The notes: generated by a model from the sequence alone, not told the origin. 47,631 nt of DNA from Hypnocyclicus thermotrophus (GCF_004365575.1 NZ_SOBG01000011.1:1-47631), one strand, 5' to 3'. Shown: positions 1-47,631, counted from the first letter of the stretch. Translations and numbers: made by a program.

Positions 1-186
1 TATAAAATAGAGCCATTATTAAGATTTATAGAAGAAGAAGAAGCAGAAATGAAGGAAAAGTTAAAATGGGGATATAACACAGCGTATATGCTAACAGGAC
101 AATTAAATGAACACCCAAGAGCAGCAATAAATTTTGTAAAAGAAGAAAGAAAAGATTATACAAAGTTTTATGAAGAAGTGATATAA
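1..186 (+). CDS. C-terminal end of an aldolase-like protein (HMGL/DRE-TIM type), truncated by the window edge
   Basis: The frame is open from the first base and ends at TAA 184-186, giving 62 residues. The tail contains EPLLRFIEEEE, WGYNTAYMLTGQLNEHPRA and ends KDYTKFYEEVI. The WGY...Y(M)LTG..NEHPR stretch resembles the C-terminal part of 4-hydroxy-2-oxovalerate-aldolase-like proteins of the HMGL-like (DRE-TIM metallolyase) family found in anaerobes, where it follows the TIM barrel. The catalytic barrel lies outside the window, so substrate and activity cannot be judged. The gene converges with glnN, and a strong hairpin stands between them. The family call rests on recalled motif similarity only. 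Confidence 0.5.
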   Translation, partial: YKIEPLLRFIEEEEAEMKEKLKWGYNTAYMLTGQLNEHPRAAINFVKEERKDYTKFYEEVI

Positions 187-210
187 AAAGGACTCGCAAT
201 AAGCGAGTCC
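184..210 (-). terminator. Intrinsic terminator of glnN
   Basis: An 8-bp perfect stem GGACTCGC/GCGAGTCC (190-197 and 203-210) has a 5-nt loop. On the minus strand it is followed by a T-rich run (A-run 185-189 on the plus strand). It lies just past the glnN stop. The plus-strand side has only A-rich sequence, so it is best read as the glnN terminator, though it may also stop transcripts of the converging aldolase-like gene. Confidence 0.85.
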
Positions 211-216
211 AAAATA

Positions 217-2346
217 TTATAATTTAAATAATAAATCTTCGTAAGTTGGGAATGGCCAAGTTTTTCTATCAACTAATTTTTCTAAAGCATCAGAAGCTTC
301 TCTAATTTCAGCCATTTTTGCTTTTACTTTATCTCTATAGAATTTAGCTAATTCATGATTAGATTCTATAGAAGGAACTTCTTCAAGAAGTTTTTCTAAT
401 TCTATTTCTTTTTGTTTTAATACTTTACAATTTTCAAGTATTGATTTCAAAATTCTTTTTTGAGGTAATGTAAGTATTTCGCTTTCAGGCATAGCTTCTT
501 TTACTTGATTAATAGTTTCAGCTAATTTTAAAGCATAATCATTACAAGCAGGGAAGATATAAGATTTAACCATATCTAACATTACTGTAGCTTCTATATT
601 AAGATTTTTAGCATATGTTTCACAGTAAATATCAAATCTTGAATCTAATTCATCTTTTGATAGTACTTTTTGACTTTCAAATAATTCATAAGCTAAATCA
701 GTAACTCCTATTTCTAATGCTGAAACTGTATCTTTAAGGTTCAATAATCCTCTTTTTTCAGCTTCAACTTTCCATTCTTCGCTATATCCATCACCATTAA
801 AGACAATTCTATTATTTTCTTTATAAGAATCTATAACTAATTTTTGGATCGCTGAAATTTTATCATCAGCTTTTTCTAATTTATCAGCAAATTTATTTAA
901 TACTTCAGCAACTGCTGTATTTAATATAACATTTGGTCCTGCCAATGATTGATTTGAACCAACCATTCTAAATTCAAATTTATTTCCAGTAAATGCAAAA
1001 GGAGAAGTTCTGTTTCTATCTGTTAAATCTTTAGGTAATTTAGGTAGCGCATCTACTCCTATTTCTAATAATTGACCTTCTTTTGCTTCGTTAGTTTGTC
1101 CTTTTACTAAGTTTTCTAAAATTTCTGCTAATTGGTCTCCTAAGAACATAGAGATTATAGCAGGTGGAGCTTCATGCCCTCCTAATCTATGATCATTTCC
1201 AGCACTAGCAGCACTCATTCTTAGTAACCCTTGATATTTATTCACAGCTTCAATAATAGCAGTTAAGAATACTAAAAATTGAGCATTTTCATGAGGATTT
1301 TTACCAGGTTCTAATAAGTTTATTCCATCATCTGTAGCTAATGACCAGTTATTATGTTTACCAGAACCATTAACTCCAGCAAATGGTTTTTCATGTAATA
1401 AAGCAACTAATCCGTGTCTTAAAGCTACTTTTTCTATTGTTTCCATTGTTATTTGATTTTGATCTGTTGCTTGGTTTACAGTACTAAATACTAAAGCAAC
1501 TTCAAATTGATTTGGAGCAACTTCATTATGTTTTGTTTTAGATGCTACTCCAAGTTTCCATAATTCATAATCAAGTTCTCTCATAAAAGCAGCAACTCTT
1601 TCTTTAATTCTTCCAAAATAATGGTCACTTAATTCTTGACCTTTTGAAGGCATAGCTCCTAAAACTGTTCTTCCTGACAACATTAAATCAGGTCTTTTAA
1701 AGAAGAAATCTCTATCAACTAAAAAATATTCTTGTTCTGGTCCAACAGTAGGAACAACTTTTTTTGAAGTAGTATTTCCTAAAGCTTTTAATACTCTAAG
1801 AGCAGCTTTTCCAACAGCATCCATTGATCTAAGTAATGGAACTTTTTTATCTAATGCTTCACCAGTATATGAAACAAAAGCAGTTGGTATATATAAAGTA
1901 GTTCCTTTTTCATCTTCTTTTAAAAATGCAGGTGAAGTAGTATCCCATGCAGTATATCCTCTAGCTTCAAATGTAGCTCTTAGTCCACCATTTGGAAATG
2001 ATGAAGCATCTGGTTCTCCTTGTACTAATTCTTTTCCAGAAAATTCCATAATTACTTGACCATCAAAAGTAGGCGAAATAAAAGAATCATGTTTTTCAGC
2101 AGTTGAACCAGTTAATGGTTGAAACCAGTGAGTATAATGAGTGGCTCCTTTTTCTAAAGCCCAATCCTTCATTGCGTTTGCTATAACTTCTGCCACAGCA
2201 AGATCAAGAGTTTTTTCTCCATTTTGTACTTCTTTAAATTCTTTGTAAATTGATTTTGGAACTCTTTTTCTAAGAACTGAGTCACTAAAACAATTTTCTC
2301 CGTATAATTCACTAACAGATTTTTCTTTAAAATTAAATTCTGCCAA
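217..2346 (-). CDS. glnN: Glutamine synthetase type III
   Basis: This 709-residue protein has the length of GSIII, much larger than GSI (about 450-470). It catalyses ATP-dependent amidation of glutamate with ammonium in the cytoplasm, the main ammonium assimilation step. Conserved blocks include [11 protein letters not shown] (201-211), [13 protein letters not shown] (270-282), [11 protein letters not shown] (326-336, ATP/Mn site) and [14 protein letters not shown] (383-396). The C-terminal third is the helical extension typical of GSIII. The start is TTG (2344-2346), preceded on the coding strand by a G6 Shine-Dalgarno run about 7 nt away; no ATG alternative fits. It is monocistronic, with its own promoter and terminator. 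No GlnR or PII gene is nearby. Confidence 0.95.
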
Positions 2347-2388
2347 TTTAATCCCCCCTATTTTTATTTTATATTTCTATTTATGTTT

Positions 2389-2416
2389 ATTATACAATTT
2401 TTTTAATTTTAATCAA
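2389..2416 (-). promoter_or_regulatory. Predicted sigma-70 promoter of glnN
   Basis: On the minus strand TTGATT (2411-2416) and TATAAT (2389-2394) are separated by 16 bp, about 45 nt upstream of the TTG start. The -10 is a perfect consensus and the -35 matches 4 of 6, in a strongly AT-rich spacer where chance matches are common. Confidence 0.5.
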
Positions 2417-2605
2417 ATATATAGTTTTAATATAAAGAATATATTAAATATATAAAATGAAATTTTGAATTTTTTTAAATCATAGAGTATATTTATTAGT
2501 AAGAAATGTTTGATAAAAATTTACAAAACATATAATTTATAAAAAATATATATAATACAGGCTTATAAAAAGAAAGGTAATATTTGAGAAAGAAGGGGTA
2601 TTATA

Positions 2606-4549
2606 ATGAAAAGTGATATTGAATATTTAAAATTATTATCAACACAGTATGAAAATATTGAAAAAGTTAGTTCTGAAATTATTAATTTAAGAGCCATACT
2701 AAATTTGCCAAAAGGAACAGAACATTTTTTAACAGATTTACATGGTGAATATAAAGCGTTTAGACATGCGTTAAAAAGTGCATCTGGAGTATTAAAATTT
2801 AAAATAGATGAGATATTTATATCTGAACTTATGGAAAAAGAAAAAATAGAATTACAAGGAATAATATATTATCCAGAAAAAAAATTAAAAATTTTAAAGA
2901 AAAAAGAAATATTAACAAAAGATTGGTATAAAGTTATACTATATAGATTGATAAGAGTATGTAAAGTAGTATCATCAAAATATAGTAGATCAAAAGTAAG
3001 AAAAGCACTTCCTGAAAATTTTAGATATATAATTGAAGAACTTTTACATTTGAAAGAAGAAGATCTTAATAAAAAAGATTATTATAATGAAATAATAGAA
3101 ACAATTATTAATATAGGACAGGGCGAAAATTTTATTATTACAATAGCAAACCTTATCCAAAGATTGATTGTAGATAAACTACATATAGTAGGAGATATAT
3201 TTGATAGGGGAGCATATCCACATAAAATTTTAGATTTGCTATTAGAGCATCACAATTGTGATATACAATGGGGAAATCATGATATTTTATGGATGGGGGC
3301 AGCTATGGGAAATAGAGCACTTATAGCTACAGCAATAAGAATATCATTGAGATATGGTAATTTAAGTTTATTAGAAGAGGGGTATGGATTTAATATGAGA
3401 CCTCTTGCAAATTTTGTCCAAGAAGTGTACAAAGAAGAAAAAAATAATATATTTAATCCAATACTATTAAAAGATGAACTTAAAGAGGAAGAGAAAAAAT
3501 TAATTTCGAAAATGCATAAGGCTATTGCAATAATTCAATTTAAATTAGAAGAAGAAATAATAAAAAATAGAAAAGAACTTCAAATGGAAAATGAACTATA
3601 TTTATCGAGAATTAATTTTGATAAATATACAATAAATATAGCTGGGAAAGATTATAAATTAGTAGATAAGTACTTTCCAACAATAGATAAAATTGCTCCT
3701 GAAAAACTAACAGATAGAGAAGAAGAAATAATCTCTTATTTTGTGGACAGTTTTTTATCAAATGAAAAACTACAAAAGCATTTAAAATTTCTAATAAATA
3801 AAGGTTCTATATATTTGAAATATAATAACAATTTGCTTTTTCATGGATGTATACCTCTAGATGAAAATGGAGAATTGAAGTCTTTTAAATTTAAAGATAA
3901 AGAGTATAAAGGAAAAAAATTATTAGATTTCTTTGATCACATTGTAAGAAAATCCTATAATTTTAAAAACGAAAAAGAAGATTATAGAGACTATATGTGG
4001 TATTTATGGCGAGGAAAATGTTCACCGCTTTTTGGAAAACAAAAAATGACAACTTTTCTTAATTATTTTATAAATGATAAAGAAACAATAATAGAAGTTA
4101 AAAACCCTTATTATAAGTTAAGAGAAAAAGAAGAGACTTGTAAAAAGATTTTAATTGATTTTGAAATGAATCCGGAAACTGCTCATATAGTAAATGGACA
4201 TACACCAGTATTAGAAAAAAGAGGAGAAAGTCCAATAAAAGCAAAAGGGAAATTATTTGTTATTGATGGTGGTTTTTCTCAAGCATATCAATCAAAAACA
4301 GGAATTGCAGGGTATACTTTAGTATATAATTCTTATGGACTTCGTATAATATCACATAAGCCTTTTATATCTGTAAAAAAAGTATTAGAAGAAGGAGATG
4401 ATGTGGTTTTAGCAAATGAAATTATAGAAAGACAAGAAAGACAAAAAGTAAAAGATACAGATATAGGAAAAGAATTAGAAAGAAAAATTGAGGACTTATT
4501 AGATTTATTAAAAGCATATAATCAAGGCTGTATAAAGGAAAAAATCTAG
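2606..4549 (+). CDS. fbp: Fructose-1,6-bisphosphatase class 3
   Basis: This 647-residue cytoplasmic enzyme hydrolyses fructose 1,6-bisphosphate to fructose 6-phosphate in gluconeogenesis. The length and metallophosphatase-like motifs are those of class III FBPase (Bacillus Fbp type): FLTDLHGE (41-48), HIVGDIFDRG (193-202), QWGNHDI (221-227) and a late IVNGHTPV block supply the metal-binding Asp, Asn and His residues. The start ATG has AAGGGG 7-8 nt upstream. The C-terminus is Lys/Glu-rich. It is a single-gene unit divergent from glnN and convergent with the next gene, sharing a terminator hairpin that includes its stop codon. Class 3 enzymes are typical of Firmicutes, Fusobacteria and some Bacteroidetes, which helps place the organism. 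Confidence 0.95.
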   Translation: MKSDIEYLKLLSTQYENIEKVSSEIINLRAILNLPKGTEHFLTDLHGEYKAFRHALKSASGVLKFKIDEIFISELMEKEKIELQGIIYYPEKKLKILKKKEILTKDWYKVILYRLIRVCKVVSSKYSRSKVRKALPENFRYIIEELLHLKEEDLNKKDYYNEIIETIINIGQGENFIITIANLIQRLIVDKLHIVGDIFDRGAYPHKILDLLLEHHNCDIQWGNHDILWMGAAMGNRALIATAIRISLRYGNLSLLEEGYGFNMRPLANFVQEVYKEEKNNIFNPILLKDELKEEEKKLISKMHKAIAIIQFKLEEEIIKNRKELQMENELYLSRINFDKYTINIAGKDYKLVDKYFPTIDKIAPEKLTDREEEIISYFVDSFLSNEKLQKHLKFLINKGSIYLKYNNNLLFHGCIPLDENGELKSFKFKDKEYKGKKLLDFFDHIVRKSYNFKNEKEDYRDYMWYLWRGKCSPLFGKQKMTTFLNYFINDKETIIEVKNPYYKLREKEETCKKILIDFEMNPETAHIVNGHTPVLEKRGESPIKAKGKLFVIDGGFSQAYQSKTGIAGYTLVYNSYGLRIISHKPFISVKKVLEEGDDVVLANEIIERQERQKVKDTDIGKELERKIEDLLDLLKAYNQGCIKEKI

Positions 4550-4568
4550 TTTTATACTAGATTTTTCC
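4537..4568. terminator. Bidirectional terminator shared by fbp and the converging gene
   Basis: The stem AAAAATCTAG (4540-4549) / CTAGATTTTT (4557-4566) has a 7-nt loop and A/T tails on both sides. It contains the stop codons of both converging genes (TAG at 4547-4549 on plus, 4557-4559 on minus), so one hairpin serves both. Confidence 0.75.
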
Positions 4569-5189
4569 CATTTGTATATATATTTTTGATAAAAATAAAG
4601 TTACATAAAAAGGGTTTTGCTCAATTGGAAAGTTTAATTGACAAAAGAGAATAGCTTCAAGTGCTTCAAAATCATCTTCGCTCTCAGCTTTTTCACAAAT
4701 ATTAAATATACTTTTCTTAATAGTAATTAAATTTTCTTTTTTTGAAAAATAATATTTAACTCCATTTTCAATAATATCATTAATATTTGCATCTATTCCA
4801 TATTTTCCAATCCGTTCTTTTACTTGTTTAGCATAAAGTGTTATAGAATCATCGGCTTCAAAAATATTAAAATAATTTGGATGAAGTTGTAAAAATTCTT
4901 GCATTTTTTCAAGCAAATGATCAATATCTTCAATTGAAAAAACTTCTAAAAGCTTTTCATAAGTTCTATTAAAATTAATATCAATTTCGTCATTTGTATC
5001 ATTTAAAATATCAATAAAATGGTCATTTGCGAGATTTAATATAGCTGAACGAATTATTTGTTTATCCATATTGATTTTATCAGCTAAATCAGTATAATTT
5101 AATTTATAATTTGTAAATTTTGATGTAGGAGGAATAAGCGTTTTTAAAATATTAAAAAAAGCAATTTCTTTAATAGTATTTTTTTTCAT
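4557..5189 (-). CDS. Protein of unknown function, possible winged-helix N-terminus
   Basis: This 210-residue predicted cytoplasmic protein has no signal peptide or membrane segment. I do not recognise a family. Residues roughly 10-75 (KLNYTDLADKINMDKQIIRS...LANDHFIDIL) have the helix-turn-helix rhythm of a winged-helix domain, in which a second helix would read DNA. The remainder is acidic, mostly helical, with a Leu/Phe-rich central part (YFNIFEADD, CEKAESEDDFEAL). The start ATG has AGGAG 10 nt upstream. It lies downstream of, and in the same direction as, the HTH/repeat regulator at 5293-6549, with about 100 nt between them, so co-transcription is possible. A regulatory role is only a guess from the N-terminal pattern. 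Confidence 0.6.
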   Translation of the reverse strand: MKKNTIKEIAFFNILKTLIPPTSKFTNYKLNYTDLADKINMDKQIIRSAILNLANDHFIDILNDTNDEIDINFNRTYEKLLEVFSIEDIDHLLEKMQEFLQLHPNYFNIFEADDSITLYAKQVKERIGKYGIDANINDIIENGVKYYFSKKENLITIKKSIFNICEKAESEDDFEALEAILFCQLNFPIEQNPFYVTLFLSKIYIQMGKI

Positions 5190-5292
5190 ATCATAATATC
5201 TCCTTTTCTACTAAATAATAGAGTATTTTTTCTAAAAAATAATATAGTTTTATTACTTTTTATACTAAAAAAAAACAGTTTTCCTTTTTTTA

Positions 5293-6549
5293 TTATAAAT
5301 TTTTTATTAGTTTTAACAAATTGTCAATATAATTGTTTTTTTCATAATATTTAATTAACTGATAAATTAATGTACTTGATTTAGATATATATTCTTTATG
5401 TATAAAATCTAAAACTATTTTTTCAATAAATAATATATTTTCAAAATCATTTTGAGAAATAGAATCTTTTAAAAATAATTCTGTGATCTCTAATACATTA
5501 TTATTAAATATAAAATTATTTTTAATTAAATTTTTATAAAAAAAATCTACTTCAGAATAATTATTGAGTTTTGAAAATAATTTTATTACTTCACAATAAA
5601 CCTCTTGTTTTGTTAAATAGTTGTTATTTAAGTTATTAATATTTTCTTTTATATAATTTATACATTCATCTTTATTATTTAAATAATTTAGCTCATAATT
5701 AATAAAACATAGTCCTATTCTTCCTAAAATATTTAGATTAGGATATTTAGATTCTATTAATTCAGAATAAAATTCTGAAGCTAAAGAATAATTTTTTAAA
5801 TAATAATGAGATTCAGCAAGAAAATTTTTTGAAATAAGAGAAAATATATTATTATATTGAGTTAAGAAATTATATTTTTCAATATCATTTATGCATTTTT
5901 TATACATTTTTTTTTGAATATAGACACTTCTTCTTATATTTAATAATAAAAACATATTTGTATAATCTAAAGTCTGAATTTTTGGTTCAATTAAAGAAAA
6001 AATAGTTAAAAATTCTTCATAATGTCTAAGATTATAAAGTGATAAAAGAAAATTGAAAATATATTGATAAAGTATTTTATCGTCACTATTATTTATAATG
6101 AAATCTAATGATTTTGAGTAATATAAAATAGCTTTAAAAAATTTTTGTTGATTAAAATAATAGTTAGCTATTTTGTTGTAAAGATTTATTTTTTCTATTG
6201 AATCGTATTTATCAATAAGAAAATTATCAATTTCTATAATAACATTTTCAGAATAATCAGATTTTTCTAGTAATAAATTATATTCTTTGATAATATTTTT
6301 TACTTGACTTTCAACCGATTCTAATAAATAATCTAAAGATATTTTATCTTTAAGACCTCTTTTTTTTAAAATATCATTTATTTTATCAACAATTATTTTA
6401 GCCGTCTTTTCGGTTAAATTATTTTTTCCAGTTTCTATCATGCTAATAGTATTTCTTTTTATTATATTACCTGTTATTTCAGATTGTTTTAATCCATATT
6501 TTTTTCTAATTAATTTTAATTTTTCATTTGGAGTTATTATTTTTTTCAT
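5293..6549 (-). CDS. XRE-type HTH regulator with C-terminal TPR-like repeats
   Basis: The 418-residue protein begins with an XRE helix-turn-helix (about residues 7-60: LKLIRKKYGLKQSEITG...RNTISMIETGKNNLTEKTAKII). It continues in a long all-helical region rich in Tyr, Asn and Leu with TPR-like pairs such as YNKIANYYFNQQKFFKAILYYSKSL. This layout is that of RRNPP/Rgg-like regulators, which in Firmicutes bind small peptides through the repeats; peptide sensing here is inference. An in-frame GTG at 6558 is rejected because it lies inside the AAGGTGG ribosome site. The ATG at 6547-6549 is 5 nt beyond that site. No obvious short peptide gene was found beside it. Confidence 0.75.
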   Translation of the reverse strand: MKKIITPNEKLKLIRKKYGLKQSEITGNIIKRNTISMIETGKNNLTEKTAKIIVDKINDILKKRGLKDKISLDYLLESVESQVKNIIKEYNLLLEKSDYSENVIIEIDNFLIDKYDSIEKINLYNKIANYYFNQQKFFKAILYYSKSLDFIINNSDDKILYQYIFNFLLSLYNLRHYEEFLTIFSLIEPKIQTLDYTNMFLLLNIRRSVYIQKKMYKKCINDIEKYNFLTQYNNIFSLISKNFLAESHYYLKNYSLASEFYSELIESKYPNLNILGRIGLCFINYELNYLNNKDECINYIKENINNLNNNYLTKQEVYCEVIKLFSKLNNYSEVDFFYKNLIKNNFIFNNNVLEITELFLKDSISQNDFENILFIEKIVLDFIHKEYISKSSTLIYQLIKYYEKNNYIDNLLKLIKNL

Positions 6550-6636
6550 AAAATCCACCTTAATATATAATAAAATTGATATAAATAATAATTATACTAT
6601 ATCATTAAATTTTATATAAAACAAGTATTATTAAAT

Positions 6637-6677
6637 AAAAAAGCTCTATTTTTTATTTGAAAAAATAGAGCTTTTTT
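6637..6677 (-). terminator. Intrinsic terminator of the DUF3783 gene
   Basis: Long perfect stem AAAAAAGCTCTATTTTTT (6637-6654) with its complement 6660-6677 and a 5-nt loop. The minus-strand side ends in a U-run and sits just after the stop of the gene at 6679-7101. The symmetry would also allow termination in the other direction. Confidence 0.85.
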
Positions 6678-6678
6678 A

Positions 6679-7101
6679 TTATTTGTTTTGTGTGTGTAAT
6701 TTTTTAAATTCTTCTCTTTCTTTCATTAATTCTGTAATTAAATCAATAAATTTCCATGATTTAGAAGTAGGTGTAACTACTGCAAAAAGAGGTCTTTGTA
6801 AATTTAATAATTTAAATTTTGAAATAAATTCATTTAATTCTTTATCTGAAACAGCGTTAAAGACAATAGCTTTTTCATTGATTTTAGATATTGAAGTAGA
6901 ATTATCTAGATTATTTATTACTAATTCTTCTAAAGTATGATGTGTTTTTTCAGTAGGGATATGAATAAAATGTTCTATTCCTATTTTTTTTGAAAATTCA
7001 TTTATAATTGAATTTTCTTCTTGAGAATACCCATATGCTAAAATGCAATTTTTTCCTTCGGGTCTTTCTATACTATTTTCATCTATTTTTGTAAAAGACA
7101 T
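6679..7101 (-). CDS. DUF3783 domain-containing protein
   Basis: This 140-residue cytoplasmic protein carries a C-terminal block AIVFNAVSDKELNEF...RPLFAVVTPTSKSWKF...LMKEREEFKKL (about 80-135). I recognise this as the DUF3783 signature: an FN.VSD.EL start, a central AVVTPTN/S..W and a final E..R/EH helix. The N-terminal half (CILAYGYSQEE) looks like a small alpha/beta fold. The biochemical role is unknown. DUF3783 proteins are common in clostridia and fusobacteria. The start ATG has a full AGGAGG 6 nt upstream, and the gene has its own terminator. Confidence 0.8.
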   Translation of the reverse strand: MSFTKIDENSIERPEGKNCILAYGYSQEENSIINEFSKKIGIEHFIHIPTEKTHHTLEELVINNLDNSTSISKINEKAIVFNAVSDKELNEFISKFKLLNLQRPLFAVVTPTSKSWKFIDLITELMKEREEFKKLHTQNK

Positions 7102-7183
7102 ATTAACCTCCTAATAATTTTGAGTATAAAACTATTTTATAGTAATATTATAATTGGTTTAATAAAAAATATCAAGAAAAAGT

Positions 7184-8158
7184 TTAAAATATTATTTTAA
7201 TCAATAAAATAGCTGAAAAAATTTGAACTATTTCTATTAATAATTCTAATAAAATTAATTTCTTTCCTTTTTCTATTAATGCAGAAAAATTTATTTTTAA
7301 TCCAACTGCAGCCATAGAAAATACTAATAACCATTTTCCAATTCTATTAATAAAATTTATGATATATATAGGGAATATATTTATTGATGAAATTATACTT
7401 AAAACAAAAAATCCTATAATAAAATATGGAATTTTTATGATATTAAATTTAGAATTTTTATTTTCTAGCTTAATTTTTTCTTTTGACATTATTAAGTCTA
7501 ATATAATTATAACAATTCCTAAACTTAGTACTCTTCCCATTTTAATTGCTGTTGCTATGGCTCCAACATTATTATTTACAGAAAATCCAGAAGCTACAAC
7601 TTGACCAACAGCTTGTAATGTACCTCCAATTAATGTACCTTTTTGTAAATCACTAAAACCGACGATTGAACCGATAATAGGCATAAAAAATATTCCAAAT
7701 GTTCCCATTAAATTTACTGCAGCAATAGATAAACCAATACTTTCATCATCTGCTTCTAAAATAGGTGCAGTAGCTGCTATTGCTGATGAACCACAAACTG
7801 CATTTCCAGTACCTAAAAGTAACCCAAACTTTTTATTAAAGCCAAAGAATCTACTTATAAATGCTCCTGTTAAAATAGTAATAGTTATCATTAAAGTTAT
7901 AAAAATAAGAGATTTTAATCCTAATTTCATTAAGATAGTAAAATTTAATTCAGTTCCTAAAAGCATTATAGCAATTGGTAAAAGTTTTTTTTCAGTTAAA
8001 TTTACTCCTTTTATAAAAGATTGATTTTTTAAAAATAAATTTCTTACTAAAATTCCTAAAAAAATAGCAATAGCTACACTTCCTATTCCTGGAATAAAAA
8101 AAGAAAAAATTGTTGCTAAAATTCCTAAAAAAATAGATAACAAAATTCCATAAATCAT
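7184..8158 (-). CDS. YeiH/UPF0324-family putative anion (sulfate) exporter
   Basis: A 324-residue inner-membrane protein with about 9-10 hydrophobic helices, the usual length for the YeiH/UPF0324 family (putative sulfate exporter family). Diagnostic blocks are the N-terminal PGIGSVAIAIFLGILVRN (23-40), LLPIAIMLLGTELNF (59-73) and GTGNAVCGSSAIAATAP (116-132), the conserved G.CGxSAI motif. A second pseudo-repeat contains GGTLQAVGQVVASG. Transport of sulfate or related anions is the family annotation and is not established for most members. GGAGG lies 7 nt before the ATG. No LysR-type regulator, which often accompanies yeiH in other bacteria, is adjacent. Confidence 0.85.
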   Translation of the reverse strand: MIYGILLSIFLGILATIFSFFIPGIGSVAIAIFLGILVRNLFLKNQSFIKGVNLTEKKLLPIAIMLLGTELNFTILMKLGLKSLIFITLMITITILTGAFISRFFGFNKKFGLLLGTGNAVCGSSAIAATAPILEADDESIGLSIAAVNLMGTFGIFFMPIIGSIVGFSDLQKGTLIGGTLQAVGQVVASGFSVNNNVGAIATAIKMGRVLSLGIVIIILDLIMSKEKIKLENKNSKFNIIKIPYFIIGFFVLSIISSINIFPIYIINFINRIGKWLLVFSMAAVGLKINFSALIEKGKKLILLELLIEIVQIFSAILLIKIIF

Positions 8159-8291
8159 TTACTTACCTCCATATTTTGTAGTATATTTATTTTAAATTTT
8201 TTAAAAAATAGCTAAAAAAATTATTATGATTATATATTTTTTACTAGTATAACATTATATTTATTAAAATATCTAGTATTAAAAATTATTA

Positions 8292-9467
8292 TTATATTTT
8301 GTTTATAAAAATATATCGATTGTTTATTAATTTATAACATAATTCTAAGCCTTTCAAATGTGTATTAAAAAGATTATTAAGTTGCATATTATAAAGTATT
8401 TTTAATATTTTTCCATAATATTTTTGATTAAGATTAGGATAATATTTTAATAAATCTTTTCCTTGAATAATAGGAGATAAATCAGATTTTTTCATATTAT
8501 AATTATTTAGTATTTTTTTTATTTTTATATTATTTGAATTAATATTATTAATAGCAGAATATAGAGTTAAAAGATTGTCAAAATTAGTAGAAATAACAAT
8601 TCTTTTTAGTTTTGTTAAGTCAAAATTATTATATAAAGAATTAAAATGTGAGTAATAAAAAGTTAAAGAGTAAATATTATTAAAAAGAGTTTTATTATTA
8701 GTAATTTTTTTTAAATTGTTTTTTAGTATTTTTTTATCTGTATAAAAAAATAAAATAGCTAAAATTATTGAGGTGTTTTTCTTTTTTAGTCTATTTAAAG
8801 AAAATAAAATATTATTTTTAAAATTAAAATCAGAAAATAAAACATTAAAAATTTTTAAATCATTTAAATATTTTATAGCTTTTGAAATATTATCTACATT
8901 ATTAAAAATTTTTTCAAATTCATTAAATATTCTTTCTTTTTTTTCTGTTTTTATTAATTGAACAGAGTTTTTTATAGTTTTAGCGGTTTTAGAGTCAATA
9001 TGAAAATTGTATTTTGAATATAAATAAACAGCTCTAAAAATTCGAATAGGGTCTTTTTTTATATTATCTAAATTATTTAATTTGATTATTTTGTTTTTTA
9101 AATCTATAAGGCCATTGGAAAAATCAATAAATTTATTTGTTTTAAGATTGTAATAAATACTATTAATTGAAAAATCTCTTCTATTAATAGAATTATAAAT
9201 ATTATTATTTGTAGATATTTCTATATTATCTAATAAAATAATAGGATATTTTTTTCCAACAATTTTTGTTTTTGGATATAATGATTTTAAGAGAGAATAA
9301 AGGTCATTAAATGTGATGTTATAGACTTCAATATCATAATCTTTTTCTTTAATTTCTAAAAAATAATCTCGAATATATCCACCAGTAAGAAAAGGAATTC
9401 CATTATTTTCTATAATTAAGTTTATAATTTTATTAAATTTCAAATTATTAATTTTTAAATTATTCAT
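8292..9467 (-). CDS. cca: CCA-adding enzyme / tRNA nucleotidyltransferase (class II)
   Basis: A 391-residue cytoplasmic enzyme that builds or repairs the 3' CCA end of tRNAs. Class II polymerase motifs are visible: FLTGGYIRDY (27-36, nucleotide-binding GG.VRD), DYDIEVY (43-49, metal-binding DxE), RRDFSINSI (96-104), KDPIRIFRA (138-146) and ERIFNEFEKIF (178-188). A C-terminal IQGKDLL...YGKIL block matches the usual GKDLL helix. There is no HD domain. A poly(A) polymerase role cannot be excluded by sequence. An upstream in-frame TTG at 9497 lies in the hairpin of the preceding gene. The ATG at 9465-9467 has AGGTGAG just upstream and is chosen. The gene is unusually Asn/Lys/Ile-rich even for this window. 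Confidence 0.85.
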   Translation of the reverse strand: MNNLKINNLKFNKIINLIIENNGIPFLTGGYIRDYFLEIKEKDYDIEVYNITFNDLYSLLKSLYPKTKIVGKKYPIILLDNIEISTNNNIYNSINRRDFSINSIYYNLKTNKFIDFSNGLIDLKNKIIKLNNLDNIKKDPIRIFRAVYLYSKYNFHIDSKTAKTIKNSVQLIKTEKKERIFNEFEKIFNNVDNISKAIKYLNDLKIFNVLFSDFNFKNNILFSLNRLKKKNTSIILAILFFYTDKKILKNNLKKITNNKTLFNNIYSLTFYYSHFNSLYNNFDLTKLKRIVISTNFDNLLTLYSAINNINSNNIKIKKILNNYNMKKSDLSPIIQGKDLLKYYPNLNQKYYGKILKILYNMQLNNLFNTHLKGLELCYKLINNRYIFINKI

Positions 9468-9482
9468 AAGCTCACCTATAAT

Positions 9483-9509
9483 AAACCCTCTTGGCAAGCA
9501 AGAGGGTTT
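9483..9509 (-). terminator. Hairpin between the deoxynucleoside kinase gene and cca
   Basis: A perfect 10-bp stem AAACCCTCTT / AAGAGGGTTT (9483-9492 and 9500-9509) with a 7-nt loop lies just after the kinase stop codon. On the minus strand the tail is only TTTATTAT and runs straight into the cca ribosome site, so this may be a partial terminator or attenuator rather than a full stop. Confidence 0.6.
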
Positions 9510-9514
9510 GTGTA

Positions 9515-10177
9515 TTATTTATTTAATTTTTCTCTAATAAGATTAAAAATATATTCTCTATCTTTTAAATTGTCTCTAGGATCAAGTTTATCCATATCTA
9601 AAATTATTAAATCAGATAAATTATAGCTATTAAAATATTCTTCATAATGTTTATTTAAACTTTCCCAATAGCTTCTATCTACAATAAGTTCATAATCTCT
9701 ACCACGTTCTTTTATTTTTTTTATTGCATTATCTACACTAGTTTTCATATATATCATAAGTTTTGGTTTTTCTATATATCTAAGCATGTTTGATAAAAGT
9801 TCCTCATAAACAGCAAAATTTTCTATACTCATTTCTCCATCTTCCATAAGCATTCTAGAAAAAATAACATCGCCATATATACTTCTATCCATTATACAAT
9901 CATCAAGCTTTGAAGCTTCTTTAATCATAGAAAATCGTTTATTTAAAAAAAATACTTGTAAAGGAAAAGAATATCTTTTTTTATCATGATAAAATTTATC
10001 TAAAAAAGGATTATTAATAACAGGTTCTCTAAAAAATTTTATTCCAAATTCTTCTGATAATAATTCTCCTAAAGTACTTTTCCCAACACCAACAACACCA
10101 TCTAAACATACTGCTCCACTCATAGTTTTTTCTCCTAAGTCTAAATTGTTAAAAAAATTTTTGTAATAACTTTTCAT
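9515..10177 (-). CDS. Deoxynucleoside kinase (dCK/dGK family)
   Basis: A 220-residue cytoplasmic salvage enzyme that phosphorylates deoxynucleosides with ATP or another NTP. Motifs are the P-loop GVVGVGKST (27-35), FREP (49-52), the DRSIYGD substrate/catalytic motif (97-103) and the lid ERGRDYE (157-163). Substrate preference (dA/dG or dC) cannot be read off. Two starts are plausible: ATG 10175-10177 with GAGGT, or ATG 10121-10123 with a better AGGAGA 7 nt upstream, giving 202 residues that begin close to the P-loop as in typical family members. The shorter start may well be the real one. cca follows 48 nt downstream behind a hairpin. Confidence 0.9.
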   Translation of the reverse strand: MKSYYKNFFNNLDLGEKTMSGAVCLDGVVGVGKSTLGELLSEEFGIKFFREPVINNPFLDKFYHDKKRYSFPLQVFFLNKRFSMIKEASKLDDCIMDRSIYGDVIFSRMLMEDGEMSIENFAVYEELLSNMLRYIEKPKLMIYMKTSVDNAIKKIKERGRDYELIVDRSYWESLNKHYEEYFNSYNLSDLIILDMDKLDPRDNLKDREYIFNLIREKLNK

Positions 10178-10250
10178 AATAACCTCACATAATTTTATGG
10201 TTTCCGTGTAATTATAACTTATTTTATAATTTTGTTCAAGTAATATAAAA

Positions 10251-10733
10251 CTAATCTTTTTTATATTGATAAATATATTCCTCAGTTTTTTCTTTTATTT
10301 TTTTAAAATTAAGTTTTTCTAATAAATTTATTGAAGGTGTGTTATCTTTATGTACATTAGCCATTATTCTATAATTACCTTTAGAAAATATCCAATCAAT
10401 ACAAGAAATAACAACTTCTGAAATATAGCCTTTTTTTTGATAATTGGGATTAATTGTATACCCTAACCAAAATGATTTTTTTTCTTGTAATAAAAAAATA
10501 TCTCCAATGAGAGTATTAGTTTCCTTGTTAATTATTGCTAATTGAACTCCAAATTTTAAATGTTTTTTTGGGAGTAAATCTTTTATATATTGTTCTTTTG
10601 TAAGACCTTTATAATCTTGATATTTCATCCATTCAAGATTATTTCTATATTTTATAAATTCATCGATATCTTTTTCAATAAAATTTCTTACAATACATCT
10701 TTTTGATTCAAAAATAAAATTATTTTTATTCAA
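10251..10733 (-). CDS. GNAT-family N-acetyltransferase (RimJ/RimL-like)
   Basis: The protein of about 160 residues has the Acetyltransf_3-type pattern: an N-terminal FESKRCIVRNFIEKDIDEF, then IGDIFLL, WLGYTINPNYQKKGYISEVV (acetyl-CoA binding loop, Q.KGY in place of Q.kGyg) and NTPSINLLEKLNFKKI near the end. Such enzymes move an acetyl group from acetyl-CoA to an amino group of a protein N-terminus, antibiotic or small molecule; the acceptor here is unknown. A GTG at 10742 overlaps the GGAG ribosome site. The TTG at 10731-10733 is 7 nt downstream and is preferred. It is a single gene divergent from tolC. Confidence 0.85.
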   Translation of the reverse strand: MNKNNFIFESKRCIVRNFIEKDIDEFIKYRNNLEWMKYQDYKGLTKEQYIKDLLPKKHLKFGVQLAIINKETNTLIGDIFLLQEKKSFWLGYTINPNYQKKGYISEVVISCIDWIFSKGNYRIMANVHKDNTPSINLLEKLNFKKIKEKTEEYIYQYKKD

Positions 10734-10808
10734 AATTATCACTCCATTTTTGTTTTAAATATAGGAAATTTTAGCATAAATTAAAGAAAAACACAAAAAA
10801 ATATGTTT

Positions 10809-10838
10809 TTCACATTTTCTTCACAAATAAATTATATT
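10809..10838 (+). promoter_or_regulatory. Possible promoter of the tolC-macA-macB operon
   Basis: TTCACA (10809-10814) and TATATT (10833-10838) are spaced by 18 bp, 44 nt before the tolC start. A TATAAT at 10853-10858 without a clear -35 is an alternative -10. The evidence is weak because the region is very AT-rich. Confidence 0.3.
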
Positions 10839-10881
10839 ATCTATATGGACAGTATAATTTAATAAATGAAAGGAGAAACAA

Positions 10882-12087
10882 ATGAAAAAAGTTATTATGT
10901 TAATTTTTATAATTAGTAGTTTATCCTATGCAACAGAACTAACATTAAATAAATCATTAGAGATAGCTATTAAAAATAATTTAAGCATTAGATCATTAAA
11001 AGTTGACAATAAAAATCTCGAAAAAGATTTAGAAATAACAGAAAATAATAAGTATGGTGATATAAAATATAATGTAAATGCATCAACAGATATATCCAAA
11101 ACATCGTATTCAACATCGATATTGTATTCACAACCTATTTTTACTGGAGGAAAAATAACAGAGAAAATAAATATAGCTAAATATAATGTGAGAAAAGGAG
11201 AAATAACAGAAAATAATATTATTTCTCAAATTTCAACGAATGTAATTGATAAATATATAGAAGCTCTAAATTATAAGAAGAAAATAGATTATTATGAAAA
11301 CAGTATAGAAGAATTAAAGAACGAATATAAAAAAATAAAATTAAAATATGAAAATAAAAAAGCAACTAAAATGGATCTTCTTCAAATAGAAGCCAATATT
11401 TTAAGTAAAGAAAGTGAACTTATAGATATATCAAATCAATATGAAATATCTATTCAAAATATAAAAAATTTATTAAATATTGAAAATGATTTTGATGTAA
11501 CAGATTTTGATGTAGAGATAAATAATATTGATTATGAAAATGATTTAAATAAAATAATAAATACAAATGAAGTAAAAACAAAAGAAATAGAATTAAAAAT
11601 AGCAGAAAGCAATCTTAAAATAGATAAAGCAGCCTATTTACCAGAGGTTAATCTTGATTTAAGTTACGGTGGAAATGGAAATAATATAACAGATTCTGTA
11701 AAAAATGCAGAGGTTAATATAGGAGTTAGTATAAGTGGAACTTTATTTGATTTTAATGAAACAAAAAACAATATATATATAGCCAAGAAGGATATAGAAA
11801 AAATAAATATTGAAAAAGAAAAAGAGATAGATGATTTGCAACTGACATTAAAAACATCATATTTAAATATAAAAAGAATAAATAAATCAATTATTTCAAA
11901 AGAGAAAGAAATAGAATTAAAAACAGAAATATTTAAATTGAATAAAATAAAATATGAAAATAATCAATTAACATTAGAAGATTATTTAAATAGTGAAAAT
12001 GATTTATTATTATCACAACTTAAACTAGTAGAATTAAAAACAACTCTTTATACAGAATATCAAAACTATTTAGATACAATAAATTAG
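10882..12087 (+). CDS. TolC-family outer-membrane efflux protein
   Basis: A 401-residue protein with a Sec signal peptide (about 1-17, MKKVIMLIFIISSLSYA) and two helical-barrel repeats. Each begins with a typical TolC element, LTLNKSLEIAIKNNLSI near the N-terminus and ...EVKTKEIELKIAESNLKIDKAAYLPEVNLDLSYGG in the second half. SQPIFTGGKI and GTLFDFNETK match the two beta-strand segments of the outer-membrane pore. It is shorter than E. coli TolC but within the family range. It should form the outer-membrane exit duct for the MacA/MacB pump encoded 9 nt downstream. AAGGAG precedes the ATG. Confidence 0.9.
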   Translation: MKKVIMLIFIISSLSYATELTLNKSLEIAIKNNLSIRSLKVDNKNLEKDLEITENNKYGDIKYNVNASTDISKTSYSTSILYSQPIFTGGKITEKINIAKYNVRKGEITENNIISQISTNVIDKYIEALNYKKKIDYYENSIEELKNEYKKIKLKYENKKATKMDLLQIEANILSKESELIDISNQYEISIQNIKNLLNIENDFDVTDFDVEINNIDYENDLNKIINTNEVKTKEIELKIAESNLKIDKAAYLPEVNLDLSYGGNGNNITDSVKNAEVNIGVSISGTLFDFNETKNNIYIAKKDIEKINIEKEKEIDDLQLTLKTSYLNIKRINKSIISKEKEIELKTEIFKLNKIKYENNQLTLEDYLNSENDLLLSQLKLVELKTTLYTEYQNYLDTIN

Positions 12088-12096
12088 GAGGGGAAA

Positions 12097-13584
12097 ATGA
12101 AAAAAAGTATAATAGGATTATTAATAATAGTATTGGGGATTTCAGGATATTATTTTTTGTTGAATGGGAATAAGAAAAATGAAAAAGAAGTAAAAGATAA
12201 TAAAGTAATAGTAATACCTGTAAGAGAAACAGAATTTAAGAATTCTATAACAGCAGATGGAAAAGTGGAATTGAAAAATGAAGAAGAAATATTTATAAAT
12301 AAAGCTTTGAGAGTAGAAAAAGTTAATTTTGAAGAAGATGATACAGTAAAAGCTGGAGATATACTTATTACATTTGATGAAGAGGAAAGAAATGATTTGA
12401 TTAGAGAAATTGAAAGCAAAAAAATTCAAATAAAAGAACAAAATTTAATTATTGAAAATAATAAATTTGAAACAAGTAATATTGATATAGAAAGCCAAAA
12501 ATTAGAAATGGAAAATATTAAAAAAGATATAGAGAATATAAAAAATAATCTTATTTTAGCTAAACTATCTCTTGAAAATTTAAATAAAGAGTTAGAAGAT
12601 GCTAAAAAAGAATACGAAGTAAATAAAGAACTTTTTGAAATAGAAGGAGTAACTATAACAGAATTAAATAATAGTAAAAATACAGTAAATAGTTTAAGTG
12701 AATCAATTAAGCAAAAAGAAAATGAAATTAATAGCTATAAAAAAGAATTAATTCAAAAAAATGATGAATATGAATTATCTAATAAAAAATTAATAAAATT
12801 ACAATATGATTATAAGAAAGCGGAAACTGTAAGAAAAAATACAATAAAGGAAGCAAACTATGCTATACAACGATTAGAGCTAGATATAGCAACACTTGAA
12901 GAAGATCTTGAGAAAACTGTAAAATATATAGCTAGTCCTGTAGATGGAACTATAACAGAAAATAACGCAACTGAAAATTTTATGGCTAGTACAGATACAT
13001 ATCTTATGAAAATAGCGGATATTAATTCACAAATAATAACAGCAGAGGTATCAGCAGAAGACATAGACAATGTAAAAGTAGGACAAGATGTAATAATAAC
13101 ATTTAATGATAAAAAAACATTAGGAAAAGTAAGTAAAATATCATCAGTAGCTACTACAGTATCAGGAAATGGTTATGAAGATGTATATGTAGAAATAGAA
13201 GTAACATATGACTCAAAAACAGCTGGATTTAGACCAGGATATAGTGTAGAATTAGAAATAGTTACCAGTAAAATAGAAAATGCAAAAGTAGTATCATCTT
13301 TTGCAATAAAAAAAGATGGTAAGAATAATTATGTATTAGTATATAATAATGGAGAAGCCCAAAGAAAAAATATTAAAATAATAGAGAAAACTAAAAAAAT
13401 ATCAGTAATAGAAGGATTAGAAATAGGAGATAAAGTAATAGTAAATTCGGCTAATATTAAAGCAGGAGATAAAGTAGTATTGACAGATAAAATAATAAGT
13501 GAAATTCCAAAAAATACATCACAAGATGATAACGAAGAACCAGGACCAGGGCCAGGATTAGGTGGTGGGAAAAGACCAAATTAA
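12097..13584 (+). CDS. macA: MacA/HlyD-type periplasmic adaptor of an ABC exporter
   Basis: A 495-residue membrane-anchored adaptor. Order: N-terminal membrane helix (5-22), first half-lipoyl segment (about 60-105, EEIFINKALRVEKVNFEEDDTV type with VKAGDILITFDE), a long coiled-coil hairpin (about 105-275, Glu/Lys-rich heptads), second half-lipoyl (YIASPVDGTITE) and beta-barrel/membrane-proximal domains (ISAEVSAEDI-like, then VGQDVIITF). It links the MacB permease in the inner membrane to TolC. The extreme C-terminus is unusual: an acidic, Pro/Gly-rich tail EEPGPGPGLGGGKRPN. It sits 9 nt after tolC and 17 nt before the ATPase gene, so it is in one operon. The exported substrate is unknown. Confidence 0.88.
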   Translation: MKKSIIGLLIIVLGISGYYFLLNGNKKNEKEVKDNKVIVIPVRETEFKNSITADGKVELKNEEEIFINKALRVEKVNFEEDDTVKAGDILITFDEEERNDLIREIESKKIQIKEQNLIIENNKFETSNIDIESQKLEMENIKKDIENIKNNLILAKLSLENLNKELEDAKKEYEVNKELFEIEGVTITELNNSKNTVNSLSESIKQKENEINSYKKELIQKNDEYELSNKKLIKLQYDYKKAETVRKNTIKEANYAIQRLELDIATLEEDLEKTVKYIASPVDGTITENNATENFMASTDTYLMKIADINSQIITAEVSAEDIDNVKVGQDVIITFNDKKTLGKVSKISSVATTVSGNGYEDVYVEIEVTYDSKTAGFRPGYSVELEIVTSKIENAKVVSSFAIKKDGKNNYVLVYNNGEAQRKNIKIIEKTKKISVIEGLEIGDKVIVNSANIKAGDKVVLTDKIISEIPKNTSQDDNEEPGPGPGLGGGKRPN

Positions 13585-13601
13585 TAAAAGGAGATAAAGA
13601 T

Positions 13602-14279
13602 ATGATTATTTTAGAAAACATTAATAAAATATATAAAACAGGAGATATTGAAGTACATGCTTTAAAAAATATAAATTTACACATAAAAATGAAGGAATTT
13701 ACAGCAATTATAGGGAGCAGTGGTAGTGGTAAATCTACAATGATGAATATATTAGGGTGTCTTGACACTGCTACTTCTGGAAAATATTTATTAAACGGAT
13801 TAGACATTTCGCAAATAAAAGAAGATAAAATAGCTGAAGTAAGAAATAAACAAATAGGGTTTGTATTTCAATCTTTTAATTTGTTACCAAAACTTACAGC
13901 GGTACAAAATGTAGAATTACCTATGATGTATGCGGGGATTCATGCACATGAAAGACATGAAAGAGCTAAAAAGGCATTAGAGAGAGTAGGATTAGAAGAT
14001 AGAATTCACCATAGACCAAATGAACTATCAGGAGGACAAAGACAAAGAGTAGCAATTGCTAGATCTCTTGTAAATAATCCTGCAATAATTTTAGCGGATG
14101 AGCCTACAGGAAATTTAGATAGTAAATCAGAAAAAGAGATAATCGAGATTTTTAAAGAGTTAAACAAAGAGGGAGTAACAATAGTAATGGTTACTCATGA
14201 ACCTGAAATAGCAGCTAATTGTAAAAGAGCAATAACTTTTAAAGATGGGGAGATTATCTCTGATAAGATAAATTATTAG
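13602..14279 (+). CDS. macB: MacB-type ABC transporter ATP-binding protein
   Basis: A 225-residue cytoplasmic ATPase of the LolD/MacB group. It has Walker A GSSGSGKST (38-46), Q-loop FVFQSFNLLP (about 88-97), signature LSGGQRQRVAIARSL (142-156), Walker B IILADEPTGNLD (162-173) and a switch His in MVTHEPE. The IGFVFQSFNLLP...N.ELP pattern is characteristic of MacB/LolD/FtsE-like exporters. The permease is a separate gene 10 nt downstream rather than a fusion as in E. coli MacB. It drives the mechanotransmission pump that pushes substrates through MacA and TolC. AGGAG lies 8 nt before the ATG. Confidence 0.93.
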   Translation: MIILENINKIYKTGDIEVHALKNINLHIKMKEFTAIIGSSGSGKSTMMNILGCLDTATSGKYLLNGLDISQIKEDKIAEVRNKQIGFVFQSFNLLPKLTAVQNVELPMMYAGIHAHERHERAKKALERVGLEDRIHHRPNELSGGQRQRVAIARSLVNNPAIILADEPTGNLDSKSEKEIIEIFKELNKEGVTIVMVTHEPEIAANCKRAITFKDGEIISDKINY

Positions 14280-14289
14280 GAGGTATCTA

Positions 14290-15498
14290 ATGAATATAAA
14301 TGAAACTTTGAAATCAGCATTTCAAAGTCTTGTAAGTAATAAAATTCGTTCAAGTTTAACCATGCTTGGAATAATTATAGGGATTTCATCAGTTATCATG
14401 ATATCGATGATTGGGAAAGGAAGTCAACAATCAATAACAGGTGATTTAAAAGATGTAATGGATAGAACGGTGACAATATCTGTCCAATCTGATGATGAAG
14501 TATTGAGTAAAAAAGATTATATTACAAAAGATGATTTGGAAGAAATATCAAAAATTAATGGAATAGAAGGAATAACACCAGATATAGCCTCTAGAGGCGG
14601 TGTAATGTTAAATGAAAAAAGAAAATTTAGTAAAATAACAGGGACTAATGAAAATGGTTTGTATGTAAATGGATATGACCTTTTATATGGAAGAGAGTTT
14701 ACAGAAGAAGAAGTAGAAAAAGCGGATAGAGTAGTGCTTATAGATGATGTATATGCTATGAAAAGATTTGGAAGAATAGATGTAGTAGGAGAAGAATTAA
14801 AGATTGATGTAGGGGGAGGGAAAAGTTATAATTTTATAATAGTGGGGATATTTGAAAATCCTATGAAAAGTTTATTAAGTACATTAGGTGGAAGAGAGAT
14901 GTATTTTCCATTTTTACCATATACTACCTTTCAAAAATATGTAAATGATACTCAAATATCACAAATAAAATTTAAGATAAATGATATAAATCAAAAAGAC
15001 AGTATAGCTGATAAAGTAGTAAGTTATTTAGAAAAATCACATAATAAAAAAGATATCTATGAAATAGGAAGTAGTAGTTCACCATTAGATTCATTCAACA
15101 ATATACTTTCTACAGTATCGTTATTACTTACATCAGTAGCAGCTATATCATTACTTGTAGGTGGTATAGGGGTGATGAATATAATGCTTGTAACAGTAAC
15201 AGAAAGAACAAGAGAGATAGGAATAAGAAAAGCAATTGGAGCTAAAAATAAAGATATATTAACTCAATTTTTAATAGAATCAGTTACACTTACATTAGTT
15301 GGCGGATTATTAGGAATAGTATTAGGATATAGTATTAGTACGATAGTAGGGAATATTATGAATATTCAACCAATATTAAGTATATGGATGTTAATGTTAG
15401 CAGTATTTGTATCAGGAGGAATTGGAGTAATTTTTGGAACGTTTCCAGCAAAAAAAGCAGCAGAGCTTAATCCGATAGATGCACTTAGACATGAATAA
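14290..15498 (+). CDS. macB: MacB-type ABC transporter permease (FtsX family)
   Basis: A 402-residue inner-membrane permease with the four-helix FtsX/MacB topology: TM1 at about 22-45, a large periplasmic domain (about 50-270), then three TM helices (about 275-300, 325-350, 365-390). Family hallmarks are NKIRSSLTMLGIIIGISSVI at the N-terminus, GGIGVMNIMLVTVTERTREIGIRKAIGA near 290-315 and a C-terminal FPAKKAAELNPIDALRHE. AGGAGGT lies 5 nt before the ATG. It is the last gene of the tolC-macA-macB(ATPase)-macB(permease) operon, ended by the hairpin at 15519-15547. The likely role is export of a toxic compound, peptide or lipid-linked substrate. Confidence 0.93.
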   Translation: MNINETLKSAFQSLVSNKIRSSLTMLGIIIGISSVIMISMIGKGSQQSITGDLKDVMDRTVTISVQSDDEVLSKKDYITKDDLEEISKINGIEGITPDIASRGGVMLNEKRKFSKITGTNENGLYVNGYDLLYGREFTEEEVEKADRVVLIDDVYAMKRFGRIDVVGEELKIDVGGGKSYNFIIVGIFENPMKSLLSTLGGREMYFPFLPYTTFQKYVNDTQISQIKFKINDINQKDSIADKVVSYLEKSHNKKDIYEIGSSSSPLDSFNNILSTVSLLLTSVAAISLLVGGIGVMNIMLVTVTERTREIGIRKAIGAKNKDILTQFLIESVTLTLVGGLLGIVLGYSISTIVGNIMNIQPILSIWMLMLAVFVSGGIGVIFGTFPAKKAAELNPIDALRHE

Positions 15499-15518
15499 AA
15501 TTAAATAACTTTAATAAG

Positions 15519-15551
15519 ATTCCCATTTCAAAAAAATAGATGGGAATTTTA
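15519..15551 (+). terminator. Terminator of the exporter operon
   Basis: The stem ATTCCCAT (15519-15526) / ATGGGAAT (15540-15547), with an A-rich 13-nt loop, is followed by TTTTATTAT. It lies about 20 nt after the permease stop. Confidence 0.75.
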
Positions 15552-15558
15552 TTATATA

Positions 15559-15587
15559 TTGACATAGGATAATAGTTTTAATATAAT
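15559..15587 (+). promoter_or_regulatory. Consensus sigma-70 promoter of feoA
   Basis: TTGACA (15559-15564) and TATAAT (15582-15587) are both perfect consensus with the optimal 17-bp spacer. It starts 12 bp after the exporter terminator stem and sits 55 nt before the feoA ATG. This is among the strongest predicted promoters in the window. No obvious Fur box overlaps it. Confidence 0.85.
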
Positions 15588-15641
15588 GAAGTATATTTAT
15601 ATAATATTAGAAAAACAAAAAATAATATAATGAGGTGCAAA

Positions 15642-15866
15642 ATGTTATTAACTGAGCTTAAACGAGGTGAACAAGCAAAAATAATAAAAATAGGTGATAT
15701 AGGGGAGTTAAAAAAAAGACTTATTGACATGGGAGTAACTAGCGGTGAAATTATTAGTTTTAAAAGAAATGCTCCTTTAGGAGATCCAAAACAATATGTG
15801 ATAAGAAATACTAATATAGCAATCAGAAAGAAAGACGCAAAAAAAATAATTATTGAAAAAATATAA
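15642..15866 (+). CDS. feoA: FeoA-domain protein
   Basis: The 74-residue SH3-like protein has the FeoA pattern: LLTELKRGEQAKIIKIG, LKKRLIDMGVTSGEIISFKRNAPLGDP, then YVIRNTNIAIRKKDAKKIIIE. FeoA binds the FeoB ferrous iron transporter at the inner membrane and is needed for Fe(II) uptake. No feoB is present in this window, so it is a lone feoA with its own consensus promoter. An in-frame ATG at 15630 is rejected because GAGGTG lies between it and the ATG at 15642, which is correctly spaced. Standalone FeoA-domain proteins may act with a distant FeoB or have another regulatory role. Confidence 0.88.
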   Translation: MLLTELKRGEQAKIIKIGDIGELKKRLIDMGVTSGEIISFKRNAPLGDPKQYVIRNTNIAIRKKDAKKIIIEKI

Positions 15867-15883
15867 ATTTTTTTAATAATAAA

Positions 15884-15905
15884 AAAGTGTAAGCACTGAC
15901 ACTTT
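15884..15905 (+). terminator. Weak hairpin after feoA
   Basis: The stem AAAGTGT (15884-15890) / ACACTTT (15899-15905), with an 8-nt loop, is followed by ATAATAAT rather than a clean T-run. It could be a weak terminator that allows some readthrough into the zinc-ribbon gene. Confidence 0.45.
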
Positions 15906-15996
15906 ATAATAATAAGGTTACTAAAAAATAGATTTTGAATAAAAAAATATGAAATATAGAAAAATTATATTGAGCTAATAGTGAAAGGAAATAAGT

Positions 15997-16242
15997 ATGA
16001 AGGAAAATATAAAAAAAACAGGAATTTGTCCTATATGCAATAATGTCATGAGTAAAAATAATAGAACAGGAGAATATTTTTGTGAAATATGTAATGAAGC
16101 TTATGTAAAAAGAGCTACTTGTAATAAATGTGGAAAAGAAGTAGAATTATTATCAGCTTGTGGGGCTTTACAATTTTTTTGTAATACATGTAACGAATTA
16201 AAGTCTAAAAAAAGTGTAAATTTATTTTTTAAGAAAAAATAA
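15997..16242 (+). CDS. YfgJ-like double zinc-ribbon protein
   Basis: An 81-residue small cytoplasmic protein with Cys pairs arranged CPIC (15-18), CEIC (31-34), CNKC (43-46), an isolated Cys in SACGAL and CNTC near 66-69. The order and spacing, including the ACGA...FC....L.SKK.V end, match E. coli YfgJ, a zinc-ribbon protein of unknown function. It probably binds two zinc ions. GAAAGGAAA precedes the ATG. It lies between feoA and the signalling cluster, with terminators on either side, so it may be transcribed alone or with feoA. No enzymatic function is suggested. Confidence 0.8.
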   Translation: MKENIKKTGICPICNNVMSKNNRTGEYFCEICNEAYVKRATCNKCGKEVELLSACGALQFFCNTCNELKSKKSVNLFFKKK

Positions 16243-16243
16243 T

Positions 16244-16274
16244 AAAAAAATAGAGGAAATTCCTCTATTTTTTT
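16244..16274 (+). terminator. Strong intrinsic terminator after the zinc-ribbon gene
   Basis: A perfect 14-bp stem AAAAAAATAGAGGA (16244-16257) / TCCTCTATTTTTTT (16261-16274) has a 3-nt loop and ends in a T-run. It isolates the downstream signalling cluster from upstream transcription. Confidence 0.9.
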
Positions 16275-16295
16275 AATATTATAAATAGAAAAAGT

Positions 16296-16312
16296 TTTAA
16301 GAAAATTTTAAG
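16296..16312 (+). promoter_or_regulatory. TTTAAG direct repeat with 11-bp period (possible OmpR-family regulator site)
   Basis: TTTAAG (16296-16301) and TTTAAG (16307-16312) are separated by 5 bp, as part of a perfect 11-bp tandem repeat TTTTAAGAAAA. One-turn-spaced direct repeats are typical of OmpR/PhoB-family response regulator sites, and TTTAAG-N5-TTTAAG is the known CiaR box of streptococci. It sits 20 bp before the HD-GYP start in the only space available for its promoter. No response regulator gene is present here, and the AT-rich background makes coincidence possible. Confidence 0.3.
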
Positions 16313-16331
16313 AAAATTGTGGGGAGAAGAA

Positions 16332-17834
16332 ATGGAGTTAGATTATAAAAAATTATTAAATGACCTTATAAAAATCGCAATATCGTTATCTGCAGAAAGA
16401 GATATAGAGAAATTATTAAATATAATCTTAAAAGAAAGTATGAGAATAACCTGTAGTGACGGTGGAAGCATATATGTAAAAGAAACAGATGAGAAAGGTA
16501 AAGATTATTTAAGATTTGCAATAACTCATAATGTCTCAAGAAAAATAGATTTTAATGAATTTACTCTTCCTTTAGACAGGAACAGTATAGCGGGATATGT
16601 TGGGTTTAGTAAAAAAACTCTAATATTAAAAAATGTAAATAATATTGATGAAAATATTGGATTAAAATATAATTCTAGTTTTGATGAAAAAATAAATTAT
16701 CAAACAGTAAATATGCTTGTAATACCGATGTTAGATTATAATCATGAGCTTGTGGGAGTATTACAACTTATAAATAAAAAATCAGATTATAATTTGATTT
16801 TAGAAAAAAAAGAAGAGATACGAAAACAAATTTTAGAGTATAATAAAATTGAAGCACAAATCATCAGTTCTTTAGCATCTCAAGCAGCTATTCTTATTGA
16901 AAGAACAAAACTTTACAATTCTATTGAAAATCTTTTACAATCGTTTATTGAATCTATGGTTATGACTTTAGAAAAAAGAGATAATACTACTTCTGGTCAT
17001 TCAAGACGTTTAGCAGGATATGCATTAAAATTTTTAGAAACAGTAAGTAAAGTAAATTATGGAAAATATGCTTATACAAAATATGATAAAAATCAAATAA
17101 AGGAGATATATTATGCAGCACTTCTTCATGATATAGGTAAAATAGGAGTTAAAGAATATATTTTACAAAAAAGAGATAGACTTACTGAAGATAGAATTAA
17201 TGTAATTAAATATAGATATAAATATTTTAGAGAAATATTATCTCAAAATGGAGAAATTGAAAAAATAAAAAAATATGATGAATATATAAAGTTTATAGAA
17301 GAAACTAATAAAAAAGGTTATTTACAAGAAGAAGAAGAGGAAAAATTAAAAGAAATATATAATGAAAAAATAAAAATAAATGAGAAAGAAGAAAAAATTA
17401 TAGATGAATTTGAATATAAAAATTTATCAATCAAAAGAGGAAATTTAACTGATAAAGAGAGAGAAGAAATGATAGAACATGTAGTATATTCAAAAGAGAT
17501 TTTAGATGGAATAAAATGGACAAAACAATTAAAAAACGTACCAATAATAGCAGGAGGACATCATGAAAAAATAGATGGTTCAGGATATCCGCTAGGATTA
17601 AAAGGCGATGAAATAACGACACAAGCAAAAATATTAGCTATTTTAGATATTTTTGAAGCTCTTACAGCAAGAGATAGACCATATAAACCTCCTATGTCAG
17701 TAGATAAAGCTATAAGTATTTTAAAAAAAGAAGTTGAAGCAAATCATTTGGAAAAAGATTTATTAGATATATTTTTAAAAGAAAAAATATATGAATTGTA
17801 TAAAGAAGAATTGGATAAAATAATAAAATTGTAA
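16332..17834 (+). CDS. GAF / HD-GYP domain protein, probable c-di-GMP phosphodiesterase
   Basis: The 500-residue cytoplasmic protein has an N-terminal GAF sensor (about 15-190, GGSIYV..., VIPMLDYNHELVGVLQLINKK) and an HD-GYP phosphohydrolase. The latter shows EKRDNTTSGHSRRLAGYA, LLHDIGKIGV (HD at 266-267), GGHHEKIDGSGYP (408-420) and LDIFEALTARDRPY. All expected metal and GYP residues are present, so hydrolysis of c-di-GMP is likely. About 130 residues separate the HD and GYP blocks, more than in minimal HD-GYP domains, with a Lys/Glu-rich helical insertion. TTG at 16317 is rejected since GGGGAG lies between it and the ATG at 16332. It is first in a seven-gene co-directional series. Confidence 0.9.
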   Translation: MELDYKKLLNDLIKIAISLSAERDIEKLLNIILKESMRITCSDGGSIYVKETDEKGKDYLRFAITHNVSRKIDFNEFTLPLDRNSIAGYVGFSKKTLILKNVNNIDENIGLKYNSSFDEKINYQTVNMLVIPMLDYNHELVGVLQLINKKSDYNLILEKKEEIRKQILEYNKIEAQIISSLASQAAILIERTKLYNSIENLLQSFIESMVMTLEKRDNTTSGHSRRLAGYALKFLETVSKVNYGKYAYTKYDKNQIKEIYYAALLHDIGKIGVKEYILQKRDRLTEDRINVIKYRYKYFREILSQNGEIEKIKKYDEYIKFIEETNKKGYLQEEEEEKLKEIYNEKIKINEKEEKIIDEFEYKNLSIKRGNLTDKEREEMIEHVVYSKEILDGIKWTKQLKNVPIIAGGHHEKIDGSGYPLGLKGDEITTQAKILAILDIFEALTARDRPYKPPMSVDKAISILKKEVEANHLEKDLLDIFLKEKIYELYKEELDKIIKL

Positions 17835-17895
17835 TATAAATTTATTGAAAAGTCATTTATTATAAAAATTATGATAAATAATAGGAGGGAAATTA

Positions 17896-18786
17896 ATGGC
17901 GGATGATATAAAAATAAAATTTTGGGGAGTACGAGGTAGTCATAATGTGTTTGGTGACCAATATAAAAAATATGGTGGGAATACTACATGTTTATCTATT
18001 GAAATTGGTAAAAAAATAATGATATTTGATGCAGGAACAGGGATAATCAATTATGGTAAAGATATATTGAAAAATAAAAAAAATACAGAAATTAATATAT
18101 TTTTTACGCATACACATATAGATCATATACAAGGTTTGATGTACTTTACACCTATTTATATGAAAAAATATTTTTTTAATTTTATAGGTTCAGCAGTATT
18201 TACAGCAAGTTTTAGTGATATTTTAACTAATATAATGAGTCATCAATATTTTCCAGTAAAATTTAGACAAACAGGAAGTTATAAAAGAATATATGAAACC
18301 CATGATAATCAAATTATTATAATTAGAAAAGATAGTAACAATATAGAAATTTATAACAAAAATTATGAAACATATGAAATAGAAAAAGAAGATATAGTAG
18401 TTACTTGTATGCATGCAATTAATCATCCAGTTGGGGGAGTAAATATATACAAAGTAGAATATAAAAATAAAAAAATTGTATTTGCAACGGATGTTGAAAG
18501 TTATGTAGGTGGAGATGAAAAATTAATTGAATTTAGTAAAAATGTAGATATTTTGATACATGATAGTGCTTATTTAAATGATGAATACAAATTAAAACAA
18601 GGATGGGGGCATAGTACTCCTGAAATGGCAGCAGTAAATGCAAAGAAGGCGGAAGTAAAAAAACTTTATTTAACGCATCATAGTCCAGATGATACAGATG
18701 AAATTGTAGATAAAAAAGTAGAAATAGCAAGAAAAATATTTAAAGAAAGTTATTTAGCATATGAAACTTTGGAAATAAAATTATAG
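17896..18786 (+). CDS. Metallo-beta-lactamase-fold hydrolase
   Basis: A 296-residue cytoplasmic MBL-fold protein. Metal ligands are clear: THTHIDHIQG (71-80, HxHxDH), His177 in NHPVGG, Asp199 in FATDVE and a final LTHHSP (259-264). The N-terminal KFWGVRGS...GGNTTCLSIE...IFDAGTGI belongs to the subgroup of MBL proteins often found beside signalling proteins in Gram-negative bacteria. Possible activities are a cyclic-nucleotide phosphodiesterase or RNase Z-like enzyme. The neighbourhood (HD-GYP upstream, adenylate cyclase downstream) makes a phosphodiesterase attractive, but that is inference. There is no signal peptide. GGAGGG precedes the ATG; the next gene starts 15 nt downstream. Confidence 0.82.
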   Translation: MADDIKIKFWGVRGSHNVFGDQYKKYGGNTTCLSIEIGKKIMIFDAGTGIINYGKDILKNKKNTEINIFFTHTHIDHIQGLMYFTPIYMKKYFFNFIGSAVFTASFSDILTNIMSHQYFPVKFRQTGSYKRIYETHDNQIIIIRKDSNNIEIYNKNYETYEIEKEDIVVTCMHAINHPVGGVNIYKVEYKNKKIVFATDVESYVGGDEKLIEFSKNVDILIHDSAYLNDEYKLKQGWGHSTPEMAAVNAKKAEVKKLYLTHHSPDDTDEIVDKKVEIARKIFKESYLAYETLEIKL

Positions 18787-18801
18787 TTTGGGGGAGAATT
18801 T

Positions 18802-20067
18802 ATGAAAAAAGTTTTTTTAGGAATGTTTTTTATTTATAGCACTATTTTTGCTATAGAAAACTTAGAAACAAGTAATAATCAAAAATTAAACAAAGTAGAA
18901 GGGCTCGACTTAATAGCAATATTAGTAGAAAATGAAAATTATAATTTGGCTAATGATTTATTAAAAAATTTATCTGTTGAAGAAAAACAAGGGGAAAAAT
19001 ATTATAAAAATTTAGCAAAAATAAAAAATGGTCTTTCTGAAAAGGATGAAGCAATAAAATATTATAAATATATTTTAGAAAATTTTGATAATATTGATAA
19101 ATTATATTACAATTTTGAATTATTAAAAATATATGTAACTGATGAAAAATATAATAATGAAGTTATAAAAACTATAAAAAAAATCAAAAAATTTAAACTA
19201 GATAAAAAAAGTAAAAATAAATTAAAAGAACTTGAAAGAATTTATAAGAAAAAAGCTAATATTGAATATCTAAAAAATATAGAGTTAGGATTAGGATATA
19301 ATGACAATTTATATACATTAAAAGAAAATAAAATTGGAGATATGTATACAAATATGAACTTTACTCTAATGGGAGTTAATAAAATATCAGACAATTATAA
19401 TCTTACTTTTTTTACCTCTTATAGAAATCAACTTTATTCAAAAGAAACTACTAAAACAAATCATAATATATTTATAGGAGGACAACCTCAATATTTTATT
19501 AATGATACATTAAATATATCAGCGCCTAGTATGTTTAAATTAACATTTGAAAATGGGAAATATAGTGAATTTGGGATAAATATAGGGGTATTATCATTTA
19601 AAACTATAAATGATAAATCAAATATTAATTTTGGAATAGATATAGGATATAAAAATAATAAAATAGATAATTATAAAGGAACTACGATGACTCTTTATTC
19701 AACTTATAATTATTTAGATCAAAAAGAAATATTAAATACAATTAATTTTATAACTGGAAAAGAGAAATATAATGAAAGTACTTATGATAATAATTATATA
19801 AATATAGGAATAAATAGAACTCAAAAATTTAAAGAAAAATATAATATGAATTATGGATATATATTGTCTTATAAATTGAATAGTTTAGAAATTGATGGAG
19901 TTAAGAAAAAAGATATATCACATAACATAGCTGGAAATATTAGTGGGAAAACAATATGGGAAATGAATTGGAGCGTTGGGTATACATTTATATATGGAAA
20001 TTCAAATATCAATTCATATGATTATATAAATAATATTATATCAACTACACTTAGTAGAGAGTTTTAG
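18802..20067 (+). CDS. Exported protein with helical repeats and a C-terminal outer-membrane beta-barrel
   Basis: A 421-residue protein with a signal peptide (1-17, ending IFA) and a helical part with TPR-like character (about 30-150, NYNLANDLLKNL, EKDEAIKYYKYILENF, LKELERIYKK). About 260 residues of alternating aromatic/polar strands follow, such as NIELGLGYNDNLY, FGINIGVLSFKT and INFGIDIGYK. The last residue is Phe in LSREF, the C-terminal signal recognised by the BAM complex. It should be an outer-membrane protein with a periplasmic repeat domain. I do not recognise a named family. It is followed 10 nt later by the FecR-domain gene, which suggests a joint envelope function. Confidence 0.75.
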   Translation: MKKVFLGMFFIYSTIFAIENLETSNNQKLNKVEGLDLIAILVENENYNLANDLLKNLSVEEKQGEKYYKNLAKIKNGLSEKDEAIKYYKYILENFDNIDKLYYNFELLKIYVTDEKYNNEVIKTIKKIKKFKLDKKSKNKLKELERIYKKKANIEYLKNIELGLGYNDNLYTLKENKIGDMYTNMNFTLMGVNKISDNYNLTFFTSYRNQLYSKETTKTNHNIFIGGQPQYFINDTLNISAPSMFKLTFENGKYSEFGINIGVLSFKTINDKSNINFGIDIGYKNNKIDNYKGTTMTLYSTYNYLDQKEILNTINFITGKEKYNESTYDNNYINIGINRTQKFKEKYNMNYGYILSYKLNSLEIDGVKKKDISHNIAGNISGKTIWEMNWSVGYTFIYGNSNINSYDYINNIISTTLSREF

Positions 20068-20077
20068 GAGGGAAATT

Positions 20078-21097
20078 ATGAAAAAGACAATTTTAATGAT
20101 ATTTTATATAATGATTTTTAATATTATATTTAGTGCCTCTGAATTAGATTCTCTACTTCAAGATGATACAGAAAAATTCAAAGACTTATTAACTGAAGAT
20201 ACTATAAATGAAGTACCTAAAAAAGCTTTTGTATCAAAATTAAATGGGCAAGCATTTTTAAAACTGGATAATGATGATAGTTGGTATCAACTAGTTGAAA
20301 ATGCAGAAATAGAAGAAAAAATGACTATTTTAACTACAGAAAAAACAACACTTTCACTTAAAATGGAAGATGGAAGCTTTGTAAATATAGGAGAAAAAAC
20401 AAAAGTTTATATAGAGTCACTAAAAGGAAGACCACAAACAGAAGAAATAACAGAAACAGGGTTAAATCTATTATGGGGGAAAATATATTCAAATGTAAAG
20501 AAAAAAGTAGAAACAGGTGCAAAATACGAAGTAAAAACAGGAAGTGTAGTTGCCGGTGTTAGAGGAACAAAATTTACAGTATCGGCGGCTAAAAATGGTC
20601 GTTCTGATATTACAGTTTTTTCAGGAATTGTAAGTGTAAAAAAGATAGGTAGTGATTTAGAAATACTTGTAAACAAAAATCAAAAGGTAAAAGTAGATAG
20701 AAAAGGTAGTATAGGAGAAATAGAGCAACATCAAGAAACACCACCAGAAGAAGAAATAAACCCAGAAGAAACTATAGCAATTGTTGCTGAAAAAATAGAA
20801 GAAGTAAAAGAAACAAAAGAAGAATCTGAAGAAATAAAAACTCTAAAAGAAAAAGCAATAGAAAAAAAAGAGACTATAAAAGAAAAATCAAAAGAAGTAG
20901 TTTCAGAAGTAAAAGATGGGGTAAAAGAGGAAACAGTTAATACAAACCCAGAAGTAATATCATTAAAAAACAATTTAACTATGATTGATAATTTTGTTAA
21001 TCAAACTGTAGATCAAGCAAATGCAGTAGAAATAATTAAGAAAATACAAGAAATAGAAGAAGATAAAACAAATAAATTAATAATACAGATTAAGTAA
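20078..21097 (+). CDS. FecR-domain periplasmic protein
   Basis: A 339-residue exported protein with a signal peptide (about 1-19). A FecR domain (about 50-210) is seen as VSKLNGQAFLKLDND, TLSLKMEDGSFVNIGEKTKVYI, GLNLLWGKIYSNVKKKVETGAKYEVKTGS and VAGVRGTKFTVSA, then FSGIVSVKK. FecR in the iron-citrate system relays a signal from an outer-membrane receptor to a sigma factor. FecR-domain proteins without a membrane helix, as here, are also widespread and mostly uncharacterised. The C-terminal third is a highly charged Glu/Lys coiled coil. There is no ECF sigma gene nearby. The neighbours (OM barrel upstream, CHASE2 cyclase downstream) suggest a relay within the periplasm. Confidence 0.85.
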   Translation: MKKTILMIFYIMIFNIIFSASELDSLLQDDTEKFKDLLTEDTINEVPKKAFVSKLNGQAFLKLDNDDSWYQLVENAEIEEKMTILTTEKTTLSLKMEDGSFVNIGEKTKVYIESLKGRPQTEEITETGLNLLWGKIYSNVKKKVETGAKYEVKTGSVVAGVRGTKFTVSAAKNGRSDITVFSGIVSVKKIGSDLEILVNKNQKVKVDRKGSIGEIEQHQETPPEEEINPEETIAIVAEKIEEVKETKEESEEIKTLKEKAIEKKETIKEKSKEVVSEVKDGVKEETVNTNPEVISLKNNLTMIDNFVNQTVDQANAVEIIKKIQEIEEDKTNKLIIQIK

Positions 21098-21118
21098 GAT
21101 TAAAAAGGGGTAAAATAA

Positions 21119-21871
21119 ATGAAAAAAGTAATTATGAGTGTCTTATTATTAATGATAGTTGGTTGTATTAATTATCAAGAAGAAAAGCCAAAAGGTGAAT
21201 TAAAATTTATGATAAATTGGCCTAAAAAAGAGATAAATACAAATGTTAGTACAAATATATTACCAGAAACAAAAAAAATATCAATATATTTATTTAAATA
21301 TGATGGAAATAATTATAATAATTCTATAGAAATAAAAAAGGAAATAATTAGAAATGGTGAAAGTGAATATTTAATTACAATTGATGATTTGGAAGTTGGG
21401 AATTGGTCTATTGATATGAAAGCATATAATAGTTTAGATAAAGAATTAAATTTTATATATGATGATATCGTTATAAACGAAGGGACAAATGCTTATACAG
21501 TATTTTTTGGTGGGCCTAACAACATATATGGTATTTCTTTGGATACTACGACAAATCTTAGTGATTTTACTGGAATAGAATTTGAATCTATGGGATCAAA
21601 TTATAGCCATATTAATGTAGATTCTTCAACATACTCACAATATGATCATATTACTTATACATTATATGTAAGTACAAATTCAGATATGTCTAATGCTGTG
21701 CAAATATCAGAAGTAAGTTCTACTTATAGCGGAGAAATTATAAAATTCAATTATCCAATTGATTTTCCTTCATATGAGTTTACTCCAGGTCAAAAATATT
21801 ATTTTAAAATTAGAGGTGAAAATACTATAGGTTATAAAGATAGCAATATATTTACTATTAGTTTTCAATAA
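21119..21871 (+). CDS. Lipoprotein, short paralogue
   Basis: A 250-residue lipoprotein with a lipobox LMIVGC (Cys16). The mature part opens with GELKFMINWPKKE and NILPETKKISIYLF, contains DDLEVGNWSIDMKAYNS (a beta-sandwich-like domain) and a second part with LDTTTNLSDFTGIEFES and PGQKYYFKIRGENTIGYKDSN, which resembles a fibronectin type III-like fold. The first 240 or so residues parallel the next gene's product (INWPKK, NILPET, GNWSIDM, Y..FGGPN.IY), so the two arose by duplication. The function is unknown; it is likely anchored in the inner or outer membrane facing the periplasm. GGGG precedes the ATG. Confidence 0.75.
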   Translation: MKKVIMSVLLLMIVGCINYQEEKPKGELKFMINWPKKEINTNVSTNILPETKKISIYLFKYDGNNYNNSIEIKKEIIRNGESEYLITIDDLEVGNWSIDMKAYNSLDKELNFIYDDIVINEGTNAYTVFFGGPNNIYGISLDTTTNLSDFTGIEFESMGSNYSHINVDSSTYSQYDHITYTLYVSTNSDMSNAVQISEVSSTYSGEIIKFNYPIDFPSYEFTPGQKYYFKIRGENTIGYKDSNIFTISFQ

Positions 21872-21931
21872 TAGTAAATATGAAAAATAGGATTAAAGCA
21901 TTTTATATTAAAAAATTAAGGAGGAAAATAA

Positions 21932-23473
21932 ATGAAAAAAATAGGGATAATATTAATATTATTTACACTTTTGGGATGTTTTAATAATAGTAATGATGTA
22001 AAAGAACAGGTGAAAAATGCTACTGATATAACAAAAGGTGATGGTGAGTTTGTATTTAATGTAAAATGGCCTAAGAAAAATATAGTACAAAATTCTAATA
22101 TAATGGCAAATATACTTCCTGAAACTCAGACTATTGAAATTAATTTAAATCATGCCACTTTACAACAATCAAAATCTGTATCAATAGTTTATCCGGCTAC
22201 ATCAGCTAGTATTGATAATCTTTTAGCTGGACAATGGAATATCGATATTTCTGGTAAAGATAATCAAAATAATCCATTAAATGTTATATATGATTATTTA
22301 AATATTGGACCAGGAGTTAATTCTTATACTGCTATCTTTGGAGCGCCTAATATTATTTATAATACAAGTGTTGAAGGGAAAACTGTCTACCCATATGATA
22401 ATAAATCAAATGTAAATGCGGGAGATATTATATATGTAGATATTTCAAGCTTTAGTGGAATACAATTTGATTCTGTAGAATCAAATTGTAATTCTGATTT
22501 TGTTAGCCCATCATCGATAGATAATAATATTAATTATCAATTATATTTTGGAACAGCACCAACTTCATTATCTTTACAATCTGCAACAAAAAATTCAACA
22601 AGTTCAAATATACAATTACACTTTGATTATCCAAGTGATTTTACTACTACAGTTACAGCGCCAAATGATTATTATTATAAAATAGTTGCATCAAATAGTC
22701 ATGGAAGTACACATTCGCATATATTTAAAATAAAAATGTACGATAAAGGCATAGTAATAAATGATTATATAGAAAAATATAAAAATTTTGCATTTGAACT
22801 TTGGAAATATTTTTATTTTGCACAAGCTTCTACACAGGCAGCTATTTCTACAGAATATGTTGATTTAATGGATAGTAATAATAGTACAACAGGTGGATTA
22901 TTAATAACAGCAGATGAGTATGGACGTGCAACACAAGTAGAAAAATTATTTAGTAATTCAACAAATTCAAATATACAATATTTAGATTATAATGAGGCAC
23001 AATTAATATCTCTTCATGATGATAGTAATAAATTTGAAGCATTATTAAAATATGATACGAACGGAAATATTGAAGCTGTTGAAGTGTATGAAGACAAAGA
23101 TGGTAATAATAATATAGATTATAATACAGAACTAATAGAAAAATTTTATAATATAAATTATGACACAAATAATCATTTACAATCATTTAAATATGATAAA
23201 TATTCATATAGTACAAATACATCACCATCGTATATAGATGTAAATAAAACTTATGATGCAAATGTTACTTATTTAGGAGATCATTTTACAAGTTTAAAAT
23301 ATTATTATAATAGTAGTAATGTAGCTGAAATACAGTATGATTTTACTACAACACCTGGAGTAGTAACAGTAGATTATCACAGATATAGTAATGAAACATC
23401 TGATGAACATTTTAGAAATGATGAGAAAGAGATTTATACTAGTGAAAGTAGTGTAACAATGACAATAGATTAG
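21932..23473 (+). CDS. Lipoprotein, long paralogue with extra C-terminal domain
   Basis: A 513-residue lipoprotein with a lipobox TLLGC (Cys16). Residues up to about 270 are paralogous to the preceding lipoprotein (GEFVFNVKWPKK, NILPETQTIEINL, AGQWNIDISGKD, FGAPNIIY, FSGIQFDSVESN, YYYKIVASNSHG). The remaining 240 residues are an additional Tyr/Asn/Asp-rich beta domain with repeated motifs like YDTNGNIEAVEVYEDKDG, YNINYDTNNHLQSFKYD and YYYNSSNVAEIQYDF, reminiscent of YD/RHS-type repeats though not a clear match. It is surface- or periplasm-exposed. AAGGAGG precedes the ATG, and the cyclase gene begins 7 nt after its stop, supporting co-transcription. Confidence 0.75.
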   Translation: MKKIGIILILFTLLGCFNNSNDVKEQVKNATDITKGDGEFVFNVKWPKKNIVQNSNIMANILPETQTIEINLNHATLQQSKSVSIVYPATSASIDNLLAGQWNIDISGKDNQNNPLNVIYDYLNIGPGVNSYTAIFGAPNIIYNTSVEGKTVYPYDNKSNVNAGDIIYVDISSFSGIQFDSVESNCNSDFVSPSSIDNNINYQLYFGTAPTSLSLQSATKNSTSSNIQLHFDYPSDFTTTVTAPNDYYYKIVASNSHGSTHSHIFKIKMYDKGIVINDYIEKYKNFAFELWKYFYFAQASTQAAISTEYVDLMDSNNSTTGGLLITADEYGRATQVEKLFSNSTNSNIQYLDYNEAQLISLHDDSNKFEALLKYDTNGNIEAVEVYEDKDGNNNIDYNTELIEKFYNINYDTNNHLQSFKYDKYSYSTNTSPSYIDVNKTYDANVTYLGDHFTSLKYYYNSSNVAEIQYDFTTTPGVVTVDYHRYSNETSDEHFRNDEKEIYTSESSVTMTID

Positions 23474-23480
23474 GAGAAAA

Positions 23481-25808
23481 ATGATGTTACGAAAAAATAT
23501 AATTAAAAGTGGGTATATTATACTCACTTTTATGATTTTTATTTATATAATATACACAAATCTTGGAATGACTTTTTTTGAAATTTTTGAAGTAAAAACA
23601 TATGATATGAGATATAAAGCAATGGATATATTTGAGAAAAAAAATCGCGAATATGATGTAGTGATAGCTGGTGTTGATGAAAAAAGTTTAATTGAAATAG
23701 GTAAATGGCCTTGGGAAAGAAGTATACATGGCAAACTAGTTACAGCTTTAACTGAATATGGGGTAAAAAGTATAGGATTTGATGTATCTTTTACAGAAGA
23801 AGGTGTATCAAAAGATAAAATAGATTATAAAAAAAATATGAAAACAATAGTGGCTACTAAATATAAGCAAGGAATTATACCAGAACAAGATGCTATTGAA
23901 CTTTTAAAAGAAATAAATAAACTTGATACAGACCAAGACTATGAATTTGCTTTAGCATTAAAGAAAGCAAAAAATACTGTAATAGGAACTTATAATATTA
24001 TGGATATAGCAGAAGATATATCTAGATTTGAGTATAATAAAATATATTATCAAAAAAGCCGTTTTTATAAAATAAATGGAATATTAGACGAAATAAAAGA
24101 AGTAGGAAGAACAGGAGAAAGACGTGTAAAACCGTTTGAAATATATAAAATAATTCCTCCTATAGATATTATTGCAAAATTTGCATATGGAATAGCACCT
24201 TATGATGTAGGTAGACCAGATATAGATGGAGTTCTTAGAGGAATTGTTACTGTTACAAAAGAAAATTTATCAAATTTGTATTTTCCACCATTGTACTTAT
24301 TAGTGTACTTAAAATCAGAAAATTTAAGTATAAAGGATAATGTAGTATTAGATTTAAAAAATTCTAAAATAGATATTTTTAAAGATGAAAAACTATACAA
24401 AACTATACCAACAAATATAAATGGTTATCAAAGGCTTTTCTTTTATGGGAAAGGGCATACATTTAAATATATATCATATACAGATATTATTAATAAAAGA
24501 GTAGATAAAAAAGAACTTGAAAACAAAATAGTATTAGTAGGATATACAGATAGTGCAAAAGGACTATATGATTTAAGGGTAACACCTCTTGATCCTAACA
24601 CACCAGGAGTAGAGCTTCATGCAACAGCTATTCAAAATCTTATTGATAATAAATTTATGAAAAGAATAGAGGTAAAAGGAGAAGTACCACTTTTATTTTT
24701 ATTTGGAAGTTTAATTATATTTATATTGTCAATAAAGGATATAAATTTAGCACTTTCAAATATTTTAACTAATAGTGTTATAGTGACGTACTTGATTTTA
24801 TCTTATATTTTATTTAGAAAAGGTCTGTGGATAGAAGTTTTTTATCCAATTGTCGTTTTTATCTTAATATATTTAATTTTAACAATAGAAAATTATTTTT
24901 TAGAAGGTAAAGAAAAAAAATATATAAGGAATGTATTTGGGCATTATATTTCACCGATACTTGTAGAAGAGTTAGTAAAAAAACCGGAAATGTTGAAACT
25001 TGGAGGAGAAAAAAGAGAGCTTACTGCATTTTTTTCGGATATACAAGGATTTACTTCTATTTCTGAAAAAATGAGTCCAGAAGAATTAGTTGAATTTTTA
25101 AATGATTATTTATCAGTTTCAACTAATATTATATTAGAATATAAAGGAACTATTGATAAATATATAGGAGATGCGGTAATGGCTATCTTTGGAGCACCAA
25201 TCCAATTAGAGAATAATGCTTTAAATGCATGTTTTGCAGCACTAGAATACCAAGAAAAATTAGTAGAATTTAGAGAAAAATATAAAGAGAGTGGATATCC
25301 GCCGATATATGCAAGAATTGGTATAAACAGTGGAGAAATGGTAGTAGGGAATATGGGATGTAATATAGGTGAAAATAAAAAGTTTAATTACACTATAATA
25401 GGCGATGAAGTAAATTTAGCCTCAAGGCTTGAAGGTGCTAATAAAATGTATGGAACTTATATAATGATAAGTGAAAATACATATAAAAAAGTAAAAGAAG
25501 ACGTAGAAGCAAGACTTTTAGATTTAGCAAGAGTTAAAGGTAAAAAAGTAGCAGTAAAAACTTATGAACTAATGGCTAAAAAAGGAGAATTATCTCAAGA
25601 AAAATTAAAATTAAAAGAATTATATGAAAAAGGCTTAGATTTTTATTTTAATAAAGAATGGAAAAAATCAAAAGAGATGTTTTTAAAAGCAATTGAAGTA
25701 GATGAAAATGATGGACCGAGTAAGCTTTATATAAAAAGAATAGAAGAATATATAAAAAATCCTCCACCAGAAGACTGGGATGGAGTATATACATTTACTA
25801 CAAAATAA
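23481..25808 (+). CDS. CHASE2-domain class III adenylate/guanylate cyclase
   Basis: A 775-residue inner-membrane receptor cyclase. Order: TM1 (11-30), extracytoplasmic CHASE2 sensor (about 35-395, YDMRYK..., VVIAGVDEKSLIEIGKWPWERSIHG, IGFDVSF, GVELHATAIQNL), three TM helices (402-470) and a class III cyclase domain (507-700). Metal Asp residues are in FSDIQGFT (518-525) and KYIGDAVMAIFGAP (560-573). TIIGDEVNLASRLEG (638-652) supplies the transition-state Asn and Arg. Lys560 with the Thr/Asp near 638-642 favours ATP over GTP. The C-terminus has a short TPR-like segment. The start is 23481 or 23484 (AGGAG upstream). It is the last gene of the cluster and probably makes cAMP in response to a periplasmic signal. 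Confidence 0.92.
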   Translation: MMLRKNIIKSGYIILTFMIFIYIIYTNLGMTFFEIFEVKTYDMRYKAMDIFEKKNREYDVVIAGVDEKSLIEIGKWPWERSIHGKLVTALTEYGVKSIGFDVSFTEEGVSKDKIDYKKNMKTIVATKYKQGIIPEQDAIELLKEINKLDTDQDYEFALALKKAKNTVIGTYNIMDIAEDISRFEYNKIYYQKSRFYKINGILDEIKEVGRTGERRVKPFEIYKIIPPIDIIAKFAYGIAPYDVGRPDIDGVLRGIVTVTKENLSNLYFPPLYLLVYLKSENLSIKDNVVLDLKNSKIDIFKDEKLYKTIPTNINGYQRLFFYGKGHTFKYISYTDIINKRVDKKELENKIVLVGYTDSAKGLYDLRVTPLDPNTPGVELHATAIQNLIDNKFMKRIEVKGEVPLLFLFGSLIIFILSIKDINLALSNILTNSVIVTYLILSYILFRKGLWIEVFYPIVVFILIYLILTIENYFLEGKEKKYIRNVFGHYISPILVEELVKKPEMLKLGGEKRELTAFFSDIQGFTSISEKMSPEELVEFLNDYLSVSTNIILEYKGTIDKYIGDAVMAIFGAPIQLENNALNACFAALEYQEKLVEFREKYKESGYPPIYARIGINSGEMVVGNMGCNIGENKKFNYTIIGDEVNLASRLEGANKMYGTYIMISENTYKKVKEDVEARLLDLARVKGKKVAVKTYELMAKKGELSQEKLKLKELYEKGLDFYFNKEWKKSKEMFLKAIEVDENDGPSKLYIKRIEEYIKNPPPEDWDGVYTFTTK

Positions 25809-25831
25809 AAAGTGAGTTTTTCTCACTTTTT
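25807..25831. terminator. Bidirectional terminator between the cyclase and mntP genes
   Basis: A perfect 10-bp stem AAAAAGTGAG / CTCACTTTTT (25807-25816, 25822-25831) with a T5 loop, flanked by T-rich sequence on the plus side and A-rich on the other. It is shared by converging transcripts. Confidence 0.85.
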
Positions 25832-25834
25832 ATT

Positions 25835-26086
25835 TTATATAAAAAAAGTTTTTATGCCAAGAATTATAAGAACAAAAGCACCAAAAAATTCTGCCTTTGT
25901 GGTTAAAAATTTATTTGCTTTATTTCCAATATACACTCCACTAAAACAAATAATAAAAGTAATAAATCCTATGATAGCAACTGAAAATATAATATTTAAA
26001 TGTTTTGTAAAAGCTAAAGAAAATCCAGCGGCTAGCGCATCTATGCTTGTAGCAATAGCAAGAAGAATAAGGTTATAGTTTAACAT
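25835..26086 (-). CDS. mntP: C-terminal half of MntP manganese efflux pump (split gene)
   Basis: An 83-residue membrane protein with three hydrophobic helices that corresponds to the second Mntp (DUF204) repeat. LLAIATSIDALAAGFSLAF carries the conserved DAxA metal motif, and GFITFIICFSGVYIGNK...KAEFFGAFVLIILGIKTF matches the usual C-terminus. Full-length MntP is about 185-190 residues with two such repeats. Its ATG overlaps the TGTTAA end of the N-terminal half in a 7-nt overlap (26080-26086), so it could be translated by coupling. A stop codon immediately precedes the ATG in its own frame. No strong Shine-Dalgarno is seen. It could be a functional split subunit or the product of a frameshift. 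Confidence 0.75.
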   Translation of the reverse strand: MLNYNLILLAIATSIDALAAGFSLAFTKHLNIIFSVAIIGFITFIICFSGVYIGNKANKFLTTKAEFFGAFVLIILGIKTFFI

Positions 26087-26382
26087 TTACCATTTCTTTC
26101 GCATTGTTCCTCTTTGTATGCTTCATGTAGCATTTTAAGACCTATTCCAATTAATAAAACAGATCCAATTATATTATTATAATTATGAACTAAATTATAA
26201 ATACTTTTTCCTAAAAAAAATCCTAATAATGGCATGAATGCCTGAAAAATAGAAAAAGTAAGTGCTACAGTAAGTGCTTGGTTTATTTTTAATCTTTTAA
26301 CAGCAACACCTTGAGATATAGATACTGCAAAAGCATCCATTGCTAATCCGATACTTAATAAAATCAATGTAAAAATAGTCAT
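26080..26382 (-). CDS. mntP: N-terminal half of MntP manganese efflux pump (split gene)
   Basis: A 100-residue membrane protein equal to the first Mntp repeat: LILLSIGLAMDAFAVSISQGVA with the DAxA motif, then FSIFQAFMPLLGFFLGKSIY and IGIGLKMLHEAYKEE. MntP exports Mn(II) to prevent manganese toxicity. The protein ends with CERNGKC, where intact homologues continue through a charged linker into the second repeat. The second half follows in a different frame (a 1-base indel would rejoin them). GGGG about 10 nt upstream of the ATG is the ribosome site. No yybP-ykoY manganese riboswitch is evident in the short upstream gap. Confidence 0.75.
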   Translation of the reverse strand: MTIFTLILLSIGLAMDAFAVSISQGVAVKRLKINQALTVALTFSIFQAFMPLLGFFLGKSIYNLVHNYNNIIGSVLLIGIGLKMLHEAYKEEQCERNGKC

Positions 26383-26411
26383 AAATTCTCTACCCCTTTA
26401 TAAAATTTTTA

Positions 26412-27710
26412 TTAATTTTTTTTATCTAAAATAAAGCTTAGCATATCATCTACATTTTGTTTATAGTACATATTACCACAATGACCACCATATGGATAAA
26501 TAAAACTACGTCCTTTGAAAGTGTCTTTTAACCATTTAACTTCTTCAGGAAGTAAAATAGATTCATCTTCATTTATGGCAACATACATATTTTTTTTATT
26601 TTTTAAATAATCTGTAATACTCATCATATTGGCCATATCTATAAGTTTTTCTTTTGTTAAAGTAGGGTCATCTTTTTTTAAATTTTCAAGAACATATTCA
26701 TTGAAATACTTTATATAACTCATATTATTAGCTTTTTTGTAATATTTAGTAATAGAATCAAATTTAGACAATTTAGTATCTTTAGGAACTATTTTTCCAA
26801 GATTATTTTTAATATCACTAATAAATGATATATTAGTTATAGAATTTCTAAAAGAAAGACCAATAAATATTTTAAATTTTTCTTCAGTAAGTCCAAGTCC
26901 TTCTAAGTTATAAGAGTTATCTTTGATTATATTTAAATCAAGATTTATATGATCATGTGGATAAATATTAAAAAATAAATTTTCTGTATTTGAAATAAAA
27001 TTATTAACATCAGAAATTTTATTTGGGAAATATTTTTCAACTAAATCATCAAGAATGATAGATGAAGTATATAAGTTTACAGCAGGATTAATTATAAATA
27101 TTTTTTTAAAATTAAAATAATGTTCTTTGTCATCAAGTTTTGACACAAAAGCAGCATGAGTTCCTCCTAAACTATAACTTACTAAATATATATCAGTATA
27201 TTTAATTTGTTTTTTTATTATTTCATGAGCTTTTTTCATTACTTTGTATAAATCTTTTGAATCTTTTTCTATAATTCCAGTATATCCATAAGAAGATGAA
27301 TTTATTAAAAATGATGGATGACTAGGGGATGTGAGAGAAACTACATGAAATCCATTATTATAAAAAACATCTCTTAAAAATTTTGTTTTTGGAGCATTAT
27401 AGTAACCTCCTGTACCCGAAAAAATATATACAAGAGGGGCCTTTTTTTTCTGTTTTGCTAATGAAAAAATGTTTTTTTTAGCAAACCAAAATATTTCAGG
27501 GATATTATTTGTTTTATTTATTTGTAGTTTATATAATGAAACAACAGGTTTTTTTTTGATTTTATACTGCAATCTAGGAGGAGTTCCTATTGCGGTACTT
27601 GTAAATCTATTTTTAAATGGAAATTTATAATTTTCTTCATTATATATTTTTGTATTACAAAATGTTAAACTTATGTTTAATAAAAACAAAAGAAATATTA
27701 ATTTTTTCAT
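26412..27710 (-). CDS. Exported alpha/beta-hydrolase-fold protein
   Basis: A 432-residue protein with a signal peptide (about 1-18; Cys18 is not in a good lipobox). The alpha/beta-hydrolase pattern is clear: an oxyanion-like FSGTGGYY (97-104), nucleophile elbow SYSLGG (Ser180), an acidic residue in AINEDESILLP and the late catalytic-type His in PYGGHCGN. The long insertion between the nucleophile and the end (about 200-370) forms a cap. It probably acts on esters or lipids in the periplasm, but no substrate can be named. GGAG precedes the ATG. It lies 29 nt upstream of the mntP half-genes in the same direction, so co-transcription is possible. Confidence 0.78.
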   Translation of the reverse strand: MKKLIFLLFLLNISLTFCNTKIYNEENYKFPFKNRFTSTAIGTPPRLQYKIKKKPVVSLYKLQINKTNNIPEIFWFAKKNIFSLAKQKKKAPLVYIFSGTGGYYNAPKTKFLRDVFYNNGFHVVSLTSPSHPSFLINSSSYGYTGIIEKDSKDLYKVMKKAHEIIKKQIKYTDIYLVSYSLGGTHAAFVSKLDDKEHYFNFKKIFIINPAVNLYTSSIILDDLVEKYFPNKISDVNNFISNTENLFFNIYPHDHINLDLNIIKDNSYNLEGLGLTEEKFKIFIGLSFRNSITNISFISDIKNNLGKIVPKDTKLSKFDSITKYYKKANNMSYIKYFNEYVLENLKKDDPTLTKEKLIDMANMMSITDYLKNKKNMYVAINEDESILLPEEVKWLKDTFKGRSFIYPYGGHCGNMYYKQNVDDMLSFILDKKN

Positions 27711-27861
27711 AGGTTTCTCTCCTTTATTACTTTGGCATTATTAATAGTTTAACATAAAAATTAAAAGAGGTAAACTATTTCTATATTTAAATTAAAAACT
27801 ATTATTATTTTAAAGAAATAATAATTTTTAAAAAAAATTTTGACAAATTTAATAAAAAAAC

Positions 27862-27890
27862 TTTACAAAACTACTTTTTTATTGTATACT
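27862..27890 (+). promoter_or_regulatory. Predicted sigma-70 promoter of the SAM riboswitch-metY transcript
   Basis: TTTACA (27862-27867) and TATACT (27885-27890) are spaced by 17 bp. A start near 27897 would place the riboswitch P1 about 20 nt into the transcript. A TTGACA at 27840-27845 lacks a good -10 at the right distance. Confidence 0.75.
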
Positions 27891-27916
27891 TCTATTAAGT
27901 CAAAACTGAACAAAAA

Positions 27917-28033
27917 CTCATCAAGAGAAGTGGAGGGAACGGCCCTTAGAAACTTCAGCAACCTACCTTATGGTGTGGTGCTAATTCCGTGAAATAATTG
28001 ATTTAAAAATTTAAATCAAAATTCGAAGATGAG
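27917..28033 (+). ncRNA. SAM-I (S-box) riboswitch
   Basis: The conserved S-box core is plain to read: P1 5' strand CTCATC (27917-27922), AAGAGAAGTGGAGGGAA, CGGCCCT, GAAACTTCAGCAACC, GGTGCTAATTCC and, after a variable AT-rich P4 stem, the P1 3' strand GATGAG (28028-28033). It binds S-adenosylmethionine. The expression platform is the terminator at 28054-28083. The segment ATGAGAGAG (28029-28037) can pair with CTCTTCTCAT in the terminator, so P1 formation with SAM and the antiterminator exclude each other. High SAM should therefore switch metY off. It occupies the main gene-free stretch of the window (27711-28214). Confidence 0.95.
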
Positions 28034-28053
28034 AGAGATAAAATTAAGATTTT

Positions 28054-28083
28054 AACTCTTCTCATTAGAGAAGAGTTTTTTTT
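28054..28083 (+). terminator. Riboswitch-controlled terminator
   Basis: The stem AACTCTTCTC (28054-28063) / GAGAAGAGTT (28068-28077), with a 4-nt loop, is followed by eight T. Its 5' arm can instead pair with the 3' side of the riboswitch P1. The 130 nt from here to metY are AT-rich leader with no other feature seen. Confidence 0.92.
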
Positions 28084-28214
28084 ATAAATATTATTTACTA
28101 AAAGAATAAACAAAAAATAAATAGAGAATAAAGATAAATAATTATGTAGATAATAAGTTTATAAAAATAATAATTTATAAAAAGTAAAATAAAAAAACTA
28201 AGGGGGAATTAAAT

Positions 28215-29495
28215 ATGAGTAAAAATTTAAAATTTGAAACATTACAATTACATGCAGGACAAAAACCAGATAGTGAAACTGGTTCTAGAGCAGTACCTAT
28301 TTATCAAACAACATCTTATGTATTTAAAGACACAGATCATGCTGCAAATTTATTTGCTTTAAAAGAAGCTGGAAACATTTATACAAGAATAGGGAATCCA
28401 ACAACAGCAGTACTTGAAGAAAGATTAGCAGCACTTGATGGTGGAGTAGGAGCTTTAGCGGTGGCTTCTGGTTCTGCAGCAATAACATATGCTTTACTTA
28501 CAGTGGCAAAAGCTGGTGATGAAATTGTAGCGGCAAGAAATCTTTATGGTGGAACATTTAATTTACTTTCAAATACAATTAATGATTTTGGGATTACAAC
28601 GAAATTTGTTGATCCTGATGATTTAGAAGGATTTAGAAATGCTATTACAGAAAAAACAAAAGCAATATATATAGAAACAATAGGAAATCCAAATTGTACT
28701 CTTGTTGATGTAGAAGCAGTTGCTAATATAGCACATGAAAATGGGTTACCATTAATAATAGATAATACTTTTGCGACACCATATCTTTTTAAACCGCTAG
28801 AGCATGGAGCAGACATTGTAGTTTATTCAGCTACAAAATTTTTAGGGGGGCATGGTACAAGTATTGGTGGAATAATTGTAGATGGTGGAAAATTTGATTG
28901 GGCAAAAAGTGGAAGATTTGATAATTTTACAACGCCAGATCCAGGGTATCATGGATTAAAATATTCAGATTTAGGGGCACCTGCATTTATATTAAAAGCC
29001 AGAGTAAAACTCCTTAGAGATACAGGAGCAGCAATTAGTCCATTTAATGCATTTTTAATATTACAAGGGATAGAAACACTTAGTCTTAGATTAGAAAGAC
29101 ATATAAAAAATGCTAGAAAAATAGTAGAATATTTAAATAATCATGAGTTAGTAAAATGGGTAAGTTATCCTGAATTAGATGAAAATGAAAATAAAGCTTT
29201 AGCAGGAAAATATTTTCCTAAAGGTGTAGGTTCGATATTTACATTTGGAATAAAAGGTGGCGTAGAGGCAGGTAAAAAGTTCATTGATAGTGTAGAATTA
29301 TTTTCACACTTAGCAAACGTTGCAGATGCAAAATCATTAATTATTCATCCAGCAAGTACTACTCATGGACAACTTTCAGAAGAAAAATTAAAAGAAGTAG
29401 GGATAAAACCTGAAACTATTAGATTGTCGATAGGATTAGAAAATGTAGATGATTTAATAGCGGATTTAGAACAAGCTTTTAATAAAATTAAATAA
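28215..29495 (+). CDS. metY: O-acetylhomoserine sulfhydrylase
   Basis: A 426-residue PLP enzyme of the Cys/Met metabolism family. It makes homocysteine from O-acetyl-L-homoserine and sulfide in methionine synthesis. Diagnostic segments are [29 protein letters not shown] (start), [50 protein letters not shown] and the PLP-lysine motif [11 protein letters not shown] (Lys208). The insertion and overall length (about 425-430) separate MetY from MetB/MetC (about 380). GGGGG precedes the ATG. Its leader contains the SAM-I riboswitch, which fits end-product control. No other methionine gene is next to it. Confidence 0.95.
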
Positions 29496-29531
29496 AAAAA
29501 GAGGCTCTTATTATAAGAGCTTCTTTTTTAT
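29494..29531. terminator. Terminator between metY and the converging phosphatase gene
   Basis: The core stem GCTCTTA/TAAGAGC (29504-29510, 29514-29520) is extended by AAGA/TCTT-like A/T-rich pairing to both sides, and the T-run at 29524-29529 ends it on the plus strand. It is nearly symmetric and can serve both directions. Confidence 0.8.
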
Positions 29532-29533
29532 AA

Positions 29534-31501
29534 TTATTTAAATTTTATTCCTATCAGAGTAATATCATCTCGTTGAGTTTCTTTACCTTTCCATTTCTTT
29601 AAATTTTCAATAATAATTTTTTTTTGTTCATCTAATGGTTTGTGAGCTATTTGATCTAAATCATTTATTAATCGTTTTTTTGAATAACCAAAATTTTTTG
29701 GACCACCATTTTGGTCAGTATATCCATCAGTAGATAGATAGATTATTGTATCTGAAGTTGCATCAAATTTATATTCTGTATAATCGTAATGATCTTTTGA
29801 TTTTATATATCCAATACTTTGGCGATCACCTTTAAATGTTTTAATAACTCCATTTTTTGATAAATACATTGAAAGCTTTGTTCCTACAAAGATAGATTTT
29901 TTACTAACTGAATTATATTTTATAAGAGAAATATCAAGTCCATCATCTGATATTTTTTGACTATTTTTATTGAAATATGTCTTTATTCTATGATTTAATC
30001 CATTTAATATTTCAGAAGGTGATATCTCTTTTGTAATTAATTCATTTAAAAATGAACTTGTAGCCATTGTCATAAAAGCACCAGGGACACCATGCCCAGT
30101 ACAATCAATAACAGCGAAATAAATAATTTCTTCTATTTTTTTTCCAAAATAAAAATCTCCACCAACCACATCTTTTGGTTGCCAAATAATAAAAAAGTCT
30201 TTAAAATTTTCTTTTAAAAATTTTTTTGAAGGTAAAATATAGTTTTGAATTTTTCTAGCGTATCTTACAGATGAAACAATTTTTTCGTTTTTAATTCTAA
30301 TTTCTTTTGTACGTTCTTTTACTTTTTCTTCCAATGTTAAATTGTATTCTTCAATTCTTTTATTTTGTTCTTTTATTTGATTAAAACTATCATTTAATTT
30401 AGCAGTCATAATATTAAATGTTTTTGCAAAATCTCCAATTTCATCATTACTTTTTATATCTGCTTTAATATTAAAATTTCCATTTGATAATTCATGAGAA
30501 ATAAATTTTAATTTTTTTAAAGAATGTGTTACAAAAAAGCTTATAATAGAAATAATAAATATAGAAATAATAACAGAAATAGTTATTGCAAAATATGTAA
30601 ATTGATTTAATTCTTTTAAACGTTTATTTATAAAAGATTTATCGTATTGTATAGCTATTATTTTACTATGATCAGATATATTGAATCCCGTATTTAAATT
30701 GATATAAATAATATTTTCTATATATTCATTATCTTCTTTAGTATATTTAGTATATTTTTTAGCTAATTCAACAATTTCTTTACTTTTTTTGGTAGGAGCA
30801 TAATTTTGCCCGTTACTTACAAATTGATATCCAAAAACATCATATATTTTTATATCTTTTATAATTGGATTAATTTTTTTTAGTTTATCAATGATGTTTA
30901 AGGGATCAAGGTCATTAATAAAATCTTTTAACCCATTAGCAGTATATCCAAGTTCAAATAAATATTTTTTATCGGGTGTAGATTTATATACCCAAGTACT
31001 TAAAAAACCACTCATTACATTTGTTCGAAGCCTTTCATTATAAATTTTTCCATTTTTTCTAATAAAGTCAATATTTTCTCCAAGTTTTTTATTAAATTTC
31101 TTAAAATTAAAATTTAATGCTTTATTTTCTGTACTTTTTATTACAGTTGTATTTTCATCTATTATATAAAAATCATATTTATTTTTAAAATATTTACTAA
31201 CTTCTATTAAATTAATTTTAGAGATATCTTTAGAACTTTTATTGTATTCATTTACAAATTTAAGGATATCTTTATTTAATTCTTCATTTAATTTTTTTTC
31301 AAACATTTTGTAAGCAGAGTCAATTAAATAAATATATGAAATAATTTCATTTTCTGTTTGATTTTGTGTTACTCTGTATTCTTCGAGAAGATATTTTTTT
31401 GTATTTTTTGCATGATAAAATGATAATAAATAAATACTTATTATCAAGATAGGTAATATAGAAAAGAGTAATTTTTTTCGTAGACTATTAAAAATATACA
31501 T
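29534..31501 (-). CDS. Membrane sensor with HAMP and SpoIIE-type PP2C phosphatase domain
   Basis: A 655-residue protein. TM1 (11-29), an extracytoplasmic sensor region (30-300, Cache-like length with FYIIDENTTVIKST), TM2 (302-325), HAMP (about 325-375, KLKFISHELSNGNFNIKADIKSNDEIGDFAKTFN), a coiled coil (375-410) and a SpoIIE/PP2C domain (415-655). Metal-binding Asp residues occur in VVGGDFYF (Asp449), VIDCTGHGVPGAF (Asp466) and LSTDGYTDQ (Asp592). It should dephosphorylate a serine phosphoprotein, classically an anti-sigma-factor antagonist, upon an external signal. No antagonist or anti-sigma kinase gene lies in the window. GGAGG precedes the ATG. It is the third gene of an operon with FapA-like and DUF917 genes. 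Confidence 0.9.
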   Translation of the reverse strand: MYIFNSLRKKLLFSILPILIISIYLLSFYHAKNTKKYLLEEYRVTQNQTENEIISYIYLIDSAYKMFEKKLNEELNKDILKFVNEYNKSSKDISKINLIEVSKYFKNKYDFYIIDENTTVIKSTENKALNFNFKKFNKKLGENIDFIRKNGKIYNERLRTNVMSGFLSTWVYKSTPDKKYLFELGYTANGLKDFINDLDPLNIIDKLKKINPIIKDIKIYDVFGYQFVSNGQNYAPTKKSKEIVELAKKYTKYTKEDNEYIENIIYINLNTGFNISDHSKIIAIQYDKSFINKRLKELNQFTYFAITISVIISIFIISIISFFVTHSLKKLKFISHELSNGNFNIKADIKSNDEIGDFAKTFNIMTAKLNDSFNQIKEQNKRIEEYNLTLEEKVKERTKEIRIKNEKIVSSVRYARKIQNYILPSKKFLKENFKDFFIIWQPKDVVGGDFYFGKKIEEIIYFAVIDCTGHGVPGAFMTMATSSFLNELITKEISPSEILNGLNHRIKTYFNKNSQKISDDGLDISLIKYNSVSKKSIFVGTKLSMYLSKNGVIKTFKGDRQSIGYIKSKDHYDYTEYKFDATSDTIIYLSTDGYTDQNGGPKNFGYSKKRLINDLDQIAHKPLDEQKKIIIENLKKWKGKETQRDDITLIGIKFK

Positions 31502-31512
31502 AAAACCTCCAA

Positions 31513-32778
31513 TTATTCCAATTTTTCAATGGGAATATATTTTGTAGGGATAAGATCTTTTGGTATAAAGCCCCCTTTATTATGATTTGCTAAATTATAG
31601 ATAACTTTATAAAATCCATTAGATATAAATGGATCTCTCATCTTATTATCGCATTTTGAACCTATAACCAAAATTTTTTCTCCTTTAGATAAGTTAACTA
31701 CTTCTACATTAGATAAAGGACCTTCATTTGTTACATAAGAAATAGTATCAGGAGCCATTCCCCATAAATTACATTTGTGTGTTGATTTGTATTTATTTAT
31801 TTTTTTTGTTTCATGTAAGCTAGAAAGTAAATTTTCATTTTCAAAAAAAATATGCATCTCTTGGTTTTCATTTTTTATGATAATAGTACCAAAATCAAAA
31901 CCTTTTTTATCAATACTTCCAGGGATATACTCAACAAATTCACCTTTAAATATTTTTATAGGTTTTATTCCACCAAAAAAAGTAGTCAATTCTTTTTTAT
32001 TATTATAAAATAGGTTATAGATATATTGTACTAAATTTCTATCATTATTTTCAATAAAATTTTTACCAATTTTATAAATTAATGATAAAGTATTTTGAAT
32101 AGTAGAATCAGCTAATTTATTTAGTTCAGATTTTTTAAATGGATAGAATGATATACCACATAAACATTCAAAAATATTACTACTAAGAATGTTTCTAGCA
32201 ATACTTTCTAATATTTCCGCATCAGATATATCAGAAGATAACAAATCATTTATTTTTTCGCTATCAATAGTTATATTTAAATGAGAATTTATGTAATTAT
32301 TTAAATTATCATTTGATAATACAGCAGGGGCAATTTTTATATCTTTACTATAAGTAGTAAGTTGTAATTGAGGTACTGCACGTCTTGAACCATCTGCATC
32401 AAGAACAAAAAGATTATCAAGTTGAGCAGCAGTAAGGATAGGAATAAGGCTATTAACAGCCCCTATTTCAATAGGAAGTGTAAAATTAAAATTTTCATTC
32501 ATATGTTTACTGAGTGTATTAAAGGCTCTAGAAGGAGCAGAGTAATCGTTGTCTTTTTTTAATGCAAGAGGTGAACCCATCATTGCAACTACAGCACCAG
32601 AATTTAAAGAGTTATCATTGACAGTAGTTATATTAATTTCTTTCCCTTGATTTATATATTCTAGAATTTTATTTTGGATTATAATAGCTTCATTTTTGCC
32701 ACCACCACCACCAGCGCCTAAAAATAATCCACCTAAAATAATTGCTTCTAAATCTTGTTTTGAATTAATTTTTTTCAT
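31513..32778 (-). CDS. DUF917 / S-methyl-thiohydantoin desulfurase-like protein
   Basis: This 421-residue protein matches DUF917 (PF06032): LEAIILGGLFLGAGGGGG (11-28), AVVAMMGSPLAL, a mid part EIGAVNSLIPILTAAQL, the signature LDADGSRRAVPQLQLTTY and a C-terminal MAPDTISYVTNEGPLSNVEV (LCPDLI.v.d.etG equivalent). The family is often fused to or beside hydantoinases and has been linked to S-methyl-thiohydantoin degradation; the substrate here is unknown. The start is ATG 32776-32778, since GGGGG lies just upstream and the outer in-frame ATG (32790) would overlap it. It sits 34 nt after the FapA-like gene and 11 nt before the phosphatase gene, an unexpected pairing for this family. Confidence 0.85.
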   Translation of the reverse strand: MKKINSKQDLEAIILGGLFLGAGGGGGKNEAIIIQNKILEYINQGKEINITTVNDNSLNSGAVVAMMGSPLALKKDNDYSAPSRAFNTLSKHMNENFNFTLPIEIGAVNSLIPILTAAQLDNLFVLDADGSRRAVPQLQLTTYSKDIKIAPAVLSNDNLNNYINSHLNITIDSEKINDLLSSDISDAEILESIARNILSSNIFECLCGISFYPFKKSELNKLADSTIQNTLSLIYKIGKNFIENNDRNLVQYIYNLFYNNKKELTTFFGGIKPIKIFKGEFVEYIPGSIDKKGFDFGTIIIKNENQEMHIFFENENLLSSLHETKKINKYKSTHKCNLWGMAPDTISYVTNEGPLSNVEVVNLSKGEKILVIGSKCDNKMRDPFISNGFYKVIYNLANHNKGGFIPKDLIPTKYIPIEKLE

Positions 32779-32812
32779 TTTAACCCCCATATATTATTAT
32801 ATTAATTTATAG

Positions 32813-34402
32813 TTATTTTCTTAATGGACGTATCTCTATTTTATTATTTATATATACAAATTCTACATGTTTCATTATTTTAGTAACGACATATTTATAT
32901 TTATTTAACCATATCTCTACTCCAGGATAGCATATTTTATATACTTTAACTAAGCTTCCTTCAGTTGGATGGACATTTTTTAGATTATTAGCTATATCTT
33001 TAACCATAGATTTTACTTCATATTCAATAGCTAATTTTTCATTAAGAAGTCTGTTAAATTGCTTCTTCTTTTCTTCATCAAATGATTCTGGGTGAGCAAA
33101 ACGCAAGTTTTCCATATATTCTAAACTTTTTTCAATATTAATTAATCTTTTTTTATTTTCTGATTTATATTCATCTATTTTATCGACAGCTTCTTTTACA
33201 GATATAGATTTTCCAGTTTTTATAATAGTTTTTAAGCCATTTTTAGAACCAAGTATTTTTGTAGATAACCCCTCTATTGCAATGATTTCTCCTCCCATTA
33301 TTATACCTTTACCTTGAATAGCTTCAACAGACTTACCAGCTAAAATTTGACAGTTTACAGCACTATCTGTAATTATTATATTTTCTTTTGCTTCTAAGTA
33401 AGCAAATTCTAAATCTCTAATTTTTATACTATGATTTGCAATAATTTTACCTACTTCAGAACCGATAAAATTTTTTTCAATAATTACATTTTTTCCAGCC
33501 TCTAAAATAGCACCTTCAATTACTCCTTTTATTCGAATATCATTATCAGCTTTTATTCGATATCCCAAATCTACATTTCCATTTACTAATACGGTTCCTT
33601 CAAAATCTATATTTCCAGTTTTTATATTTACATCGTTAACAATTAATATATTTTTTACTGAAATAGTATCACCATTAATATCAACAAGCCCAGATATTGC
33701 AGCAACTAAAGTGAGGCCATTATGAATTAATTGTGTATTTTCACCTCTTTTTAAAACTTTATCTTGACCAGGAATAGCTGGAATAATATTTCCAAAAATA
33801 TCAATTCCATCTGTACCTTGAGTAGCAGGAGTTTTTTCAGCTAAAATTTGATCTTTTTTTACAGGGATAAAAAGATCATTTCTTTCTTTATAGTCAATTT
33901 TGTTATTAGGATTATCTTCATCTTTATTTTTTTTAGGCATAAATTTATAATGAATCATAGCATCTTTTCCTTTTATAGGTGGAGTTCCTTCTGCAAAGAG
34001 AACAAATTTTCCTCTATAATCATATTTTATCATACCTAATAAAACTTTTTTATTTATACCATATGAAATGCCTATATCATAAGCTTTTTCTAATAAATAT
34101 TTTAAAGATAAAAATTCTATAAAACCAGTATTTTTTATTTTTAAATAAGCTTTCATTTTATCATCACTTATTTTTATTTCAATATCAGGAATTTTTTTAA
34201 GATTTTCAATATTATCTGATATTTTTACTTCAACACCTCTTTCGAAATAAGCTTGTTTTACAGCTTCCAAATCAAAAGTATCTAATTCTGTTTGATTTAA
34301 AAATGCAAGTACACTAGAGATACTCATAGGTTCATTTTTTATTTTAATATATACACCATCGGGAGCAACTCTTAAAATAACTTTATTAAACTTCTCACTC
34401 AT
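32813..34402 (-). CDS. FapA/DUF342 family beta-helix protein
   Basis: The 529-residue cytoplasmic protein carries the DUF342/FapA pattern. An N-terminal domain (about 1-150) is followed by GTPPIKGKDAMIHYKF and LAEKTPATQGTDGIDIFGNIIPAIPGQDK, then a right-handed beta-helix of repeated glycine-spaced strands (about 220-400: VNDVNIKTGNIDFEGTVLVNGNVDLGYRIKADNDIRIKGVIEGA...). A coiled coil and a C-terminal GVEIWLNKYKYVVTKI.. segment end it. FapA proteins have been named for flagellar assembly, but they are common in non-flagellates and their role is uncertain. There is no flagellar gene here. AAGGAGGA precedes the ATG. It is first in the operon with DUF917 and the SpoIIE phosphatase. Confidence 0.88.
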   Translation of the reverse strand: MSEKFNKVILRVAPDGVYIKIKNEPMSISSVLAFLNQTELDTFDLEAVKQAYFERGVEVKISDNIENLKKIPDIEIKISDDKMKAYLKIKNTGFIEFLSLKYLLEKAYDIGISYGINKKVLLGMIKYDYRGKFVLFAEGTPPIKGKDAMIHYKFMPKKNKDEDNPNNKIDYKERNDLFIPVKKDQILAEKTPATQGTDGIDIFGNIIPAIPGQDKVLKRGENTQLIHNGLTLVAAISGLVDINGDTISVKNILIVNDVNIKTGNIDFEGTVLVNGNVDLGYRIKADNDIRIKGVIEGAILEAGKNVIIEKNFIGSEVGKIIANHSIKIRDLEFAYLEAKENIIITDSAVNCQILAGKSVEAIQGKGIIMGGEIIAIEGLSTKILGSKNGLKTIIKTGKSISVKEAVDKIDEYKSENKKRLINIEKSLEYMENLRFAHPESFDEEKKKQFNRLLNEKLAIEYEVKSMVKDIANNLKNVHPTEGSLVKVYKICYPGVEIWLNKYKYVVTKIMKHVEFVYINNKIEIRPLRK

Positions 34403-34551
34403 TTTTGTTCCTCCTTTGTTTATTTAAAATTTTTTTATTCAATATATTATTACTAAAAAAATAAAAAAAACCTTTAAAAAAGTTTGAAATTTAAAAAAAA
34501 TATAATAAAATTAAAGTAGGATACAATAAAAGAAATATAAGGAGGGAAGAT

Positions 34552-34965
34552 ATGTGGGTGGAATATGCAAAAAAAGAAATTAAAAATATTTTAGATATAA
34601 AAAAACTCTTGGAAAATAATGGCTTCAAAGTAAAAGAATATTATAAAGAAAATAATTTATATTTATTTGCATTATATATAAATAATTATAAAGAGGAAGA
34701 AGAAGTTGTAAAAATAATAGAATTTAAGATTCAAAATAAAAAATTATATCGTTTAGTAGAAAAAAATAATTTATTTTTAGAAATTTGTTATTGTAATGAA
34801 AAAAATAATAACATTGTTTATTATTTAAAACAATTAGGGTATGAATCAAAAATTTTAAAAGAAAAAAAAGATGAATTTGTTGTAGCAATAGAAGATGATG
34901 AAGGATTAATTAGAATAGAGTATCTAAAAAAAGAAGGAAATATGGTATATAGATACATAAAATAG
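34552..34965 (+). CDS. Small protein of unknown function
   Basis: A 137-residue cytoplasmic protein with no signal, membrane helix or motif that I recognise. It consists of alternating helices and short strands (LLENNGFKVKEYYKENNLYLFALYI; IVYYLKQLGYESKILKEKKDEFVVAIEDDEG), possibly two copies of a small alpha/beta unit. A strong AAGGAGGG ribosome site lies 7 nt before the ATG. It is divergent from the FapA operon and followed by a strong terminator, so it is its own transcription unit. The good ribosome site, terminator and coherent composition support a real gene. Confidence 0.6.
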   Translation: MWVEYAKKEIKNILDIKKLLENNGFKVKEYYKENNLYLFALYINNYKEEEEVVKIIEFKIQNKKLYRLVEKNNLFLEICYCNEKNNNIVYYLKQLGYESKILKEKKDEFVVAIEDDEGLIRIEYLKKEGNMVYRYIK

Positions 34966-34992
34966 GCAGATTATAAAAAATCTGCCTATTTT
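34959..34992. terminator. Bidirectional terminator after the 137-aa protein gene
   Basis: A 12-bp stem AAAATAGGCAGA / TCTGCCTATTTT (34959-34970, 34981-34992) with an A-rich 10-nt loop. It serves the plus-strand gene and the converging 843-residue protein gene. Confidence 0.85.
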
Positions 34993-35003
34993 ATGTAAAA
35001 ATT

Positions 35004-37535
35004 TTAAAAGTTAATTTTACTTTTTAAATAAATTGTAGGTGTTTGCCAATTTTTATTACTTATATTAATTTGGTTTAATATCCCAATTCCTAAATTTACA
35101 GGGATATGAGTAAAAATAAATCCATTTCCTGTTACATTAGTATTTAATACTAAATTTTGAGTAAGCCCGCTTGATAATATATGATACGTATCTAGATTGA
35201 ATTTATAATTTTTCAAACTATATGTCCCAGAAGGAACTCCTCTATTTATAGATATAGTTTTATTAAAATTAAGTTTACTTATTAATAGATATCTAGAATA
35301 TATATTATAAATAATACTATTTGATGATTTATTTGATATATCAAAATATTCATTATTATCTAGTATATCATTAAAATAAAATGCTTTTTTAGCAAGGCTT
35401 GCTTTAACTTTTATATATTTTGTTTTTAAATATCCACTAGCAACAATATTATCGCTATATAATGTTAGAATTGAACCTATTTTTTTATCATAATTTAAAT
35501 CAAAATCATATTTTTTATTACTATCAAAACTTAAATCTAAATTAAACCAATTTATATTATTAAAAGATTTTAAAGGGTAATGATATTTAAATTTTGCATA
35601 ACTATAAGTAGTAGAATTACTTAAATAAATATTTAAAGATGTATTATCAAAATAATTAAAAAATATTCCAGTTTGATTATTTTTGTACATGTTTTTAAAA
35701 AATATTCCAGTACTACTGTTATTATATTTTCCATTATTTATATTTTCACTAATTCCTAATTTAAAAAATCGTGTTTTAAAAACATTTGAAAAAGTAGCTG
35801 AATAAGTATCAAATACAGAACCAAAGCTATCAATTGTTAAATTAGTATTTTGAAATACAAAATTATCTCTAAATTCTTTAATTTCTAAATCATCAATATT
35901 TAAAGTTCTATCAACTTCTTCAATAATATTTTCTTGTGGTTGAGTATATCTATCATACATATCTGTTTTTATTAATTTAGAATAAGAATTATTTAAATTT
36001 AGTTTATTTAAGGTATATCCATTTGAAGTATAATTTGAAAAATAAAGGTTTTCATTGATTACAATAGGTTCAAAAGCTCCATACAGTACATTGGTTAATT
36101 GTAATATTTTATTATTTTCAAAGTTATAAGAAAATATATTATATGTTCCATTTATTGAATTTACAAAATATAAGTAATCTCCTTCTATAAATGGTGAATA
36201 ACCTTCAGTTATAAAATTAATTTCATTATTTTCAAGGTTTAATTCATATATTTTTGGAGTTTTTTCATCTATTTTTACAGCTGAAAAATATAATTTATAA
36301 TTAAGTGAATCATAATAAAATTTTTCAAATAAAAAATTTTCGTCAAAATTTATTAATATTTTACCATTATCTAAAACTAACTTTTGTTTTCCAGATTTAT
36401 TTATTATATAAGCAATTTTACCGTCAATATTAATATAATTAATAGCTCTTTCTATTGATATTTTCTTAATATTTTTACTTTTTTTATAAGAAAAAGAATA
36501 ATAGGTATTTTCTTTATTGTTATAATTAACTTTTGAAAAATATATATTATTATCACCTAAAGTATAATTTAGGATAGCTTTATTATAGACTCTATTATAA
36601 TTATTATTAATAATATTATATGAATATATATTATTATTACTTATAAAAAATAAATTTCTATTTTTAACTTGTAAATTTTTAATTGTATTAAAATACAATT
36701 GACTTATTGTTTTTCCAGAAACTAAATTATTTTTATTTGAAATATTAAATGTTGTTTTTAAATAATTTTTATAGTATTGTAAAAATAATATCTCATCATT
36801 AACTCCAGATATTTTTAAGAAGCCATCATATGGTTGAAATAATTGATGATTTGATATATAAGATATAGCTTCTTTTAATTTGTTTTCACCGTATGTATCT
36901 ACAAAGAATTTAATAAAATAATAGCCATATTCGTTTTCTTGATTATTATTATAATAACCATTTGAGAGTTCAAAACCATTAAATTTATTTTCTAAAATAT
37001 TTGCTTTTAATTGCATTTTAAATTTATTAGATATAGGATTACCAGTTATACCTTTTTCTAAAATAATAGAGCTCACATATGTCGCTAATCCATTTACGTA
37101 CCATTTAGGTAAAAATTTTTTTTGCGCAGTATACTTTGAAAATGGTAATCTTCCAAACCAACCATTTACATTTTTATAGATAACAGTTTTTGTTAAATTA
37201 ATAGAAAAACTATATAGAAACCAGTTATCATAATTTTTTTCTTGGTCAAATAATGATGGAGAAGTAGCTGAAATATAGACTTCGTCATTATCGCTATATG
37301 TGTATGAATAGTCATAGTTATCATTTAAGATAACAGTAATTTTATTTTGTGGATAATAATTAAAAAACTCAAATATTTTATTTGCGATATTTTCGCTATT
37401 TTTCAATAATTCTAAAGCATTATCCTCTAATTCATTTTCGTATATAAAATTAAAATATTTTGTATTTAATGTTTTGATTTCTGCAAAAGTAAATATGTGT
37501 AGAGCTATAAAAAAAATGATTATATATTTTTTCAT
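35004..37535 (-). CDS. Large exported protein: degenerate peptidase-MA-like domain, beta-propeller and C-terminal beta-barrel
   Basis: An 843-residue protein with a signal peptide (1-18). Residues about 20-270 have the layout of a gluzincin (peptidase MA-like): YFNFIYE...N, a region SFSINLTKTV (109-118) where HExxH would be and LPKWYVNGLATYV (142-154) where the usual P.W..EGLA.Y is. His, Glu and the downstream Glu are all replaced, so catalysis is unlikely. From about 270-550 come WD40/TolB-like repeats (NNNIYSYNIINNNYNRVY, INFITEGYSPFIEGDYLYFVN). The last 290 residues form amphipathic strands ending ...KSKINF, an outer-membrane barrel signature. AAGGAGGA precedes the ATG. It is a single gene of unknown function; OM-anchored binding or scaffolding is an inference. 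Confidence 0.75.
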   Translation of the reverse strand: MKKYIIIFFIALHIFTFAEIKTLNTKYFNFIYENELEDNALELLKNSENIANKIFEFFNYYPQNKITVILNDNYDYSYTYSDNDEVYISATSPSLFDQEKNYDNWFLYSFSINLTKTVIYKNVNGWFGRLPFSKYTAQKKFLPKWYVNGLATYVSSIILEKGITGNPISNKFKMQLKANILENKFNGFELSNGYYNNNQENEYGYYFIKFFVDTYGENKLKEAISYISNHQLFQPYDGFLKISGVNDEILFLQYYKNYLKTTFNISNKNNLVSGKTISQLYFNTIKNLQVKNRNLFFISNNNIYSYNIINNNYNRVYNKAILNYTLGDNNIYFSKVNYNNKENTYYSFSYKKSKNIKKISIERAINYINIDGKIAYIINKSGKQKLVLDNGKILINFDENFLFEKFYYDSLNYKLYFSAVKIDEKTPKIYELNLENNEINFITEGYSPFIEGDYLYFVNSINGTYNIFSYNFENNKILQLTNVLYGAFEPIVINENLYFSNYTSNGYTLNKLNLNNSYSKLIKTDMYDRYTQPQENIIEEVDRTLNIDDLEIKEFRDNFVFQNTNLTIDSFGSVFDTYSATFSNVFKTRFFKLGISENINNGKYNNSSTGIFFKNMYKNNQTGIFFNYFDNTSLNIYLSNSTTYSYAKFKYHYPLKSFNNINWFNLDLSFDSNKKYDFDLNYDKKIGSILTLYSDNIVASGYLKTKYIKVKASLAKKAFYFNDILDNNEYFDISNKSSNSIIYNIYSRYLLISKLNFNKTISINRGVPSGTYSLKNYKFNLDTYHILSSGLTQNLVLNTNVTGNGFIFTHIPVNLGIGILNQINISNKNWQTPTIYLKSKINF

Positions 37536-37712
37536 GATTCCTCCTTGTATAAATAACGTATATATATATTAACGTAATATTTCTATAAAAGTTTTAATAT
37601 ATTTTTATAAATTTGTCAAAAATAAAATTTTGTTTTTCAATAATTAAAAATATTTGATTTTTTTCTTCTATATGATAAAATATTATAACTTTAAAAGTAT
37701 GGGGTGGCAAAA

Positions 37713-37979
37713 ATGTTTAGAACAATTATAAATTTTTATGCTATGGGAAGTTTTTTAGCTCTTATTTCTACATTTTATATAGTATATAAATATAAAAAAT
37801 TATTTAAAAAATCTGAATATACAGAAAAACATTATGTTGTTCTATTTTTTATTATGAGTTTGTCATCTTGGTATTTTTTTTACTTGTTTTTTGAAGACTT
37901 AAAAGAACATAGTGATGATATAGAAGATATTATTATTGAGATAAAAAGACAAATTGATATGTTTTTAGATGAATTATAA
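37713..37979 (+). CDS. Small membrane protein of unknown function
   Basis: An 88-residue protein with two hydrophobic helices (about 5-25 and 40-60) and an acidic C-terminal helix (EDLKEHSDDIEDIIIEIKRQIDMFLDEL). I do not recognise a family. An in-frame GTG at 37704 lies inside GGGGTGG, so the ATG at 37713 is preferred. It is 13 nt before another small membrane protein and then ridA, so the three likely form one transcript. Confidence 0.65.
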   Translation: MFRTIINFYAMGSFLALISTFYIVYKYKKLFKKSEYTEKHYVVLFFIMSLSSWYFFYLFFEDLKEHSDDIEDIIIEIKRQIDMFLDEL

Positions 37980-37992
37980 AAAGGGGTGGAAT

Positions 37993-38397
37993 ATGGAAGA
38001 ACAACAAAGATTGAGTAGAGAAGAACTTGAAAAAGAGGTAAAAGATTTTAGAAAAGAAAAAGAGAGAGTTAGAAAGATAATAGGACAAATTGGAGGGAAA
38101 AGAAACCTTCAAAATGATAAATATATAAATATATTATTTTTAATAATTGTTTTAATTGTTTTTATATTAGGAGGTATTTTTCATACAATTCCTATAACTC
38201 TTTCACTTGAAATAGGGGTTTTTTTAGTATCATTAAAAGTAGCATATATGATAAACTCTCAAGAAAAAGTAAATCATTTTCAATTCTGGATATTAACGTC
38301 ACTTGAGTTTAGATTAAATGAAATATCTAAAAATTTAAAAAAAGTAGAAAAAAGATTAGAAAAAATTGATTTTGAAAAAATTGATAAGGGGGAATAA
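37993..38397 (+). CDS. Small two-helix membrane protein with coiled coils
   Basis: The 134-residue protein opens with a charged helix ([23 protein letters not shown]). It then has two membrane helices (about 47-65 and 70-90, [34 protein letters not shown]) and a Lys/Glu coiled coil at the end ([22 protein letters not shown]). No known domain is seen. An ATG at 37969 overlaps the previous gene and precedes AAGGGGTGG; the ATG at 37993, just after that site, is chosen. Its last codons form the ribosome site GGGGGA of ridA, which starts 2 nt after the stop. Confidence 0.65.
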
Positions 38398-38399
38398 AT

Positions 38400-38777
38400 A
38401 TGCAAAAAATTCATACAAATAATGCTCCAAAAGCAGTTGGAGCTTATTCTCAAGGAATAAAAGTAGAAAATTTTTTATTTGTTTCAGGACAAATACCTAT
38501 TGATCCAAAAACAGGTGAATTTGTATCAAATAATATAAAAGAACAAACATTACAATCTCTTAAAAATATTGAAGCAATTGTAAAAGAAGCTGGAGGAACA
38601 ATAGAAAACATAGTAAAAGTTGGAGTGTTTTTAGATGATATAAATGATTTTGCAGATATGAACAGAGTTTATGAAGAGTTTTTTGGAAGCCATAAACCTG
38701 CAAGAGCTGCAGTTGAAGTAGCTAAACTTCCAAAAGATGCAAAAATAGAGATAGAAGCAATAGCATATATAAAATAA
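38400..38777 (+). CDS. ridA: RidA family reactive intermediate deaminase
   Basis: A 125-residue cytoplasmic protein, the standard length. It hydrolyses toxic 2-aminoacrylate/imine intermediates made by PLP enzymes. Conserved segments are [54 protein letters not shown] and [24 protein letters not shown], which include the substrate-binding Arg (ARAAVEV) and Glu near the C-terminus. It follows two small membrane-protein genes tightly, an unusual context for ridA, and ends in its own terminator. Confidence 0.95.
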
Positions 38778-38785
38778 AGTTATTT

Positions 38786-38817
38786 AGAGTAAGTTAAAAT
38801 GACTTACTCTTTTTTTA
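38786..38817 (+). terminator. Terminator of the ridA transcript
   Basis: A 9-bp stem AGAGTAAGT (38786-38794) / ACTTACTCT (38802-38810) with a 7-nt loop, followed by seven T. Confidence 0.9.
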
Positions 38818-38935
38818 TAGAATAATTATTTTTATTAAAAACTTTAAAATTATATAATTATTTGATAAAATAAAAAGGATAATAGCTATTTCTATTGAAA
38901 TATATATTAGATTATAAATTGTGGAGTTGGTAAGT

Positions 38936-40954
38936 ATGCTTTTATTAGCTGAAGATGATATCTATAATTTTGTGTATACAAAACAAAAAGATTTTTTTAT
39001 TCAAATAAAGGGAAATCTAGAGATATTATTTGTAAATCAAAGTTTTTGTAATGCATTTTCGATAGATGAAACACAAATTGTAGGTAGAAATTTAGGGGAA
39101 TATTTAAATGAAAAATTGAAAAATGAAATAGTTAAAGAAATAAGATATTTAAATAAATTTAAACCTTATTCAAAGGCTAATTATAAAATAAAATTTGGAA
39201 ATTCTAAAAGCGTGTGGTACGAATGGGAATATTATGCAATTTTAAATGAAGAACACATTGTAGAAAAATATAATATTTTAGCAAGAGAGATAAAATCAGA
39301 TAAAACTATTGAAAATATGTTTTTCTTTCAAAATGATATCTTAAAAAAATTAAGTGAAATCAAAACATTTGGTGAATCATTAAAAATATTAGTAGATAAA
39401 TTTAAATCAATAGAAGCATTTGATTCTGGAATACTATATTTATATAATAAAGAAAAAAATATTTTTTATTTAAAAGACTATATTAATATAAGTGAGGTAT
39501 TTTTATCAAATAAAAATTTTTATAATAAAATACATGTTGATGCAAAATCGAGTTTAGACAAAGTTGTATACGTAGAGCAAATAGATGAGTTTAAAAAAGA
39601 AAATATAATGTCAATTGCTAAAATTCCATTAAAAACAGATGAGAATAGTTTTGGACTTATTGTTTTAGTATCCCATAAAAATATGATTATACCAAAAGCA
39701 TTAAAATTGATTATAGAATCTATGAGATATCAAATAAGCAACATAATGTCTAAATTAAAATATATAGATGAACTCAATAATACTAATAATATGATTGAAA
39801 AATTATATGATATTGAGGGCGTTAATTTTTATATATTTAATAAATCTGGAGAAATTTATCCTTTAAAGGAAACATTGAAATTTGAAGAATTACCTATTCC
39901 AGATGATATTATTAGTATGGTAAAGAATAGTAATGATGTTATTAATATAAATGAATATAAAGATTTTAATTATTCTATGTTAATAAATGGAAATAATAAT
40001 TATTTTGAATTAAGACTTTTTAGAGTATCAAAATTAGAATATATTATTAGAATTCAAGATAAAAGTATTTTAGAAGAAAAAAATAATCAAATAAGAGTAC
40101 AAAATGAATTATTAAAATATATTGTAGATGTAGGAAACGTAGGAATTATTGAGATATCAGAAAATAAAGTAGCTTTTAATGAAAGTATTTTAACAATTTT
40201 AAAGTATCCTAAAGAAAATAATATTATTAGTTTTGAAACTTTTAAAAAACTTATTCATATAAATGATTTAGAAAAATTTAATTTTTATTATTTAGATTTT
40301 AACAATAGTAAGAATGGATATTTTGAGTATAAATTTAGGATTAAAAGATATGATAATAATTATATATGGTTAATGTTAAAAGCAAAAAAAGAAAAAGAAG
40401 AAAAAACTTATAAATTTATAGCTTATGATGTAACAAAATTTAAAACAGAAGAGAACGATATAAAAGAGTTATTAATAAAAGATAATATAACAAAGCTTTA
40501 TAATAAAACATTCTTTTTAAAAGAATTAGATAATGAATTTAAAAAACTTCGTTCAAATATTAATCTTTTTTCAGTAGTTATGATATACGTAGAAAATTTA
40601 AATGATATATTAGAAAATTATGGAATTGATATACGAGATTATGTATTAGAAAAATTTGCAAAACATTTAAAAGATAATCTTAGAGAAGAAGATTTAATAG
40701 CTAGATATTCAGAAGATAAATTTGTAATGATACTTAAAAATATTGTAAATAATAATTCTGAAAGTGTAGTTAAAAGAATACTTGATTCTTTTAATATAGA
40801 ACAAATTGAAGAGGGTTTAAAATGTAAAATTTTATTTTTTGATACAGAAATTTTAGATCAAAATATAAATCTAGAAAAAATTATAGATAATATGGTTGAT
40901 AAAATATCAACTATTAAAAATAATTTTGAGCATATAAAACCGATAAATAATTAA
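38936..40954 (+). CDS. PAS/GAF signalling protein with degenerate GGDEF domain
   Basis: A 672-residue soluble protein. An N-terminal PAS (about 15-115, ILFVNQSFCNAFSIDETQIVGRNL), a GAF-like middle (about 130-270), a second PAS (about 400-505, NKVAFNESILTIL...YFEYKFRIKRYDNNYIWLMLKAKKEK) and a GGDEF-fold domain (about 515-672, DNITKLYNKTFFLKELDNEF). The signature position reads ARYSEDKFVMIL, SEDKF (592-596) in place of GGDEF; the catalytic Glu is Lys, so it should not make c-di-GMP. It may bind GTP or act by protein contact. A GTG at 38921 is rejected in favour of the ATG at 38936, 9 nt from GGAG. It is a single gene followed by an unusually long spacer. Confidence 0.85.
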   Translation: MLLLAEDDIYNFVYTKQKDFFIQIKGNLEILFVNQSFCNAFSIDETQIVGRNLGEYLNEKLKNEIVKEIRYLNKFKPYSKANYKIKFGNSKSVWYEWEYYAILNEEHIVEKYNILAREIKSDKTIENMFFFQNDILKKLSEIKTFGESLKILVDKFKSIEAFDSGILYLYNKEKNIFYLKDYINISEVFLSNKNFYNKIHVDAKSSLDKVVYVEQIDEFKKENIMSIAKIPLKTDENSFGLIVLVSHKNMIIPKALKLIIESMRYQISNIMSKLKYIDELNNTNNMIEKLYDIEGVNFYIFNKSGEIYPLKETLKFEELPIPDDIISMVKNSNDVININEYKDFNYSMLINGNNNYFELRLFRVSKLEYIIRIQDKSILEEKNNQIRVQNELLKYIVDVGNVGIIEISENKVAFNESILTILKYPKENNIISFETFKKLIHINDLEKFNFYYLDFNNSKNGYFEYKFRIKRYDNNYIWLMLKAKKEKEEKTYKFIAYDVTKFKTEENDIKELLIKDNITKLYNKTFFLKELDNEFKKLRSNINLFSVVMIYVENLNDILENYGIDIRDYVLEKFAKHLKDNLREEDLIARYSEDKFVMILKNIVNNNSESVVKRILDSFNIEQIEEGLKCKILFFDTEILDQNINLEKIIDNMVDKISTIKNNFEHIKPINN

Positions 40955-41129
40955 ATTTGAATCTAACTACTGGAGTATTATCTATATATAGCATAAGAAA
41001 AATTGTAAGTTTTATATGAATGGTTATGGAGAAAGTAATTTAGAAAAATATATAAAGTTTTTCATATATTAAAGTCCTAATTTTAACATGAACAAGTGTA
41101 GAGATAGTTTAGTGATATTTAATAAAACC
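40955..41129. other. Unexplained spacer between the GGDEF-like gene and a distant terminator
   Basis: The 175 nt between the stop codon and the terminator stem at 41130 contain no recognisable gene, RNA family or repeat. One forward frame (from 40956) is almost open, with only two in-frame stops and a readable stretch at 41016-41069, which hints at a decayed or very short coding sequence. It could equally be a long 3' untranslated region or an unrecognised small RNA using the terminator. Confidence 0.3.
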
Positions 41130-41158
41130 AAAAAGCTATCATTTTGATAGCTTTTTTA
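41130..41158 (+). terminator. Intrinsic terminator upstream of sbcD
   Basis: An 11-bp stem AAAAAGCTATC (41130-41140) / GATAGCTTTTT (41146-41156) with a 5-nt loop and T-run. It lies 175 nt past the nearest upstream stop codon. Confidence 0.85.
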
Positions 41159-41232
41159 TTGTAATAGTAAAATAGTAAAAAAATAAAAATCATAACAAAT
41201 AAAATTTTATAGCAAAAAAGAAAGGGGAGAAG

Positions 41233-42453
41233 ATGAAAATACTACATTGTTCAGATATACATCTAGGGAAAAGACCTGTCGGAGGGATTGGAGAGTATTC
41301 AAATAAAAGGTATGAAGATTATTTTAAATCATTTGAATATATTATAGAGTCTGCTTGTAAAGAAAAAATAGATATTTTTATTATTGCTGGAGACTTTTTT
41401 GATAAAAGAGTTATTAATCCGGAAATACTAGAAAAAACAGAGAAAATATTAGAAAAATTAAAGGAAAATGGTATAAAAGTACTTATTATTGAAGGGAATC
41501 ATGATAATATTATAAAGGGAAATGAAGAAAACTCGTGGATAGTTTACTTAGAAAAAAAAGGTTTATTTAAAAGATTAACTTTTAGTGTAACTTATATAGG
41601 AGAAGAGAAAAAATTTGATTTTGATGTTATAAAAATAGGAGATGTTAATTTTTATGGACTTGGATATCCAGGAATATTAGTAAATGAGGCTATGGAAGAA
41701 CTGTCTAAAAGAGTTAATCCATTAGAAAAAAATATAGTGATAGTACATACAGCTATATCATCTGGAGATTTTTTGCCTGGAACTATTGAAAAGGAAATTA
41801 TTGATAAATTTCAAGGGAAAGTTATATATATTGCAGGAGGACATTTTCATACACATATAACTTATCCAAAAGAAAATCCTATATTTTTTATACCGGGTGC
41901 TAGTGAGTATTGGAATATAAAAAGTGAAATAAACAGAAAAAAAGGATTTATTATTTTTGATACAGAAACAAAAGAATATAAATTTTATGATAGTAAAACT
42001 AGAGATATTGTTATTTTAAATATAGAAAATATAAAAGAAGAAGAAGAAGTTTTTCTTAAAATAAATAAAGAAAAAAATAATATAAATATTATTGAAAATG
42101 AATCATTATTATTTATAAATATTTCATTAGAAAAAAATATATTTTTAAATACAAATGAAATAGAAAAATTATTTGAAAAAGAAAAACCATTAAAAATATT
42201 TATAAATACTAAATATAAAAATAGTTTAAATAATAGAAGTATTAATAGAGAAAATATATCAAATATATATGAAATAGAAAAAGAAGTTATAAAAAATAGC
42301 TGGGATAAATTTAGAGATGCTTCAGAAATAGTTGTAGAAACATTAAATAATTTAAAAATACATCAACAAGAGAAAGATAAAGAAAGATTTTTTGAAGTAT
42401 TTGACCATTTTGTAAATAAAATAATATCAGGTGATAATAATGAAAATAAATAA
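41233..42453 (+). CDS. sbcD: Exonuclease SbcD-like (Mre11-type) metallophosphoesterase
   Basis: A 406-residue nuclease subunit of SbcCD, which cuts DNA hairpins and processes double-strand ends. Phosphodiesterase motifs are present: HCSDIHLGKRP (5-15), IAGDFFDKR (51-59), EGNHDN (87-92), IVHTAIS and GGHFHTH (about 203-209), which supply the two-metal Asp/His/Asn ligands. The C-terminal part binds SbcC. It overlaps sbcC by 14 nt, as expected for a translationally coupled pair, and a GGGGAG ribosome site lies directly before the ATG. The divergence from E. coli SbcD in the C-terminal region is usual for this group. Confidence 0.9.
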   Translation: MKILHCSDIHLGKRPVGGIGEYSNKRYEDYFKSFEYIIESACKEKIDIFIIAGDFFDKRVINPEILEKTEKILEKLKENGIKVLIIEGNHDNIIKGNEENSWIVYLEKKGLFKRLTFSVTYIGEEKKFDFDVIKIGDVNFYGLGYPGILVNEAMEELSKRVNPLEKNIVIVHTAISSGDFLPGTIEKEIIDKFQGKVIYIAGGHFHTHITYPKENPIFFIPGASEYWNIKSEINRKKGFIIFDTETKEYKFYDSKTRDIVILNIENIKEEEEVFLKINKEKNNINIIENESLLFINISLEKNIFLNTNEIEKLFEKEKPLKIFINTKYKNSLNNRSINRENISNIYEIEKEVIKNSWDKFRDASEIVVETLNNLKIHQQEKDKERFFEVFDHFVNKIISGDNNENK

Positions 42454-45271
42454 AATATATTTAGAAAATTATAGAATACATGATAAAAAAGAGATAAATT
42501 TTTCTAATGGAGTAAATTTATTACTAGGGAAAAATGGTGCAGGTAAAAGCTCAATATTGGAAGCAATAGGACACACTTTGTTTTCTTCAAAGTTACGGGA
42601 TAATTCTGCTAAAAATTGTATAAAATATGGAAGGAATAAAGCTATAGTTGAAATAGAGTTTGAAGGAAATGATGGAATAGAATATGTTATAAAAAAAACT
42701 ATAAAAGTAGTAGGAAATGATACTTATAGTTTTTATGAAAAAAATAATCCGGAAAAGTCAGTTGCAACTAGAAAAGAGATAGACGAAAAAATTTATAAAA
42801 TATGTGGACTTATTAAACAGTCAAATAATATATATGATAATATAGTTTCAATAAAACAAAATAGTTTTGTAGATATATTTTTGTTAAAACCTAGTGATAG
42901 GGAAAAAATGTTTAACGAAATATTTAATACAGAAATATATAGAGAGATGTTTGAGAAATATTTAAAAGAAGTAAAAGATGAATATGATAGAAAAAAAATA
43001 GATATTGAAATGGAATTAAAATTATTGAATGAAAATAATATTGATATAAATAAAGTTAATTTAGATATGAAAAATGAAAAAGAAGTTAATAAAAATTTAT
43101 TAGAAAAAGAAAAAAAAATTCGTATAAAAAAAGATGAATTAAAAAAAGAAAAAGAAAAGTTACTAGAGTTAGAAAATGAAATTAAACTAATAAAATCTAG
43201 CATAGAAAATATTGATAGTTTTATAAATAATATAGAAAATCAAATAAAATCACAAGAAAAAGAATTTGAGATTATCAAAAAAGCTAAAGTTTTATTAAAA
43301 GAAAATGAAAAAGAGTATAATGAGTATAATAAAAATAAAAAAGAATTAGGTGAGCTTGAAGAAAAATTAAAAAATTATGAAGAAATTAAAAGTTGGTGCG
43401 AAAAACAAGAAAAAATCAAAGAAAAAATTAAACTAGAAATAGAGGAAAAAAATTGGAAAATAGGAAATATTAAAACAAAACAAGAAAATATAAATAATAG
43501 AGTTCAAGAAATAAAAGATGATTTAATAAAAATAAAAAATGAATTATCTAAAAAACAAATTCAAGAACAAGAAATTTTAAAAAATATTGAAAATAAGGAA
43601 AAAGAAAAGAAAAAAATAAAAAAGTTATATGATGAATATGAAAAATTAAAAGAAGAAAAACGATTTTTAGAAAAAAGTTTAGAAGAAATAAAAGAGAAAT
43701 TTTCTATTGATAAACAAGAGATAATAGAAAAAAATTTAAATCAATATGAAAAAGAAAAGAAAAAATTTTTAGAATTAAAAAAAGAAAAAGAAAAATTAAA
43801 AAATAAAGAAATTAATATTAGATTACTGATAGATCAAAATAAAAAAGCAGAAGAGCAATTATCAACAGGATTTTGTCCAATTTTACAAGAAAATTGTAAA
43901 AATATAGAGGGAAATAGTCCAAATAATTATTTCATAAATAAATCAAAAGAGTTAAAAAAAGAATATGAATTAATAATAAATAAGTTGAATAAATATAATA
44001 ATGTAGAAATCAAACTAAATGAAATAGAAAAAGAAATAAATTTAAATAAAGAAAAAATTAAAGAATTTAATATTAAAAAAAATGAAAAGCATGGAAAAAA
44101 ATTATTAATAAAAGAATTAGAGTTAGAGTTAGAAAAAAAATATATACAAGTAAGAGATATTTTAAAATTAGAAAAAAATGAAAATATAAAAGAAGTTGTG
44201 TCAAAATTAGAAAAAGAATATATAACTCTCCAAAATAAACAAGAAAATTTAAATATAAAAAAAGATATTGAAATAAAAAAAGAGTTAGAATTAAAATTAA
44301 AAAATAAAGAATTAGAAAACAAAGAATTAGAAAATGAAGCTAAAATATTATCTGAAGAAATTAAAAGAAAGCAAACTAGATTAAAAGAATTAACAAAACA
44401 ACTTTCAATAGGAGCTGATAAATTAAAAAATTTAAATCCATATAAAGATAAATATGATGACTTAAAAGAAAAAAATAAAGAATTAGAAAACAAAAAAAAT
44501 ATTTATATAGAAAATAAAAAAACAGCAGATAATTATGATAGTTGTTTGGATAAATTGGAAAAATTGAAACAAGAAAAAGAGGTGAAATCAGAAGAAAAAA
44601 ATACTAAAAATAAGAAAAAAATAGAATTAAAGAAAAAAATATCAGAGATAGATAAAGAAAAATTAGAGAAAGAGATAGTTGAAATTGAAGAATATATAAT
44701 AGATATAAATGAGAAGATAGGAATATCAAATACTATGATAAAAACGCTTAAAGAAAAAGAAGAAGAATATAATAAAAATATAAAAGAGATTAAAAAATTA
44801 GAAAAAAGGTTAAATAAAATAAAATTAAAATCTAATATTGCAGATGATTTTAGAAAAAATATAAATAATATGGGGAAAATGGTATCAAAATATTTAATAG
44901 AAGACATTTCTATAAAAGCTACAGAGAATTTTAGAGAAATTACCGGAAGAACAGAGATTATTAAATGGATAAATGATGAAAACAATACATATCAAGTGTT
45001 ATTAAAAGATGAAGAAGGAACTAGAGTATTTGAACAGCTATCTGGAGGAGAGCAAATAGCTGTAGCATTAGCTATACGTACAGCATTAGCTGAAATTCTT
45101 AGTTCTACGAACTTTATAATTTTTGATGAACCTACAAATAATCTTGATGAAGAAAGAAGAAAATCACTTGCGGATTCCATGTCAAAAATTCTTAGCAGTA
45201 TAAATCAAAGCATAATAGTAACACATGATGATACATTTGAAGAAATGGCAAATAAAATTATATATATTTAA
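42440..45271 (+). CDS. sbcC: Exonuclease SbcC-like (Rad50-type) ATPase
   Basis: This 943-residue SMC-like ATPase is the partner of SbcD. Walker A is GKNGAGKSS (30-38), the Q-loop region is SIKQNSFVDIF, two very long Lys/Glu/Asn-rich coiled coils fill about 180-820, and LSGGEQ (867-872) with IIFDEPTNNLD (Walker B, near 893-903) forms the C-terminal half of the ATPase. The apex holds FCPILQENC (Cys479, Cys486), where Rad50/SbcC proteins have a CxxC zinc hook; here the spacing is C-x6-C. A GTG at 42431 is rejected since AGGTGA is the ribosome site for the ATG at 42440. It lies inside the end of sbcD and ends at a strong bidirectional terminator. Confidence 0.93.
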   Translation: MKINKIYLENYRIHDKKEINFSNGVNLLLGKNGAGKSSILEAIGHTLFSSKLRDNSAKNCIKYGRNKAIVEIEFEGNDGIEYVIKKTIKVVGNDTYSFYEKNNPEKSVATRKEIDEKIYKICGLIKQSNNIYDNIVSIKQNSFVDIFLLKPSDREKMFNEIFNTEIYREMFEKYLKEVKDEYDRKKIDIEMELKLLNENNIDINKVNLDMKNEKEVNKNLLEKEKKIRIKKDELKKEKEKLLELENEIKLIKSSIENIDSFINNIENQIKSQEKEFEIIKKAKVLLKENEKEYNEYNKNKKELGELEEKLKNYEEIKSWCEKQEKIKEKIKLEIEEKNWKIGNIKTKQENINNRVQEIKDDLIKIKNELSKKQIQEQEILKNIENKEKEKKKIKKLYDEYEKLKEEKRFLEKSLEEIKEKFSIDKQEIIEKNLNQYEKEKKKFLELKKEKEKLKNKEINIRLLIDQNKKAEEQLSTGFCPILQENCKNIEGNSPNNYFINKSKELKKEYELIINKLNKYNNVEIKLNEIEKEINLNKEKIKEFNIKKNEKHGKKLLIKELELELEKKYIQVRDILKLEKNENIKEVVSKLEKEYITLQNKQENLNIKKDIEIKKELELKLKNKELENKELENEAKILSEEIKRKQTRLKELTKQLSIGADKLKNLNPYKDKYDDLKEKNKELENKKNIYIENKKTADNYDSCLDKLEKLKQEKEVKSEEKNTKNKKKIELKKKISEIDKEKLEKEIVEIEEYIIDINEKIGISNTMIKTLKEKEEEYNKNIKEIKKLEKRLNKIKLKSNIADDFRKNINNMGKMVSKYLIEDISIKATENFREITGRTEIIKWINDENNTYQVLLKDEEGTRVFEQLSGGEQIAVALAIRTALAEILSSTNFIIFDEPTNNLDEERRKSLADSMSKILSSINQSIIVTHDDTFEEMANKIIYI

Positions 45272-45309
45272 AAAACTAGACTTTAGTTTATACTAAAGTC
45301 TAGTTTTAT
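45272..45309. terminator. Bidirectional terminator between sbcC and the OppA-type gene
   Basis: A perfect 16-bp stem AAAACTAGACTTTAGT / ACTAAAGTCTAGTTTT (45272-45287, 45292-45307) with a TTAT loop, one of the longest perfect stems in the window. It serves converging genes. Confidence 0.92.
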
Positions 45310-45327
45310 TTTTAGTTTTTTTTATAA

Positions 45328-46938
45328 TTATTTTTCTATATCAGCCCAATAAAATTCTTTTTCTGCTCCAACACTTGAAAGAGTTAAATTTTTTACTCTA
45401 GATTTTATTAAGATGTTTTTAGCATTGAATACTAAAGGAACAATTGGCATTTCTTTTATTAATATTTTTTCAGCAGCAGCCATTGCGTCCATTCTTTTAG
45501 ATTTATCAGCTGTATTATAAGCGATATCTATATATTTATCATAATCTGTATTTCCCCAAGCAGTATGGTTATTTCCACCACCAGTTACAAATAGATCCAT
45601 ATAAGTCATAGGGTCAAAATAGTCAGCCCCCCATCTTGTTAATTGGAAATCAAAATCCATTTGTCTCATTCTTTGTAATCTTATTTGATATGTAACGTTT
45701 TCTATATTTACTTGAATACCTAATTTACTTCTTAATTGTTCTTGAACAAATTGAGCATCACCTTTAGCAGTAGGTTTACTTCCAATTAAAAGATTTAAAG
45801 TAAGTGGTTCTGTAAATCCTAATTCTTTTTTAGCCATTTCATAATATTTTTTAGCTAATTCTATATTTTCTTCGAATAAATTTAGTCCGTAATCTTCTCT
45901 AAAAGATTTATTTTTACCAGGGAATCCTTCAGGTGTAAATGAACGAGCTGGTTTAGAACCATCTTTTCTCACTGTTGTAACTAAATCATTTCTATCAATT
46001 GCATAAGCAATAGCTTTTCTTAAATTTTCATTTTTAAAATATTTATTATTTGTATTAAATTCTAAATACCATACAAAACTATCATCTAAATTAATAAGTT
46101 CTTTACTATCTTTGAAATCAGGTAATTGATCGCCAGTAATATTAATTACATCAATTTCATCATTTTTGTACATATTTGCTAAAGTATTTACATCTTGTAC
46201 CATAAGTACATGTAATTCATCAATTTTTATAGTATCTTTATCCCAAAAATTCTCATTTTTTGTTAAAATTATTTTACTATCATGTTCCCATTCTTTAATT
46301 TTCCAAGGTCCATTATAAATAAGGTTTTCTTTTTCTAAAGCAAAATCATCACCTTGAGATTTATAAAATTTTTCATTTAATGGAAAGTAAGTAGGAAATG
46401 CAAGCACAGATGGGAAATAAGCTACAGGTTTATCGAGAGTTATTTCTAAAGTATAATCATCTATTACTTTTACTCCAACTTGAGAAAAATCTTTAATTTC
46501 TCCAGTATTATACGCTTCACTATTTTTTATATAATAAAGCATATATGAATATGGAGCAGCTACTTCTGGCTCTAATCCATGTCTTATTCCATAATAATAA
46601 TCATTTGCTGTGACAGGTTCTCCATTTGACCATTTTGCATTTTTTCTTAAATGGAAAGTCCACACATTACCATTTATATCCCAAGATTCAGCCCCAGCTG
46701 GTATAGGATTTCCATTTGGATCCAATCTTGTAAGTCCTTCATATACTTCATTAGCAATAAGTATCGATGTACCGTCAGTTAAAACTTGAGGATCAAGTGA
46801 CGCAGGCTCACCTTCAACACTAAGTTTTACTATTTTTTTATTTTCTTTATTTTTTTTAAAGAAAAGTCCACTATAACTTGTAACTGACATAACAAGTGAA
46901 AATACTAAAGTAAATATTAATATTAATCTTTTTTTCAT
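45328..46938 (-). CDS. oppA: Oligopeptide ABC transporter substrate-binding protein (SBP family 5)
   Basis: A 536-residue exported protein that captures peptides in the periplasm for an Opp/Dpp-type importer. The family-5 pattern is clear: LSVEGEPASLDPQ near the start, EVYEGLTRLDPNGNPIPAGAESW, WTFHLRKNAKWSNGEPVTANDYYYG, YNGPWKIKEW, then AIAYAIDRNDLV and a late WGADYFDPMTYMDLF. There is a signal peptide (1-22) but no lipobox Cys, so it is a soluble periplasmic protein, as in organisms with an outer membrane. No permease or ATPase gene is adjacent, so it probably works with components encoded elsewhere. AAGGAGGA precedes the ATG. Confidence 0.93.
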   Translation of the reverse strand: MKKRLILIFTLVFSLVMSVTSYSGLFFKKNKENKKIVKLSVEGEPASLDPQVLTDGTSILIANEVYEGLTRLDPNGNPIPAGAESWDINGNVWTFHLRKNAKWSNGEPVTANDYYYGIRHGLEPEVAAPYSYMLYYIKNSEAYNTGEIKDFSQVGVKVIDDYTLEITLDKPVAYFPSVLAFPTYFPLNEKFYKSQGDDFALEKENLIYNGPWKIKEWEHDSKIILTKNENFWDKDTIKIDELHVLMVQDVNTLANMYKNDEIDVINITGDQLPDFKDSKELINLDDSFVWYLEFNTNNKYFKNENLRKAIAYAIDRNDLVTTVRKDGSKPARSFTPEGFPGKNKSFREDYGLNLFEENIELAKKYYEMAKKELGFTEPLTLNLLIGSKPTAKGDAQFVQEQLRSKLGIQVNIENVTYQIRLQRMRQMDFDFQLTRWGADYFDPMTYMDLFVTGGGNNHTAWGNTDYDKYIDIAYNTADKSKRMDAMAAAEKILIKEMPIVPLVFNAKNILIKSRVKNLTLSSVGAEKEFYWADIEK

Positions 46939-47136
46939 AAAAATTCCTCCTTTTATTTTACTTATAATAGAATTGTATTACAAAAGTAGTATAAAAGTAA
47001 AATATATAAAATTTATAGATGTATTTATTATATATATATAAAGAATAGTAATGTTTTATAAAATTTATATTATATAAATAATAAGTAGAAAAAATTTGTA
47101 TAATAACAAATTCATCTATTAAAAAACAAAAAAATA

Positions 47137-47165
47137 TTGAAAAAAGTTTAAAAATTTAATATAAT
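47137..47165 (+). promoter_or_regulatory. Strong sigma-70 promoter of the small charged-protein gene
   Basis: TTGAAA (47137-47142) and a perfect TATAAT (47160-47165) are spaced by 17 bp, about 42 nt before the ATG at 47208. Between here and the oppA start (46939-47136) only AT-rich sequence is seen. Confidence 0.75.
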
Positions 47166-47207
47166 AATTAGGAAATTTTTTTGGGAAATAGAAAAGAGGG
47201 GAAAAAT

Positions 47208-47516
47208 ATGTACTTTAATATTAATAATAGATTTTATAATGACTTAGAATTAATAAAAGAAAAAAAAGAAAAAAAAGAAATTGAAACAGAAAATAAGACA
47301 ACAATTCAAAATAAAGAAACAAAATTTGAAAAAATATTAAAAGAAGAGATAGAAGAAACTAAAGAAGATAAACTTGATATAGAAGAAGAAAATAAGAAAG
47401 AAATAAATGTATCAACAATAATAGCAAAAACAAATTCTCTTGAGTATACAAATGGCTTAGCTGCAAATTATATTAGAAGTTATATTTTAAATAAATATAA
47501 AAATACTAAAGAATAA
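47208..47516 (+). CDS. Small highly charged protein of unknown function
   Basis: A 102-residue protein. The middle (about 15-70) is almost entirely Lys/Glu and probably helical or disordered; the C-terminal 30 residues (NVSTIIAKTNSLEYTNGLAANYIRSYILNKY) look like an ordered small domain. No signal peptide, membrane helix or known family was recognised. A TTG at 47181 is upstream of the AGAGGGG ribosome site and is rejected; the ATG at 47208 is correctly spaced. A good promoter stands in front. The remaining 115 nt to the window end show no gene. Confidence 0.6.
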   Translation: MYFNINNRFYNDLELIKEKKEKKEIETENKTTIQNKETKFEKILKEEIEETKEDKLDIEEENKKEINVSTIIAKTNSLEYTNGLAANYIRSYILNKYKNTKE

Positions 47517-47631
47517 CTTATTAAAAGTAAAAAATATGGAACATTGTATAATTAATTGCACAAATAAATAAAAAAAAAGACACATCTAATAAGAATCTAT
47601 GCTAAAATGTTGAATCACTAAAAACAATATT

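Follow-up and report, generated by a model that had tools for sequence, protein, structure and literature searches.

The window, a 47,631-nucleotide stretch of DNA that constitutes contig 11 of the 2.2 Mb, Fusobacteriales-type genome of Hypnocyclicus thermotrophus, contains seven adjacent genes that the initial annotation had grouped as a co-directional cluster. We confirmed all seven open reading frames on the + strand (16332–25808), and Pfam domains bore out the identities of genes 1, 2, 4 and 7. The cluster begins with a gene for a GAF–HD-GYP protein (gene 1, 16332–17834; Pfam GAF and HD_5), for which an ATG start at 16332 is likelier than one at 16296 or 16317, followed by a gene for an MBL protein (gene 2, 17896–18786; Lactamase_B_2, PF12706). 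Next to these lie the gene for a putative outer-membrane barrel (gene 3, 18802–20067), assigned by homology to a protein of a related genome, G037, and the gene for a FecR-domain protein (gene 4, 20078–21097; FecR, PF04773, 52.6 bits). Two lipoprotein genes, LP1 (gene 5, 21119–21871) and LP2 (gene 6, 21932–23473), precede the last gene (gene 7, 23481–25808), in which Pfam finds a CHASE2 domain (PF05226, 150 bits) joined in one protein to a class III cyclase domain (PF00211, Guanylate_cyc, 83 bits). The barrel, LP1 and LP2 had no Pfam match of their own at E ≤ 10.

From gene 1 to gene 7, the intergenic gaps are 61, 15, 10, 21, 60 and 7 nt, four of the six being under 25 nt, as had been stated for most of them. 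Each of the six downstream genes is preceded by a good ribosome-binding site. A hairpin scan placed a terminator-like hairpin 5′ of the cluster (16243–16275, no strand assigned; −15.8 kcal/mol, z −5.5), and a terminator hairpin lies 3′ of it on the + strand (25802–25836; −15.8 kcal/mol, z −6.6). Both fold far better than shuffled sequences, in agreement with the earlier claim of strong terminators at either end. From this layout, we infer that the seven genes form one operon, read as a single transcript.

A predicted cAMP cyclase and two hydrolases

In an alignment with two orthologues, the cyclase retained the catalytic residues D520, K560, D564, D642, N645 and R649. We take D520, D564, D642 and K560 to correspond to the metal aspartates and to the Lys/Asp pair that mark class III cyclases of the adenylate type. 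Solved adenylate cyclases were among the structure matches of the protein, and we predict that it is of the adenylate type. There are two candidate cAMP receptors in the same genome, a CRP-like protein, encoded in a polysaccharide locus (L028), whose phosphate-binding cassette is intact, and an MscS-type channel with a cNMP domain. Because cNMP-binding proteins also occur in a sister genome that has no class III cyclase (G001), we did not single out a specific receptor. A search for CRP-type DNA sites gave none that were prominent, and fewer than expected by chance.

The HD-GYP protein (500 aa) combines a GAF domain with an HD_5 domain (Pfam, 1e-34). Alignment showed intact HD and HHE..GYP (HHExxDGxGYP) motifs and an insert of about 100 residues common to its two orthologues, but an incomplete cyclic-nucleotide-binding GAF signature. 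Its best solved-structure match is the HD-GYP phosphohydrolase 4mcw, and the protein is predicted to be a c-di-GMP phosphodiesterase. As the genome contains 28 GGDEF matches, c-di-GMP is in use in this organism.

In the MBL protein, the metal ligands are intact, with HxHxDH and H177/D199/H261 invariant in the alignment. The protein is related to RNase Z, yet scores far below NCBIfam cut-offs, including those of the RNase Z models; against the equivalog NF041851, it reached 34 bits (cut-off 400). With intact metal ligands and this distance from the RNase Z models, it fits the atypical class-II phosphodiesterases, and it has the combination that marks the Rv1339 type, a PF12706 fold with HxHxDH and RNase Z kinship. 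In mycobacteria, an MBL protein of this atypical class-II type hydrolyses cAMP and lowers its level (PMC9293780). Thus, the MBL protein is most likely an atypical class-II cyclic-nucleotide phosphodiesterase with cAMP as its substrate.

The barrel, the FecR protein and the lipoproteins

The barrel protein appears to have a helical, TPR-like N terminus and a C-terminal barrel region; its last residue is F. It can be aligned over its entire length with the G037 protein (26% identity, E = 9e-5), in which TPR repeats are accompanied by a full-length match to SlipAM (30.9 bits, cut-off 22). A profile built from these two sequences matched (E = 7e-6, Prob 84%) TPR-barrels that, in other phyla, adjoin FecR and CHASE2 genes. 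An AlphaFold model made from the two sequences had a pLDDT of 31 and an unusable fold, with secondary structure that is helical and then strand-rich. Judged by the homology that runs through G037, the window barrel is a distant relative of the TPR–SlipAM (TPR-Slam/T11SS, DUF560) proteins.

The FecR-domain protein has a signal peptide and a charged C-terminal tail and is periplasmic. We rejected an anti-sigma role for it because the cluster contains neither a sigma factor nor a TonB receptor. LP1 has the lipobox ..MIVGC and is beta-rich; LP2 has the lipobox ..TLLGC and an additional C-terminal region after the N-terminal part that it shares with LP1. The two are 37–38% identical over their first ~270 residues (E = 1.4e-20), confirming that they are paralogues, as previously proposed. 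For LP2, we found no homologue at E ≤ 0.01 in 99 other genomes, and its AlphaFold model had a pLDDT of 39. The lipoprotein of G037 was considered as an LP1 homologue and rejected, as it gives no alignment and carries a Big_2 domain. By these comparisons, LP1 and LP2 are lineage-specific, and the lipoprotein that G037 encodes at the corresponding position is unrelated to them.

The kinship of the barrel raises the possibility that it serves mainly as a Slam/T11SS-type translocator exporting LP1 and LP2, with the cyclase reporting export or ligand binding by the lipoproteins. Consistent with this, the G037 barrel, with its TPR repeats, exceeds the SlipAM cut-off, and lipoprotein genes come after the barrel gene in both genomes. 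However, the window barrel itself had no match to SlipAM (PF04575) in Pfam at E ≤ 10, no TbpBBD domain was detected in LP1 or LP2, and the structure model of the barrel gives this reading no support. We consider a role mainly in export unlikely.

Distribution within Fusobacteriota

A CHASE2 domain was present in 3 of 98 Fusobacteriota genomes, which belong to three different families. The same three genomes contain the only three FecR domains over the cut-off in all 98, each adjoining the CHASE2 gene or one gene away from it, and they alone contain close homologues of the MBL protein (E ≤ 1e-20) and of the HD-GYP protein (E ≤ 1e-40). This 3/98 co-occurrence profile is uncorrected for shared ancestry, which, rather than function, could lie behind part of it. 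Whereas a scan of genome contigs with single proteins found no relatives, an alignment-based scan recovered G037, along with cyclases in other MAGs that have no adjacent FecR gene.

In G037, the genes for the cyclase, barrel, FecR protein and lipoprotein are contiguous in that order; in G038, the cyclase gene is followed by one for a FecR protein fused to a barrel-like C terminus. The HD-GYP and MBL genes are adjacent to each other in both genomes but lie at a locus far from the cyclase, beside a gene for a protein of ~820 aa that is probably a glycoside hydrolase, judging by its sequence. In both relatives, the FecR gene is thus kept close to the cyclase gene; the lipoproteins are not conserved, and the HD-GYP/MBL pair lies elsewhere. 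The proposal that this pair sets second-messenger levels needs modification, as it is a separate conserved pair that stands apart from the cyclase in two relatives, though the two co-occur without exception in the 98 genomes. It is therefore a second co-inherited unit, joined to the core only here.

This arrangement could also mean that two unrelated operons, one for the HD-GYP/MBL hydrolases, cytoplasmic and with a role of their own, and one for the barrel, FecR protein, lipoproteins and cyclase, have become neighbours by a chance rearrangement. The separate locus in G037 and G038, next to the gene for the ~820 aa protein, and the 61-nt gap between the HD-GYP and MBL genes are in keeping with such an origin. 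By contrast, the gap at the proposed junction, between the MBL and barrel genes, is only 15 nt; the hydrolase pair occurs only in genomes that have CHASE2 and FecR; and, as described below, some unrelated genomes have an MBL or HD-GYP gene right beside that of a CHASE2 cyclase. A chance junction seems to us unlikely.

CHASE2–FecR pairing in other phyla

CHASE2 was found in 153 of the 389 genomes searched, three of them Fusobacteriota. We read 60 neighbourhoods, picked from the listed best matches and mostly on longer contigs, and not a random sample. Among these, a FecR gene lay within three genes of 27 of the 49 CHASE2 cyclases outside the phylum, and directly adjacent to 12, compared with none of 468 ORFs further from the cyclase, a background that includes plasmid and MAG loci. 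Outer-membrane barrels usually end in F, W or Y. Proteins beside a FecR/CHASE2 pair ended in one of these residues in 20 of 55 cases, versus 8 of 181 other ORFs (p = 8e-9). Barrels that adjoin FecR elsewhere include examples of the TPR plus SlipAM-like, TPR plus DUF2860 and Alginate_exp types. On the evidence of these gene neighbourhoods, the barrel, FecR protein and CHASE2 adenylate cyclase are a conserved signalling module. MBL and HD-GYP genes were near 1 and 5, respectively, of the 49 cyclases and are therefore occasional additions, not general parts of the module. An MBL gene adjoins the CHASE2 cyclase gene in Ensifer and in G154 (L058), and immediately upstream of the cyclase gene lies a GAF–HD-GYP gene in G226 (L057) and an HD-GYP gene in G363 (L068).

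Some of these loci bear on what the barrel does. Traces of TPR_Slam and SlipAM in the L085 barrel agree with a translocator, as do matches of alphaproteobacterial FecR partners to TbpB_B_D/FHBP_C, although these matches are weak and below cut-offs; domains of this type are the cargo signature of T11SS (PMC8406197). In a broader form of this idea, FecR–CHASE2 cyclase modules across bacteria would be coupled to Slam/T11SS-type translocators, with cAMP reporting whether surface lipoproteins have been exported or have bound a ligand. If true, the module would be a secretion-status sensor acting through cAMP, and here also through c-di-GMP, but we regard this generalization as quite doubtful.

Another use of such a barrel would be as a porin or polysaccharide-export channel, with cAMP and c-di-GMP controlling the export of surface polysaccharide. 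TPR repeats followed by a barrel are also the layout of PgaA and BcsC. In L075, an Alginate_exp barrel adjoins the FecR–CHASE2 pair, and the CRP-like gene with its intact cassette lies in a polysaccharide locus. However, there is no polysaccharide synthase within or beside the cluster, and the similarity of the window barrel points, through G037, to SlipAM. We consider an export channel very unlikely.

Proposed mechanism

We favour the view that the cluster encodes an envelope signalling system like NsrA–CyaK of Sinorhizobium meliloti, equipped with one phosphodiesterase for cAMP and another for c-di-GMP, and put its probability at roughly two in three. Weighing against this view are the failure to find a specific cAMP receptor or a prominent CRP-type site, the rarity of MBL and HD-GYP genes near CHASE2 cyclases elsewhere, and the dispensability of a separate FecR protein in S. 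meliloti described below. The earlier suggestion that an outer-membrane assembly with FecR signals to a CHASE2 cyclase gains support from synteny, gene fusions and the NsrA–CyaK precedent. The analysis shows which genes are present, that their catalytic motifs are intact, and how they are conserved, fused and found together; we infer the direction of signal flow, the protein contacts, the enzyme activities and the receptors that read cAMP. The TPR-type barrel and the FecR protein, probably with the two lipoproteins, would detect a condition at the surface or in the periplasm, and FecR would hand the signal on to the periplasmic CHASE2 domain, leading the cytoplasmic cyclase domain to make cAMP. 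The MBL protein would most likely break down cAMP, and the GAF–HD-GYP protein would break down c-di-GMP, the two hydrolases serving to reset the system. The levels of cAMP and c-di-GMP would probably change in concert, with the GAF domain as a possible link.

CHASE2 is a widespread sensor domain for which few signals have been established, and papers naming CHASE2 and FecR together were few in the literature that we searched. Its regular pairing with FecR and a barrel in many phyla suggests a testable route across the whole envelope to cAMP, and would make NsrA–CyaK, described in one plant symbiont, an instance of a general design. In the fusobacterial version, hydrolases for both second messengers are added within what appears to be one operon. 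The SlipAM kinship hints at a tie to protein export. No such tie was described in the literature searched, in which no paper connected 'surface lipoprotein assembly modifier' with FecR.

Comparison with known systems

The closest likeness is to S. meliloti, in which genetics has shown the outer-membrane receptor NsrA to be required for signalling by CyaK and CyaD1/D2 (PMC7529298, PMC13001267). Directly before cyaK lies the gene for a protein of 1190 aa that fuses FecR, TPR and a C-terminal barrel; by its size and position, this protein is presumably NsrA. As in the NsrA–CyaK and CyaD1–D2 systems, an outer-membrane barrel, here one with a putative TPR-like part, and FecR would act ahead of a class III cyclase with a CHASE2 domain and are encoded by genes adjacent to it, and in both NsrA–CyaK and our proposal the signal enters from outside. 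They differ in that NsrA has FecR, TPR and barrel in one protein, whereas FecR and the barrel are separate genes here, and in that the NsrA–CyaK unit lacks the lipoproteins, MBL and HD-GYP and has Clr as its output regulator. A separate FecR protein encoded beside cyaD1, SMc02177, is dispensable for signal perception (PMC5498481). This argues against FecR having a role in every such system.

As in our proposal, the FecI–FecR–FecA system of iron citrate signalling uses a FecR domain to link a protein of the outer membrane with an output in the cytoplasm, but the present cluster has no sigma factor or TonB-dependent receptor and its output is a cyclase. The BiofilmReg operon of Burkholderia also pairs a FecR protein with a CHASE2 sensor; there, a FecR/LysM protein accompanies a CHASE2 histidine kinase with a response regulator as output, and there is no cyclase or barrel (PMC5192318). 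With Slam/type 11 secretion (DUF560), the cluster appears to have in common the outline of TPR plus barrel and the neighbouring lipoproteins (PMC8406197, PMC12282271), but the window barrel itself is below the family model and no cargo domain was detected in LP1 or LP2; the main texts of these two papers mention neither FecR nor a cyclase.

The set had been thought wholly undescribed, which does not hold: a cluster of a CHASE2 cyclase, a cAMP phosphodiesterase, a FecR protein and a TPR protein was reported in Campylobacterota in 2022, and a single pathway was proposed for it (PMC9239204). That cluster, which we liken to ours from its published description, has four genes, with no lipoproteins or HD-GYP reported, and its TPR protein is not described as an outer-membrane barrel (PMC9239204). 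New in the present cluster are the kinship of the barrel to TPR-Slam/T11SS proteins, the lineage-specific lipoproteins and the presence of both second-messenger hydrolases in the operon.

Variation in the genes around FecR and the CHASE2 cyclase

At locus L005 of a fusobacterial relative, one gene (L005:11884-13734) encodes a FecR domain followed by a barrel-like C-terminus of ~340 residues whose last residue is F, and its product is a natural FecR–barrel fusion. The same genome carries a second class III cyclase, a protein of 434 amino acids with membrane helices, encoded at a distance from FecR (L007:9601-10905). Elsewhere in the window, the PAS-GGDEF protein (38921-40954) has a GGDEF match that ends at position 113 of the 161 in the profile, and it is possibly truncated or frameshifted.

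On two rhizobial plasmids, a gene annotated as DUF5706 or 'Pycsar system effector family' lies directly 5' of the FecR–barrel and CHASE2 cyclase genes, on the opposite strand (L046:1943-2488 and L048:2051-2590). Its product might be a cyclic-nucleotide-gated effector in the FecR–barrel/CHASE2 cyclase system.

At six loci (L063, L070, L092, L094, L090 and L107), a protein of ~800 amino acids with a C-terminal F recurs between a ~225-residue FecR protein and the CHASE2 cyclase. None of the three examples examined had a Pfam match, and the protein looks like an unrecognised outer-membrane family. At locus L091, the gene between FecR and the CHASE2 cyclase encodes a C11 peptidase of the clostripain family (4770-7919; 1049 amino acids), which occupies the place held by the lipoprotein genes in the window.
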